The position numbers and the translations under genes were made by a program. From positions 27,129,172-27,193,171 of the forward strand of contig OY720344.1 of assembly GCA_963082975.1 (NCBI GenBank): a DNA stretch of 64,000 nucleotides, given 5' to 3'. Source of the DNA: Labia minor (Eukaryota > Arthropoda > Insecta > Dermaptera > Spongiphoridae). Position 1 is the stretch's first letter; each line of letters begins with the position of its first letter. Below, piece after piece: positions 1 to 64,000 of this stretch. A model generated the notes under the pieces. The model saw nothing but the letters and a program-made list of their open reading frames with translations, was not told the DNA's origin and made no database searches.

Positions 1-155
1 GAGATGCATAGAAGTCATTTCCGCCATTTCCCGGTGACCTCATCTTTCTTTGTGTGTGTGGCCCATAAATACTACAAAGAATCATATTCTCAGATACTTT
101 AAATCTACTCTCGCCTCGTAGGGTCAAACCATGTCTCACACCCAAATAATACAAT
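1..155 (-). pseudogene. Non-LTR retrotransposon reverse transcriptase relic (C-terminal part), cut by window edge
   Basis: The reverse strand, read with substitutions, gives a segment like the post-catalytic part of RTE/jockey-like non-LTR reverse transcriptases: an LYYLGV then RFKVSEN then ILCSIYG pattern. The LINE copy at 9026-9455 gives VLYGREAW, RFRVFENR and a similar continuation. Similarity covers about 150 bp, no complete frame remains and the rest lies outside the window. It would have acted as part of the target-primed reverse transcription enzyme. This is a dead fragment of the same family as 1249-1614, 9026-9455, 10495-10673 and 25581-26215. Confidence 0.6.
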
Positions 156-1248
156 CTGGAAAATAATTGTTTAATATATTTTAATTTTGATCCCCTTAGA
201 TAATAATTTTGACCAGATAAGCCCCTATACTGCATGATAACAGGCATAAATAAAATTAGTACCGCTGCTAAATCAATATGGAAAATTCCGAAAAAGAATT
301 GATCAACTTTGAAAGAAGAGATTCCGAATATAAATAATTGACCACAGAACAAAGTCATGGTATCTTAGAAAAATTATTACAAGACATGAAAGAAAACATG
401 TTAGAACACGGTGCAATCAATGACGTTGCTAGTGTATTAAATTAAATTAAATTAATTCAATTAGGGAGTTTTTGAACAAAATTATTCTTATTTAAGTAAT
501 TATAGTTTTATTTTAGTTTTATTGTTTTTTTTTGCAAATGTATACTATATTTCCAGACGGAGGGCGTATAATAAAAAAAAAATTGAAAGCTCTATACAAA
601 TTGCTTTAATTTAAAATAATTCATTATTGATAATTTCCTATTTTAGAAATAACGTATATATTAAAGATGTTCTTTTTTCTATCCATTTACAATAGTTCTA
701 TTATCCTCGTAATTTAAAAAGAAGTAATTCCATATAATTTTTCCATTTAATGAATTTTTAAAAGTAATGGAATTTCCACTTTTAATTTATTCGATTCGTA
801 AGTAAATAAATAAAAAAGTAATGATGACAAATAGGGAAAAGCGCTGAACTTCATTATTCATTGGCCCGTAAAGAGATTTGAACCGATTGGAGAGAAGAAA
901 AGTAAATTCCAGGCTGGAAACCACAGACGTGTTCCCCCAATGCCTCTACACCTATATTTAAATCGCGACTCTTTTCAAAAGCCTCGAATGGAACTCGATC
1001 GGGTGATCGATATGCAAGTCAAAAGAACGATACAAAATGCGAATTCGGGAAGTACTTTGTTCCGATTCTCCTGGGCTCGATGGATGAGCCGAAGCGGGGT
1101 GTGACACCCGTCCTTAAAAGGGAATCGGATGGGCGTGAAAACGTAAGACGTCACTCGACGCCCGAGTGAAGGCCCTAAAGAAACTTGAAAATTGGTGGTG
1201 GTTTCCTTTTCTCTTTCCCTTTCCACATTTGCCACCACCATTTTTCAG
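156..1248. other. AT-rich DNA, then a GC-richer unique block (about 840-1240)
   Basis: The first part is AT-rich with a short broken frame (278-445, listed separately). From about 840 to 1240 base composition rises to near-balanced. Reading frames exist on both strands there, but none has a recognisable domain or an ATG in good context. The block stops abruptly at 1248/1249 where the palindrome arm begins. Confidence 0.5.
278..445 (+). pseudogene. Small broken frame, gag-like or unknown
   Basis: An ATG at 278 opens a 19-codon frame (MENSEKELINFERR...), meets one TAA at 335-337 and stays open to TAA at 443. The 55 codons are acidic and helical in composition, with LLQDMKENM in the second half. 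Codon-like composition on both sides of a single stop suggests a decayed coding exon or the N-terminus of a retroelement Gag. I do not recognise the family, and a chance frame is possible. Confidence 0.25.
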
Positions 1249-1614
1249 TGAGAGTAGATTCAGAGTATTTGAGAATAGGATTCTTCCCTGCATTTATTGG
1301 CCAAAGAAAGATGAGGTCACCGGGGAATGGCGGAGACTGCATAACGAGAAATTGCATGACCTCTCTGCATCTTCAGAAATAGTTAGGGTATAAAAGGGAA
1401 AAAGATGCGATAGCCAGAGCACGTGGCTAGAATGGGAGAGGAAAAAGATATTAGTGGGGAGAGACCGATTGGAAAACGTCCGCTTGGAAGACCAAGGACG
1501 CGTAGGAAGGGACGTAAGAGAGATGGGAGGTGGGCTCAGGATAGGGACACTTGGAGAAATGTAGTTGTTGCGGCCAAGAACTTTCGAGTATCGTTGAGCC
1601 ACATAGATAGATAG
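1249..1614 (+). pseudogene. Non-LTR retrotransposon 3' end (RT C-terminus) with GATA-type tail
   Basis: The plus strand encodes the C-terminal tail of an RTE/jockey-like reverse transcriptase: RFRVFENRI, KKDEVTGEWRRLHNEKL, then after a stop and frameshift MARMGEEK, GKRPLGRPRTR and DTWRNVVVAAKNF. It ends in a (GATA)n run at about 1603-1620, the simple-repeat tail expected at the 3' end of such LINEs. The catalytic RT core and the endonuclease are absent. The fragment starts exactly at the palindrome boundary, whereas its mirror copy (9026-9455) continues further into RT sequence, so this copy was truncated by the inversion breakpoint. Confidence 0.75.
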
Positions 1615-1853
1615 ATAGATATAACATATACATTAATAATAATAAATATAATTAATTTACTGATTAAATTAAAATATATTTTAAATAAGAACACAAAAAG
1701 GAATTAATGCTTTATGTAATATACTGATTGAAACAAAATGGATGAAAACCTTTTACTACTTTCAACCACCAAATACTATGTACCACTCGGGGGTACAGGG
1801 GGCGGAGCCCCCGTTTAGGTGTGAAGAGCGCCGAAGGCGCTCTGAGCAGCTAG
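1615..1853 (+). mobile_element. Helitron 3' terminal segment
   Basis: The segment ends in a GC-rich hairpin (GAGCGCC-GAA-GGCGCTC, 1826-1842), seven bases, then CTAG at 1850-1853 followed by T. That is the canonical Helitron right end (hairpin, CTRR, insertion before T). A second GC hairpin (GGGGGCGGAGCCCCC) lies just upstream. The same right end recurs at 4758 and 40695. Here it directly follows LINE 3' sequence, as in the 4403-4758 copy. I could not find this copy's 5' TC end, so its left limit is unknown. Confidence 0.7.
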
Positions 1854-4039
1854 TATTTAAATAAAAAAATAATATATAATTGTCTGTGTATAAATAGAAA
1901 TTCAATATACTTACAAGTGATAATTGAAAAATTACAAATAAAACACTTAAAATATTACATAAATGTATATTTAGCAATATATAATGGTATAACATTTAAG
2001 AATTACGAATTTTTCTATTTCTTATATTCAAATTTAAATTCAGCAGAGATATTCTATTTAACTGAAATATTTTATAAATTAACTGATCAGATGTTTTTTG
2101 TGTGTAATTATAAAAAGATAACATGAAAATATATATATTAGTTCAATAGCTCTTGCTTGAAATCAAAATAAGAAAAACAAGTAAATATATTGGGAGTTGT
2201 CTCGAGATATATACAATAGAATATAGAATACGAGTAATATATAATATATATAATATATATAACTGTTTAGCTAATAGAAGCTTCCGAACTTATTCCAAAT
2301 TTATAATTAATTCATTCTAATAAAATATCTGCCTTTATAATCAGTTGTATTTTTTTTAATGCAGATAAAAATACTTTGAAACTGTCGTTGATCAATTTAT
2401 CACATATAAATTTTTCGTTATTATAACTTTTAATGAAATAATAATATTTAGATATATTTCAAAGACACATAATAAAATTCTTGTTTAATAAATGAAAGTA
2501 TTAAAAACTGACCTTTTCTATTATCTATAATTAAAAGAGAAAGTTAAAATGATTTTTATTTAAATTTCTATTGATTTTTGATTTTGATAATCATGTAGAA
2601 TTCTCAGAAAATAATTGATATTGAAAGAATAAATATTTATCAGAATTTATCATTTTTTTTAGATAAATTAAACAGTAAATTACAAGATAAAAGAAAAAAT
2701 GAAAATAAATTAGCCCTACCGTTTGGGCGTCTCTAGAATAAATGTCACTTCAAATTGAAAATAAAAAAATTATATTTACTTAAATTAATAATAATATCCA
2801 AATATATATTAAAAAAATCAACTCATATTGAATAGAAAATATTAAAAAATAGAATAATAATAATAAATAGAAATATATATATAGGGCACGATATATAATA
2901 TATCCTATTATATTAAATGACATGAGAAAGATGAAATAGAAGAGAGATTAATTAGAAGAAAAGAAGATATATACATTTTCAAATTTTAATAAAATGTGTA
3001 AATAATTTTAAATTAAATTTTGAGTAATGGGCAGAGATATATCACGTTAAATATATATATAAATATTAATAAATAAAATATCCTTCATAATATGAATATG
3101 AAATAAATAACAAATATGATATTTTCTATTAAAATAATTATTAAAAAAAATAAGTAAATCATTTGATACTTTATTACAATGATGGTAGAGGTGATGTTAA
3201 TTGATCGCTTTATATTGGTGAATTATGATAATTTCAATAGAAAATTCACTTACGCTTTTGATATAGTGGAGAGAGAGAAGGAGCGTCATCGCCGCCCGCC
3301 TGGTTTTAGTTGGCATGTACACTCACACAACGAAATCGACTGACTGACTGACTGACTGAGTGAGCCTTCAGACTAGGAGCCCCTGGCATTTAGGCAACCT
3401 GCAATACAAGCCACTCAATTTAAACTGGAAATATTTAAATAGTATACTCTATTATTAATTATTAATCGTATTAATTCTGCATCTAATATTTCCATAAAAA
3501 TTTTTAATAAGCATGCAAAAATTTTAAGATAAATTTTAATATTTGAATTTTCTAATATAAGAAACGAAAGGTTATCAATTTTAATGGAATATAGAAACAA
3601 AATAAACAAATAAAAATTTTAAAAGAAACTATTGGAAAATAAAATATGAATTATAGTTTAATATCAAGATAATATCAAGATGATAGATATATCATATATA
3701 TTAGGTTTTTTTGGAATATTGTTTTGATATTTTCATAAATGGGTTTAAATAGAATTAATAAAAATAGAACAGTAAAGAGCTATCAAAAGATGATTTAATA
3801 CGAAATAAAAAAAGAAAATTTAAACAAAATTTATACAAAATTGATTAAGGAACCAGTCTATGCCAGTAGGTATAGATGATTATTAAGAATAAGTAAATTT
3901 GAAAATATACTTTATTTAATAAGTTAATTAGTGTTTCATATTTTCTCTCTTTAAATGACAGTGGGGTAAAAAAGATCATCCAACCCCTTTTGTATTGAAT
4001 GAGGTGTGTGATTCTATCTATCTCCGATCATAAGATTTA
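1854..4039. other. AT-rich arm interior without genes
   Basis: Very AT-rich DNA with short frames (for example 3415-3609 minus) that have no recognisable domain and are repeated in mirror image in the other arm. Apart from the GC-rich core at 3265-3415 I see no gene or defined repeat. Confidence 0.6.
3265..3415 (-). repeat. GC-rich dispersed core, arm copy 1
   Basis: A GC-rich island of about 150 bp in AT-rich surroundings. It contains five tandem copies of a 4-bp GACT unit near 3339-3358 and, on the minus strand, a stretch including TTGCCTAAATGCCAGGGGCT. The same stretch and a similar order of following blocks (CAGTC repeats, GTGTGAGTG) recur at 62555-62690. It is therefore a dispersed element, of unknown type. 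Confidence 0.55.
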
Positions 4040-4402
4040 AAGTTTTTTACAAAATTTTTACTGATAACATTTTGTTGAAATAAGAAGACTTTTTGGATTA
4101 ATACTATATTTTTGTGAGTTTAGCAAATTTATGAAATGTATTTGTTTTCAACTGCTTTTAGCTTCAATGGTCCTTTTGCGAATGAGCTGCATTTGTCAAA
4201 AGTTGATAGAAAACTACGAATTTTGAATAATGCCCGTATACAAAATTTCATTATTCTAGCTCAAACCGTTTTGCGTAATCTTGTCTGCACACACAGAGAG
4301 AGACATTTTTCTCAACCTTAGTGAAAATGTCTCAGGGACCTTCAAAATGTATAAAAACATCAAAATCTCGCCATCGAAAATTTTCGTGATCACAATCTCT
4401 CA
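4040..4402 (+). repeat. Repeat B (Helentron-like), truncated
   Basis: Similar in order and sequence to 18500-18850: a ctgataGAAAACTACGAATTTT-like block, CAAACCGTTTT, a CA-rich run, ACATTTTTCTCAACCTTAGT and ATCAAAATCTC up to GTGATCACAATCTCTC. The terminal hairpin present in the 18.8-kb copy is missing because the Helitron at 4403 begins at this point. Short frames over it (4136-4321, 4281-4565) are repeats, not genes. Confidence 0.6.
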
Positions 4403-4758
4403 TCTATATATAAAAAAAAGTTTTTGTCTGCACATTGCTCAGAATTTAAAAATTTTTGCATATCTTCGCGTTCCAAAAGTGACTTTAGAATTTGGAATTT
4501 GGAGAAATGTAGTTGTTGCGGCCAAGAACTTTCGAGTATCGTTGAGCCACATAAATATACAATAATAATATATATAATTAAATTACTGATTAAATTAAAA
4601 TTGTGTTCTTATTTAAAATATAAGAACACAAAAATAAATGAATGTTTTATGTAATATACTGATTGAAACAAAATGGATGAAAACCTTTTACTACTTTTAA
4701 CCAAAATACTATGTACCACTCGGGGGTACAGGGGGCCGAAGGCGCTGTGAGCAACTAG
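4403..4758 (+). mobile_element. Non-autonomous Helitron (356 bp) carrying a LINE 3' fragment
   Basis: Begins with TCTATATATAAAA preceded by A and ends with a GC-rich degenerate hairpin and CTAG followed by T, fitting A|TC...CTAG|T insertion. Its middle (about 4499-4552) is the 3' end of the LINE at 1249-1614 (GGAGAAATGTAGTTGTTGCG). The distal part (about 4560-4758) matches 1620-1853. No Rep/helicase frame exists, so it would depend on enzymes from a full-length Helitron. Confidence 0.65.
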
Positions 4759-5309
4759 TGTAGATATATGTCTGATACAATAAATCTATATACAATAGGT
4801 ATATTGTATAACAACTTTTTTTTTTTAAGTTTTTTTATTTAATCCGCTTCGATCATAGATTTTGATATTCTTTGATATTTATTATTATCTGTTAATTAAT
4901 AACCTTAATTAATAATTAAAATGTTTTTGTCTAAAAATGAGATCAATTCAATCAACAAATCGATTTTTCATTTCATAAATTCCCAAAATACCATAATTTC
5001 ATAAAAATCCTTTGAACCGATTCTTGGAATAGAAAGTTAACTATCCCTATTTATACTATTTTTGGTAGGGTAAGAATAAATAGATAAATATTTAAATAAT
5101 TAAAATTTCCTTCAATAATCTTTTTGGAAATTTAATCTTTCTTATATTATTTGAAAATTATCATATTTATAAATATTAGTTCAATAGGCCCTAGGCATTC
5201 TTTTTGAATAAGTAAGTATAAAGTGATACATTTTCTCATAAAAGTAGCTTAAGTTATTCCCTTTTGATGTTCTAATAATCCTTGGTTGTATTTTTCTTTT
5301 TCTTTTTTC
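4759..5309. other. AT-rich innermost part of left arm
   Basis: AT-rich sequence up to the spacer. No frame, repeat family or signal was recognised besides the inverted symmetry. Confidence 0.6.
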
Positions 5310-5330
5310 AGAAACAAAAAAAAAAAAAAG
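5310..5330. other. 21-nt spacer of the palindrome
   Basis: The only unpaired bases between the arms: A-G-A-A-A-C, then an A-run, ending in G. The arms immediately beside it are pyrimidine-rich (left) and purine-rich (right), so a single strand could fold from here outward for over 4 kb. Confidence 0.9.
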
Positions 5331-5881
5331 GAAAAAAGAAAAAGAAAAATACAACCAAGGATTATTAGAACATCAAAAGGGAATAACTTAAGCTACTTTT
5401 ATGAGAAAATGTATCACTTTATACTTACTTATTCAAAAAGAATGCCTAGGGCCTATTGAACTAATATTTATAAATATGATAATTTTCAAATAATATAAGA
5501 AAGATTAAATTTCCAAAAAGATTATTGAAGGAAATTTTAATTATTTAAATATTTATCTATTTATTCTTACCCTACCAAAAATAGTATAAATAGGGATAGT
5601 TAACTTTCTATTCCAAGAATCGGTTCAAAGGATTTTTATGAAATTATGGTATTTTGGGAATTTATGAAATGAAAAATCGATTTGTTGATTGAATTGATCT
5701 CATTTTTAGACAAAAACATTTTAATTATTAATTAAGGTTATTAATTAACAGATAATAATAAATATCAAAGAATATCAAAATCTATGATCGAAGCGGATTA
5801 AATAAAAAAACTTAAAAAAAAAAAGTTGTTATACAATATACCTATTGTATATAGATTTATTGTATCAGACATATATCTACA
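5331..5881. other. AT-rich innermost part of right arm
   Basis: Mirror of 4759-5309; no gene or repeat family seen. Confidence 0.6.
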
Positions 5882-6237
5882 CTAGTTGCTCACAGCGCCT
5901 TCGGCCCCCTGTACCCCCGAGTGGTACATAGTATTTTGGTTAAAAGTAGTAAAAGGTTTTCATCCATTTTGTTTCAATCAGTATATTACATAAAACATTC
6001 ATTTATTTTTGTGTTCTTATATTTTAAATAAGAACACAATTTTAATTTAATCAGTAATTTAATTATATATATTATTATTGTATATTTATGTGGCTCAACG
6101 ATACTCGAAAGTTCTTGGCCGCAACAACTACATTTCTCCAAATTCCAAATTCTAAAGTCACTTTTGGAACGCGAAGATATGCAAAAATTTTTAAATTCTG
6201 AGCAATGTGCAGACAAAAACTTTTTTTTATATATAGA
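5882..6237 (-). mobile_element. Non-autonomous Helitron, mirror copy
   Basis: Reverse-complement copy of 4403-4758 with the same TC start (at 6237), LINE 3' insert and CTAG end (at 5882). It exists because of the palindrome and is not an independent insertion. Confidence 0.65.
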
Positions 6238-6600
6238 TGAGAGATTGTGATCACGAAAATTTTCGATGGCGAGATTTTGATGTTTTTATACATTTTGAAG
6301 GTCCCTGAGACATTTTCACTAAGGTTGAGAAAAATGTCTCTCTCTGTGTGTGCAGACAAGATTACGCAAAACGGTTTGAGCTAGAATAATGAAATTTTGT
6401 ATACGGGCATTATTCAAAATTCGTAGTTTTCTATCAACTTTTGACAAATGCAGCTCATTCGCAAAAGGACCATTGAAGCTAAAAGCAGTTGAAAACAAAT
6501 ACATTTCATAAATTTGCTAAACTCACAAAAATATAGTATTAATCCAAAAAGTCTTCTTATTTCAACAAAATGTTATCAGTAAAAATTTTGTAAAAAACTT
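6238..6600 (-). repeat. Repeat B, mirror copy
   Basis: Mirror of 4040-4402; same truncation at the Helitron boundary. Confidence 0.6.
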
Positions 6601-8786
6601 TAAATCTTATGATCGGAGATAGATAGAATCACACACCTCATTCAATACAAAAGGGGTTGGATGATCTTTTTTACCCCACTGTCATTTAAAGAGAGAAAAT
6701 ATGAAACACTAATTAACTTATTAAATAAAGTATATTTTCAAATTTACTTATTCTTAATAATCATCTATACCTACTGGCATAGACTGGTTCCTTAATCAAT
6801 TTTGTATAAATTTTGTTTAAATTTTCTTTTTTTATTTCGTATTAAATCATCTTTTGATAGCTCTTTACTGTTCTATTTTTATTAATTCTATTTAAACCCA
6901 TTTATGAAAATATCAAAACAATATTCCAAAAAAACCTAATATATATGATATATCTATCATCTTGATATTATCTTGATATTAAACTATAATTCATATTTTA
7001 TTTTCCAATAGTTTCTTTTAAAATTTTTATTTGTTTATTTTGTTTCTATATTCCATTAAAATTGATAACCTTTCGTTTCTTATATTAGAAAATTCAAATA
7101 TTAAAATTTATCTTAAAATTTTTGCATGCTTATTAAAAATTTTTATGGAAATATTAGATGCAGAATTAATACGATTAATAATTAATAATAGAGTATACTA
7201 TTTAAATATTTCCAGTTTAAATTGAGTGGCTTGTATTGCAGGTTGCCTAAATGCCAGGGGCTCCTAGTCTGAAGGCTCACTCAGTCAGTCAGTCAGTCAG
7301 TCGATTTCGTTGTGTGAGTGTACATGCCAACTAAAACCAGGCGGGCGGCGATGACGCTCCTTCTCTCTCTCCACTATATCAAAAGCGTAAGTGAATTTTC
7401 TATTGAAATTATCATAATTCACCAATATAAAGCGATCAATTAACATCACCTCTACCATCATTGTAATAAAGTATCAAATGATTTACTTATTTTTTTTAAT
7501 AATTATTTTAATAGAAAATATCATATTTGTTATTTATTTCATATTCATATTATGAAGGATATTTTATTTATTAATATTTATATATATATTTAACGTGATA
7601 TATCTCTGCCCATTACTCAAAATTTAATTTAAAATTATTTACACATTTTATTAAAATTTGAAAATGTATATATCTTCTTTTCTTCTAATTAATCTCTCTT
7701 CTATTTCATCTTTCTCATGTCATTTAATATAATAGGATATATTATATATCGTGCCCTATATATATATTTCTATTTATTATTATTATTCTATTTTTTAATA
7801 TTTTCTATTCAATATGAGTTGATTTTTTTAATATATATTTGGATATTATTATTAATTTAAGTAAATATAATTTTTTTATTTTCAATTTGAAGTGACATTT
7901 ATTCTAGAGACGCCCAAACGGTAGGGCTAATTTATTTTCATTTTTTCTTTTATCTTGTAATTTACTGTTTAATTTATCTAAAAAAAATGATAAATTCTGA
8001 TAAATATTTATTCTTTCAATATCAATTATTTTCTGAGAATTCTACATGATTATCAAAATCAAAAATCAATAGAAATTTAAATAAAAATCATTTTAACTTT
8101 CTCTTTTAATTATAGATAATAGAAAAGGTCAGTTTTTAATACTTTCATTTATTAAACAAGAATTTTATTATGTGTCTTTGAAATATATCTAAATATTATT
8201 ATTTCATTAAAAGTTATAATAACGAAAAATTTATATGTGATAAATTGATCAACGACAGTTTCAAAGTATTTTTATCTGCATTAAAAAAAATACAACTGAT
8301 TATAAAGGCAGATATTTTATTAGAATGAATTAATTATAAATTTGGAATAAGTTCGGAAGCTTCTATTAGCTAAACAGTTATATATATTATATATATTATA
8401 TATTACTCGTATTCTATATTCTATTGTATATATCTCGAGACAACTCCCAATATATTTACTTGTTTTTCTTATTTTGATTTCAAGCAAGAGCTATTGAACT
8501 AATATATATATTTTCATGTTATCTTTTTATAATTACACACAAAAAACATCTGATCAGTTAATTTATAAAATATTTCAGTTAAATAGAATATCTCTGCTGA
8601 ATTTAAATTTGAATATAAGAAATAGAAAAATTCGTAATTCTTAAATGTTATACCATTATATATTGCTAAATATACATTTATGTAATATTTTAAGTGTTTT
8701 ATTTGTAATTTTTCAATTATCACTTGTAAGTATATTGAATTTCTATTTATACACAGACAATTATATATTATTTTTTTATTTAAATA
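6601..8786. other. AT-rich arm interior without genes, mirror
   Basis: Mirror of 1854-4039. Short frames such as 7031-7225 plus duplicate those of the left arm and show no domain. Confidence 0.6.
7225..7375 (+). repeat. GC-rich dispersed core, arm copy 2
   Basis: Mirror of 3265-3415, in the same orientation as the copy at 62555-62690: TTGCCTAAATGCCAGGGGCT, then a CAGT tandem, then GTGTGAGTG. Confidence 0.55.
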
Positions 8787-9025
8787 CTAGCTGCTCAGAG
8801 CGCCTTCGGCGCTCTTCACACCTAAACGGGGGCTCCGCCCCCTGTACCCCCGAGTGGTACATAGTATTTGGTGGTTGAAAGTAGTAAAAGGTTTTCATCC
8901 ATTTTGTTTCAATCAGTATATTACATAAAGCATTAATTCCTTTTTGTGTTCTTATTTAAAATATATTTTAATTTAATCAGTAAATTAATTATATTTATTA
9001 TTATTAATGTATATGTTATATCTAT
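8787..9025 (-). mobile_element. Helitron 3' terminal segment, mirror copy
   Basis: Reverse-complement copy of 1615-1853; on the minus strand it ends in the GAGCGCC-GAA-GGCGCTC hairpin and CTAG. Confidence 0.7.
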
Positions 9026-9455
9026 CTATCTATCTATGTGGCTCAACGATACTCGAAAGTTCTTGGCCGCAACAACTACATTTCTCCAAGTGTCCCTATC
9101 CTGAGCCCACCTCCCATCTCTCTTACGTCCCTTCCTACGCGTCCTTGGTCTTCCAAGCGGACGTTTTCCAATCGGTCTCTCCCCACTAATATCTTTTTCC
9201 TCTCCCATTCTAGCCACGTGCTCTGGCTATCGCATCTTTTTCCCTTTTATACCCTAACTATTTCTGAAGATGCAGAGAGGTCATGCAATTTCTCGTTATG
9301 CAGTCTCCGCCATTCCCCGGTGACCTCATCTTTCTTTGGCCAATAAATGCAGGGAAGAATCCTATTCTCAAATACTCTGAATCTACTCTCATCTCCCAGG
9401 GTCATAGACCATGCCTCCCTCCCATATAATACATCCGATTCTGGACGAGTCCATA
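9026..9455 (-). pseudogene. Non-LTR retrotransposon RT C-terminus and 3' end
   Basis: On the minus strand, starting near 9455, the sequence encodes VLYGREAWSMTL, RFRVFENRILPCIYW, DEVTGEWRRLHNEKL, then shifted frames with GKRPLGRPRTR and DTWRNVVVAAKNF, ending in a (GATA)n tail. These are features of the region after the catalytic motifs in RTE/jockey-like LINEs. The relic crosses the palindrome boundary at 9391 without a break. Frameshifts and the missing RT core make it non-functional. Confidence 0.75.
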
Positions 9456-10494
9456 TTTTAAGGATTTTATATCAATAATTAATTTCTTTTTTTTGAATGT
9501 ATGTATATTGAAATGAACAAACAAGCTATATAGGATATAAAAGATTAGAATACTGTGATTGTGGTGTCTAAGATCTTTAGTAGCACTATAAAGATGATAG
9601 ATAGTGAATGATATATTCACATTTCTTCAGAATATTCAGAGACATAATCGAAAATTTTATTTTATAGTTTTTCTTTCACCATTTTATGAAACGTAAAAAT
9701 TGGTAATACAAATTAAAATCCTAAAAATTATTTACTATATCAAGAGGTTCCGCGCAATACTTTACTTTAATTATATTACAATTAATTTATTTTATTTTCT
9801 AAGTCATTTGAAGTTATAATAAAATAATAATTGTTTTTCCATACGTATAAATTTGATGTTATTCTTTATTATTATTTTATTTTTTTTTTTTTTTTATAAA
9901 TGAAATGATGCTTCCTTAAAGGTTTAATTCCCTCAATAAATATTTGAAATAAAATTTGAAAATAAATATATTTACTTCCTGATTTCTATTCGATTGATTG
10001 ATTTAATAAACTCTATTATAAATATTTTATTAACATTAGAAAGAAAAATTGACTCAAGATAATAATGAAAAGAGTTCTTTGAGAATTTAATGGCTGATTC
10101 AATTTTGCCGATGAGAAAGGTTGATGCTGCCATCAAGCTTAGTAGATGAATTCATGGAGAATGAAAAAAAGTGACAAATGAGACCTCTATTTAAAAGATT
10201 AAATCATTTTATGGAAATTTAAATCCTTCTAACAGATTGATTTATCGGAGAAAGTGAATTAATAGTTAGAATGGATTCTTGAGCAATAGGTTTATAGTTA
10301 AATTATGGATACAGATACAGGTATATCACCCTTTTCTGCTTACTCTGCCGTCTATCTTCTCTCACTTTCAAACCTTTAAGCTTAATTGATATAAATGAGA
10401 CTTTTCAAAGGAAGAGATAAAAAAAAACATTGAAGATTTGTACATTTACTACTAAATCAATTCATAAGTTTATAATCTATTTAAATATCTATCT
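9456..10494. other. AT-rich DNA, no gene seen
   Basis: AT-rich with homopolymer T runs (about 9879-9895). No frame longer than about 70 codons with a recognisable domain. Confidence 0.6.
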
Positions 10495-10673
10495 ATGTAT
10501 CTCTGGGACTCTACGGAACTTGAAAGTTCTTAGCCGCAGCAACCACACCCCTCCAAGAATTCCTATTCTGAGCCACAACGTTCCAGTCCCTATCTTCGCC
10601 CATCTCTCTCACATTCTTTCCCACATTATCCACCCACCGTGTCCTTGGTCTTCCAAGAGGACGTTTCCCACTA
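10495..10673 (-). pseudogene. Non-LTR retrotransposon 3' end fragment
   Basis: Minus-strand translation contains GKRPLGRPRTRWVDNVGK, REMGEDRDWNVVAQNRNSW and VVAAAKNFQVP, the terminal segment of the same RTE/jockey-like RT family as 9026-9455. The 3' side has an ATAGATAG-type tail (10485-10503). Only the last 60 or so codons remain, truncated at the 5' side as usual for LINE copies. It keeps the RW.DNV block that the 1249-1614 copy has lost, so it is a distinct insertion or subfamily. Confidence 0.75.
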
Positions 10674-10767
10674 TTTAAATGCAAATAGATAGTTTTGCAG
10701 GTTTTAGGGGTAAACTTCAAAACACAACAACTGCTGTTATTATGTTATTATGCTATTCACTAAATTA

Positions 10768-11100
10768 ATCGAAATAACCTTTATCCGATTCAGTCCAATT
10801 TTACCAACGTAAGACAAGCCGAATAATTCTTTTAGAATAAAAATCAGATGCTCGGGAATCCATAAAATCAACGAATTCGGTTGAGGAATAATCTGTGGGA
10901 GAGAAATCAGGAGAGTATGGTGAGTGCGACAGAACTTCGATTCCGATTGGTTTATTTTTTGGATGGTTAAAACCATTTATTACAGCTGTATGGCTAACGT
11001 TAAGATTTTGTGCGATATCTTGAAAAGTTTGAGATTACTCAGTTTCCACAAGTAACTTCCATTCATAAAAGAACATTTTGAAATTTGGCATAAACTTGAT
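10768..11100 (-). pseudogene. Mariner-like transposase relic, internally deleted
   Basis: On the minus strand a helix-turn-helix-like segment (TFQDIAQNLNVSHTAVIN, about 10985-11040) is followed almost directly by a C-terminal mariner segment (HSPYSPDFSPTDY, then IIRLVLRW and ESDKGYFD, about 10770-10930). In intact mariner transposases these regions are separated by most of the DD34D catalytic core, including the first two acidic residues. The core is missing here and several frame breaks occur. No terminal inverted repeats were identified. A dead cut-and-paste transposon, possibly a deletion derivative that once moved in trans. Confidence 0.6.
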
Positions 11101-12519
11101 AGGTAAAATGACATTTATTATAAATTTTTAATTAAATTCGATATTAATTGAATATTTAGAAAAATGCAGCCTTCCTTGCAACCTAATAAAAACCTAAATA
11201 AAAAGAAATCTTTCTGTCTAAATAAAAAAGAATTATATCTAATTATTATAATTGTATTGATTTATTTATTTATACTTTATATTATTTTTTTATGGAGTCA
11301 CTTATTTATTTGACTCAGATATAAATTAATATTATCAATAGATTTTAATTTCCAAAACACTGGCATATATAATGGCATGTTTTAATTTTAACATCTAATT
11401 TTAATTTCTAAATTTCATAATATTAAACATTTATTTTTTCTAAATTCCAATCTCCAACTGAACAATCAACACAAAATTAAATTCACAAATTTCATAATAC
11501 TAAAGAGATGAATATGTTTCATTAAAATAAATTAGAAATTACTAACGAATGACTTTATCTTCATTTTGAATGGATTGATAGAATGAGGTCAAGATCGTGT
11601 TCCATTGGCGCTGATCGAAGCAATTGTCCGGAATTGGAACAGCTAGAATTCGCCGTATATGTTTATATGAAGTTACAGGGGAGGAGATGAATAGAGCAAG
11701 AAAATAGAGAAGGAACTTTTTACAAGCAAACCCTGATGACGTCACGTTCTTCAAAAACAAACGCAAAGCATCCCCATGTCATTCGATCAGGTAACTGCTT
11801 ATGCAATGATGCGACGTGACTTTTCTTAAAAGAAACCTCGGATTAGATTTGCAGAACTCGATGAGTATACCCACACATGCATTTCAGATTTGAAAATTAT
11901 TCAATAAAATTTTTATTTAAATATATATATATATATATATATGTAAGATATAAGTAATTTAGGTATTTATGTAAAAATTCTCTAAATTTAATCCCATCCT
12001 TATTATTTATTAGTTTTCTTTTTTTTTATTCAGCTAAATACATAATATGGTATGTTATATTGGTATTTAATTTATTTTATTTATTAGAGTTTACATTAAA
12101 ATCTTTTAAAATTGTACATTTATACTATATATAAGATAGTACCTGGAACTCCGAGCTATCCCTCGTTTCTTTAACAGATTTAAACAATTTTTAAACTTTA
12201 TAAATTCTATAATATTTTAATTATTTATTAAAATTATTAAATGAGTTTCCTAAAAATGACACATCATAAATTTGTTTTCTAAATTGGTACAAATTAATTA
12301 AAATAACTCGATTTCCATTTCATGATGAAAAGAATATTCAAATTTACTAGATAAAATATTTGATCCTATATTATATATAGTGTATATATATGTTTTATTT
12401 AGATGTCTTCTGTTTTATATTTTTCAAAATAGTAATACCTTATAGAATGTTTCGACCAGGATCAAACCAATACAGATCGATTTTTTTATAAATATGATAT
12501 ATTGTATGAATTTAAAATA
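11101..12519. other. AT-rich DNA with a short GC-richer patch and a repeat D fragment
   Basis: Mostly AT-rich. About 11560-11880 is more balanced, with a 74-codon minus frame (11542-11766) without a domain. Around 12140-12165 the stretch ACCTGGAACTCCGAGCTATC resembles the repeat D start near 21862. An (AT)n run lies at 11921-11942. Confidence 0.5.
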
Positions 12520-13072
12520 AGTTGACCTGTGGCCAGGTCCGAACCGACCGACGGTTTGAAGTAAATTAATTTCCAGCTACAGAAACAATTTCAAATAATT
12601 TTAATATATCTATTAATGTAATAAAAAACAGATATGGATATAACATAAAATTTTTAATTTTATTTTATTTATAATATATATATGCAAGACCAGCCTATGA
12701 CGTCATGAATCGCTGGATGACGTCATATAATTTTAAATTAAGAAAAAACTAATAAAGATGATTTTTTCTCCAGGATAAAACCAATACAAAGTGCATGATT
12801 CGTGGTGATATGTAAAAAATCTCCTCATGTGAAATTTGGTGTGAAAATAACCCTTCCCTTCCTATCGTCGAAAGTTGATCAATTCATCATAATGATGCAT
12901 AAGGTAAATATACCAAATTTCATCAAAATCCGTTGTGCCGTTCAAGCTGTACACATCTATACGGACGGACAGACATCATGCTAAAAATACTTTTTTCTGT
13001 TAAGATATGTAAAAATCTCCACATGTGAAATTTGGTGTGAAAACAATACCTCCCTTACTATCGTCGGTCGGT
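12520..13072 (+). repeat. Dispersed repeat A, copy 1
   Basis: Begins with the dyad GACCTG-TGGC-CAGGTC, then ACCGACCGACG (12543-12553), and ends with CGTCGGTCGGT (13062-13072), the exact inverse. It is thus bounded by an 11-bp terminal inverted repeat. Inside are two TGACGTCA palindromes (12698-12705, 12718-12725) and an ACGGACGGACAGAC tract. Further copies lie at 36920-37546, 38600-39045 (minus), 45185-45613 (minus) and 55574-56142. No coding capacity: a non-autonomous repeat family. Confidence 0.65.
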
Positions 13073-13866
13073 ATAAAAATCCTTAGCAGAATAAATATCT
13101 CAAATATATATATATATATATATATACATAATTTTTGCTAGTTTAAAAAGATAATAAAATTATAAAGTTAACTAGTATGAAATAATCATATGAGAATTGT
13201 TCTGAAAATAGTTTTCAGTGTTGATTTATATTTTTTTCATATACTCCTACAACATCTATATATTAATTAATATTTGAATAATAATAATAATAATAATAAT
13301 AATATGAAAAATTTCTAGTTTATTATTCAAAAATTGTATAGAGATATAGTATGTATCATATAATATCTTTTTTTTAATTAAGAATCGGAGGATGAGCATT
13401 TTTTTATTATTATGTTATATGAGAAAGGAAACCGGTGGCAGTTTTATTATGATCCTTTTGCAGTTTTAGAGATGGTGAAATTTATCTTGTTTTTGATTTA
13501 GAGGTATTTCCCCGGCTTAAATTCTAAATCTTTCCCATTGAATGGCTTGGGTGTTGTTCAAGTTCCCTTCGATATATGCTGGTGATTACAAATAGAAGGG
13601 GGATTTAGGGGGAGGATTTAATTAAAGCTCCCGAGTCGAAAGACTGGATTGCTGCGGCTTCGATCTCCAGTCTTTCGCGCAATGGGTGCCAAACTCAATT
13701 CTTAGTGGGTGGGTTATAGAGGGGAATCTTAAATCAATAGAAACTTTTAATTATTTAAATATTAAAGAAATTTCACAATACTAGATATTATAATACATAT
13801 ATAATACATATATATAAATACATCTATAACATAAAAGTACTAGTACATATATATTATATGTATATA
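13073..13866. other. Microsatellites, then GC-richer unique DNA with a hairpin
   Basis: (AT)n at about 13100-13124 and (AAT)n at about 13277-13303. From 13430 to 13740 the sequence is near-balanced and looks single-copy. It contains a perfect 12-bp stem, CGAAAGACTGGA (13637-13648) with TCCAGTCTTTCG (13666-13677), around a 17-nt loop. No frame with a domain. Confidence 0.5.
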
Positions 13867-14217
13867 TGTAATATTACTCTATTATTTTGAATATTCCCCG
13901 CGCACCGATGGTGGCGCTCTGATTGGATAGAAAGAGAGGAGTTAAAATTTTTATTTTTGACAGATGTATTTGAGTTTGATTTGTGATATGATATTCCTAA
14001 AAGAATCTTGAAGAGGCAATATTTGGGTAAACAAAATATAATAAAAGGCTTTAAATGTTGTTTCTTCTGATTTTGCAGGTAATATTGTAATAAACTTTAT
14101 ATATTTTTTGTACCTTAATTATAATAATAAAAAGAACTTCTGATTTTGCAGATTGAAAACGCAATTAAGTCTTTTATTTCATATAAAACCCACTAAAATA
14201 GATAGATCATTATTATA
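13867..14217 (+). repeat. Left LTR of element 1
   Basis: Starts TGTAATATTAC; the shared sequence stops at 14217. It contains a 15-bp direct repeat CTTCTGATTTTGCAG at 14064-14078 and 14137-14151 and AATAAA-like signals (around 14088 and later). The GC-rich head (CCCCGCGCACCGATGG) contrasts with the AT-rich remainder. Confidence 0.85.
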
Positions 14218-14275
14218 AAACAACATTTTTGCCAAGATAAAATATAAATAAATAAAAATAATGGAAAAGCTAAGA

Positions 14276-14311
<36 letters not shown>

Positions 14312-14463
14312 ATGACTGAATATATATATAAATCAAAATAATTAATAATTAAGGTAAATAAAATAAATAATAAATAAAAATTGAAATAAATCAAAGTGGA
14401 ATTAAAATAAATAATAAATAAAATTAAAACTAAATAAATAAAAATACAAATAGAATCAAGCAT

Positions 14464-14700
14464 ATTTCATTAAAAGAAGATAATAAATGTTTAAAAGATG
14501 AAATAATTTCATTAAAAGAAGACATGAAAAAGGAATATAATAAAAGAAAAACGAGTGAATATAAATCATTAAACCAAGTAATCAATTTGCTGGTTTAAAA
14601 ATACAAATAGTGGGAATCTCAATAGAGATCAACTACATACTGCCAACCACTCAGAGTTAGAAGTCGAATTAAATGAAGGTAACCCAAAAATTTTATAGTG
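14464..14700 (+). pseudogene. Gag C-terminal / coiled-coil relic of element 1
   Basis: An open stretch with two copies of ISLKED about 16 residues apart (14466-14598) is rich in Lys and Glu and would form a coiled coil. A shifted frame (from about 14597) reads NLNRDQLHTANHSELEVEL and leads into the protease segment after a stop. In Gypsy elements the region just before the protease is the end of Gag. No zinc knuckle was found. Confidence 0.45.
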
Positions 14701-14805
14701 CCACCATTAATTAAAATCAAGTTACTATTAAATAACTCAACGGAAGTTACAGCAATTTATGACTCAGGAGCAAATGTGTCATTAATAAATTCGAAATTAT
14801 TGAAA

Positions 14806-14812
<7 letters not shown>
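14701..14812 (+). pseudogene. Aspartic protease, N-terminal half (element 1)
   Basis: The frame reads PLIKIKLLLNNSTEVTAIYD followed by SGANVSLINSKLLK, with the catalytic DSGA at 14761-14772, the Gypsy/retroviral-type active-site motif. The frame runs into a 22-nt A-run at 14803. The matching C-terminal half lies at 15076-15333, after about 250 bp of AT-rich non-coding sequence. The protease is thus split and presumably inactive unless the insert is removed. Confidence 0.65.
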
Positions 14813-14836
<24 letters not shown>

Positions 14837-15075
14837 CATATTTCTACATTAATAATATTCAATAATAAATTAAAAATAATTTTATTAATAATCATAATAA
14901 TACCCTTTAATTTAAAGCAAGTTAAAATTATAGTTTATATTTAACATTAAATGTGTTTTTCCTAAAGCAAATAAAATGAAGAAAATTGATTAAAATTATA
15001 TATAAAGTTTTATTTATAGTATGTATATGCATATAATAACATATTATATTAAAATAAAGATATGAATACAAAAAA

Positions 15076-15333
15076 TTGGTAATTGAAGTTAAAAAGAAAA
15101 AGAAATTATTGACATGTGATTTAAAATTAGTTAACTTGAGGACAATTAATGGTGAGAGGAAAACAGATGGAATGGTAAAATTAAAAATAAAGATTTATGA
15201 TATTGAGAAATACATGAATGTGTTCATCGTAGAAGATAGAAATTTTAGTTACGATTTTCTAATTGGACTAGACTGTATAAAGGGGTCCAAATTAAATCAA
15301 GATGAAAATTTAAAAAAATCACACAAAATATAA
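15076..15333 (+). pseudogene. Aspartic protease, C-terminal half (element 1)
   Basis: Reads LKLVNLRTINGERKTDG, KLKIKIYDIEKY and then DFLIGLDCI (15253-15279). The last is the hydrophobic-hydrophobic-Gly motif near the end of Gypsy proteases (compare the usual IIG-D pattern). The first frame codon is not an ATG in a convincing context, so this is a continuation of the 14701-14812 unit and not an independent gene. Confidence 0.6.
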
Positions 15334-15459
15334 ATTTAAAAAAAAAAAATTAAACAAATAAATTTTAATGAACATCTAAATACAAGTAATTTTGAAATTA
15401 CGTTAGATCACCTAAATATTAATCAACAATCAGAAAAAAAAAAAAAAAAAAAAAAAAAA

Positions 15460-15618
15460 TTTTTAATTGATACATATAAATCAATCTTTGCTAAAGACAA
15501 ATACGATATTGGAACTGTAAAAGATTACGAGGCACATATCGATCTAATGGTAGACGAATATTGTTCTAAACGTCCATACGGATGCACAATCGAAGATAAA
15601 AGAGAAAGAAGAAAATAA
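15460..15618 (+). pseudogene. Start of Gypsy reverse transcriptase (element 1)
   Basis: Directly after a 26-nt A-run the frame reads FLIDTYKSIFAKDKYDIGTV, then EAHIDLMVDEYCSKRPYGC and TIEDKRE. This is the segment between protease and the first RT motif in Gypsy Pol, where the proline/arginine-rich entry lies. It then passes through an A/G-rich junction (about 15595-15620) into coiled-coil coding sequence. The YxDD-type catalytic motif, RNase H and integrase are all absent. Confidence 0.65.
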
Positions 15619-15685
15619 TCATAAATTAAAGTATGAAGAATTGCTTCACCAACACAATATAATTCAAGAAAATATTCAATTACTT

Positions 15686-15720
<35 letters not shown>

Positions 15721-16209
15721 AACTTATTAATTAGATTAGAAGATGTGAATGGTAAGTGTGAAATAATAAATATAAATAATAAAGAACTTTCTGATTTCAC
15801 AGAAAAAGTTGATGACCTTGAAAAGGAAAACACTTTATTAACTAATAAACTAGATGAATTTAAAGAATATAGTGATGAATTGGAAGAAAACTTTAAACAA
15901 AAAGTATATGATTTGCAAAGAAACCTTAAAGTGTTACAAGAAGAAAAATATTATCTAGAAAAAATTGAAAAAATTACATGATGATTTGAACAAAATTACA
16001 TTAGAAAAAATTGAATTAGAAAATAAATATATCAACTTAAATAATGAAAACACAAAACATTTAGAACAGATTTTAAAATTAGAAGAATTAAATACTGAAT
16101 TAATGGAAGAAAAAAATAATCATTCGCAAGGTATACATGAAAAGATTGTGGATTTAGAAATTACAAATAATAACCTGTTACGAGACATTGAAGAATTTCA
16201 ATCATCTAT

Positions 16210-16250
<41 letters not shown>

Positions 16251-16285
16251 AAATAAATAAATATAATAATAATAGAAGAATATGA
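15619..16285 (+). pseudogene. Coiled-coil coding region of element 1
   Basis: Successive open segments encode long Glu/Lys/Leu/Asn-rich helices: EENNHKLKYEELL (15618-15686), then after a 33-nt A-run LEDVNGKCEIININNKELSD through DLEKENTLLTNKLDEF (to 15981), then a shifted frame ILKLEELNTELMEEKNN (15965-16213). The next A-run (16214-16248) breaks it again. Heptad-like spacing of Leu/Ile supports a coiled coil. The position after the RT start is foreign to normal Gypsy order. It may be a captured host coiled-coil gene or a displaced Gag segment. Confidence 0.45.
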
Positions 16286-16718
16286 AAATGTAAAACAAAA
16301 ACTTATTGATAACAAGGCTTTGATGTTACTAACGTATCAACTTATAATTCATTGCCTAAAAATCTTGAAAATAATTTAATTTCCGAAGATTTAGAAATTT
16401 TTAATCAATCCGACTTAATTTTAAACAGTACTTTCAATGTTTTGATGAGATGAAATTAAAAATAAATCTATTAAACGAACTAAAGAATTTTAAATTGGAT
16501 ATAAATCAAATTGATGAAAACAATAAACTATCTATCAATCAATTTAGATTAATCTTAAACGATTTAAACGATAAAAAAGCTAATATTGTGAGAGACCTTG
16601 ATACTATTAATCAACTTTACATGCAATTCAAAGAAGTGGAACAAAATGAAATCGAATATAAAGAAAAATATGATAATATTTTAATAGAAGAATTGAATAT
16701 AGAAAAAAAAAAAAAAAA
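16286..16718 (+). pseudogene. Second helical segment of element 1
   Basis: About 16450-16702 is open and reads KINLLNELKNFKLDINQID, SINQFRLILNDLNDKKANIV and QFKEVEQNEIEYKEKYDNIL. A shorter frame at about 16340-16440 (YNSLPKNLENNLISEDLEIF) precedes it with a stop between. An A-run of 16 (16703-16718) joins it to the charged repeat frame. No family recognised. Confidence 0.4.
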
Positions 16719-17612
16719 GAAGAGGTAGAAGTGCCAGAAAAAGAAGATAGATGTACCAGAAAAGAAAGAAGAGAAGATAGAAGAACCAGGAAAGAAGAAG
16801 AGAAGATAAAAGTACCAAAAAGGGAAGAAGAAAAAGAAGATGCTGAAGCTAAAGCAAGGAAAGGAAAAGAAGGAGCCGATTCTAAGGCAAAGAAAGAAAG
16901 AGAAGAAGCTGAAGCTAAAGCAAAGAAAGAAAAAGAAGATGCTGAAGCTAAAGCAAAGAAAGAAAAAGAAGATGCTGTAGCTAAAGCAAAGAAAGAAAAA
17001 GAAGAAGCTGAAGCTAAAGCAAGGAAAGGAAAAGAAGGAGCCGATTCTAAGGCAAAGAAAGAAAGAGAAGAAGCTGAAGCTAAAGCAAAGAAAGAAAAAG
17101 AAGATGCTGAAGCTAAAGCAAAGAAAGAAAAAGAAGATGCTGTAGCTAAAGCAAAGAAAGAAAAAGAAGAAGCTGAAGCTAAAGCAAGGAAAGGAAAAGA
17201 AGGAGCCGATTCTAAGGCAAAGAAAGAAAGAGAAGAAGCTGAAGCTAAAGCAAAGAAAGAAAAAGAAGATGCTGAAGCTAAAGCAAAGAAAGAAAAAGAA
17301 GATGCTGTAGCTAAAGCAAAGAAAGAAAAAGAAGAAGCCGAATTAAAGGCAAAGAAAGAAAAAGAAGAAGCCGATTCTAAGGCAAAGAAAGAAAAAGAAG
17401 AAGCCGATTCTAAGGCAAAGAAAGAAAAAGAAGAAGCCGAATTTAAGGCAAAGAAAGAAAAAGAAGAAGCCGATTCTAAGGCAAAGAAAGAAAAAGAAGA
17501 AGCCGAATTTAAGGAAAAGAAAGAAAAAGAAGAAGCCGAAGCTAAAACAAAGAAAGAAGAAGAAGATGCTGAAGCTAAAGGCAAAGAAAGAAAAAGAAGA
17601 AACAGAAACTGA
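16719..17612 (+). CDS. 11-residue Lys/Glu/Ala repeat protein (element 1)
   Basis: The frame is open from the A-run at 16703 to a stop at 17610-17612; there is no nearby ATG, so it must be the tail of a longer product or be expressed unconventionally. From about 16840 it is built of about 22 tandem 33-bp units (AEAKAKKEKED type). Five units form a 165-bp super-repeat present three times (offsets 16875, 17040, 17205). An 11-residue period is the hendecad of right-handed coiled coils, and the alternation of E and K also fits a single stable alpha-helix. A one-base insertion near 17580 shifts the final codons: the other frame would read ETETDPIVKYT. Function unknown; assembly scaffold or RNA-binding tail are guesses. 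Confidence 0.55.
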   Translation, partial: EEVEVPEKEDRCTRKERREDRRTRKEEEKIKVPKREEEKEDAEAKARKGKEGADSKAKKEREEAEAKAKKEKEDAEAKAKKEKEDAVAKAKKEKEEAEAKARKGKEGADSKAKKEREEAEAKAKKEKEDAEAKAKKEKEDAVAKAKKEKEEAEAKARKGKEGADSKAKKEREEAEAKAKKEKEDAEAKAKKEKEDAVAKAKKEKEEAELKAKKEKEEADSKAKKEKEEADSKAKKEKEEAEFKAKKEKEEADSKAKKEKEEAEFKEKKEKEEAEAKTKKEEEDAEAKGKERKRRNRN

Positions 17613-17661
17613 CCCCATTGTTAAATACACTTGATTCTTAATTCGAACTACGTTCTCCCTT

Positions 17662-17672
17662 AAGGGGGGAGA
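17662..17672 (+). promoter_or_regulatory. Polypurine tract of LTR element 1
   Basis: AAGGGGGGAGA immediately precedes the TG of the right LTR, the place and composition expected for plus-strand DNA priming in Gypsy elements. Confidence 0.8.
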
Positions 17673-18023
17673 TGTAATATTACTCTATTATTTTGAATAT
17701 TCCCCGCGCACCGATGGTGGCGCTCTGATTGGATAGAAAGAGAGGAGTTAAAATTTTTATTTTTGACAGATGTATTTGAGTTTGATTTGTGATATGATAT
17801 TCCTAAAAGAATCTTGAAGAGGCAATATTTGGGTAAACAAAATATAATAAAAGGCTTTAAATGTTGTTTCTTCTGATTTTGCAGGTAATATTGTAATAAA
17901 CTTTATATATTTTTTGTACCTTAATTATAATAATAAAAAGAACTTCTGATTTTGCAGATTGAAAACGCAATTAAGTCTTTTATTTCATATAAAACCCACT
18001 AAAATAGATAGATCATTATTATA
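17673..18023 (+). repeat. Right LTR of element 1
   Basis: Matches 13867-14217 without a visible difference. Beyond 18023 the sequence runs into (AT)n and then the duplicated block starting at 18051. Confidence 0.85.
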
Positions 18024-18050
18024 TATATATAACATAAAAGTATTTTATTT

Positions 18051-18865
18051 ATTATTATGTATTTTGTTTAAAGAAAAGACGTTAAATTTGTTTTTATATA
18101 GATATTGGATTGTCTTTTTCCCAATAAAGTATCGATTAGAAAAATAAATTGTCATAAAATGAAATTGAAATATATGAATGAATATACTTGAAAGTTATGT
18201 ATTAAGTTAAATTATTCATTTTTTAATTTAATGAAAAAAAAATCTGGAGTGTCTCCACTCGACTATCTCGCAATATGAATCGGATTAAATATCATATATT
18301 ATATTTAAATTAAAATTAATTAATTAAATTATAAATTAAAATTAATAAATAATATTTATTAAACCAGCGTATGATTGGCTCTTTGTTGATGGCACCACGT
18401 CACGTGTTTGTGTGTGAGATTTGCAGTGTTAAAAAATTAATTCTAGTACTTTCAGCGATCCAATCAAGCTGAAATTCTATATATAGCAGTTTTATACAAT
18501 TATTAATCATGTGAAAAATTATCAAACATATATTTTTATTTTTACGGTCACTTTAGAGGAAAAAAAATCAAAACGTTGTAAGTAATGACCCTCTTCCGGT
18601 TGAGATACATTTCTCAAAAGTTGATAGAAAACTACGAATTTTCAATAATGCCCATATACCAAATTTCATTATTCTAGCTCAAACCGTTTTTTCGTAATCT
18701 TGGTTACATACATACACACATAAACACACATACACATACACACACACACAGACATTTTTCTCAACCTTGGTGAAAATGATTCAGGAAAATGCAAAACGTA
18801 TAAAAACATCAAAATCTCAACATCAAAAATTTTCGTGATCGCAATACTATCTCTGGCGAGATAGT
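18051..18865 (+). repeat. Repeat B copy with upstream block (duplicated, Helentron-like)
   Basis: The repeat B body (18242-18865) starts with GAGTGTCTCCACTCGACTAT and ends in the perfect hairpin ACTATCTCTGGCGAGATAGT (18846-18865). A near-terminal short hairpin plus a related motif at the start (CGACTATCTCGC) resembles non-autonomous Helentrons, but no Rep/helicase is present to prove it. The block 18051-18241 upstream is shared with the inverted copy at 31634-32408. Confidence 0.6.
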
Positions 18866-18869
18866 AAAA

Positions 18870-19409
18870 AATCTGAGTGTCTCCACCGGACTATCTTGCA
18901 AATTTGAATTGGATTAATTAACATATATTATATTTAAATTAAATTAAATTAATTAATTTAAATTTAAAACCTTTACCTTATTTTTAAGTCAAAATTTAAA
19001 AAATTAATTCCTGTATTTTCAGCGAACCAATCAAGTTGAAATTCTATGTATAGCGATTTTATATAATTTTTAATCATGTGAAAAACTATCAAACATATAT
19101 CTTTATTTTTACGGTCAGTTTTGAGGGAAAAAAATGAAAACGTTATAGGTAATAAATAGCCCTCTTCCTAATGAGCTACATTTTTCAAAAGCTGATAGAA
19201 AACTAGGATTTTGAATAATCCCCGTGTACCAAATTTCATTATTCTAGCTCAAACCGTTTTTTCGAAATCTTGTCCACACACACACATACACACACAGACA
19301 TTTTTTTAACTTTAGTGAAAATGATCAAGCGCCTTCAAAACGTATAAAAATATCAAAATCTCGATATTGAAAATTTTCGTGATCGCAATACTATCTCTGG
19401 CGACATAGT
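18870..19409 (+). repeat. Repeat B, tandem second copy
   Basis: Starts four bases after the previous copy with GAGTGTCTCCACCGGACTAT and ends in a hairpin with one mismatch (19390-19409, ACTATCTCTGGCGACATAGT). Head-to-tail arrangement with different divergence between copies. Confidence 0.65.
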
Positions 19410-20050
19410 AATAATATGTTATTTTGTAATACAATAATGTTATATCAAATAGTCAAATTCTTATGAAACATATTTGTATATTATGTAAATTGTAATTGCA
19501 TATATACGTGTATTATAATTATGATAAAAGCAGAATTTCAATATTAAATAAGATATAAAAATAAGAGAGAGTATATCTATTTGGATTACTTTCATTTATA
19601 AAACCAAAAAGAAAATATATTTTTTTTTATAGTTTTTAATCTTCTTAATTATTTTGTTTGAAAAATATGATATGGTTTTATTTTTTATAATAAATATTTT
19701 AATTAAAATTTACTTTGAAAAGATAAAAGATTTGAGTAGCGCGAGAGAGATAAATTTAATATATCTATTTTATTCTTAACATGAATATTTCATAAAACCT
19801 TTATCTTGTAACATGTAGGTATACCATATTGTATGAAAGAGGAGGCATAGTCCTTTTGGAAATGTTATGTAGGATGTTTTCAATTACTAGAAGTCTCAAT
19901 ATATATATATATATATCATATATCGTTATTTTTATTCTCTAAAGAACCTACAGAATTTGCATTTTCTAAATTTATAAAATTATGTTAAAATATAACAGAA
20001 GTTGGTAAAATAAAGAATTATTTTACTAAAAATATATATAACTATCTATC
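19410..20050. other. AT-rich DNA, no gene seen
   Basis: AT-rich, with an (AT)n run at about 19899-19916; no frame or repeat recognised. Confidence 0.6.
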
Positions 20051-20806
20051 CAGTGGTGTACCTAGAACTTTTGCCGCCCGGGGCGATCTCCAGTTTGCCG
20101 CCCTTTTTATTATAAGTCAATCAAATAGTGGTTTTTATAAATTATTACACATAAATAAATTATTAAGTTATTTAATCAATATTAATTAATACACAGAGTA
20201 AATTTTTTTACACATATTTGTATGCACTCGTAAACCTATTAATATAATATTTACTCTTCTAGCTTTCATACTAGAAAAATCGTGTATAATGCTCCCAAAA
20301 TTTATATTTATATTTTTTCCGCCGGCCCTGCTTTTCAAAAAAAAAATCGATGATTTAAAAAAATATTGGTATATCACTTCAAAGTAATCATATAAACTTT
20401 TCAAAAGAAATGATATTTATAAACTGATATCAAAAAATTTTAGTTAGGAAAAATTGCAGAACAAAATCGTAAAGATGCGTTTACTAATTCAACCAATTTT
20501 AATGAATACAATAAAATAAAATTATTATCCTGTTTTTGGAATTAGAATTTAAAATTTACACTAAAATGCATTTATATACACCGAGGAATAATATTCGAAA
20601 TCATATAATTGATCATAATTTATATAAATCAAATAGTAAACTTATAATATTCATATTAATCATTTATTATTCAAGAAAGAAAAAAAATAAATATGAAATG
20701 AATAAGTTGCTTTTTACAACTATAACTAAATATAAAAAATGCCGCCCCAAGATAAGTGCCGCCCGGTGCGGACCGCACCCACCGCACCCCCCTAGGTACG
20801 CCACTG
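20051..20806. mobile_element. hAT MITE (756 bp) with 8-bp TSD
   Basis: TIRs start CAGTGGTGTACCTAG at the left and, inverted, CAGTGGCGTACCTAG at the right. Both are followed by GC-rich blocks with GCCGCCCGGGG at the left and CCGGGCGGCA inverted at the right. The 8-bp TATCTATC flanks both sides (20043-20050, 20807-20814). CAGTG termini with 8-bp TSD identify the hAT superfamily. The AT-rich interior has only short frames, so it depends on a transposase elsewhere. Confidence 0.85.
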
Positions 20807-20814
20807 TATCTATC

Positions 20815-21770
20815 TATATATAACAGAAGCTTATAATACTGATCGCATATCTCTCCATTCTCCGTTTAAAAAAAATACTTGAGTCGTAAAAAAAGATCTC
20901 TCAAAGGAAGGGTTGGGAAGTGGAAGACGATGAAAAATGCTCTCTGACCTAGTAATCTAAATTATGAATCTCACTTGCACCCTTACCAAGTTTAAACTCC
21001 TATAATTTTAGCATAATATTCCTGGTGGAGATTTCGAGAAAATGACAGAGAATGCAAATATGAAAGATGGTGGGGGCGGAGGCAAACCTGAGCTGCTGCT
21101 GCTCCTTCAGCCTGAATTATTCAAAGTCAAGAGTTTTGGCAGCCATTTCTAAGGGTTGTGATTGATCGTTTTTAATGTGGCATCCAAGCACAACGACAAA
21201 TTGGGCTTTTTTAACAATTTATAAATACTCCTCTATTATATGAGGGATTTATTCAAATATCGGTTATATTAAAGTAAATACGATCAGTCATTTTTTTTTT
21301 TAATATTAAAAGTTTTCATCATTGTAAAATATTGATCACATTCAATATTATTTAATATTGTTTTCGATGGAGAGATTTTTAATTAAATGAATGCTATTTA
21401 TTCTAATATTGGATACATTTTGCTATAAACTAATGGCATATTTCATGTTTTTCAAATATTGTGTTCTCTTGTATTAATAAATTCTTCATAACCAAGAATG
21501 GAATATTAAACACTACAAATGGGAAATAAAATTAATATAGCTAAAACTAATATATATATTTTAATATTTATCTCATTTTACTTTAATAATATATCATCAT
21601 ATGGTATAATATAAATATCTATAAATATAAATATTATATTATTTGTTTATTTTATTTTTCTCTATGTTTGTATTATTCAAAATGAATACAGTTAGGATAT
21701 ACTTTTAAATATGGACAAATTTTTCCTGTTGAATTAAATCAGAAATTTAAAAAAATCTAATGTGTTTAAT
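20815..21770. other. AT-rich DNA with a GC-richer patch
   Basis: About 20930-21200 is more balanced and purine-rich, with a GCTGCTGCTGCTCC tract (about 21089-21102), but no frame with a domain. The rest is AT-rich. Confidence 0.5.
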
Positions 21771-23210
21771 ACTAGAGTACCGGGACCCCCCGAGCCTCGG
21801 CTCGGTACTTAAGTTAAAAAAAATGATTCATTATTATTGGGTTTGGCTGGTAATATTAATACCTGGGATACCGAGCTGTCGCTCGAAAAAATGTTTAGAC
21901 ATTATTATAGACATTTTCATTCTGTAAATTAAATAATTTTATTTCATTTAAATAAATATCTATTTTTAAATAATTTTTCTCTACATTATTTATCTAATTC
22001 TGACAATATATTAAGATCACACCGGGACCCCGAGCCTCGGCTAGGTAATTAAGTTAAAAAAAAATAATTCATTATTATATTGGGTTTGGCTGGTAATATT
22101 AATACATATTATTAAAATATATATTTTTAATTTTATTTCGAAATTAAATAAAAAATTTTAAAATATTTTAAATATAAAAAAAATATTAAAACAATATCTT
22201 TTAAAAAAAGGCGGGAGTCAAATTTCAATATGAGTGTCATTTGTCCATATATAAATTAAAAGATAAGATTAGTTAATTCAAATATATATATAAACAAAAG
22301 CAAAATTAAATAATAAAAATTTATAAAAAATAAAAAAAAAATTTGAATTAATATTAAATTATTAGTTAATGACTAATAAGTAATTAATAAAATAAAAAAA
22401 ATAAAATTTATTACAATATTACAATTATTAAATGTTGCATCATTTTAATTAATAAAATAAAATAAAAGAAATTAAATTTAATCAAAGAACAATGAATAAA
22501 TAAATATAAAATAATAGATAAAAAAAAAAAAAAATTTTTTTCCGCCGGTTTCGATCCTGCTAAGTTGACTATTCAAAACAGTGCCTTGACCCATTAGACT
22601 GATATATATTTAGTTAATTAACATGACATTTTTACTCTCTTTGTAAGAATTATATGTTTTTTTGTTTTTGTTTTTGTTTTTTTTGAGAGTGATTAATAAA
22701 TATATATATATATTTTATTAAAAATAAATATTTTTAATTTTATTTCGAAATTAAATAATGAATTTTAAAATATTTTAAATATATAAAAAAATGTTAATTC
22801 AATTCATTTAAAAAAAAGCGGGAGTCAGCCAACCATATTTTATTTTGTTAATAATTAATTAATTAAGATTAATAAATATATATATATATATATATTATTA
22901 AAAATAAATATTTTTAATTTTATTTCGAAATTTATTTTATTTTAAAATATTTTAAATATAAAAAAAATATTAATTGAAGTAAAATTGATGACGTCACACC
23001 CATATATAATTTTCAATTAAGAAATTAATAATGAAGCTGTAAGTTTCAAGAGATGTGATCAATAAAACTCAATTTTTCTTTATAAATACTATATCTAGTG
23101 TGAATTTGAAAAAAATCGTTAGAGCGGTTTTTGAGAACCAATGGTTATAGAAAGAAATATAGATATATAGAAAGAAATATAGATATATATATACAATTTT
23201 AGCTAGCATA
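21771..23210. repeat. Repeat D cluster and associated AT-rich direct repeats
   Basis: Two copies of a block GGGACCCC, CGAGCCTCGGCT, then TTAAGTTAAAAAAAA and TTGGGTTTGGCTGGTAATAT, at 21780-21862 and 22022-22105. A further block, AATATTTTTAATTTTATTTCG followed by TTTTAAAATATTTTAAATAT, occurs near 22120, 22725 and 22905. Two of these are followed by GCGGGAGTCA (22212, 22810). This is a mosaic of old repeat copies without coding capacity. Confidence 0.55.
22538..22610 (-). other. tRNA-like segment (pseudo-tRNA or SINE head)
   Basis: On the minus strand a box-A-like TCAGTCTAATGGG is followed about 35 nt later by GGATCGAAACC, a good match to the pol III box B. The T-arm can pair four of five positions, but the anticodon arm and acceptor stem do not pair properly. 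It is not a functional tRNA; origin as a tRNA pseudogene or SINE 5' end is likely. Confidence 0.35.
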
Positions 23211-23246
23211 ATAAGATTAGATATATTTAATTTTTTTTAAAAAAAA

Positions 23247-23436
23247 ATCTCTGACTTTTGTACGTCCTACGCAAGGACAACGCCTATCAAGTCGGATATA
23301 TCAATTTTTAATGCGAAGGCTGGGTGGACTCCGTTCCATAGACTCCAGCTAGAGAAATTCTCTTCCCAGGCCCGCAACTTGAAGCCGGGACTACGATAAT
23401 GAAAGGCAGCAACGCTACCTCCCACCTTGTGGCGCC
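23247..23436 (-). mobile_element. tRNA-headed SINE, shortened copy
   Basis: On the minus strand it begins GGCGCCACAAGG, contains a degenerate box A and a box B-like GGCTTCAAGTTGC, and ends with ACTTGATAGGCGTTGTCCTT and GTACAAAAGTCAGAG, then A/T-rich. Order and sequence match the SINE at 41220-41498, but about 90 bp of the middle is missing. Confidence 0.7.
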
Positions 23437-25580
23437 TTCTTTAATTTTAAAAACTTTATATTTTTATATTTTTATTAAATACTAGCTGCCCAAATCACTT
23501 TTGGTATTCTTAATCTCTAAGCCTTCTATACCCTTGTAGTGATGAAAAGTTTGTTGTTTTTTTTTAAACTCGTAAGTAAATTCATTTAATTTAGATATAT
23601 TTCAATCATTATATATACTTATTCATTTTCCTTATTGTACTATTTTTAATTTAGTCACCAAATTATTTTATATTATTTATTATTATTATTATTTTATTAT
23701 TATATGTATGTTATAATTGGTTACAATGTTCTTTAATATATATTTTATTATATATTACTATTTTTATTATAATTTGGCGTATTTTATGTGGGGAAATGTA
23801 AAGAAAAAAAAATTTGACTATACTAAAACTAAATAACTAACATTTTTAACACTTTATATAGCTAATCTGAAAATATAAAGTGTAAATGTGTTTGTCCTAA
23901 GACTATTTCACTTTTACTATTAGTTAGAGAAAGTAGTTTGTCTCCTCCAATAGAAAAATTTGGCGCTATAGAATAGACTAGACTACAGTTATCACATTCC
24001 TCCAACTGTCTCCATTCATTGCCATCTCCGCCCCACTTCTATTTTCTCCCTTACGTCCTCCATCCTCTTATATTCCCTACCCACCTGTCTACCAAACGGT
24101 CGATTTTCACTTCACTCTCCAGTGATTTTATCCTTATGTCCATAAATGTTACCGAAAATCCTATATTATTTTCTGGAAATGCTTCTCTTAGTAATGAAGA
24201 TCTAGTTTTCTGGGTTAGTGATTTCATTGGTCTTGTTTTTATACGGGTTTTATCAGCGCCGAACATTTTTTGATAATTTTTTTTTTTCATAAATCATTCT
24301 CTCAGCCATTTATGTAATACAAACAATTAAAAACAAAAAAAGTACAATAATTTAAACTTTACAAGGCAAATAAAACGATGAACATAACTGATATTTAAAT
24401 ATTGAAATTCAATATAAATAATAGGTGATGTAGACTCACAGAGAAATATGAATAATATTAAAGTTTATATGTGGATTCTCTAGGTTATAAAACGTAAAAA
24501 TATATAAAAATTAAAAATTATCATTATTATTATTATTACTTATTTATATATATATATATATAAAAATATATATATCTTTAATAAATTCAGTATAAAAGAT
24601 AATATAATAATGATTTTTAATATTTCTTTATTCTTTAAGGTTCTAAATAGTTTGCCATCAACTCCGCTATCGAAACAGCTTATTAATTCCACAATCTCAG
24701 TCGTTTAGTGAGAATTTTAAAAAATATTTATGTTATCTTAATTGATCGTTTTTTTAAATGTATTCTTTTTATTTGATTACTTTATTTTTGTTTATTTGAC
24801 AACCATTTTTTGTATGTGAAGAGGGAAATTAAACATGGAGTGAATAGAGTATAACATTAATTTATAATATTGGTATGTATACACGTAAAAAAATTATATC
24901 ATGTTTGTTTTAAATATAAACTCACTGTATTTTTTTTAAATGACTTAATAAGAATAAATAATTAATAAAGAAAGAAATATTTATTTTCTGAATTACGTTT
25001 TCATTTGATTATAATTTCTTATTTTTTTAAAAATTTATAACAAAAAAATCATATAAGTATTGAATACACGAGTTAATTAAATTTATTAATACATAATTTT
25101 AATCTAATTGCCTTTCTTCTTTAAGAATTTATTTCTGTTACTGGTTTTTCAACAATAAATGGTATATATTAAAACTCAACTAAAACTTGAAAAAAAAAAA
25201 AAATTCCCTTCTCTCATATTCGGCCAGTTCTCTGATTTATACATATTCAACATATTGAATATAATTAAAAAAAGGGTGGATTGATCTTAATTTACATTTT
25301 AAATTAAAATACCAACTTTGATGAAAATAAATTCAATGAGGAAAAAATGGTGCAAAAAAGAAGTTTATTTGGAATAAATATTCTTTTAAAATTTTTTCTT
25401 AATATTCAAATTAATACATTATTAACGAAAGTATAATATCTATAGGTATAAGATAAAACTTTATTAATTTAAAAACAAGAGAAATATTTATATTGAAAAA
25501 GAGCATTTAATGAATAATGAAGACAAAGATAGTCTTAATTTTATTAATATTTTTTTTTTTATTTTTAAATATTTATAATC
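23437..25580. other. AT-rich DNA with one unassigned frame
   Basis: At about 23484 ACTAGCTGCCCAAA resembles a minus-strand Helitron end but lacks a clear hairpin. About 24000-24290 is more balanced, with an overlapping 79-codon minus frame (KMFGADKTRIKTRPMKSLTQ) and an 84-codon plus frame; neither is recognised. The rest is AT-rich with (AT)n at about 24545-24560. Confidence 0.45.
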
Positions 25581-26215
25581 TTGAATAGGAATTGCTTGTA
25601 TTATGTTCATCTCCCAACATAGTTAGGGTTATAAAATCGAGAAGACATCGATGGGCAGGGCACGTGGCTAGAATGGGAGAGGAAAGAATGGCGAAAAATA
25701 TATTGGTGGGGAGACCAATTGGAAGACCGGTGGGTGGACAATGTAGGAAGGGACGTGAGAGAGATGGGAGAGAGTAGGGGTTGGATGATTATGGTACAGG
25801 ATAGGGACACTTAGGCCCGATTCACACACAAGTGGCGTATGGCACTGGCGTGGTTCTGGCGTGGAACAGGTTTGTTAATGTAATTGCATTAGCTTATGAC
25901 TCAATACCCACAGATATGGCGTGATGGAGGCGTGGAAAATGGCACGAAGACCACTCCAAATGAATAATGAAATGGTCTAGAAGTGGCGTGCTAGTCCTAC
26001 GAGCCACCGGTGGCGTCGGAGTGGAGTGGTCTTCGTGCCATTTTCCACGCCTCCAACACGCCATATCTGTGGGTATTGAGTCATAAGCTAATGCAATTAC
26101 ATTAACAAACCTGTTCCACGCCAGAACCACGCCAGTGCCATACGCCACTTGTGTGTGAATCGGGCCTTAGAGAAATATGTGGCCAAGAACTTCCGAGTTC
26201 CGGAGAGGCACAGAG
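25581..26215 (+). pseudogene. Non-LTR retrotransposon 3' end, interrupted by a MITE
   Basis: The plus strand reads LCSSPNIVRVIKSRRHRWAG, HVARMGEERMAKNI and PIGRPVGGQCRKGRERDG, the end of the RTE/jockey-like RT. The insertion at 25814-26166 splits the following GGGACACTT / GAGAAAT block; on its far side the LINE resumes with GGCCAAGAACTTCCGAGTTC and an AGATAAATAGA tail. Comparison with 1545-1600 shows the pieces are contiguous in an uninterrupted copy. Stops and truncation make it dead. Confidence 0.75.
25814..26166. mobile_element. Foldback MITE (353 bp) with TTA target duplication
   Basis: Arms of 144 bp (25814-25957 and 26023-26166) are near-perfect inverted repeats beginning GGCCCGATTCACACAC, around a 65-bp centre. 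TTA is duplicated at both sides (25811-25813, 26167-26169). A 3-bp TTA duplication is typical of PIF/Harbinger-type elements, but the ends are not diagnostic, so superfamily is uncertain. It sits within a LINE, giving a known empty site. The 84-codon minus frame over it reads through both arms and is not a gene. Confidence 0.8.
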
Positions 26216-27626
26216 ATAAATAGATTATAATCTTGAATATAAAGGGTTTTATTCTTTAAACAACATTTATTTATTATGAAATACCATTGCAAAGAATAAA
26301 AATTATTTTTATTTATCTATAGAGTTTTAATATTTCAACCAAAGTATAATATTTATAGATAATTCTAAAACAATCATCAATTAAATCAGCATTTTTGAAT
26401 ATTTTTTTTTTTCAAAATGAAATTTTCATTAAATAAAATTTCTAGTTAATATTCCGCGAAGGGGACATATTTATATACATATTGATTAGTATTATTTAAA
26501 AATATTATTCAGATAAAAAGGAATTTTTTTTTACTACAAAAAAAACAAAGGTTTGGTTGTAAATCAAAATATTCAATTTTGTTCTCTGTTAATTATTTAT
26601 TATTGTTTATACATTTTATTTTCCACTATTGTTTGAGTATTCTGTTCATTTCCAATGATTAACTTGCAGAGCACATATGTTATTATCTCTGAGGTATTTT
26701 TTTTTTACTATTTCAATAATCTCGATAGGGAAAGCAAATTAAGTTATTCAAGTAAACTTATATTCGGATCAAGTGCCGCGTTGATTCTATTAATCAACTC
26801 AACTAACTTAATATTCCATTCAACATTGAAAATTTACCTATACTAATATATATACCTATATTTATATATATATATATATATATATTTAATATTTCCCATA
26901 TCTAATGGCATAATTAAATCAGTTAATAGAAACTCTAGCTTCATTTAATTTCATCTCCGTTTCTTCATAATTATTTACATTACATAGAGGGTTTTAATAG
27001 ATAAATACTTAGTGTAAGCATCTTTTTTTAAAATTGAAATTTTGTAATGAAGTTATTAATTTAACTTTATTAATTTTAAATCAAATTTATTTTTATTTAT
27101 TTGAAGCAATTTCTTATTAGAATTATTTCATATTCATATTCATATAGATATCAATCTTTTTTAATATTTAATAATAAAATAAAAATTATTAAAATTAAAA
27201 AATTTCATTAAAAAATATATTCAATACATATACAAAATATAATTTTGTTTTTAAATCATGATATTTGTGGTGTATAAACAAATGAATAACATCAACATCC
27301 AGCAAGCAGAAATCCCAAATTCAAGGTCAACCAAGAGCAAGAAATATTCTAATTATTATTTCTATAAATTAATAACTGCTCCCGACTCCCAGAATTGACA
27401 ATTTCTGGTTCTAAATAATCCTGCGCACTCATAAGGACTTCAGAATAAACAAAAAAAAAAAAAACATAATCCATGAGAAGAACAATCAGTCTACAAATCT
27501 CTAAAAGGAAACTTGATATTCGGATTTTGGGGGACACAGACTATTTAAAAATCTATCAAGAGAAGATTCAGCAATGATAAGTTCTACGAGAAAGGGAAGT
27601 AAAGTTCTTCTTCTCGGTATGAAGTA
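26216..27626. other. AT-rich DNA, no gene seen
   Basis: AT-rich with (AT)n at about 26865-26886. Frames of about 60 codons (26655-26846 plus, 27349-27537 minus) have no domain or supporting context. Confidence 0.55.
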
Positions 27627-28020
27627 GTCTAAGGCATAGGTTCTTAAACTTATGTACTCCACGGACCCCCACTTGAAAAAATTTTTTTTGACGGACCCCC
27701 ATCACAACTTTAGGTACTTTACGTCATTTTATTAATTAATTTCTGGCTTACGATCTCATAAGGACAAGGATATATGATGAATATTTCTAACAGTGATTGG
27801 TGAATAACGATTTTTTTGCATATTGTAGAACACATTTTATTAGAAATTATAATATTGAAGAAAGAAAATACAAACATTGTCATAGCAACAAATCTCACAA
27901 ATTATAATGGGTACTTACATTAAATTCATATAAATATTTTATAATTTTTTTCAGAAAATATTAAATAAGAAATATTTTAAAAAATAACTGCATCTATCTC
28001 ATTAAATATAACTTACATAT

Positions 28021-29870
28021 TTAATGAGATGTATGCAGTTGTTTTCTTGAAACAAGAATCTCAATATCTGGCTTAATATTGGAAACTTTTAATCTAAGAT
28101 CCGGCTCTACATTTAATTTGTTTCTATATTTAGACTTAATATAAAATAGTACCGAAAAAGCTTGTTCGCATAAATATGTTGTGCAGAATGGAATCAAGTG
28201 TTGAAGTGCTTTATTTGCAACCGCAGGATAATCTGACCTGAGAAGTAACCAAAAGTTGCTCAATTCAGTTTTGTTAAATTTTAGTTTATAAGTTGTATCA
28301 CCACGAGAATATCTTGTTCAGGTGCAGATAAATGTTTAGTATTTGTAATTTCCATATTAAATGGATCTCTGATCCAGTTATTGCAAGGATCAGGAGTAGA
28401 AAAATACTTCCTGAAGTTGCTTTTCAAAGTAATTAAATGTTCAACAAATAATTGACGCGTTTGATTAAGCAATTTTTCACTGGAGCTTTCTATGAAATCA
28501 TTGAGAGTTGGAAAAGACTCATATACACCGTTCTGGATGCGTTTCGACCACAAGTCGATTTTTTTAATCATTGCTTCTATTTTATCTTCAACTTTAAATA
28601 TATTTACAACAGTACCTTGCAGGCTCAAATTAAGTTCGTTCAATTTTGTAAAAATATCAGTCAAGTAAGCCACCTTAGCTAACCAGATAAAATCATTGAA
28701 ACATTCGGTCAGTTCAAAATGCGCATCTATTAAAAACAATCGTATTTCATCTCGAAGCTCAAAAAGGCGAATGAGTACTTTCCCGCGGGACAACCAACGT
28801 ACATCTGTATGTAATAATAAATGTGTATGTTGACTACCCATTTCCTCACACAAAATTTTAAAAACTCTGGAATTAAGTGGACGAGCCTTAATGAAATTGA
28901 CAATTTTAACTACTTCGTCTAATGTTCTTTTCAAATCTGGTGACATATTTTTGGCTGCTAATGATTCTCTGTGAATGCAGCAATGATTCCAAACAACCTG
29001 AGGCGCAACATTTTTAATAAGAGCAATCAATCCAGTTCTTGTACCTGACATTGCACGAGCACCATCAGTGCAAATTCCAACACATTTTGGCCACTCTATT
29101 TCATTTTCGGTTATAAAATTATTCAAACTGTTAAATATGTCATTAGCTGTCGTTCGTGAAGGTAGTGAATCACAAAACAATACATCTTCTTGTATTTGAT
29201 TTTCAAACTCATATCTAATGAAAGCTAACAAATTGGCATTATTAGTGACATCAGTACTTTCATCCAATTGTAATGAGTAATAGTGACTTTTGCGCACTCT
29301 CGATATTAATTCTTCTTTTATATTACATGACATGTCTTCAATCCTATTCTTAACCGTATCATTTGATAATGAAATCAAATTTATATCGTTTGCTGCTTTA
29401 GTTCCTAACATTATATTTGTAATTACTTTTGTAGCAGGAAGAATTAATTGCTCTGCTATATTATGCGGCTTTCCTGCTTTAGCAATAAGTAGAGCTACTT
29501 CATATGATGCCATTACTGCTTTCTTACTCATACCACCAGATCCCGTCTTTACCATCAATTTCTGACTTGAAGTAAGTTCTTCTTTTTTCATTTTAAAAAA
29601 TTCGATAGACTTACTAACATGCTCGCTGTGCTTTGTTTGTAAATGACGTCTGAGATTAGCAGGTGTCATACTTTCATTGGATAAACTTTCCTGACATAGA
29701 ACGCAGACTGGTCTTTCCACATCATTGTTGCAAATATAAGTAAATCCAAATGATAAATAATCATCCGAATATTTTCTAGTTTTGCGTTTCTTGGTAGAGT
29801 TTGCTGTTGATGCCTCATCATCTGATTCTTTCCGTTTCTGTGTTGAACCAGTTTGTAGCCAACGATCCAT
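28021..29870 (-). pseudogene. hAT transposase, BED-finger type (ZBED5/SCAND3-like), one frameshift
   Basis: Starts at ATG 29870 with MDRWLQTGSTQKRK. Visible parts: basic N-terminus; BED-type zinc finger with CVLC at residues 56-59 and H76/H81; RNase H-like core with LDESTD (D203) and CTDGA (D269), then HCCIHRE near 296-302; a helical insertion region; and a C-terminal hAT dimerisation segment with CEQAFS and KSKYRNKLN, where the family's third acidic residue usually lies. The main frame (529 aa) ends at 28281 because of a one-base indel near 28300. The C-terminal 80 or so residues continue in another frame to a stop at 28021. Apart from that shift the domain order is complete. It would cut and paste the element at its TIRs in the nucleus. 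Domesticated relatives exist in animals, but TIRs and TSD here show an ordinary transposon. Confidence 0.85.
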
Positions 29871-30344
29871 TTTATGGAGTAATTTATTAACATTGAACTA
29901 CAATAATATAAATATAATATAAATATAATATAAATATAACGAATTATTATTTACTAGCTATGTTTTAATATGATTTTAAATGAATGTTTTAATATCATTT
30001 TAAATGAATGTTTTAAATCATTTTAATAAATGTTTTAAATAATTTTAAATAAATGATTTAATATCATTTTAAATGAATATTAATTTATATAATAAATATA
30101 TTTCGTAATTTGATTCTAAAATATTATTAATTTCGTAATTTGATTCTAAAATATTATTAAAATAAATATTTTTTATTCATAAAACTAACTTATACTTACT
30201 CTCAAAAACAGCCTTTCTGGGAAATTGCAAAATGTGTTTAGTGTTTTTATAAAATAATGATCATGCAAATTACACTAAAAATTAAAAAAAATTATTAGCT
30301 ATAATAAACTATTATTAGCTATAATTTAATTATAATTAATTAAA

Positions 30345-30455
30345 TTAATAAAAATAATTTAAAGATACAACTCGTTGAGAAATGAACTTATAATTAACAT
30401 TAATAAAAATAATTTAAAGATACAACTCGTTGAGAAATGAACTTATAATTAACAT
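30345..30455. repeat. Tandem duplication, two 55-bp units, inside the hAT element
   Basis: TTAATAAAAATAATTTAAAG through AACTTATAATTAACA occurs twice in direct succession with no visible difference. Similar short tandem repeats (TGAATGTTTTAATATCATTT type) lie at 29970-30090. Confidence 0.8.
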
Positions 30456-30929
30456 TTGCTTTAAAACTGTTTAAAACCCCAGAGTGGACGCTGACAATTT
30501 GGGTTTTTCCGGGTAAGACTGTCCCCTCCCCTGGTTTTCCCCAATAACAAAGTGAAAGAAAATTCCCTTATATGCCTCCCCTTCCGAGCCCCTAAGAGGG
30601 GTTATTTTAAAGGAACAATCGAAAAATGATTTTAAATGAATGAATGGATGAAAATTCAAATTTTATATATAGTTTTTTATATATGTTTATTTATTCACAA
30701 AAAATTAATTGACATAATTATCAATTTAATAAAATAAAATAGTATTATTAATAGTATTAAATTATAGCCGTAATTCTCTAGGAGGATATAGTTACACAAT
30801 GAACTTTAAATATTTATATATGTATATATTTTTACGATGATTTTTTTCCGAGGACCGCGGACCCCCAGTAAAGGCTTCGCGGACCCCCAGGGGTCCGCGG
30901 ACCACAGTTTAAGAACCACTGGTCTAAGG

Positions 30930-31633
30930 AATATAAAAATCCTCATCCACAGAAAAAATGAAAATATTTTGGCAAACTAGTCAGAATTGAGAAATGGATA
31001 AAGCTATTCATAATCTTTAAGAGTCCCTTCTCACATAATATTATAATAGTTATATATGGAACAGAAACAATTTGGTTGAAAAGGCGTTTGAAAGTTTCAT
31101 TTCTAAACCTTCAGTTTTCCTGCTGACTCCTAATCTATTATAAATTATTAAAAAATATTATTAATAATATATATATATATATATATATATAACAGCCTAT
31201 GGGTGTATAACAAACGCTCCATGTAATAATTCTAGAAATTTGTAGAATGTTTATAATATTTAAATTTTAAATTAATTAATATTTTCTTATTTAAAACAAA
31301 CTTGGTAATATTTTTTATATTTATATTTTGAAAAATTGTGTAGTTTGCAAAAATGAGTGAAAGCTAAGAGATCCAAATGAGAAAAAACGTCGATTGGCTG
31401 AAGAAAGAAGGGCACGTTGGTTATCTCGTCAAAAATATTTGTATACCTAAGTTAAACTGAAGTGTAGGTTCGCAACTAAAATTATTTTTTGTTGATGATA
31501 TTGAATAGCTATTTTCTTTATACACATATTTTATAGAATTATTTATTTCTTGAAATATTTTGTTACTTTGTATTCGTTGTTAATATCACTAAAAAGTCGT
31601 AGTAAATATTTATAAGGTAGCCCATTTTATTTA
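30930..31633. other. AT-rich DNA with a repeat C fragment
   Basis: (AT)n at about 31168-31191, followed by ATAACAGCCTATGGGTGT and GCTCCATGT (31190-31225), shared with 58922-58950 (repeat C). Around 31375-31447 a short open stretch reads NEKKRRLAEERRARWLSRQK, basic and helical; too short to assign. Confidence 0.45.
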
Positions 31634-32408
31634 TTACTATTTATTGCGATCACGAAATTTTTCGATGTTGAGATTTTGATGTTTTTTTACGTTTTGAAGG
31701 TTCCTGAATCATTTTCACTAAGGTTGAGAAAAATGACTGTCTGTGTGTGTGTATATGTATGTAACCAAGATTACGCAAAAACGGTTTGAGCTAGATTGAT
31801 GAAATTTGGTATATTGGAATTATTCAAAATTCGTAGTTTTCTATCAACTTTTGAGAAATGTAGCTCAACAGGAAGAGGGTCATTACCTACAACGTTTTGA
31901 TTTTTTTTCTTCTAAAGTGACCGTAAAAATAAAGATATATGTTTGATAATTTTTCACATGATTAATAATTGTATAAAACTGCTATATATAGAATTTCAGC
32001 TTGATTTATTTGCTGAAAGTACCCGTATTACTTTTTTAACACTGCAAATCTCACGCTCCAACACGTGACGTGGTGCCATCAACAAAGAGCCAAACATGCG
32101 TTGGTTTAATAAATATTATTTATTAATTTTAATTTATAATTTAATAATTTAATTTAATTTAAATTAATATATGTTATTTAATGCAATTCAAATTTGCGAG
32201 ATAGTCGAGTGGAGACACTCCAGATTTTTTTTTTATTTTATTAAAAAATGAATAATTTAACTTAATACATAACTTTCAAGTTACAATATATTTCAATTTC
32301 ATTTTATGACAATTTATTTTTCTAATCGATACTTTATTGGGAAAAAGACAATCCAATATCTATATAAAAACAAATTTAGTCTTTTCTTTAAACAAAATAC
32401 ATAATAAT
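31634..32408 (-). repeat. Inverted duplicate of the 18051-18865 block (repeat B plus flank)
   Basis: Reverse complement resembles 18051-18865 along its length, including the upstream flank up to ATTATTATGTATTTTG. Differences are scattered and the terminal hairpin is replaced by CAATAAATAGTAA. Because the shared part extends about 190 bp beyond the repeat B body, this is either a duplicated segment or a longer family unit. Confidence 0.65.
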
Positions 32409-32677
32409 ATGACACGTCCAAATCAAAATTGATAATAAATAATTATAAAAGATTGCAAATGTTAATAGAAAGATATTAGAAAATATAAATGTAAATTTAA
32501 TGACACAAAAATTATATAAATTAAATTATTTATTTATTATAAAATATTAATATTAAAATATTTGATTTCTTCATGGATTTTCACAACCTCTGTACTTTTA
32601 GGGAATATTCATTTTAATGATTGCTTAGAGTAGCTATCGTATTGGTAGGTATTGTTTTAAAGGACACTCTAACACAA

Positions 32678-32712
<35 letters not shown>

Positions 32713-34255
32713 GTATATATATATTGAATGTTATTAAACAAAAATTAATCGTAATCATTCATATTCATCACATTTCAATGTATGATTTAAATATAGTTAG
32801 TTTTATACAAAAAAATTTTAATTTAATATAATTTATAATTTTTTTTTTTATTAAAAGTATATAAAAATAGTAAAATTTCTGAGAAGATTGTAATTACTTT
32901 AAATAAACCCTTTTCATTATTGTTTAGACATGTTACTATTTAGTTTACAAAAACAAAAATGTACCTACTATTTAGAGATTACATTCCTTCTAATATTTGT
33001 TGTTCTTTCGCTTCAATTATTTTATTAAATTTTCAACTGTATAAATGAATTTTATTCTTTGCTTCTTCTAAAGTTAATATTTAAACTTTTTCATGTGTGT
33101 TTTAATAAAAGTCCACTTCATTTGCTATTTGAGGATTTGGTATCTAAGAACATTACTGACAAAAATTATTTTTGCTTCTTCTATTCTTATTGTGTCGTTA
33201 TCAAAATGGGGTTAGTATTTCAGATAAACATCACTGAGAGAATTAATAAATATTATACGATAAACATTAATTGATGCAATTTGGTTCACCTCCAATAACT
33301 TTGACCATTTGTCTAAATTTGTCTTCTGGTCCATTTGACATTGAGAAACTATGAAAGTTTTAGGAAAATCTGTCCAATAAACTTCATAATAACTAGTCTT
33401 CAGGAAATTGATATACCCTGAATAAATTTTCATTTATATATTATATAAATATATCCAATAATTGATAAGAATCAATTCATTTTTATTTTATATCCTTTTA
33501 TTCTTTTAGATCACAAGAAATAACGTTTAAAATTTAAATAAAAATGATGTTGTTTACATTTTATTAAAAATAATGAGTAAATTTAAAAATGGGTAGATAA
33601 TACATATCGTGAGGTATAGGAAATGTAATATAAAAATGAATTGAGAGTTGTTTGTTTGATATTGAATGCACAAAAAATATTTTTTAATATATCTCAAAAA
33701 TGTTTATTATTATTATTGTTAGTATATTGCTTAATGTTATTGGAGTAGTTATTTTATTATTTTTCAAAATTATCGTATATATTAAATAAAAAGGCTAACC
33801 TTATCGTTATAATACAAATTTATAATTAAAGGACTATTATTAATTTATTATTTAATTATATTGTGACTTAATTATTCATTTAATTATTACATTTTAAATG
33901 TTATTCAAGTAAATAACTCTCATTGTCTTTTATTCAGTCATTCAATTTTTTCATTTTAACTTGTTTGCTACGAAACTCGGTATATATGAAAAGGCGTGTA
34001 GAACAGAGGCTCATTTAAGCTAACTAGCACGGCATCGCTTAGTAAGTGCCAATCTCAGTTTACGGCATGTAAATGACAAAATGTGAATATGACAAAATAC
34101 GGACAATTGATCAATCTTTAAAATTTTCCCTGCTTAAATTCAATTACTATTAATATTTTGCTAAAACTTTTCGTTCATTAACATTAGTAATTATTAAGTG
34201 AATTTTTATTAAAAGACCACATTGTTTGTATAAAATTATGTATTAAATTAAAATA
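32409..34255. other. AT-rich DNA, no gene seen
   Basis: (AT)n/(TA)n at about 32676-32725. Frames at 33059-33274 plus and 33212-33433 minus overlap each other and show no domain. Confidence 0.55.
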
Positions 34256-35093
34256 ACTGTACAACGTTTCGACTGCTTATTCTGCAGTCGTTTTCAAGTA
34301 ACCGTACGCTTGCTCCGATTCAAGCGGACTGACCCATGATGGGACACGTCATCTCTTATATAGACAGTGATATTGGCGCCAATTTTTGGCTCCAATTTTC
34401 TCCCGCCAATCTGAATATTACCATGAAGTCAGCAGCCATTGTCAAAGCAAGCGTTTACAATCAAAAGTATGACAGTGCATTATGTCTTTATAATAAAGAT
34501 AGTAAATTATTTCTATAATCAAGATATATACATATATACACACTAGATTAATTATATTTCATTCAATCTGACAAATTTTACTGATCCAATACTATGTTCC
34601 ACATCTTATTAAGTCTATATCCATCCTCTTTATTAATATTGTTGGAATGATTATTAATTTCTAAAGATTCTTTTATTTTTATTTTCCACCAATTATTTTC
34701 AATATGAAGTGTTTCTACATTATCTAAATTTATTTTGTCCTCTTGTTAAGACATGTTGTGTGTAATTGCTGATTGATTTGGATGTTTCAATCTAATGGCT
34801 CTCTCACGTTCAGACAGTCTTGTAGAAATCTTTCTACTTGTTTCACCAATGTATACTTTTTTTTACTTTCACAAGTTACCTTATAAACTCCATTATTTTC
34901 GTTTTTAATTTTGTCTTTTATATTTGAGGTGAGAGAAGACATTTGTTTATGTGGTTTATATGTTACTCTGATGTTGTGTTTCCTCAATTTTGACTCTATT
35001 TTTTCTGTTGTTCCTTTTATATAAGGTAATGTTATTTGTGATGTGTATATTGGTTTTTCATTTTCATTTTTGATTTCTGTCTTTTATTACATT
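34256..35093 (-). mobile_element. Penelope-like element, 3' part with GIY-YIG endonuclease relic
   Basis: Minus-strand translation gives ITLPYIKGTTEKIESKL, LRKHNIRVTYKPHKQM, then NGVYKVTCESKKKYTLV, a degraded GIY-YIG-type start (the VYKxxC...YTL/YIG pattern of Penelope endonucleases), then IKESLEINNHSNNINKEDGY, the usual C-terminal end. Beyond it, 34256-34460 resembles a Penelope LTR, with ACAACGTTTCGACTGCTTAT followed by the TGCAGTCG dyad. RT is absent and several codons are lost, so it is a 5'-truncated dead copy, the usual state for these elements. Confidence 0.75.
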
Positions 35094-36919
35094 AGTAAAT
35101 TAGAAGAAAGAGGTTAAAATCTTACTTTCCTTCATAGTTTTTTTTTGCCTATTTGAAATAACTCAAAACTAAAATGGCAATTCTTTGTTAACATGGAGTA
35201 CACTTATGGGCCATAAGAATACTCACATGTTTACTAAGAAATTAAGCTTGCCAAATTTAGGAGCCAGTTCATCAATAGCAACCTTCTATATATTTCAAAA
35301 AATTAAAACATAAATTTAAAAATATAGAAAAAAATATTTTCTTTTGGCTTGATTTTTAATAAAATACAATTTTTTTAATTAAATTTTTTATTTTATATGA
35401 TTTAATATGAAAACTCAGAATATATAACTAGAAACGCCTTGGTCTCCCCACCATCTTTCAACGAAGTCTTTATCAACAACTCTTAACAACAATGATTGAA
35501 CAATAATAGTTAATCTAGGAGTTGGGTTTGTTTTGAAAATGAAACTTGCATTGGTGTTTGTTTTGTGTGCCAAGTGTTTGCTTTTGTTTTCTTCCCATGT
35601 GACCTTTATGGGAGAACTAAATGACCAAACAAACCCCTGCGCCTCGAAAGATCGCCTCCGGCCTGTGAGATCTCAATTTATAGATACCACGTCGCAGAAA
35701 CTTCAATTTTCTACTAAGATATTTGTGTTTGAACATTATAATAACTAATAAGCACGTGCTCCCTTCTCGAGGGGCTTATCTTGAATTTATAATAATTTAT
35801 TGAACTTTTGAATGTTTAATTAATTATTTCTTAAATAAATAATGAATACGAAAATTATATTTTATTTAAAATTATTTTAAAAATTTCTTAAAGTATATTT
35901 CGATTTTAGTAAATTATTTTATATTGATATATTCTAAGCTAATGAATAAATCTAATAAATTTATTTCCTTTTCAAGACAAATACAATGTTTTTTTAAACA
36001 ATTTATACTTAACATATCAAATTAATTAATATTACTCAAGTTCTTGATAGTTTGTTTTAGGGAGATAAATAAACAAGCGTCCAAAGGCAAACTTACAAGT
36101 TCATAAAGTTAATAGATAGGGGTTTAAAGTGTTGATATAAAATCTTTTGAACATCCTATGAAAGAACAGCCGCTTAAACGGGGTAGACGTATTGTCTGAT
36201 CAGTACAACGAATCCTCTCAAATTTTATCTTAATTTTCTCGACCATTTCTTATAACAAGTGGCCAGGGTAAACCGAACTGAATTAAATTGTAAATTCCCA
36301 TATTGCACAAATGATTAAATATGTAAGTACTTCATTATACATGAATCTCTCAGGAATCAACTAATAACACAATCTTTCATTTTTATTTTATTTTATATTG
36401 TTTATTGTTATTAGATTTTTTAATTAAAATATCCAGAACCTTTAAGCTTTATAATAGTTTTTTTATCCAAAGAGCAACACGTGACTTTAGTATCATTTGA
36501 ATTGGATATGGTAATATGTTGGACGCAAACTCATCAGAGCGCAATGGAGAGGTTTCCATTTATATCAATTCTTCTTGAAATTTTATTCTTTTGTTCTATT
36601 CATCTAACTAATTCATTTCATATTCTGAAGGTCTTCCTCCAAAACAATGAAGATGTGTGTGTGTGGGTAGGGTGTGGATGGGGAAGAAAGATTTTGTTCA
36701 TCTCTTGATACATTTCTTCGTTAGTAATATCTTCTGCAAATTTTTCTATTACTTTTCAAACTTTATTATTATTAATTAATTACTTAATTAAAAAAAAACT
36801 AATATCATAATTATTGAAAAAGGAAAATAAATAAATATTTATGTAATAAATTATAAAAATTTTATTTTTTATGCTAAGCTAATATTCTAAAGATTTGAAT
36901 TGTATACATATATTGTAAT
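35094..36919. other. AT-rich DNA with one candidate small secreted frame
   Basis: Mostly AT-rich. A short frame at 35539-35748 is listed separately. The frame at 36481-36708 starts at a GTG and ends in a GT/GGGT-rich tract; no domain. Confidence 0.45.
35539..35748 (+). CDS. Small frame with signal-peptide-like N-terminus, unknown
   Basis: An ATG at 35539 opens 69 codons. The first 25 residues (MKLALVFVLCAKCLLLFSSH) have a charged start and a hydrophobic core, like a signal peptide or a single membrane segment. The remaining 45 or so residues have one cysteine and no recognised domain. Local composition is T/G-rich, which alone can produce hydrophobic codons, and there is no neighbouring exon. 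It may be chance. Confidence 0.2.
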   Translation: MKLALVFVLCAKCLLLFSSHVTFMGELNDQTNPCASKDRLRPVRSQFIDTTSQKLQFSTKIFVFEHYNN

Positions 36920-37546
36920 AAGTTGACCTGTGGCCAGGTCCGAACCGACCGACGGTTTGAAATAAATTAATTTCCAGCTACAGAAACAATTTCAAATAAT
37001 TTTAATATATCTATTAATGTAATAAAAAACAGATATGGATAGAACATAAATATTTTTAATTTTATTTTATTTATAATATATATGTAAGACCAGGCTGTGA
37101 CGTCATGAATGGCTGGATGACGTCATATAATTTTAATTAAGAAAAAACTAATAAAGATGATTTTTCTCGAGATTAATACCAATATAAAGTGCATGATTCG
37201 TGGTGATATGTAAAAATTCTCCTTATGTGAAATAATTTGGTGCGAAAATAACCCTTCCCTTCCTATCGTCGATCGCTAATACTACCACTTCCGATTTCCG
37301 GATTTGCACCAAAAGTTGATCAATTCATCCCATTGATGCATTAAGTAAATATACCAAATTTTATCAAAATCCGTTGAGCCGTTCAGGGTGTACACATCTA
37401 TACGTACCCACGGACAGACGGACGGACAGACATTATGCTAAAAATACTTTTTTCTGTTAAGAAAATGCATGATTCGTGGAGAAATGTAAAAATCTCCACA
37501 GGTGAAATTTGGTGTGAAAACAATTCCTCCCTTACTTACGGTCGAT
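36920..37546 (+). repeat. Dispersed repeat A, copy 2
   Basis: Same start as copy 1 (GTTGACCTGTGGCCAGGTCC), two TGACGTCA palindromes (37098-37126 region) and the ACGGACAGACGGACGGACAG tract. The right end is degenerate (CTTACTTACGGTCGAT). Confidence 0.65.
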
Positions 37547-38599
37547 AAAAAAGGATCTTTATCGTATAATCTTAAAAATCTTAATTCTTGCTGAAGATTA
37601 TATCTGTTTGATCACGTTAATTTTATTATAAAAGTATTATTAAACTATAATTTCATGATTAACTAAGATTCATTATCAAATGTATAATGCTTGTGTGTGA
37701 AGAATCAATAATTTAAATAATATAAATTACATTACAATTTTATTAATTAAATTTATTATTATGATAATATAATTTCTAAATTATGCTAACTAACATAAAA
37801 CAGTTTTACTCCTTTAGAATAATACAAAAATATGAATATTATTTCATTTATAAATAGATAATAAAATAAGTTATATTATCTATTTACTAGCCACTCTGAG
37901 AATGAAATTTCTGCATTTCTAGTCATTGAATAATATTTCTATTCAAAAATTAAATTTATGTAATAATTCATTCATATAAAAATTGAATTGATTTTATTAG
38001 ATGCATTTTAAAACTCAAAGACACAAAATAAATTAACTCGGAACAGGGGCGGTATTTGTAGCATAACAGAAATATTTATAATACCTATTAAGTATATATA
38101 AATTAATAGTTTTGAAGGTGTTTAACTTTTTCCGAATTTAATGAAATAAAACCTCTCCTAGGGATCAGTTTCTCGGAGGCATTAAAAAATTGTTATGTAA
38201 AGATGATTTATTAATTTTTTTTTAATTTTTTTGTTGTATGAGTATACTAGTATACACATATGCGAAAGGAACACAAATGTACTAATGAACAGAATATATT
38301 TAAACATTGTTAATAAATGATTATATGTATAACATATATTTTACATTTGCTCAATCATAAGAATGGAAAAATTTAATTTTTGGATGAATTATATAACATC
38401 CACGTTTGCAATTCTAATATATGATCTACAGTTCAGTATAATAAATTGTAATATTATATTATAATAATATAAGTAATATAATTAATTTTTTGTTTATAAT
38501 TTAATTTAATTATTTGTTAAAAGTAGGATATTTTTTCATTTTAGATCCAAAAAGTTTTACTTACACATTAACATTCACAAAATATTTAAAGGTGGATAA
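37547..38599. other. AT-rich DNA, no gene seen
   Basis: No frame or repeat recognised, except a possible degenerate Helitron end (TACTAGCCACTCTGAG, about 37884). Confidence 0.5.
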
Positions 38600-39045
38600 T
38601 TTTTACCGACCCATGATAGGAAGGGAAGGTATTGTTTTCACACCAAATTACACATGTGGAGATTTTTACATATGTCCACGAATCATGCATTTTGTTAACA
38701 GAAAAAGGTATTTTTAGCATGATGTCTGTCTGTCCGTCTGTCCACTATGTGCTCGTATATAGCTTGAACGGCTCAACGGATTTTGGTAAAATTTGGTGTA
38801 TATCCGGATACCGGAAGTGGTAGTTTACAAAGTATTAATTTTATATTCATTGTCGGAAAATATTTCACTTAAAATATAGTAGTAATTAATAATTGAGTAA
38901 TTAAACTAAAAATAAAAACCAAGATGATATAATTTAGTTATTTTAATTCAAGTTTTTAAAATATTTTTTTTATACCTTATATATATATATAATGTTGTTT
39001 GGAAATTAATTTAATTCAAATCGTCGCTCGGTTCTGTGCCTGGCC
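38600..39045 (-). repeat. Dispersed repeat A, diverged minus-strand copy
   Basis: Minus strand contains the GACGGACAGACAGACATCAT tract, the GATATGTAAAAATCTCCACAT-like block and, at 39020-39050, a diverged CCTGGCCACAG start. The middle is diverged or replaced. Confidence 0.5.
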
Positions 39046-39623
39046 ACAGCTCATTTTTCATTTACACTATCAATTTCCCTTATTTAATAAATAATCTTTT
39101 CAATTCAATTAATACATTCGAATTCTTGTGAATGAGCAAGATAAGTAGAATAGCCTATCAACTTATTTGAATATTTATGTTTGCTTTCAATTCAGATTCA
39201 TCAAGAATTAAGTGGAATGATTTTACATAGATTCAAGTGACATACGGAGAGAAAATTGACGATTTCCAATATATGCTGATTAACGCCATTGTATATATAT
39301 ATATATAAATTCGAACAGGAAATTGACGAATTCTGATATCTCTAGCAAAGAAAATTGAAATGGAAAAAAGACGAGGAGAAATATGAAATAATGTTTAGAA
39401 GAAAAGGTTGAAATGGGGTGACCGGGGTTGGGGAGGGCGTACGCCGGGCGAGGATACAAAAGCCTCCTGAAATATAAGAGCCATTTAATATTGAATGGCA
39501 AAGAGCTGCTCTGTATATATTCCAGGTTATCTATTCTATTGGTAACTCCCTTTTCAATGATTGATCGAAGTTATGAGAAATGATTTCCATTCTTAAACTT
39601 GATAAGCGAACTTTCATCGTTTG

Positions 39624-39675
<52 letters not shown>

Positions 39676-40171
39676 AATATATACATACATATATTTATAT
39701 AGGTATATTAATCTTTTGATTCTATTAAGAATCAAATTATCTTAAAATAAACTAGTTATAATTAATGATACATTTTTTTTTTATTTTTATGTTTAATCGA
39801 TTTCAATCAAAAGAAATAAGGGTCTTGAAACAAAAAGCCAGTTTGGTATTAATCAAATTTATCTTAGATAGAAGAACTTTTAAATTAAAATACTTACGAA
39901 TGTGCCTCCTAGATGATGACATAATAATATTCAATAGTATTTTAGAATCAAGAGAAAATTAAAACAAAATTATTAAATAATTTTGTTACTTTCATTTACA
40001 TAGACATAATTAATATTTTTATATAAACAATATTAGGGTTATATATAAATATATGGTACATCAATGTAGTCAATTGGAGCAGAGGCAACAGTAGAAGAAG
40101 AAACAATAATAATTAAATGACTAAAAAATAATGAAAACGAAATTTGAAAGTTAAAATAATTTCCGCTTTAA
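39046..40171. other. AT-rich DNA with long (AT)n
   Basis: (AT)n of about 45 bp at 39628-39672. A more balanced patch at 39340-39490 has a 73-codon minus frame without a domain. Confidence 0.5.
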
Positions 40172-40695
40172 TCTTATATATAAAATTCTCGTGTCACAAA
40201 ACTTTGAAAAAATACTCCTCCGAAACGGCTGGACCGATTCTTATGAAATTTTTTATGTATATTCAGTAGGTCTCAGGGCATGTCAGACTTCCTTTATAAA
40301 ACCGCTAATTGGTAAGGTGTGTCCAGGGGGTGCTAATTAATTAAAAATAGTTTAGTTACCATACTAGATCATAGAGGCGCTGGTGGCGAAAATTTGGCGA
40401 TAATATAAATTCTGAGCAATGTGCAGATAAAAATCTTTATATATATATATATCGATATATATTTTAATAATTTATTAAATAATTTTATTTTATTAAATTA
40501 AATTTTATTTTATTAAATTAATAATTATGTCAATTAATTTTTTCTGCATAAATAAACATATATAAAAAACTATAGTGATGGGACAGGGTAGGAATTAGTT
40601 GGTTATAGCTCAGAATAGGGACACTCGGGGGGGTACAGGGGGCGGAGCCCCCGTCTAGGTGTGGAGAGCGCCGAAGGCGCTCGGAGAGCAGCTAG
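40172..40695 (+). mobile_element. Complete non-autonomous Helitron (524 bp)
   Basis: 5' end TCTTATATATAAAATTCTCG preceded by A, followed by CTCCTCCGAAACGGCTGGAC, a block common at insect Helitron left ends. 3' end: hairpin GAGCGCC-GAA-GGCGCTC (40666-40682), nine bases, CTAG (40692-40695), then T. So the insertion is A|TC...CTAG|T with no target duplication. No Rep/helicase frame. The right end is the same family as 1853 and 4758. Confidence 0.85.
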
Positions 40696-41219
40696 TAATC
40701 TATAAATAATTTGCTTAAAATGTCGGCTTAATATTGTAGAAATAAAAAAATATTGAATACTTATGTTTATTTTTATATAGTTTTTTATACAATTACTTAA
40801 CCATATTTTAGATGATTAAAAAATAACTAAAAATAATAATGGATTAGTTGAGTTAGTTTTACTGATTAGGGAATAATGCTTTGTTTATAAGTACTTTCAA
40901 GTCAATAGAGATAAGGGTTGCAAATCCTAAGTACTTCCCTTGTGCGTTATGCCTTGTGGGAGGGTACTACACAACAGAGACAGCTTTAATTGCTCTCCGC
41001 ACTAATTTATATAATGGATAATAAAGATAAATTTACATTTTGTTGAATAAATAATTAAAAAAACAAGAGGTTAGAATGAATTATTCTTATTTTTTATGTT
41101 TTGTGCAAATGTGATATTTCTTTAAATTATATGAGTTCTTATTAATTTATTCTATTAATTATTGTTTAGAAATTTACCTTAAATTTGATTATTATTTATA
41201 ATTCTTATTGTGATAAAAA
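40696..41219. other. AT-rich DNA, no gene seen
   Basis: A short balanced patch (40910-41005) has no frame or RNA-like fold that I can support. Confidence 0.5.
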
Positions 41220-41498
41220 GGCGCCACAGAGGTTAGCGTAGCTGGCTCACATTCTCGTGGTCCTGAGTTCAAGTCCCGGGCCTGGCCAGGGAATTTCTAT
41301 AGGTGGGGTCTATGGGACGGAGTCAACCAAGTCTCTGGGTTCAAAATTGGGAAGCTACTTGATAAAAAGTAGCGCCTCCGATTAAGAAAATCAAGATAAA
41401 GGTTGCTAGGACCCGTTCTACTGATCATAGGACACCTAATTGATATAACCAACTTGATAGGCGTTGTCCTTTCGTAGGACGTACAAAAGTCAGAGGTT
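41220..41498 (+). mobile_element. tRNA-headed SINE
   Basis: Starts GGCGCCACAGAGG. Box A TAGCGTAGCTGG at 41234-41245 and box B GAGTTCAAGTCC at 41275-41286 are the split internal RNA polymerase III promoter. The body is unrelated to tRNA and the 3' part ends ACTTGATAGGCGTTGTCCTT, GTAGGACGTACAAAAGTCAG and a T/A-rich tail. A second, shortened copy sits at 23247-23436. The SINE encodes no protein and would move with LINE enzymes. Confidence 0.8.
41234..41286 (+). promoter_or_regulatory. Internal pol III promoter (boxes A and B) of SINE
   Basis: Box A TAGCGTAGCTGG (41234-41245) fits TRGCNNAGYNGG. Box B GAGTTCAAGTCC (41275-41286) fits GGTTCRANNCC with one change. The spacing is as in tRNA genes. 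Confidence 0.7.
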
Positions 41499-42324
41499 TA
41501 TTTTTATTGTCATAAATCAGATCGTTGGAAGATATATCCTATTTTATTAATTAAATTTTATTTTATTCAAATATAAGTAATTTAATATTTTTATTTATTT
41601 ATATTTAAATAAGTGAAATATTTCTTTAATTTAATTAATATTATATTAAATATATTTCAAGTATATATAGCACTGGAATACAATTCGATTTCAATCTGTC
41701 ATTAAAGAATGCATTAGAATTGCTAATTGACTTTGTCTAGAGTTTAATAAGGATCAGACCAACCGGCAATCAAATCGAGTCCAGACATTATTGAGTCAGA
41801 AGGGCAAGAGAGAAGGAGAGCCTCAAACTTCTCCAAAAAACAAACCCCACCCTGGGCATCCCTTCCGTAATTGCAGCCCTTCATCCATTTCTCATATCCC
41901 GTTGGCGGCCGCTTCGCAAAACCAATTAAGAGCCTCGAGAAACCCATTTGTGACGCATTCAAGGTCTGCCAATCTGATTTCTCCAACACACAAGCATTTG
42001 TTTAAATAAATCAAAACATAAACAATACATCAAAGAAATAAGATAATCTAATAAATATATATTAGAGATATAATGGGAAAATATTCAATTTATTTACAAA
42101 AGTTTTTTTTTTAAAAAAATCTTTTGAAGTAAAATGCTCAATTAATATAAACAATAAGTCTGTGATTTCTATAAAATAAATATAATTAATATATTTCTGT
42201 AGAAAAATACACAAAATTATTTAACAATCGTAATATATTTAGATTTTATAACTCTTTTTTAAAAAAAAGATGGACAACTCGCAACCTTTCAATCTAATTT
42301 AAGTTACCCTCGAGACTATATTAA

Positions 42325-42355
<31 letters not shown>

Positions 42356-42665
42356 GAGCAAAAAATACAAAGGCAAGATTATAACAAGAATTAATGGTAG
42401 TTTATCTTTTTAAGAGGTTAGACAAGATAAGTATGAGACTGAATAATCGGTTGTAAGGAAAAAGGGGCAACCAAGAAAGTTTTTTTTTAAAAAAAAAAAA
42501 AAAAAACAAAAGTTAACTTGTATTATTATATAAAGAATTTCAAAATTTAAGTAATGAAACTCTGAAAAGTGAAAACAGAAGAGATAGTTAAAATTTTTAA
42601 AATAAAAAAAAGAAAAAAATTAAAACCTGCTAGTCAATTTATACTTTTTCCTGTACGATCATATA
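41499..42665. other. AT-rich DNA with a GC-richer patch
   Basis: About 41750-42000 is balanced in composition with overlapping frames on both strands (72 and 81 codons); neither is recognised. The rest is AT-rich with (AT)n at 42327-42350 and an A-run at about 42490-42506. Confidence 0.5.
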
Positions 42666-43189
42666 CGAGGATTGTTCAAATGAAAAGATGAATTTTGAGT
42701 TTTCACGGGCTCTACATTCGATTATAAAAATTTTTGATATTATATTGACATTATCAGCTATTTTGGATTAGTAGTTTGTTTTTGACAACTGAAAAAGTTA
42801 GTCACCTTTTGTGTGTTCTTCGATCGTTTACTTAAAAAAAATAAGGAATACTACAAGGAAGTTATGCAACGTTTGCGTGAAGCAATACGGCTCAAACGAT
42901 CGGAATTGTGGAAAAATAAATAATGGATTCTGCATCACGATAATGCACCAGCACACACATCATTGCTTATTCATGATTTTTTGGCCAAAAACAATACCGT
43001 AATCATGCCTCAACCACCGTATTCACCAGATTTGGCTTCCTGCGACTTCTTATTCCCAAAACTTAAGAGACCAACGAAAGGAAAGCGTTTTGCATTATAC
43101 CTGATGATAATTACTTTGAGGGATATTGATGAATAAATAAATATTTTTCAAAATAATTCAAAATTCACCTTTTCTTTTGATAAACCTCA
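42666..43189 (+). mobile_element. Mariner element, internally deleted (524 bp)
   Basis: Left end CGAGGATTGTTCAAATGAAA and right end (inverted) TGAGGTTTATCAAAAGAAAA are inverted repeats continuing into GATGAATTTTGAG / GGTGAATTTTGAA. TA flanks both. The middle (42920-43110 plus) encodes HHDNAPAHTSLLIHDFL and PPYSPDLASCDFLFPKLK, the second catalytic Asp and the YSPDLA-CD signature of DD34D mariner transposases. The N-terminal domain and the rest of the core are missing. It ends 11 bp before the hAT MITE at 43201. Confidence 0.75.
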
Positions 43190-43200
43190 TAAATATAGGG

Positions 43201-43377
43201 CAGTGGTCGGGGAACTTTTTTAAACATTACTCCAAAATATTTTTGTGTGAGTTGATATTACCCCATGGTTTATAAAATAGCAAATTAAAAATATATACTT
43301 TTTACTCACAAAAGTTACAATTTTACCTCCAAAAATTTCATTTTTTGGGGTAATTTACCTCGGTTCCCCGACCGCTC
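43201..43377. mobile_element. hAT MITE (177 bp) with 8-bp TSD
   Basis: Left CAGTGGTCGGGGAAC; right end inverted GAGCGGTCGGGGAAC. ATATAGGG flanks both sides (43193-43200, 43378-43385). The termini and 8-bp duplication are hAT-type. Confidence 0.85.
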
Positions 43378-43385
43378 ATATAGGG

Positions 43386-44050
43386 GATTAAAATATATTT
43401 TACTTTCAGTAAATATTGTATATTTATTTTATATAAATTTCCAATTCTTCAATAGAATTTTAATTTTATATTCTGTTATATGTAAAAAGCTGAGAATTAA
43501 AAGTCTAATTTAATTAAAATAATAATTATAAATTTTACAAAATATATGAATAGATCTTAAAATATTTTTTATATACACATTTATAATTTAATTATCTTGA
43601 ATCATTCTTACCATCTAATTATGAACCTTATTTTGAAAAGGTGTAATCAGTCCACATTTCAAATAATTATATATATATATTGTATATGTATACATCAGAG
43701 AATATATTTTATTCTTATTTTTTGTAAATGCGCAGAATTTAATTATTTTCTAATTTATTCCCCTCTGTATTGTAAATTCATGTGTCTCAATGCCTAGAAT
43801 GTGTGGGATGAAACAGTGATTTGCATAATTCTATTCGTGTGTCCCTAGAGATCTGAGGTGCTAGAAAATATTATGGTTCGTTTTATCAAACAAACATTCA
43901 TCTCTCTCACTATCTTTGATTTTATAAATATTTATATATAATACTATTAAACAAAGGAGAAAATAGAGAAATCTTAATATAATTAGATTTAAGAGTCGTT
44001 AATATATAAAATTCATAAATTTATAGAATCCAAACAAAAAATATTCAAAG

Positions 44051-44082
<32 letters not shown>

Positions 44083-44143
44083 GATTTGTTAAATAAAAAC
44101 ATTTACTTTATCGATATATAATATATATTGATATAGTATATAC
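43386..44143. other. AT-rich DNA, no gene seen
   Basis: (AT)n at about 44058-44083; the 66-codon frame at 43597-43797 is AT-driven and has no domain. Confidence 0.55.
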
Positions 44144-44451
44144 CAGCGAATCTCAACCTTTTTTTACCGCGGCACACTTTTAACGGTTTAAAAATTTGGC
44201 GACACACAAAGAAAAAGATAAGTGTAAAAGTTTTTTTACATATTTACCATATTGACAACATTGAAAAAAAAAGTTGGAAATGTTTAAGAGCCTGATCGCA
44301 CATAAACATTTTACCTTTTTTTTACATAGTACATATAAAATAAATAAGTACTTTTTCTTAATTTCAACTTTACCTTTGTAAAATTTGGTGGCACATTTTG
44401 AAAATCTCGCGGCACACAAAAGTGCCGCGGCATAATGGTTGAGAATCACTG
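44144..44451. mobile_element. hAT MITE (308 bp) with 8-bp TSD
   Basis: Left CAGCGAATCTCAACC; right end inverted CAGTGATTCTCAACC, both followed by GCGGCAC blocks. GTATATAC flanks both sides (44136-44143, 44452-44459). The 114-codon minus frame over it is not a gene. Confidence 0.85.
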
Positions 44452-44459
44452 GTATATAC

Positions 44460-45184
44460 ATTAAAATAAAATATAATAAAAAACTAAATAACGTTATTAG
44501 TTTTAACAAAAATAATAACAACATTGTTATTCAAATATTTAATTAAATTTATTATAAAAAAATACAATTCAAAGTTAATAAAATTTTTAACTTAAGTACA
44601 AATTCACAATATTCTTAAGACTAATAAAATATTTTTTTTATTATGTGATAGAATTTAATTAATTAATTGAATTAAGTCGTAATAATTCTTTTAAAATGGC
44701 GGACATAAAGTTAAAGCTAAAATAAACTCACTATCCCTAGGATTATCTCGAGAGATTAGGGGGATTTTTTTTAAATGATGTACTAAGTGAGGGAAAGCAC
44801 TATAAAAGATTCCTATTTAATAGTTTGTTTAAAAATAAACGTAATCTTTAAAACTAAATATTTATAATCAGTTAGATTTAAACAAATTAATTAATTTTTC
44901 ACAGATAAAATATAAATATAAAATAAATAAATATAAATTTTAATATATAATATCCATGCTACAAGAATGACAGATAGATGATTAATTCAGATATCTTTGA
45001 AATTATATGTGTGTTATAATTTGTAGTGATCACAAACGGATAGTTTGCGAAATAAGTAATCTTTAGTGAAGTAACTTGTTATTTTTGAAATCAATGAAAT
45101 TTCATGAATTAGGCTAAGAATAGATTCCCCTGTATTCCCCAGATTTTTTTCCAGCGACAATTTTCTGTTTGCAGTTTTCAAGAG
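44460..45184. other. AT-rich DNA, no gene seen
   Basis: No frame, RNA or repeat recognised. Confidence 0.55.
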
Positions 45185-45613
45185 AAAATTGATCTATTTA
45201 CTTAATGCATCAGTGGGATGAATTGATCAACTTTTGGTGCAAATCCGGAAACCGGAAGTGGTAGTATTAGAAGGGAAGAGTTATTTTCACACCAAATTTC
45301 ACATGAGGAGATTTTTTACATATCACCACGAATTGTATTGGTTTTATCCTCGAGAAAAATCATCTTTATTAGTTTTTTCTTGATTTAAAATTATATGACG
45401 TCATCCAGCCATTCATGACGTCACAGCCTGGTCTTGCATATATATTATAAATAAAATAAAATTAAAAATGTTTATATTTATTATTTATGTATCCATATCT
45501 GTTTTTTACTACATTAATAGATATATTAAAATTATTTGAAATTGTTTCTGTAGCTGCTAATTAATTTACTTCAAACCGTCGGTCGGTTCGGACCTGGCCA
45601 CAGGTCAACTTAT
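45185..45613 (-). repeat. Dispersed repeat A, copy 4 (right part missing)
   Basis: Minus strand starts at 45613 with GTTGACCTGTGGCCAGGTCC and CCGACCGACGGTTTGAAG, has both TGACGTCA palindromes (45398-45423 region) and stops after ATTGATCAACTTTTGGTGC equivalents. The GACAGAC tract and right TIR are absent. Confidence 0.65.
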
Positions 45614-47613
45614 TTTAAGTCTAAAGACAAAATGTATCTAAAAAATGGTATCGTAAAGTTGATGACCTGTTATATATGATACTTAAAAAATAACATACAG
45701 AAAAACACTTTTGTTATATATTATTAATATAATCAGAAGTAATTATTTTATTTAAGACCCCTAAATATAAAATTGGATTGTTTTATATTCAAAATAATGA
45801 AATTAATTATCATATAAATTGAAAATGGGTGTCATCAAGAAATTCAATTAATAATATACATATACTTATATATAATATCAACATTTTTTTATTTTTGTGA
45901 TGATTTTTATATTTATTTTATTAAATAACCTTTTAAACAAATGTCATTAAATATTTATTAACTCTCTTTTCATCTTTCAGAATTCCATTAATTGGAATTT
46001 TTAAAAATTAAAGTAAAATTCTTGGAATGTGTCAAAAATAAAAGAAACCATTTTATTAATAACGCTTTTACTATTTAATACATAATTTAATTTGTTTTAT
46101 AATAAATAAAAAATTTAACAAATTGGATTTTGAATCATATAAACTTCTCCCTCCAAAACAAAATTAATATTTAATTAAACAATTAATAAATAAGCATATC
46201 ATTTTTCTACTTTGAAGATTATACTTTTTATATTATTAATATAAATTACCAATATCATAAAATGTATGAATGTATTTTAGTTTTTTTTGTTGCAAGATGA
46301 AGAAAATTATTTTTAAAAATCCATTAATCTTCTTATTATTTATTAGTTTATATCTTTATTTGGTTTACCTTCCAAATAAAATTATCAATTCGTGTATATA
46401 AACACGAGAGAGCAATCACAAAGAGAGCACGATTCTTAATCTCTCAAAAATTGCCTGGTAAATCTTGTTTTATTTATGAGATCATTGATGCCTCTCTGTT
46501 GTTGGCGACCAATCTTTTGCCACCTCCACCTTTGTTAAGTCAACGATATGTTTTTAATTCTTCGAGTTCCATCATCTCTTAAAATACCAATTCCAAATCA
46601 GTAACATTTGAGTACTAATAGTATTTGAACAAAATCCTGCGCTTGCGGACCAAGGCCCAACCGAATGTTTTCAACTTTTAAGTTCGTTCTCAAATAAAGA
46701 GTGTTTTATAAATGTTTTTAAATTATAATTTTATTAGCATACACTGCTGGATATTACCTTTTTCTAATTCATTAATTCCAATTTTAATGCAATTTTCTCT
46801 ATTAAAGGGCCTTTCTTAAGTAATGTCTGCCTGAGAGCATGAATCAGGAGTAAACGGGCTTGTTTTTGCATTTCTTTATTATGATTTACATTAAGAAAAA
46901 ATAAGGTATATAATAACTTACATCAATATATTCATATGGCTTCCAACAAACTAATTAATCGAAGCGTCTTCTATTCTTGTTGTTTCCAACAGAACATAAT
47001 TATTTAGATTTACGCCAAGACAACCAATAGTTTTAAAATGGAATTACGGGCCTTTGCCTCGTGCGGATCTTTGCTCAACCTTACGCTATATACTTACATT
47101 TAATATTTTTCATTAGTATAATTGTTATTCTTTAAAATGGTGAATGAGAGAATAATGCAACGGCCCAAACCAACAATATTACTATATTCTTAAAGAAATA
47201 GAATAGTAAAAAAATGAAATACAATTCATCCTATATCCCATAAGAGAGGATTCATGGTAAAGCTCTGGCATTCTGAGAACACATCTCTGTCTGCTGAAAA
47301 TGTTCATGTATGAAGAAATTTGCTGGGAAAATGTTTTCTTTGTCTGGATTTACATATATTTTATTTATGAATAAAGTTTTTCTTGTTTGAAGATCAAAAA
47401 TAAACATAACAGTAAATATAGATACTCTTTGACAGACAATAACTTGTATTGAGAATCTAAACAAGCAATCTCACTAATGATTTCAAAACAATTGTAAAAT
47501 ACATTTGTCTTATTAAACTCATTCAAATTAAATATACTTACATTTATAGCTGATAAAATAGACACAATAAATAATTGAATAAAAATTTCATTATTTTATT
47601 TATATTTATGATA

Positions 47614-47644
<31 letters not shown>

Positions 47645-49763
47645 TCTTCTGTAATACAAAATTAAACACTCCAAATAATGTAAGGCAAAACAATACAAAT
47701 ATATTAAACAATGCAAACCCCTTCACTAAGTAAATACAAAGAAATGATTGATGTATAATTAAGATACTATTTTATTATTAATCTCATTTAAAATAAAAGA
47801 ATAACTTTGTTTATTCTATAATTATAAATTTATTTTATTGTATTATATTAGAGTTTAGTATATGTAATATAACCAGTGTATTGGGTTTATAGAAATAATA
47901 TTTAGATATTCAAAGGAACATATCCACAGATTAAATGTAGTTGACCTCCTGATATATTATGATTTGGAAAAAAAAAATAAAAGAGAAGGAGAAAGGAGGA
48001 AAGAGAAAGTTTGAAATGAGAATCCTCAAAGTAATACCAATTACGGAAGATTTACTTCCAGTCCTGGCTAAGATCAAAGCTGGACAGAGGACAGATAGAG
48101 AAAGAGAGAAAGAAACAAGTAGAGAGCATTTTAGATAAGGGAAATTTAATTATCCTCAAATACAAGGACGTTCCTTGAAGGTGTGCAGTGAGGCAGAAAC
48201 AAATGGATGAAGTCGTATATGTTCTAACGGAACTTCACCAAGATTGAATTTAATATTCAATTAATTATTTAGTTTGCAAAGAATTTCTTATATTTCAATT
48301 GTCATAAATTGTTGAGTTAATATATATATATATATACATATTTGAAGCCTATATTAGAAATGTATTTATATACAACTCTTAAAAACTTCAATTTGGAATT
48401 TTGGGGTAACCAACATTTTTCTGTATCATTGTCAATAAAACCCTTGACAGTTTGTCATATGATAGGAGTAAATATAAGTTTATGAACAATCTTACTGCCA
48501 AAATATATCTCTCCAATGAAAGATTGTTATACAGGGTATGGAAACTTAACGCGCTGTTAAAGAGTTACTATTCTATCCAATAATATTTAAAACAACTTGA
48601 AAATAAAATTTCTAAGGTTGTATTTAAAAGAAATAAATCAATAACTATAACCAATTCTGTTTTCTTAACTCTAAATCAGCAAGTTAAGTAGTTCCATGTC
48701 GTTCACACATTAAGCTCAAATGTTTCAATTCGAACCTACTGAAATCAGTTTCTTTTAATATTCAAATACTTAGAAATGGTTTTATTTTCTTTGACTGAAT
48801 GTAATTTAATGTCTCATATTCCAACAAAATATAAATCTTTTTATCACTTTAATAGATCTAAGTTTTTATTATAGATTTTATCCATATTTGGATATTGATA
48901 TTCTATAATAAATGGAAAAACTGACATATTAGTTATAATAATTATAATATATTTATTATTTTACTTAAGAATTAGTCATGGATAAATTTTTATTTTTATT
49001 AAATTGAATTAAATAAAATTAACTATTTTTTTTTAAAATTTAATTTAAGTCGGTACTTTACTTTAAAAATAAACTGATTTTTATTTTAAAGAATTATATT
49101 TAACTCTAAACCATTTTTTGCGAAAGTGATATTATTAGAGAGATGATATATATTATTGTAATGGCTAGATTGTTATATTATGAAAGAGAGGAGGGAAATC
49201 AATGGGATAAAATGGGAATCTGAATAAATCAATTTAGAGTTTAAAGAAAGGATGTAAAATTCTGCATGACAAAATGAAAACAGGACTTTGTTAGAGCAGG
49301 GGACTATATTGTGCAATAATTTATAATTCTAATATATATAAATAAATATATACTTAATTAAAACATATAACATAGTTGCTATTAATTAAAAAGACAAAGT
49401 TAGGTTTCAGAAACTTGTATTAACTGTAAATAGTAATTTACTATTTAATTAATTAATTTCTTATTAGATAGAGAAGAAACTTTGTAAACAACAAATTTAA
49501 CAACATTTCAATAAATATATTCCTTTACACAAAAGAAATAAATTAAATTTGGTTTGTATTCTTTTTTATATTTAAAAAAATTGAATTAACATAATTGCTA
49601 ATTTAAATAATCTATTTGAAATGTATATTCAGTTCCTTTTCCTCTTTTTATAACAATTTAAATTATTTCTAATATAATAAATTGGAAATATTTTCATAAT
49701 ATACATATAATAATGTATTTCATTGGCAAATAATATAAAATATGTACATAAAATTTATATATA
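45614..49763. other. AT-rich DNA, no gene seen
   Basis: Over 4 kb of AT-rich sequence. (ATT)n at about 47613-47642; purine-rich GAGAAAG stretches at 47970-48130. Frames of 60-70 codons (47252-47565 minus) have no domain and poor composition for coding. It may hold introns or intergenic DNA of a host gene outside the window. Confidence 0.5.
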
Positions 49764-50284
49764 TATAGGATCTGAAAAAATGAAATTTATTTTATTTTAT
49801 TATTTTCCCATGAAGATGTTCTCGGAGCGACTGAGCAAATTCATGTTGCGCCGGGACATATATTTAAAACCTCGCTACCCCCTCTTAGAAGCTTACGATT
49901 GGCTATAATAAGCTGGCCATCTATTGGCTATTCGTTCAGCGCCTAGCACGCTATTGGTTGTCGAGAGTCCCCACCATCCCGCTTAGATGTCGCCAGCCGG
50001 GTATAAAAAGCCGTGAAGCAGGCTAGCTTGCCAGTAGCAGTCAGTAGCAGTTGTGATTCAAGACGTTAAGAAGAACATATACGAAGAACGAAGAACGAAG
50101 AACCGAAGATTTCCAAGACGTTTATTTTTATCTGTGTATATATTTTTTGCTAATATTTCTAAACAAAAACCATATATTTTTTGCTACACTTTTCAATAAA
50201 AACGATATTATTTTTTCTACCTTTTTCTTCAAAAACGATATTTTTTAATACATCTGCTTCACTATCGAAGCCACCAACCCTACA
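49764..50284 (+). repeat. Left LTR of element 2
   Basis: Starts TATAGGATCTG (the left copy lacks the TGAGT seen before it at the right LTR) and ends CCAACCCTACA. U3 holds a TATA box (50002), R an initiator-like CAGT near 50032, and AATAAA sits at 50195-50200. The middle has a GAAGAACGAAGAACGAAGAA tandem. Confidence 0.9.
50002..50035 (+). promoter_or_regulatory. LTR core promoter: TATA box and initiator
   Basis: TATAAAAAG at 50002-50010 and CAGT at 50032-50035, about 31 bases downstream, give the arthropod TATA/initiator spacing; a second TCAGT lies at 50041. Expected transcription start is about 50033. Confidence 0.55.
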
Positions 50285-50304
50285 ATTTGAGGGCTCAGTC
50301 CGAG
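50285..50304 (+). promoter_or_regulatory. Putative primer binding site of element 2 (tRNA-Pro-like)
   Basis: Directly after the left LTR comes TTTGAGGGCTCAGTCCGAGA, which resembles the complement of the 3' end of tRNA-Pro with one inserted base and a few changes. A degraded or unusual primer site; the identification is tentative. Confidence 0.4.
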
Positions 50305-50547
50305 ATTGAAGAATTATTACCCCTAATAACCACGAAGAAACAAGAGCCAAACGAGGAAATGTCCAGTCTTCAAGATACAAGACGCAAGATTCAAGTTTCA
50401 AGATTTTTCTAAATCTTTCTCCTTTTTCTCCTTATCCCCTCAGTGAATTGGAAACGACCCACGTTAATCAATTCATTGGGCACCGAAGGACCATCACGCT
50501 GTCAAATCCTATTTTCATTTAATATTTCCATACATACGCCTTTCATA

Positions 50548-52341
50548 ATGACTTCCTTTGAAACTATCCCATTCGTTCAACGTCAGCTAGCTTTGTCTGA
50601 ATTCAAGATTATAAAAAGTTTGCACAAAATTCTTTACGACGAAGAAGCCGATCGAAAAAGCCGTAGCAAAGTAAAACGATTTGCTGGATTTGATTTCGAA
50701 AGAGAGTCAGAAGAATTCAAGAATCGACTTGAAACGATGAACTCTTTAAACACAGCCACTTTAATTAAAATTGGAAACATTTTAAATATAGCTGAAAATT
50801 CTAAAGACGACATAATAAACGCTATTACAGATGTTTTATTCAATTTGGCTGAATTTGGAAGATCATTAAATGAATCGGAAGCAGAAGAAGATGAAGAAGA
50901 AGAAGAAGAAGCAACTGAAGAAGTACGCCAAGTTCCATATTCATTAAGATTTCCCTCTGCTGTCAACATAAGAGATATCGAGGACTTGGTAAAGAAATTT
51001 GATGGTGCTAAAACATATTCAGTTAACCGCTGGATACAAGATATAGAAGACGAAGCAGACATCCATTTATTAGACGAAAGACAAACGATGATACTCGCAA
51101 GAAGATGTCTCACAGGACTTGCAAAATTGTATTTCGAAAATACAAAAGGTGTCAAGACATGGAGAGATATGAAAACAAGCCTGAAAAAACAATTTTCCCC
51201 AAAGATCGACGAAATTGAGATTCATCGAGAATTGGGAAACAGAAAAATGAAAAGAGGCGAAGATGCAACTGAATATTTTATTCATATGCAAAAGATTGCG
51301 AATCAAGGGGATATAAAGCCGAAATTACTAATTGAATATATAATCAATGGAATCGAAGATCCTCATAGCAAAATGTTTCTAGTTGGAACAAAAACATTGA
51401 CAGATCTTCAACAAAAACTAAACATGTTGGGCGACTTTATAAAAGAAGCATCAATAAGAAGAAACCCTGTTGAAAGAAAAGATACTAATCAGAAGCATAC
51501 TGTCAAAGAAAAGAAAAAAGAAATCACAAGATGTTTCAACTGTGGAGACGCTTCACATTTTTCTAACGAGTGTCCATCTAAGAACAGGGGCGTCAAATGT
51601 TTTAAATGTAATAATTTTGGACATAAATCATTTGATTGCCCCACTAAGAAAAAAGAAATATATAAAATGGAAACAAAACCGTCAACTAGAAATCACAAGA
51701 TCGTATCAATCCAAAATAAGGAAATAAATGCCCTTATCGACACGGGTAGCAGTTTGACATTCTTATCAAAAAATATTCATAATGAAATCAACTCGCCTCA
51801 ATTATCCAAATCTGACGTGACTTTAACTGGCCTAGGAAAAACGACAACCAATTCGTTGGGTTATTTCCAAACAAAAATAACAATCGACGGAGATGAATTT
51901 CCAACAAAAGTATACGTCGTTAACAATAACGCCATGAACGAAGATGTAATCATAGGCGACGATGTGCTTAAGCAAGCCACTCTTACAATCTCCCAAGAAT
52001 ATATCAAGTTGAAGAAAATTAATGATTTAGAAGAATACGCCATCATGTACATCAAAGCAGAAGACTCTGATAAAAAAGATGATAAAAAATCTGAATCAGT
52101 TTCAGCTGACGACAATGATAAAGAAGATGAAAAAACCGAATCAAAAAAAGAAAATGAAATTAAATCTGATGAAACATCTCCAGGAGTAACAAAAGAAGAA
52201 GAGAAAAAAGACGAAAGCACCTCGATGGAAACGGATGAAGTGAAAAAATCTAAAGAAGTGACAAAAGAAGAAAAACAGAATTCGAAACTAAGTCAAAAGA
52301 AGAGAAAACAGAGAAAATTGATACGAAAGAAGCCAAAGTAA
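50548..52341 (+). CDS. Gag-protease with DEK-like N-terminal domain (LTR element 2)
   Basis: First ATG at 50548 (MTSFETIPF); the frame is open upstream but has no earlier ATG. 597 aa. Residues about 22-100 resemble the DEK chromatin protein core: SLHKILY, RFAGFDFE and TLIKIGNILNI followed by a SAP-like helix, then an acidic run (109-121). Residues about 127-310 look like a Gypsy capsid: NRWIQDIEDEA, ARRCLTGLAKLYF, WRDMKTSLKKQF. CCHC zinc knuckles lie at 329-342 (CFNCGDASHFSNEC) and 351-364 (CFKCNNFGHKSFDC). An aspartic protease follows with LIDTGSS (396-402) and VIIGDDVL (467-474). The end is Lys/Asp-rich and breaks at 52341, with the tail continuing in the -1 frame. Gag would package RNA and form particles; a DEK-like part could tether to chromatin (inference). 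Confidence 0.8.
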   Translation: MTSFETIPFVQRQLALSEFKIIKSLHKILYDEEADRKSRSKVKRFAGFDFERESEEFKNRLETMNSLNTATLIKIGNILNIAENSKDDIINAITDVLFNLAEFGRSLNESEAEEDEEEEEEATEEVRQVPYSLRFPSAVNIRDIEDLVKKFDGAKTYSVNRWIQDIEDEADIHLLDERQTMILARRCLTGLAKLYFENTKGVKTWRDMKTSLKKQFSPKIDEIEIHRELGNRKMKRGEDATEYFIHMQKIANQGDIKPKLLIEYIINGIEDPHSKMFLVGTKTLTDLQQKLNMLGDFIKEASIRRNPVERKDTNQKHTVKEKKKEITRCFNCGDASHFSNECPSKNRGVKCFKCNNFGHKSFDCPTKKKEIYKMETKPSTRNHKIVSIQNKEINALIDTGSSLTFLSKNIHNEINSPQLSKSDVTLTGLGKTTTNSLGYFQTKITIDGDEFPTKVYVVNNNAMNEDVIIGDDVLKQATLTISQEYIKLKKINDLEEYAIMYIKAEDSDKKDDKKSESVSADDNDKEDEKTESKKENEIKSDETSPGVTKEEEKKDESTSMETDEVKKSKEVTKEEKQNSKLSQKKRKQRKLIRKKPK

Positions 52342-53087
52342 ATGAATCCACAGAAAAAAAAGATGAAACACCAAAAGAAAAAGAAACAACTAAAGAGGAA
52401 AAAGATGTGAAAAAGGCAGAAGAAACCAAACCAGAAGCTAAAGAAGAAAAAGAAAAAGAGGTCTCTTCTGAAGAGAAGAAGAAAGAAGAGAGTGAAAATG
52501 AAAAGATGGAGGTAGAAAAAGAAGAAGAAACTGATAAAAAAGAATCTGATGAAAAAGTGGAAGTCAAAGAAGAAAAGAATGAAGATGAAGATGAAGAATC
52601 TCCAAAGACTGATAATGAAAAAAAGACTCAAAGTAAAGTTAATGAAGAGGATAAATCAAATGAAGGTGAATCAATGGAAGTTGATAAGGATGAAAGCACT
52701 TCAGAAGATCAAAATAAAACAATTCGTGGAGAAGATTTTGATCCCAATGATAAAATTTTTGATCTTGATAAAACACAAACTACAAGTAAAGTTGGAACTG
52801 AAGATAGTATATTAAATAAAGAAAAGGAAGACTTTAATTTTTATGAGGTTAGTGAATTAAAAGAAATAATGAATGTAAATTTAGATTTAGAAACAGACAT
52901 AAATAATTTATCCGAATCACAAGATATGGATGATAAGAAAAGTATATTTGATGTGCAATCTAATAAACTATTTTATCCTGCTCATTGTGTGAAGAAAGAA
53001 ATTGATAAATATGGAAAAAGGAAGAAGGTGAAGTGGAGAGACAAGATAGAATGTTGTGAAGGTGCCGATGACAACTACGAGAATTGA
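52254..53087 (+). CDS. Lys/Glu-rich tail in the -1 frame (LTR element 2)
   Basis: After a TAA at 52251 this frame is open to TGA at 53085-53087 and overlaps the end of the Gag frame by 88 nt. The Gag tail and this frame share the same Lys/Glu/Ser-rich style, so they look like one protein split by a -1 shift near the A-run at 52271-52275. No ATG opens the frame until about 52506, so it is not an ordinary independent gene. The last 110 residues become less simple (DFDPNDKIFDLDKTQ, KSIFDVQSNKLFYPAHCVKK, KKVKWRDKIECC) and may fold. No RT motif. Unknown function. Confidence 0.55.
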   Translation, partial: RSDKRRKTEFETKSKEEKTEKIDTKEAKVNESTEKKDETPKEKETTKEEKDVKKAEETKPEAKEEKEKEVSSEEKKKEESENEKMEVEKEEETDKKESDEKVEVKEEKNEDEDEESPKTDNEKKTQSKVNEEDKSNEGESMEVDKDESTSEDQNKTIRGEDFDPNDKIFDLDKTQTTSKVGTEDSILNKEKEDFNFYEVSELKEIMNVNLDLETDINNLSESQDMDDKKSIFDVQSNKLFYPAHCVKKEIDKYGKRKKVKWRDKIECCEGADDNYEN

Positions 53088-53117
53088 CATTCGGGTCGAA
53101 TGTCACCAAAGAGGGGG
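53086..53117 (+). promoter_or_regulatory. Stem-loop and polypurine tract before right LTR
   Basis: A perfect 7-bp stem GACATTC / GAATGTC with a GGGTC loop (53086-53104) overlaps the stop codon, followed by AAAGAGGGGG (53108-53117), the expected plus-strand primer tract. Confidence 0.65.
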
Positions 53118-53122
53118 TGAGT

Positions 53123-53643
53123 TATAGGATCTGAAAAAATGAAATTTATTTTATTTTATTATTTTCCCATGAAGATGTTCTCGGAGCGACTGAGCAAATT
53201 CATGTTGCGCCGGGACATATATTTAAAACCTCGCTACCCCCTCTTAGAAGCTTACGATTGGCTATAATAAGCTGGCCATCTATTGGCTATTCGTTCAGCG
53301 CCTAGCACGCTATTGGTTGTCGAGAGTCCCCACCATCCCGCTTAGATGTCGCCAGCCGGGTATAAAAAGCCGTGAAGCAGGCTAGCTTGCCAGTAGCAGT
53401 CAGTAGCAGTTGTGATTCAAGACGTTAAGAAGAACATATACGAAGAACGAAGAACGAAGAACCGAAGATTTCCAAGACGTTTATTTTTATCTGTGTATAT
53501 ATTTTTTGCTAATATTTCTAAACAAAAACCATATATTTTTTGCTACACTTTTCAATAAAAACGATATTATTTTTTCTACCTTTTTCTTCAAAAACGATAT
53601 TTTTTAATACATCTGCTTCACTATCGAAGCCACCAACCCTACA
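53123..53643 (+). repeat. Right LTR of element 2
   Basis: Matches 49764-50284 with no difference seen. TG at 53118-53119 could be the true LTR start, in which case the left LTR has lost its first five bases; AATAAA at 53554-53559. Confidence 0.9.
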
Positions 53644-55573
53644 TATATATATGTCTTATATAATTACTTTTAATAATGAATTAAAAAATCTTAAAATTTT
53701 TTAAATTATTTTGGAAATGAGAAAAAGATGTTCGAACCTCCCTTCATCTTCAAAATTTTCGATTTGCTTTTTAATTAATATTTTTCTTATTACTTTTTAA
53801 AATAATTATTGAAATACTTATTTTAGAATATAAATTCAATTTTAGTTGCTCTCTCCTTCCCAATTATTACAAATACAAATTTATATAGGTATATTTATTT
53901 TTTAATAATTCTGGGTGCTAATATAATAGACCGAAATTGACATTGTATATTTAAATGATATTGAAATCTTCGTCGTAGAATCTGCAAAAACGAACAAAAT
54001 TACCGCTAGTGAATTTTTCTCATTATTTCAAAATTCAATCCCCAAGTGCCATTGTTACATCCATTATCTAATGTGGGATATTTGAAGCTGGTTTCATATA
54101 TTTTTATGGGGTAAATTTAATTAGATAATGAAGGTAAAAATTTAAAATTCTTTAAAAATATTGATATTTAAAATTTTAATTCTTGATGGCTAATGAAAGA
54201 AAAAAAAAATTATTCAGACTTTGATGTAAAATTCCCTCAACCTGTGATCAAATTTGGGAAGCTAATTAAAATCGAAATTAGCGGCCTCCAATCCAGAGAA
54301 TCAATCTAAAAAAACGGTTGAGAGGATTCATTTTTGTAATGATCATACAAAACCTCTACCCTGTTTAGAAGGCAACCTACTTGATTTGTTATATCCCTTC
54401 AAAGGATGTTAACATGCCAGAAGTTTTATAGTTGTTACACTCTGTGTAAAGTTAAGGGTAACAGAGACCATTGTGTAAAAATTATGGGAAAAACTACTGA
54501 AGACAACCAGAAAGAAGGCCAATCCCAGCTTATTTTTTCTATAATTAGAAAATCAACTAAAGTAGCTAAATTAAAGGTTTTTATGAGTTTGGTTGTTACT
54601 TTGTGTTCCCGTCTTAGTATTATCTTATTGAAAATTCTCTGTATATATTTATTTTCAAAATGATGTCATTCCCCGTCGAGTGAGCAAAAGAATAAACTTT
54701 TCTTTCTTAGGATGTAGGTTTTCGATTGATATGACTAATGGCCTTCCATTTACTTCTGTTCTGTGCTGTTCTTTTTAAATCAGTTTATGAATGGCATTCC
54801 GCTTCTTTGCGTATTTGATCTATATATTCTCTTCTACCTGCATGTATGTTCTCCATTCTTTATTTTTTTATTTTGTTCTTTAAACAGCCCAATCTACATT
54901 TCGTCTGATCACGTTTATTCGAAAGAGTTGTCAATCGATTTCAAATAGAGATATAAGCATTATGTATAAATTTCTCTTGCTTATTTTATATATATATATA
55001 TATATATTATTTTATATTATATCTCTATATAAGTTCAAACAAACAATATTCTTTTTTAAAATATTTTTGAAAAAGATTAAATAATGAAATTTAAATTGAA
55101 CTTACATATATAAATAATATGTTTTCCATATCACATACAATGTTTTATATATTTTGTATCCAATTCGATTGCAATGAGCATCAATTATAATAGGGCAAAT
55201 TCTCAGATATTACTATTATATTTATTTTTAAATATCCCAATCGAATTTAAATAATCTCCTATCTAAATTTTTTAGTCATTTTGTAAACACGTATGAATTC
55301 ATTATTTAAAACCAATTATAATATTTTAGGATTTCTTTGGTTTTTATCACGTTTTACTTAACTTGTATTCTTGTCTGTGTGTATGCATCAAATCTTGCAA
55401 TCGATTTTTCGACGACTTCCAATCATCGGATATTCTTAAAACTTCACCAACAGCTTTGCTCTCGATGACAATACAATATTATCATTTCTATGAGCTTCTA
55501 ATTGCTACAATTTGAATGAAATAATCCAAAATTATTCCTATATATAAAAATTCAAAATGTCGGATGTAAACAA
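53644..55573. other. AT-rich DNA with one unassigned frame
   Basis: The 85-codon frame at 54406-54663 (ATG, MLTCQKFYSCYTLCKVKG) has a hydrophobic C-terminus but no recognised domain and may be chance. (AT)n at about 54989-55008. Confidence 0.45.
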
Positions 55574-56142
55574 ATAAGTTGACCTGTGGCCAGGTCCGAA
55601 CCGACCGACGGTTTGAAGTAAATTAATTAGCAGCTACAGAAACAATTTGAAATAATTTTAATATATCTATTAATGTAATAAAAACATATGGATACATAAA
55701 TAATAAATATAAACATTTTTAATTTTATTTTATTTATAATATATATGCAAGAAAAAACTAATAAATATGATTTTCCCGAGGATAAAACCAATACAAAGTG
55801 CATGATTCGTGATGATATATAAAAAAATCCCCTCATGTGAAATTTGGTGTGAAAATAACCCTTCCCTTCCTATCGTCGATCGCTAATACTACCACTTCCG
55901 GTTTTCGGATTTGCACCAAAAGTTGAGCAATTCATCCCACTGATGCATTAAGTAAATATACCAAATTTCATCAAAATCGGGTTAGCCGTTCAGGCTGTAC
56001 ACATCTATACGGACGGACGGAGAGACATCATGCTAAAAATACTTTTTTCTGTTAAGAAAATGCATGATTCGTGGAGATATGTAAAAATCTCCACATGTAA
56101 AATTTGGTGTGAAAACAATACCTCCCTTACTATCTCGTCGGT
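55574..56142 (+). repeat. Dispersed repeat A, copy 3
   Basis: Has both ends (GTTGACCTGTGGCCAGGTCC, ACCGACCGACGG; CTCGTCGGTCGGT at 56130-56142). The TGACGTCA pair is lost by a deletion near 55750; the ACGGACGGACGGAGAGACAT tract is present. Confidence 0.65.
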
Positions 56143-57000
56143 CGGTAAAAAACATAAAATCCCCAACTTTATAAATATAAATATTTAGTACACATTCATT
56201 TCTTAAATTATACTTCAAAAATTTAATTAATATGAGTAAACTAAAATCGATTGCAAAATTTGAAGACTAAAAAGTAGAAAATAATACTTTTACGTTATGG
56301 ACAGTTTGATTCAAATCAGATCTCTTGTATGTAATGTCAGTATGGATTTTCAGAAAAAAATTATTTTCTCCTTTTTAGTCCGTTAGTAAAACGTGGTTTT
56401 TTAAAATTCTTTTTTTATAAAGTATTATTATCTTTGTGTTCCAACAATTATAAATGATATTTATTCCAAACGATATTAATAAGTATTCTATCTTTTAGTT
56501 TTATGAATTTAACCATAATTGTGTAGGGAATTTAATTAAAAACAATTCTCTACTTCTTAAGAGGTTTTTATTATTTCATAATACATAAACATAAACATAA
56601 ACGTAATATGCGTAATAGTCAGAATGGTGGTCGAAAGCATAATGAACAGGAAGCTAACATCAGGTCCGATCTGAGGCGTTTACGGCGCCTTGGCGAACTA
56701 AAGGCAGCACCATACTTCCTCTTAAAATTTTAAATTTAAATTTCTCTTACAATTGAGAGATTATTTTCTGATCCGCCGAATGACGTCGATGGATCGATCC
56801 TTGTCATGTATTTAAATAAAATAATTAAAAGAGAAATCTCGCTAAAATAGGATTGTAATGGACAAAGTATTTATATTCTTATTTATTTTTTTTATTATAC
56901 ATTTTATTTTGTTTGTCTATTTTTTTAGTTTATTTTGTTTTCCTATTTTCTTATTTTATTAACAAAGTTATTTGGTCGCATTATTCTTAAAATGTAATAT
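56143..57000. other. AT-rich DNA with a short GC-richer patch
   Basis: About 56600-56800 is more balanced (GATCTGAGGCGTTTACGGCG) without a frame or repeat that I recognise. Confidence 0.45.
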
Positions 57001-57600
57001 ATATATAGTATATATAGAGATTATATTTCGACTAAGGGGAGGAACCATCCCTCCAAGTTTTAATATTTAAGTCTGTTGAGAATGGACAGTCGAACAAGTG
57101 ATATCATCCCGATATGACCTGGTATTTATCACGTCCCGTGATATAATTATTTTGTATATAATCCTTTTTATCATCACACCCTGTGATACAGTCGATAAAC
57201 AGATATCACCCTGATATAATTATTATGTTTATAATCCTTATTATCACACCATGTGATAATTATTTCTGCTAATTCCAGTGATAATAGTGAATTACATTTT
57301 CTTATTTTTCTATTTAAAATTTGTATACTTAATTTGTTAATTTTTTATTTTATTTAATTAAAGTGAATTAATGTGAACATTATTATTGTTTTCCCTTTTC
57401 CCTTAATTTTTCAACACCCTTTTATACTTTGGGATATCCAAAGTTGGCGCCCATCATTAACTTAACATAATTAACAATTCACGGTCATCGTGGGTCATTA
57501 CAAGTGCCCCATACTTAGATCCCCTTATAAATTAGCACCCAACGTGATCGTCTACAAAGTGGCCACAACTTGAAACGGTCCCCTTTACAGGATTACTTTG
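57001..57600 (+). mobile_element. LTR-like relic followed by tRNA-Lys-type primer site
   Basis: 57001-57440 contains dyad-rich repeats (TGATATCATCCCGATATGA, ATCACGTCCCGTGAT, two diverged copies of a GATATAATTATTNTGT...TATCACACC unit). It ends GGGATATCCAAAG, followed by TTGGCGCCCATC at 57444. TGGCGCCC is the start of a tRNA-Lys-complementary primer site as in many retroelements. Downstream, GCACCCAACGTGATCG is similar again. No second LTR or coding region is visible. Confidence 0.35.
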
Positions 57601-58914
57601 ATCATAAAAGTCAATAAATTTATAAAAAAGTATTTGGGTTGAAATAAAATAAATAATTCCTAGAATAATTATAATCATGAACTCAAAAATTTAAATAATC
57701 ATAGAAATACTATAATATTGTTATATGTTCTTAATTTTTATTTTTTTAATATTAATTAATCATAGAGCTCGGAAGGTTTTTTTATCATATATGGATGTAC
57801 ATACAACAGTTTTCCTTAACATAATTTTAGAAATAAAATAATTTATAATTATAATTCTTTAATTGAATTTATAAAAAACAAAATTTAATTATATTTATTT
57901 CGTTCTATACAAAAGGTTTACTTTAATTATTATGGAATTTACAATACAATATTTTTATTATTTAATTGAGTAAAAAGGGAGTGTGCTTTTACATTCTTTA
58001 ACTAAATTTAAATATTTTTTTTATTTTGTTATTTTCTTCCGTCCTTTTGTTTATATTTTTTGAATATAATGGTCTTTTATATTATTTATTCTCTTTTTTT
58101 TTGTTTATATAAAAAATAATTGAATGTTAAAGTGGCCAATTGTATAATGGATGTCTTCTCTTTTGTGATTATATAGGTTTATATATGTAAATTAATAATT
58201 ACAGTAGATTTGTCTCAATGATTCTTAAATATTTTGTTGTTGTGTATTCACCCTAAGGAAATTCTAAAAATCTTTAGATCATATTTACTTTTTAACCAAG
58301 AAAAATATACGTGATTGTAAAAATTAATGTCCTATTGAATAAAAACATCAATAAAAATTGGAATTTAAACATTAAAGTTTTATTAATCAATTATATGATT
58401 TCGATTGTTTGCCAACAATCAACAAGCTTCCTAATTCCACTTTGAAAAAGTCTTGGCTTTCTTGAAAAAGTTTGGAAGGTAATTTTGGATTTAGGCCAGG
58501 TTTAGTGGTGGCTCCAGGTCTTCTTTCGCTGTTTTACAAAAATCACTTCTCATTGCCTGTCACGAGTAGATATAAGAAAGGGTTGCTATTGTGGGCCTGA
58601 AGAAGAAAAGTACAGCTTCTTCGTCACACTGTTAAGAGAGACGGAGAAGTACAGCTTCCTCGTTAAGAGAGACAAACCCAAGAATCAAACTTGGAAACGT
58701 ATCCAAGATTTTTAATTGTTTTCTCCTCTCATAGTGAATAACATCCCATCGCACTGCGTCACGGTTAGCATCAACTCTCTCTCTAACCTTTCCACTCCGG
58801 TTTCTCCTACTTCTTTTAGTTTTATTCCCGTGGCTCACTGTGAATTTAGGCAAACAAAAATAAAACCTTTCCGTTTTGCAGTAAGTTAAAGAAATACTTA
58901 TACAATATACATAT
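57601..58914. other. AT-rich DNA; mixed-composition patch with a short duplication
   Basis: At 58597-58675 AGTACAGCTTCTTCGT and AGTACAGCTTCCTCGT with GTTAAGAGAGAC form a short diverged tandem duplication. A 73-codon minus frame (58632-58853) crosses it; it is basic, unrecognised and probably not a gene. Confidence 0.45.
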
Positions 58915-59150
58915 ATTGATATAACAGCCTAGATCCAAAGGCTCCATGTGGCGCCTCTGGTGGCTCCGTTTTAAATAATTATAATATAAAATGAATAATT
59001 CTAGAAAATTCCATACAAAGAATGTTTATGTTTATAAATTTTTATTTTAATTTCTAATATTCAATAATATTAAAAATAAAATAAACTTCATTTAAATTAA
59101 ATACTAATTAATAAATATTTTCTTATTTAAAACCCGTCGTGGACGGGACC
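58915..59150 (+). repeat. Dispersed repeat C
   Basis: Shares ATAACAGCCTA, GGCTCCATGT-like, AATAATTCTAGAAA and TATTTTCTTATTTAAAAC in the same order with 31190-31290. No coding capacity. Confidence 0.45.
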
Positions 59151-59162
59151 ATTTCACTATAC

Positions 59163-59184
59163 CTTATCTTATCTTATCTTATCT
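59163..59184. repeat. Microsatellite (TTATC)n
   Basis: Four to five perfect pentamer units. Confidence 0.9.
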
Positions 59185-59239
59185 AATTATACTAGCAAAA
59201 ATTGTGTATATATTTGTATTTTGTATATATTAAACCACT

Positions 59240-59530
59240 CTAAGGATTTTTTTTGAAATTCACACCAAAGATAATTTTTATAAAGAAAAATCGGGAAAAA
59301 TCATCTCATTAGTTTTTTTCTTAATTTAAATTATATGACCTCAGCAACGACGTCAGCCAGCGCTTCCTTATATCCAAAATATAATATAAATAAAATAAAA
59401 TTAAAAATATTTATGTTTAAATTATTTGAAATTGTTTCAGAACGTTTATTAGTTTTTTCTCAATTTAAAATGGAAAAATTAAATGACGTCATCAACTACG
59501 TCAGACTGCGCTTCCATTACAAAATATATA
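59240..59530. repeat. Repeat A-related fragment, internally duplicated
   Basis: Contains TTAGTTTTTTCTTAATTTAA and a GACGTCA-containing block, each present twice (59310-59360 and 59450-59510), with CAGC/CAGACTGCGCTTCC after each. It resembles the middle of repeat A on the minus strand. Confidence 0.4.
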
Positions 59531-60209
59531 TTATATTATATCAACAGACCATATTTTACTGTCTTTAAAATGCTTTATGATTATTTTATGTTCCCTGATG
59601 ATAAGGAATATTTTTTTCAATGCCCGAGCGGCGGCTCAGTGAACCAGATACTTTTAATTAAGAATACAAAAAGATATGAATATTAAAATATACTGATTGA
59701 ATTAAAACCTTTTGGATACAGACTTTCAACCAAATACTATGTATTACTTCTCTTAAGTAAATAAGAATTAAAGATCGACGAAAGAGAAAGAGACAAAAAA
59801 ATCCATTTTTATCTCTCTGATATATTAGGAGAGTAGGTTTGGTAAAAGAAAGTTAAAAAATCGAACAAAAATGTTTTGCTTTCGTCAGACCATTTGAAGA
59901 TAAATTGAAATTTAACATTTCATGAATTCAGAGTATATGTAGTCATTCAAAAATGTTGTTAAAATCATAGAACATTTTAACATGTTATATCAAATTTTAA
60001 AAAAAATTTTATAGCAATCCTGATAGATTAAAAAATTATTAAAAAAATTAAAAATATAAACATTACAAAATTGGTTATATTCTTAATGAAGTATTAATTT
60101 GTTCAATGTATTAAAAAATATTAAATAAAACAACCTTCTTTATATGTATACAAATATATAATATAAGTATATGGTATATATTAAACAAAATATTGTATTT
60201 AAATGTTTA
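59531..60209. other. AT-rich DNA, no gene seen
   Basis: No frame or repeat recognised. Confidence 0.5.
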
Positions 60210-60545
60210 CACAAAAAGAAAGCGAAATTGAATCGCTGAAAGTACCACAATTAATTTTTAAAATTTTTAACATGTTGACTGCCAATCACGTGACGTGCTG
60301 CCATCAACAAAGAGCCAAACACAAATTAATTTTTTAATTTCTTTTAAATTTTGACTTAAAAATGAAGGTAAAGGTTTTAAATTTAAATTTAATATATGTT
60401 AATTAATTAATTTAATTTAATAACAATATTATAATTTTTTTAATTAATTAATCCAATTCAATTTATAATTAATTAAATTTAATTTAAATATAATATATTA
60501 TGTTAATTAATTAAATTCAAATTTGCGAGATATTCGAGTGGAGAC
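60210..60545 (-). repeat. Repeat B, partial minus-strand copy
   Basis: The minus strand starts at 60545 with TGTCTCCACTCGAATATCTC, continues through TTTGGCTCTTTGTTGATGGC and CACGTCACGTGATTGG-like sequence and ends after CTTTCAGCGATTC. The 3' hairpin half is missing. Confidence 0.6.
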
Positions 60546-62206
60546 AAAAACATCATGTTTTTGGTTCATGCTACCTTAAAACTTATATTTTTGTTAAATT
60601 CTCGATTCAATTTAATCATAAAATTATGCATAATTATTGAATTTGATTTATCTACAATATTAAAGATTAGTCAACATTTTCATTTTACCGTAATATAGTA
60701 TCTTGAAATTTTGGAAACTTTGGTCATCGATTTCGAATTGAAAAATTTCAAATTCGTAATGTCACCATTCTTCACTTAAAATGGTCATAATTTTCTCTTC
60801 TTTTCCTATTGATAAAAATAAATTATCCAATTCAATTTAAATTAAATTTGAAACATATTTTACCACAATCGAAGAGTTCATTGGATTTATGTTTTTTTCT
60901 ATTCCATATAAGAGATTCAAATTAAATTCAACCAGCACCAACTTCTTTTTTTCTCTATTTTTTTTTTTCTTGCGTGCAGAAAAATTTACATCCCTTACGA
61001 ACGTTATTGGAAATTGAGAACTAAAAGGATATAAGAGATAAGATGATGAAACGGAAGCGAGTTTGAGGCTTAATTGCACTCGAATCACATATGCGAGAAA
61101 AAAAGAGAATTACAAAAAAAAAAAAAAAAGTTATCAAGAACAAATAGTAGGGTTCGATAGGAGCAAATAACAACTCAGGGATGATTAGAAGACTGTCAGT
61201 GAATTTTTGTGAGGAGAAATGAAAATGGAAGGTGAGGGAGGTGTAGAGAAAAACGGAAAAGTTCCAGAAGAATAGATTTAGACGAAAGTGTGATTAAAGA
61301 GAGGAAAACTCTCAGGTATTGAGCGGGATAAAAGAGAATCGTAAAGGGTTCATTAGACAGGGCGCAAGAGGGTTGACACACAGGCATCGGAGCAGACAAC
61401 CTCTTCCGATCGTATTTCTCGTAATCATTCGATCACCCTTGGCTCATTGAATGCTTGCACGCATCGTTCTAGACGGGTAGAAAATTTGCAGATAAGCGAA
61501 GATAAAAATGTGAAAAAAATCTATTCATAAGAAAATAAAGAAAAAAATTATTGATATTAATTATAAAAAACATTATAACATATAACAGGAGTTTTATAAA
61601 ATTCACATATTAGGAGGTTTCGAAATGAAAAATCTATTATATAAAAAAAATAATTTTTAATTAATTGAAGTAATGAATAAAACAGGTGTGAACAAATATC
61701 TAAATTAATTAATTACAATGATTCAAGGGGTCATTGGAAAATATTATATTTATATGTATATTATTAACATAATTATTAACATATATATTATACTAGCTGA
61801 TCAGAGCGCCGAAGAGGTTGTATAGATGAACATCGATTTGTATAGGTCTTATTTACATAAGTAAATATTTTAATTTTCTTAATTAAATCAATTAGTAAAG
61901 AGTGTCAATAAATGTCTTAATCAAAACATTACAATAATCCAAGATGATTAAAAATATATTATATTTATATTTATATAATCATATATATTTGCTATTATTA
62001 TAATTATTATTATTAATATTATTTTTTAAACATAATTTATTTTTTCAAATGATATATATTTAAAATAAATGTGTATAACTTTCTTAATTCATATAAAAAA
62101 TTTAATAAATATGATAAAATGACATTAATTGAATGAAAATATTAACTTTTATGATAAATTATATCATTTATATTGAGATTAAAATTAATATAAAGTTTAT
62201 ATATTT
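60546..62206. other. AT-rich DNA; purine-rich patch; degenerate Helitron end
   Basis: 61130-61450 is purine-rich and more balanced, with a 67-codon minus frame without a domain. At 61793-61810 CTAGCTGATCAGAGCGCCGA is, on the minus strand, a Helitron-type end (GGCGCTC, CTGATCAG, CTAG then T) whose hairpin has decayed. Confidence 0.45.
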
Positions 62207-63215
62207 TAATAATCCAGCTAATTGAGAAAGCATGACATGAACAGTGTCTTCGAATTGAAATAGACATTAAATGAATTCTTATTAAAGGTTTTATAATAAA
62301 TATTAATTTATGGTTTATTCAATAAATATTTAGATTGTATATATATAATTAATAATTATTATTTAATTATAAGATAAAAATACCAGAAGAGAGTATAATC
62401 ATAAAAAATCAAAATACTCTATCAATTTACTAATTCAAATTTAAGAATATTATTATTAAAACAGTTAGTAAAGTATACATTTTTAAACTTCTGAGCGGCT
62501 GCTGGATAATCCAGGTACTTTAAATATGAAAATTTAAAATTTGGAAGCTAGCGCAGCGGGTTGCCTAAATGCCAGGGGCTCTTCCTAGCCAGCCGCTCGA
62601 GTGGTAGTCAGTCTATCGGTGTTGGTGTGTGAGTGCGCACGCATAGCCAGGGAGCTCGGCGAGCGGCGCTGTTCCTGTCAAAATTCAACCTCTGGGTGAG
62701 GTTTATTATCATTTATTATAACTCCATAACCAATTACAACCCCCTCAACTCCTCCTCACAATTATCATTGTAAAATTGTCACAAAATAATTTTTCACATT
62801 CTTTTCATTTAATTATATACGTATAATATAACTTCCATATGTATTTATTCTATTTAATATTAATTTAAAATATTTTAATTTAAATAAATAACAAAAAAAT
62901 AAAATTATATAGTTCTATAAAAACTTATAAAAATCTTTTTTCAATATATTACATAAGAATACATTTTTTTTATTTATCTTTTATATTTTTACTGGGATAA
63001 TCTAAATAATAATATAATGTATTTTTATATTTATTCGAGATTATTCTGATGCATGGCACTTTTTAAGGGTTTTTATATAATTTGAATAAACCACATAAAT
63101 TAATGTTCATTATAAAACATTTAATAAGAATTCATCTGATGCCTATTTCAATTCGAAGTCACTGTTCATGTTTTATCAATTGGCTGGATTATTAAAATAT
63201 TTAATTTATTATAAG
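62207..63215. repeat. Inverted-repeat-bounded segment (about 1 kb) with GC-rich core
   Basis: The left repeat (62207-62345) and right repeat (63075-63215) are imperfect inverted copies of about 130 bp: both contain TTAATAATCCAGC, CATGAACAGTG, TTCGAATTGAAATAG and GAATTCTTATTAAA. The core at 62555-62690 is GC-rich and shared with the palindrome arms. No transposase and no target duplication seen. Either a non-autonomous DNA element or an old inverted duplication. Confidence 0.55.
62555..62690 (+). repeat. GC-rich dispersed core, copy 3
   Basis: TTGCCTAAATGCCAGGGGCT, CAGTC, GTGTGTGAGTG and GAGCGGCG occur in the same order as in 7225-7375. Confidence 0.55.
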
Positions 63216-64000
63216 TTTTTAATTAATTAAATATCATTTAAATTATTTAAATCATACTAAAAATAATTATATTAATTTATTTCATAAATTAGGTCAAACT
63301 TATTTAATATTTTAATAGAAATTAAGATTTAATTTACTAGAGTCGGTTAAGTAAGAAATTTATTTTTTTTTGTTTCTATGACAGCAAAAAAGTAAACAAA
63401 TTACATACATACAAACACTCTCCTTTATATATATATAGATAAGATAAAACCATATGACGCAAAATTTGGGCTTTTGATAAATTTCAGACGGTAATACTTA
63501 TTATTTGTTTTAATGGTACTCGTATCTAGGACTATTAGGTATTACAGCTTTATTTTTAAAATAAGAACTACTAAAATTTACAAAAATAAAAAAAGTCAAC
63601 TTTTCGGCAATATCCCCAATAGAATGTAGGGGAGATGGCTTATGGGAAATTACATGTAAAACAAAAATAAAAACTCAAAATGTTTAAATATTTAATTAGC
63701 TAAGTTTTAAGAATTACAAGAGTAAATAACTTAAATAATATATTTATATATGTATGCGACTATGAATATTTCCCTGGCTTTAGTAAAATGTTTGGAAGGT
63801 TCAATTTTTCTTTATTTTTTTATTAAACTGTTAAAATGTTCGCCAAAGCTTTCGTCATATCACTGATTTGAATAAATTTTAAATAAAAATTTGCAAGTAG
63901 TAAACACAATGTAAATAAATAAATTAATCATAGAATACAGAATACACTATACTTACAGAAATTGTAAAAGAAAATAATTACCAGCCTTTCAAATAAATAT
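63216..64000. other. AT-rich DNA, no gene seen
   Basis: No frame, repeat or RNA recognised up to the window edge. Confidence 0.5.

Follow-up and report, generated by a model that had tools for sequence, protein, structure and literature searches.

The Gag protein of a Ty3/gypsy LTR retrotransposon in the genome of the dermapteran Labia minor begins with a domain that is almost certainly homologous, over Gag residues 1–103, to the pseudo-SAP/SAP domain of DEK. Judging from the sequences, the insect and spider elements whose Gag bears this DEK-type domain probably acquired it long ago, and it may help them to dock to chromosomes. Gag N-termini help decide the destination of the retroelement particle, and to our knowledge few folded cellular domains have become part of Gag; here, one from a chromatin protein is fixed at the Gag N-terminus across a lineage in a fly and spiders, in which there are an autonomous family and many copies whose frames are open. 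The earlier note on this DNA knew of no described Gag with such a fusion, and we found no description of a Gag with a DEK-type domain in the open-access literature either. Taken jointly, the presence of a DEK-type domain on a Ty3/gypsy Gag, a single ancient acquisition and a role in docking to chromatin or nucleic acid form a reading to which we give a little under an even chance.

Organization of the element

The window, i.e., the whole 64,000-nucleotide stretch analysed, contains a compact LTR element at positions 49764–53643, bounded by identical 521-bp LTRs on the forward strand (5' LTR, 49764–50284; 3' LTR, 53123–53643). The LTR start TATAGG is present in 30 of the 34 copies examined, the window copy included. 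A purine-rich stretch, AAAGAGGGGG, lies directly upstream of the 3' LTR, and TA repeats flank the element on the left (TATATATA) and on the right (TATATATATG). The Gag ORF starts with an ATG at 50548 and comprises 597 codons, which encode, all on the forward strand, the DEK-type domain (residues 1–103; 50548–50856), an acidic run (residues ~109–125; 50872–50922), a capsid-type Retrotrans_gag match (residues 199–269; 51142–51354; PF03732, E 2.9e-5), two CCHC zinc knuckles (residues 329–342 and 351–364; 51532–51639; PF00098, E 2.7e-8) and a retroviral-type aspartic protease (residues 386–481; 51703–51990; PF13975, E 1.8e-8; PF00077, E 7.5e-7). The window element therefore has the LTRs, capsid, CCHC motifs and aspartic protease of a Ty3/gypsy LTR retrotransposon, and the assignment of the N-terminus to a retrotransposon Gag, made in the earlier note, holds: capsid, CCHC and protease follow it in one ORF, and the LTRs flank it.

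A second frame on the same strand encodes a K/E-rich region (52254–53087) without RT or integrase and with zero Pfam matches at E 0.1. In several related copies, a single frame of ~870–910 codons is found, which the window copy has only in broken form, the break lying within the K/E-rich part. Since RT and integrase were not found by Pfam in the window element, we regard it as non-autonomous.

Elsewhere in the genome, two DEK-plus copies lie ~3 kb apart (C2:19124875 and C2:19127881; L079), and the sequence flanking one LTR of this pair repeats the purine tract and 3' end of the window element, pointing to a tandem arrangement. The window itself also holds a long K/E/A-rich repetitive open frame at 16617–17620 (forward strand, 16677–17612), with repeat units visible by eye and mirror frames on the opposite strand, as well as a 538-codon open frame on the minus strand at 28281–29897. 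The latter has a sub-threshold match to a BED zinc finger (E 0.0065) and, we presume, resembles a hAT-type transposase or a gene descended from such a transposase.

Homology of the Gag N-terminus to DEK

DEK-like blocks had been pointed out in the Gag N-terminus from the letters alone, and they are indeed found in the expected order, LHKILY at residues 25–30, RFAGFDFE at 44–51 and TLIKIGNILNI at 71–81, all before the capsid match. The acidic run counted among these features is present at residues ~109–125, but it is of low complexity and not diagnostic of DEK; families B to E and the Gags from spiders, the fly and the ENA record described below likewise have an acidic stretch behind the domain, which is weaker in family F.

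The homology rests on Gag-only profiles or DEK-alone queries; a profile that contained human DEK letters gave circular matches to vertebrate DEK, which were excluded from the evidence. When Gag residues 1–139 were compared by phmmer with 177,635 PDB sequences, three human DEK sequences were returned (E 4e-6 to 5e-5) and no non-DEK match below E 2, the single-sequence match at E 4e-6 covering 2jx3 27–120. An N-terminal profile of four Gags found DEK in the PDB at E 2.6e-13, and a profile of nine more divergent Gags did so at E 3.3e-16 (best non-DEK match, 0.19), its positions 3–101 aligning to DEK 87–185, that is, to the whole pseudo-SAP/SAP domain. Starting from DEK, an HMM made with vertebrate DEKs alone (six sequences) scored the window Gag at 26.6 bits (30.3 for the first 103 residues), with at most 9.2 bits for 1000 shuffles of these 103 residues. 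The N-termini of 53 proteins, namely the window Gag plus 52 found in the protein searches, were shuffled 10,600 times in all and reached 11.5 bits at most. Fifteen of the 53 proteins scored above the best shuffle (13.1 to 39.2 vs 11.5 bits); the other 38 stayed below it (highest, P0032 with 10.9 bits), and many of these are Gags that begin differently or fragments that do not include this N-terminus. All nine Gags of alignment A4 exceeded their own 1000 shuffles (16.6–30.7 vs 7.3–13.6 bits). By hhalign, the Gag N-termini matched DEK at 97.3% and 97.8%, and families B, C and D alone, which are without the LHK motif, at 96.9%. A modest AlphaFold model, with Gag sequences only as input, had a mean pLDDT of 63; with this low-confidence model, Foldseek ranked four DEK-nucleosome entries first at a probability of 0.97–1.00 but at E 0.03–0.15. 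The proposed relationship to DEK is thus borne out over the whole pseudo-SAP/SAP domain by phmmer, profiles, shuffles and hhalign.

Some searches returned little. Gag residues 1–135 alone gave zero matches at E 1 in a protein search, probably due to the few exact words common to single sequences, and an NCBIfam scan gave sub-threshold matches only. The DEK_C domain, which stands beside the SAP exon of the host DEK (PF08766, E 1e-14), was found by Pfam neither in P0001 nor in any of 13 relatives; the Gag carries a single DEK domain and is not itself a DEK protein. Pfam SAP (PF02037) was matched at E 0.1 by none of nine Gag N-termini, which could speak for an ordinary Gag matrix domain or a chance likeness. 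This test is low in power because the SAP exon of the host DEK was missed too (primate DEK matches), and PDB, profile, shuffle and genome searches all point to DEK. The matrix reading without any affinity to DEK, which the earlier note had set against its own proposal, is contradicted by the profile and genome searches, and we consider it, or a chance likeness, extremely improbable.

In the genome search, primate DEK was compared with the window's own assembly (604 Mb, 71 contigs) and gave 59 matches with E values up to 1. Two of them mark exons of a single host DEK gene (C1:104.778 Mb), namely the SAP part (E 3e-22) and the DEK_C exon. The other 57 lie outside this gene and are individually weak (E 0.0016 to 0.73; window Gag, 0.0076); 48 overlap or adjoin a Gag match, and the remaining nine, once translated, all show a DEK-type start or a fragment of this retrotransposon group (L098, L099 and L101 without a capsid in the stretch read; L100 a broken fragment). 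Within reach of the primate-DEK search, all DEK matches of the genome outside the DEK gene come from these retrotransposons. The DEK-type starts of L099 and L101 belong to family B, are near-identical and continue directly into a K/E-rich stretch resembling the one in family A.

Distribution of DEK-type Gags

A search for related Gags with the same N-terminus, proposed in the earlier note, found them in at least six families of this genome, in two spiders and in Rhagoletis. The families, distinguished by N-terminal translation, are A (that of the window element), B, C, D, E and F. In family B, two copies have long frames (1398 and 1399 codons), the downstream part of which encodes RT, RNase H and integrase in this order (Pfam on L046; same reading in L047); because this frame is complete, autonomous elements also carry the DEK-type domain. 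No chromodomain was among the Pfam matches listed at E 0.01 for the family B pol piece.

In the protein collection, DEK-type Gags were detected in the spiders Araneus ventricosus and Larinioides sclopetarius and in Rhagoletis pomonella, with one further from an ENA record. The named carriers of this Gag form are all arthropods among the matches listed in the profile search of the collection (the best 120 of 208). In UniRef, some of the spider proteins are titled "SAP domain-containing" and P0044 "DEK C-terminal domain-containing"; Pfam scans of P0029, P0031 and P0044 found neither SAP nor DEK_C. Scans of viral contigs with P0001 and P0002 found zero relatives.

Other Gags of the lineage begin with a plain SAP domain (above the Pfam cut-off in P0015, below it in P0009 and P0016) or have neither domain, as observed in the 10 of 25 relatives scanned with Pfam. 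That the plain SAP of these three proteins stems from the same acquisition is unsupported, the hhalign values being 1.5% against DEK-type Gags and 2.4% against vertebrate DEK. Viewed by eye, P0008, P0009, P0012 and P0022–P0026 consist of Gag-protease followed by a charged region without RT, most with an integrase-type tail, as if the loss of pol with a charged filler recurred in the lineage.

Origin of the domain

A tree was built from 16 domains over 104 columns; it is unrooted and short, and the host DEK is its sole non-vertebrate DEK. One branch of this tree splits 11 Gags from five DEKs (98/98). The 11 Gags are 18–34% identical to the host DEK and 21–31% to vertebrate DEK, while the host and vertebrate DEKs share 42–43%; families E and F are nearer to the host DEK (34 and 32%) than to vertebrate DEK (27 and 26%), by 6–7 points. 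Owing to the split in the tree, and since most Gags are roughly equally distant from the host and vertebrate DEKs, an ancient acquisition is favoured over a capture by the window element. One acquisition from a cellular DEK in the ancestor of the group, followed by inheritance under selection, is in our view very probable. Of the earlier proposal that the element captured a segment of host DEK, the DEK-derived nature of the domain stands. Capture by the window element from its own present host does not: the domain is common to at least six families and to spider and fly Gags, and the 11 Gags lie on one side of the tree. The tree including the host DEK, by which the capture was to be dated, separates Gags from DEKs and fits a single old acquisition better.

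The unrooted tree would also accommodate the reverse direction, with DEK derived from a retrotransposon Gag domain. DEK is, however, present across animals and plants, whereas the Gag form, as far as its carriers are named, was seen in arthropods alone (best 120 of 208 matches), which makes this direction highly unlikely.

Selection on the domain and its natural loss

Nine distinct domain sequences of family A differ from that of the window copy by 12 distinct synonymous and 9 distinct non-synonymous changes, 61 of the 300 sites being synonymous (p 2e-4); if the most divergent copy is left out, there are 8 of each (p 0.008). In family B, seven sequences show 16 synonymous and 28 non-synonymous changes (p 0.013). 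All p values come from related copies, with transition bias left out of the model. Among family A pairs, the six with the greatest divergence have a pairwise dN/dS of 0.03–0.06, and every one of them includes L040; the most divergent pairs of family B have 0.36–0.54. These values argue, with modest force, for purifying selection on the domain.

Fifteen family A copies start after the domain (L024 and L026–L039 of genome G000; L006 is the same copy as L026). We read the junctions of all 15 of these DEK-minus copies: 14 have MTSFE-SST and one MTSFE-EVRQVP, all in frame at the start. This probably reflects at least two in-frame losses of the domain, one of them spread to 14 places. The DEK domain is thus shown to be dispensable in cis for the spread of the non-autonomous family A. 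As family A is without RT and integrase, service in trans is conceivable, and DEK-minus copies may be served by DEK-bearing Gags. The GC content of the 5' flanks, a coarse measure, showed no difference between DEK-minus and DEK-plus copies, with 4 of 34 copies dropped for an unmatched LTR.

Possible function

Retroviral Gags have a matrix domain at the N-terminal place that is held here by the DEK-type domain. In the reported structure of DEK on a nucleosome, its SAP domain sits on the dyad, with contacts through R107, K111, R116 and K144, and linker DNA is gripped by K124/K125 and by R153/K158/R168 (PMC12263440). At these nine contact positions (107, 111, 116, 124, 125, 144, 153, 158 and 168), the host DEK is basic in seven and the window Gag in three (107, 111 and 124). 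Among the 11 Gags compared, 10 have a basic residue at position 107 and all 11 an arginine at position 124, residue calls in the loop 116–125 being less sure as it aligns with a gap; positions 153, 158 and 168 are basic in one, two and none, respectively. Because most DNA-contact residues are not kept in the Gags, a nucleosome grip like that of DEK cannot be assumed for the domain.

The mechanism that we consider most likely, at rather less than even confidence, is docking. The domain would bring Gag, or the reverse-transcribed complex accompanied by Gag, onto chromatin or other nucleic acid by its pseudo-SAP half, which is still basic at DEK positions 107 and 124. The binding mode would be altered from the three-point nucleosome grip of DEK to a single-sided contact, and the acidic tail might, speculatively, keep the domain off the element's own RNA. 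A bolder formulation, about which we are more doubtful, is that an arthropod Ty3/gypsy lineage swapped its Gag matrix for a DEK-derived nucleosome-binding module, by which the capsid protein would dock the incoming complex on chromatin, with the DEK-minus copies as a built-in control. Having DEK-plus and DEK-minus copies in one genome, an insertion-site comparison can ask whether Gag steers integration.

Alternatively, the acquired domain may have been rewired: no longer binding nucleosomes, it would give Gag a helical, matrix-like module with a part in self-association, in the handling of RNA or in contacts with a host protein. Most DNA contacts and the basic charge of DEK are lost in the Gags and the F-x-G-F core is kept in nearly all of them, which would fit such a module, as would the signs of selection on the domain and its absence from 15 family A copies. 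Against it speak the basic positions 107 and 124 in nearly all Gags, and the plain SAP at the same place in related Gags (above the cut-off in P0015, below it in P0009 and P0016), a hint that these Gags share a need to bind DNA or chromatin. We see the rewired module as a serious though tentative possibility; single-sided contact by the pseudo-SAP half is our first choice, and a rewired role in protein-protein contacts or assembly a close second.

It is improbable that the domain mimics host DEK or competes with it, so that DEK or its partners are displaced and silencing of the element is relieved. Homology to a protein reported to be linked to H3K27me3 and chromatin compaction would suit this idea (PMC12263440), but identity to the host DEK is only 18–34%, and we judge a structural particle protein to be an unlikely repressor mimic.

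Comparison with known systems

Compared with DEK itself (PDB 2jx3, 8kcy, 9l1x), the Gag N-terminus aligns over the whole domain, the window Gag has the LHK-x-LY and F-x-GF-x-FE blocks, and acidic stretches follow the domain in both proteins. Unlike DEK, Gag is without a counterpart of the histone-binding region and without a detected DEK_C, most DNA-contact residues and the basic charge are lost, and the domain is placed on a Gag. TR-GAGs, terminal-repeat elements with Gag only, have been described in plants; the window element resembles them in having LTRs and gag without RT or integrase, and differs in also keeping a protease and a K/E-rich extension.

In chromoviruses, the chromodomain is located on the integrase, whereas the DEK-type domain described here is on Gag. 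What these Ty3/gypsy elements have in common with ours is a chromatin-reader fold, putative in our case, on an LTR retrotransposon (PMC3350952). The Gag of foamy viruses is alike in that Gag itself bears a chromatin-docking element, the function of which has been shown there (PMC6042332) and is proposed here. The foamy-virus element is a 13-residue C-terminal sequence that binds H2A/H2B (PMC6042332), whereas the Gags of these arthropod elements carry the homolog of a folded domain at their N-terminus.
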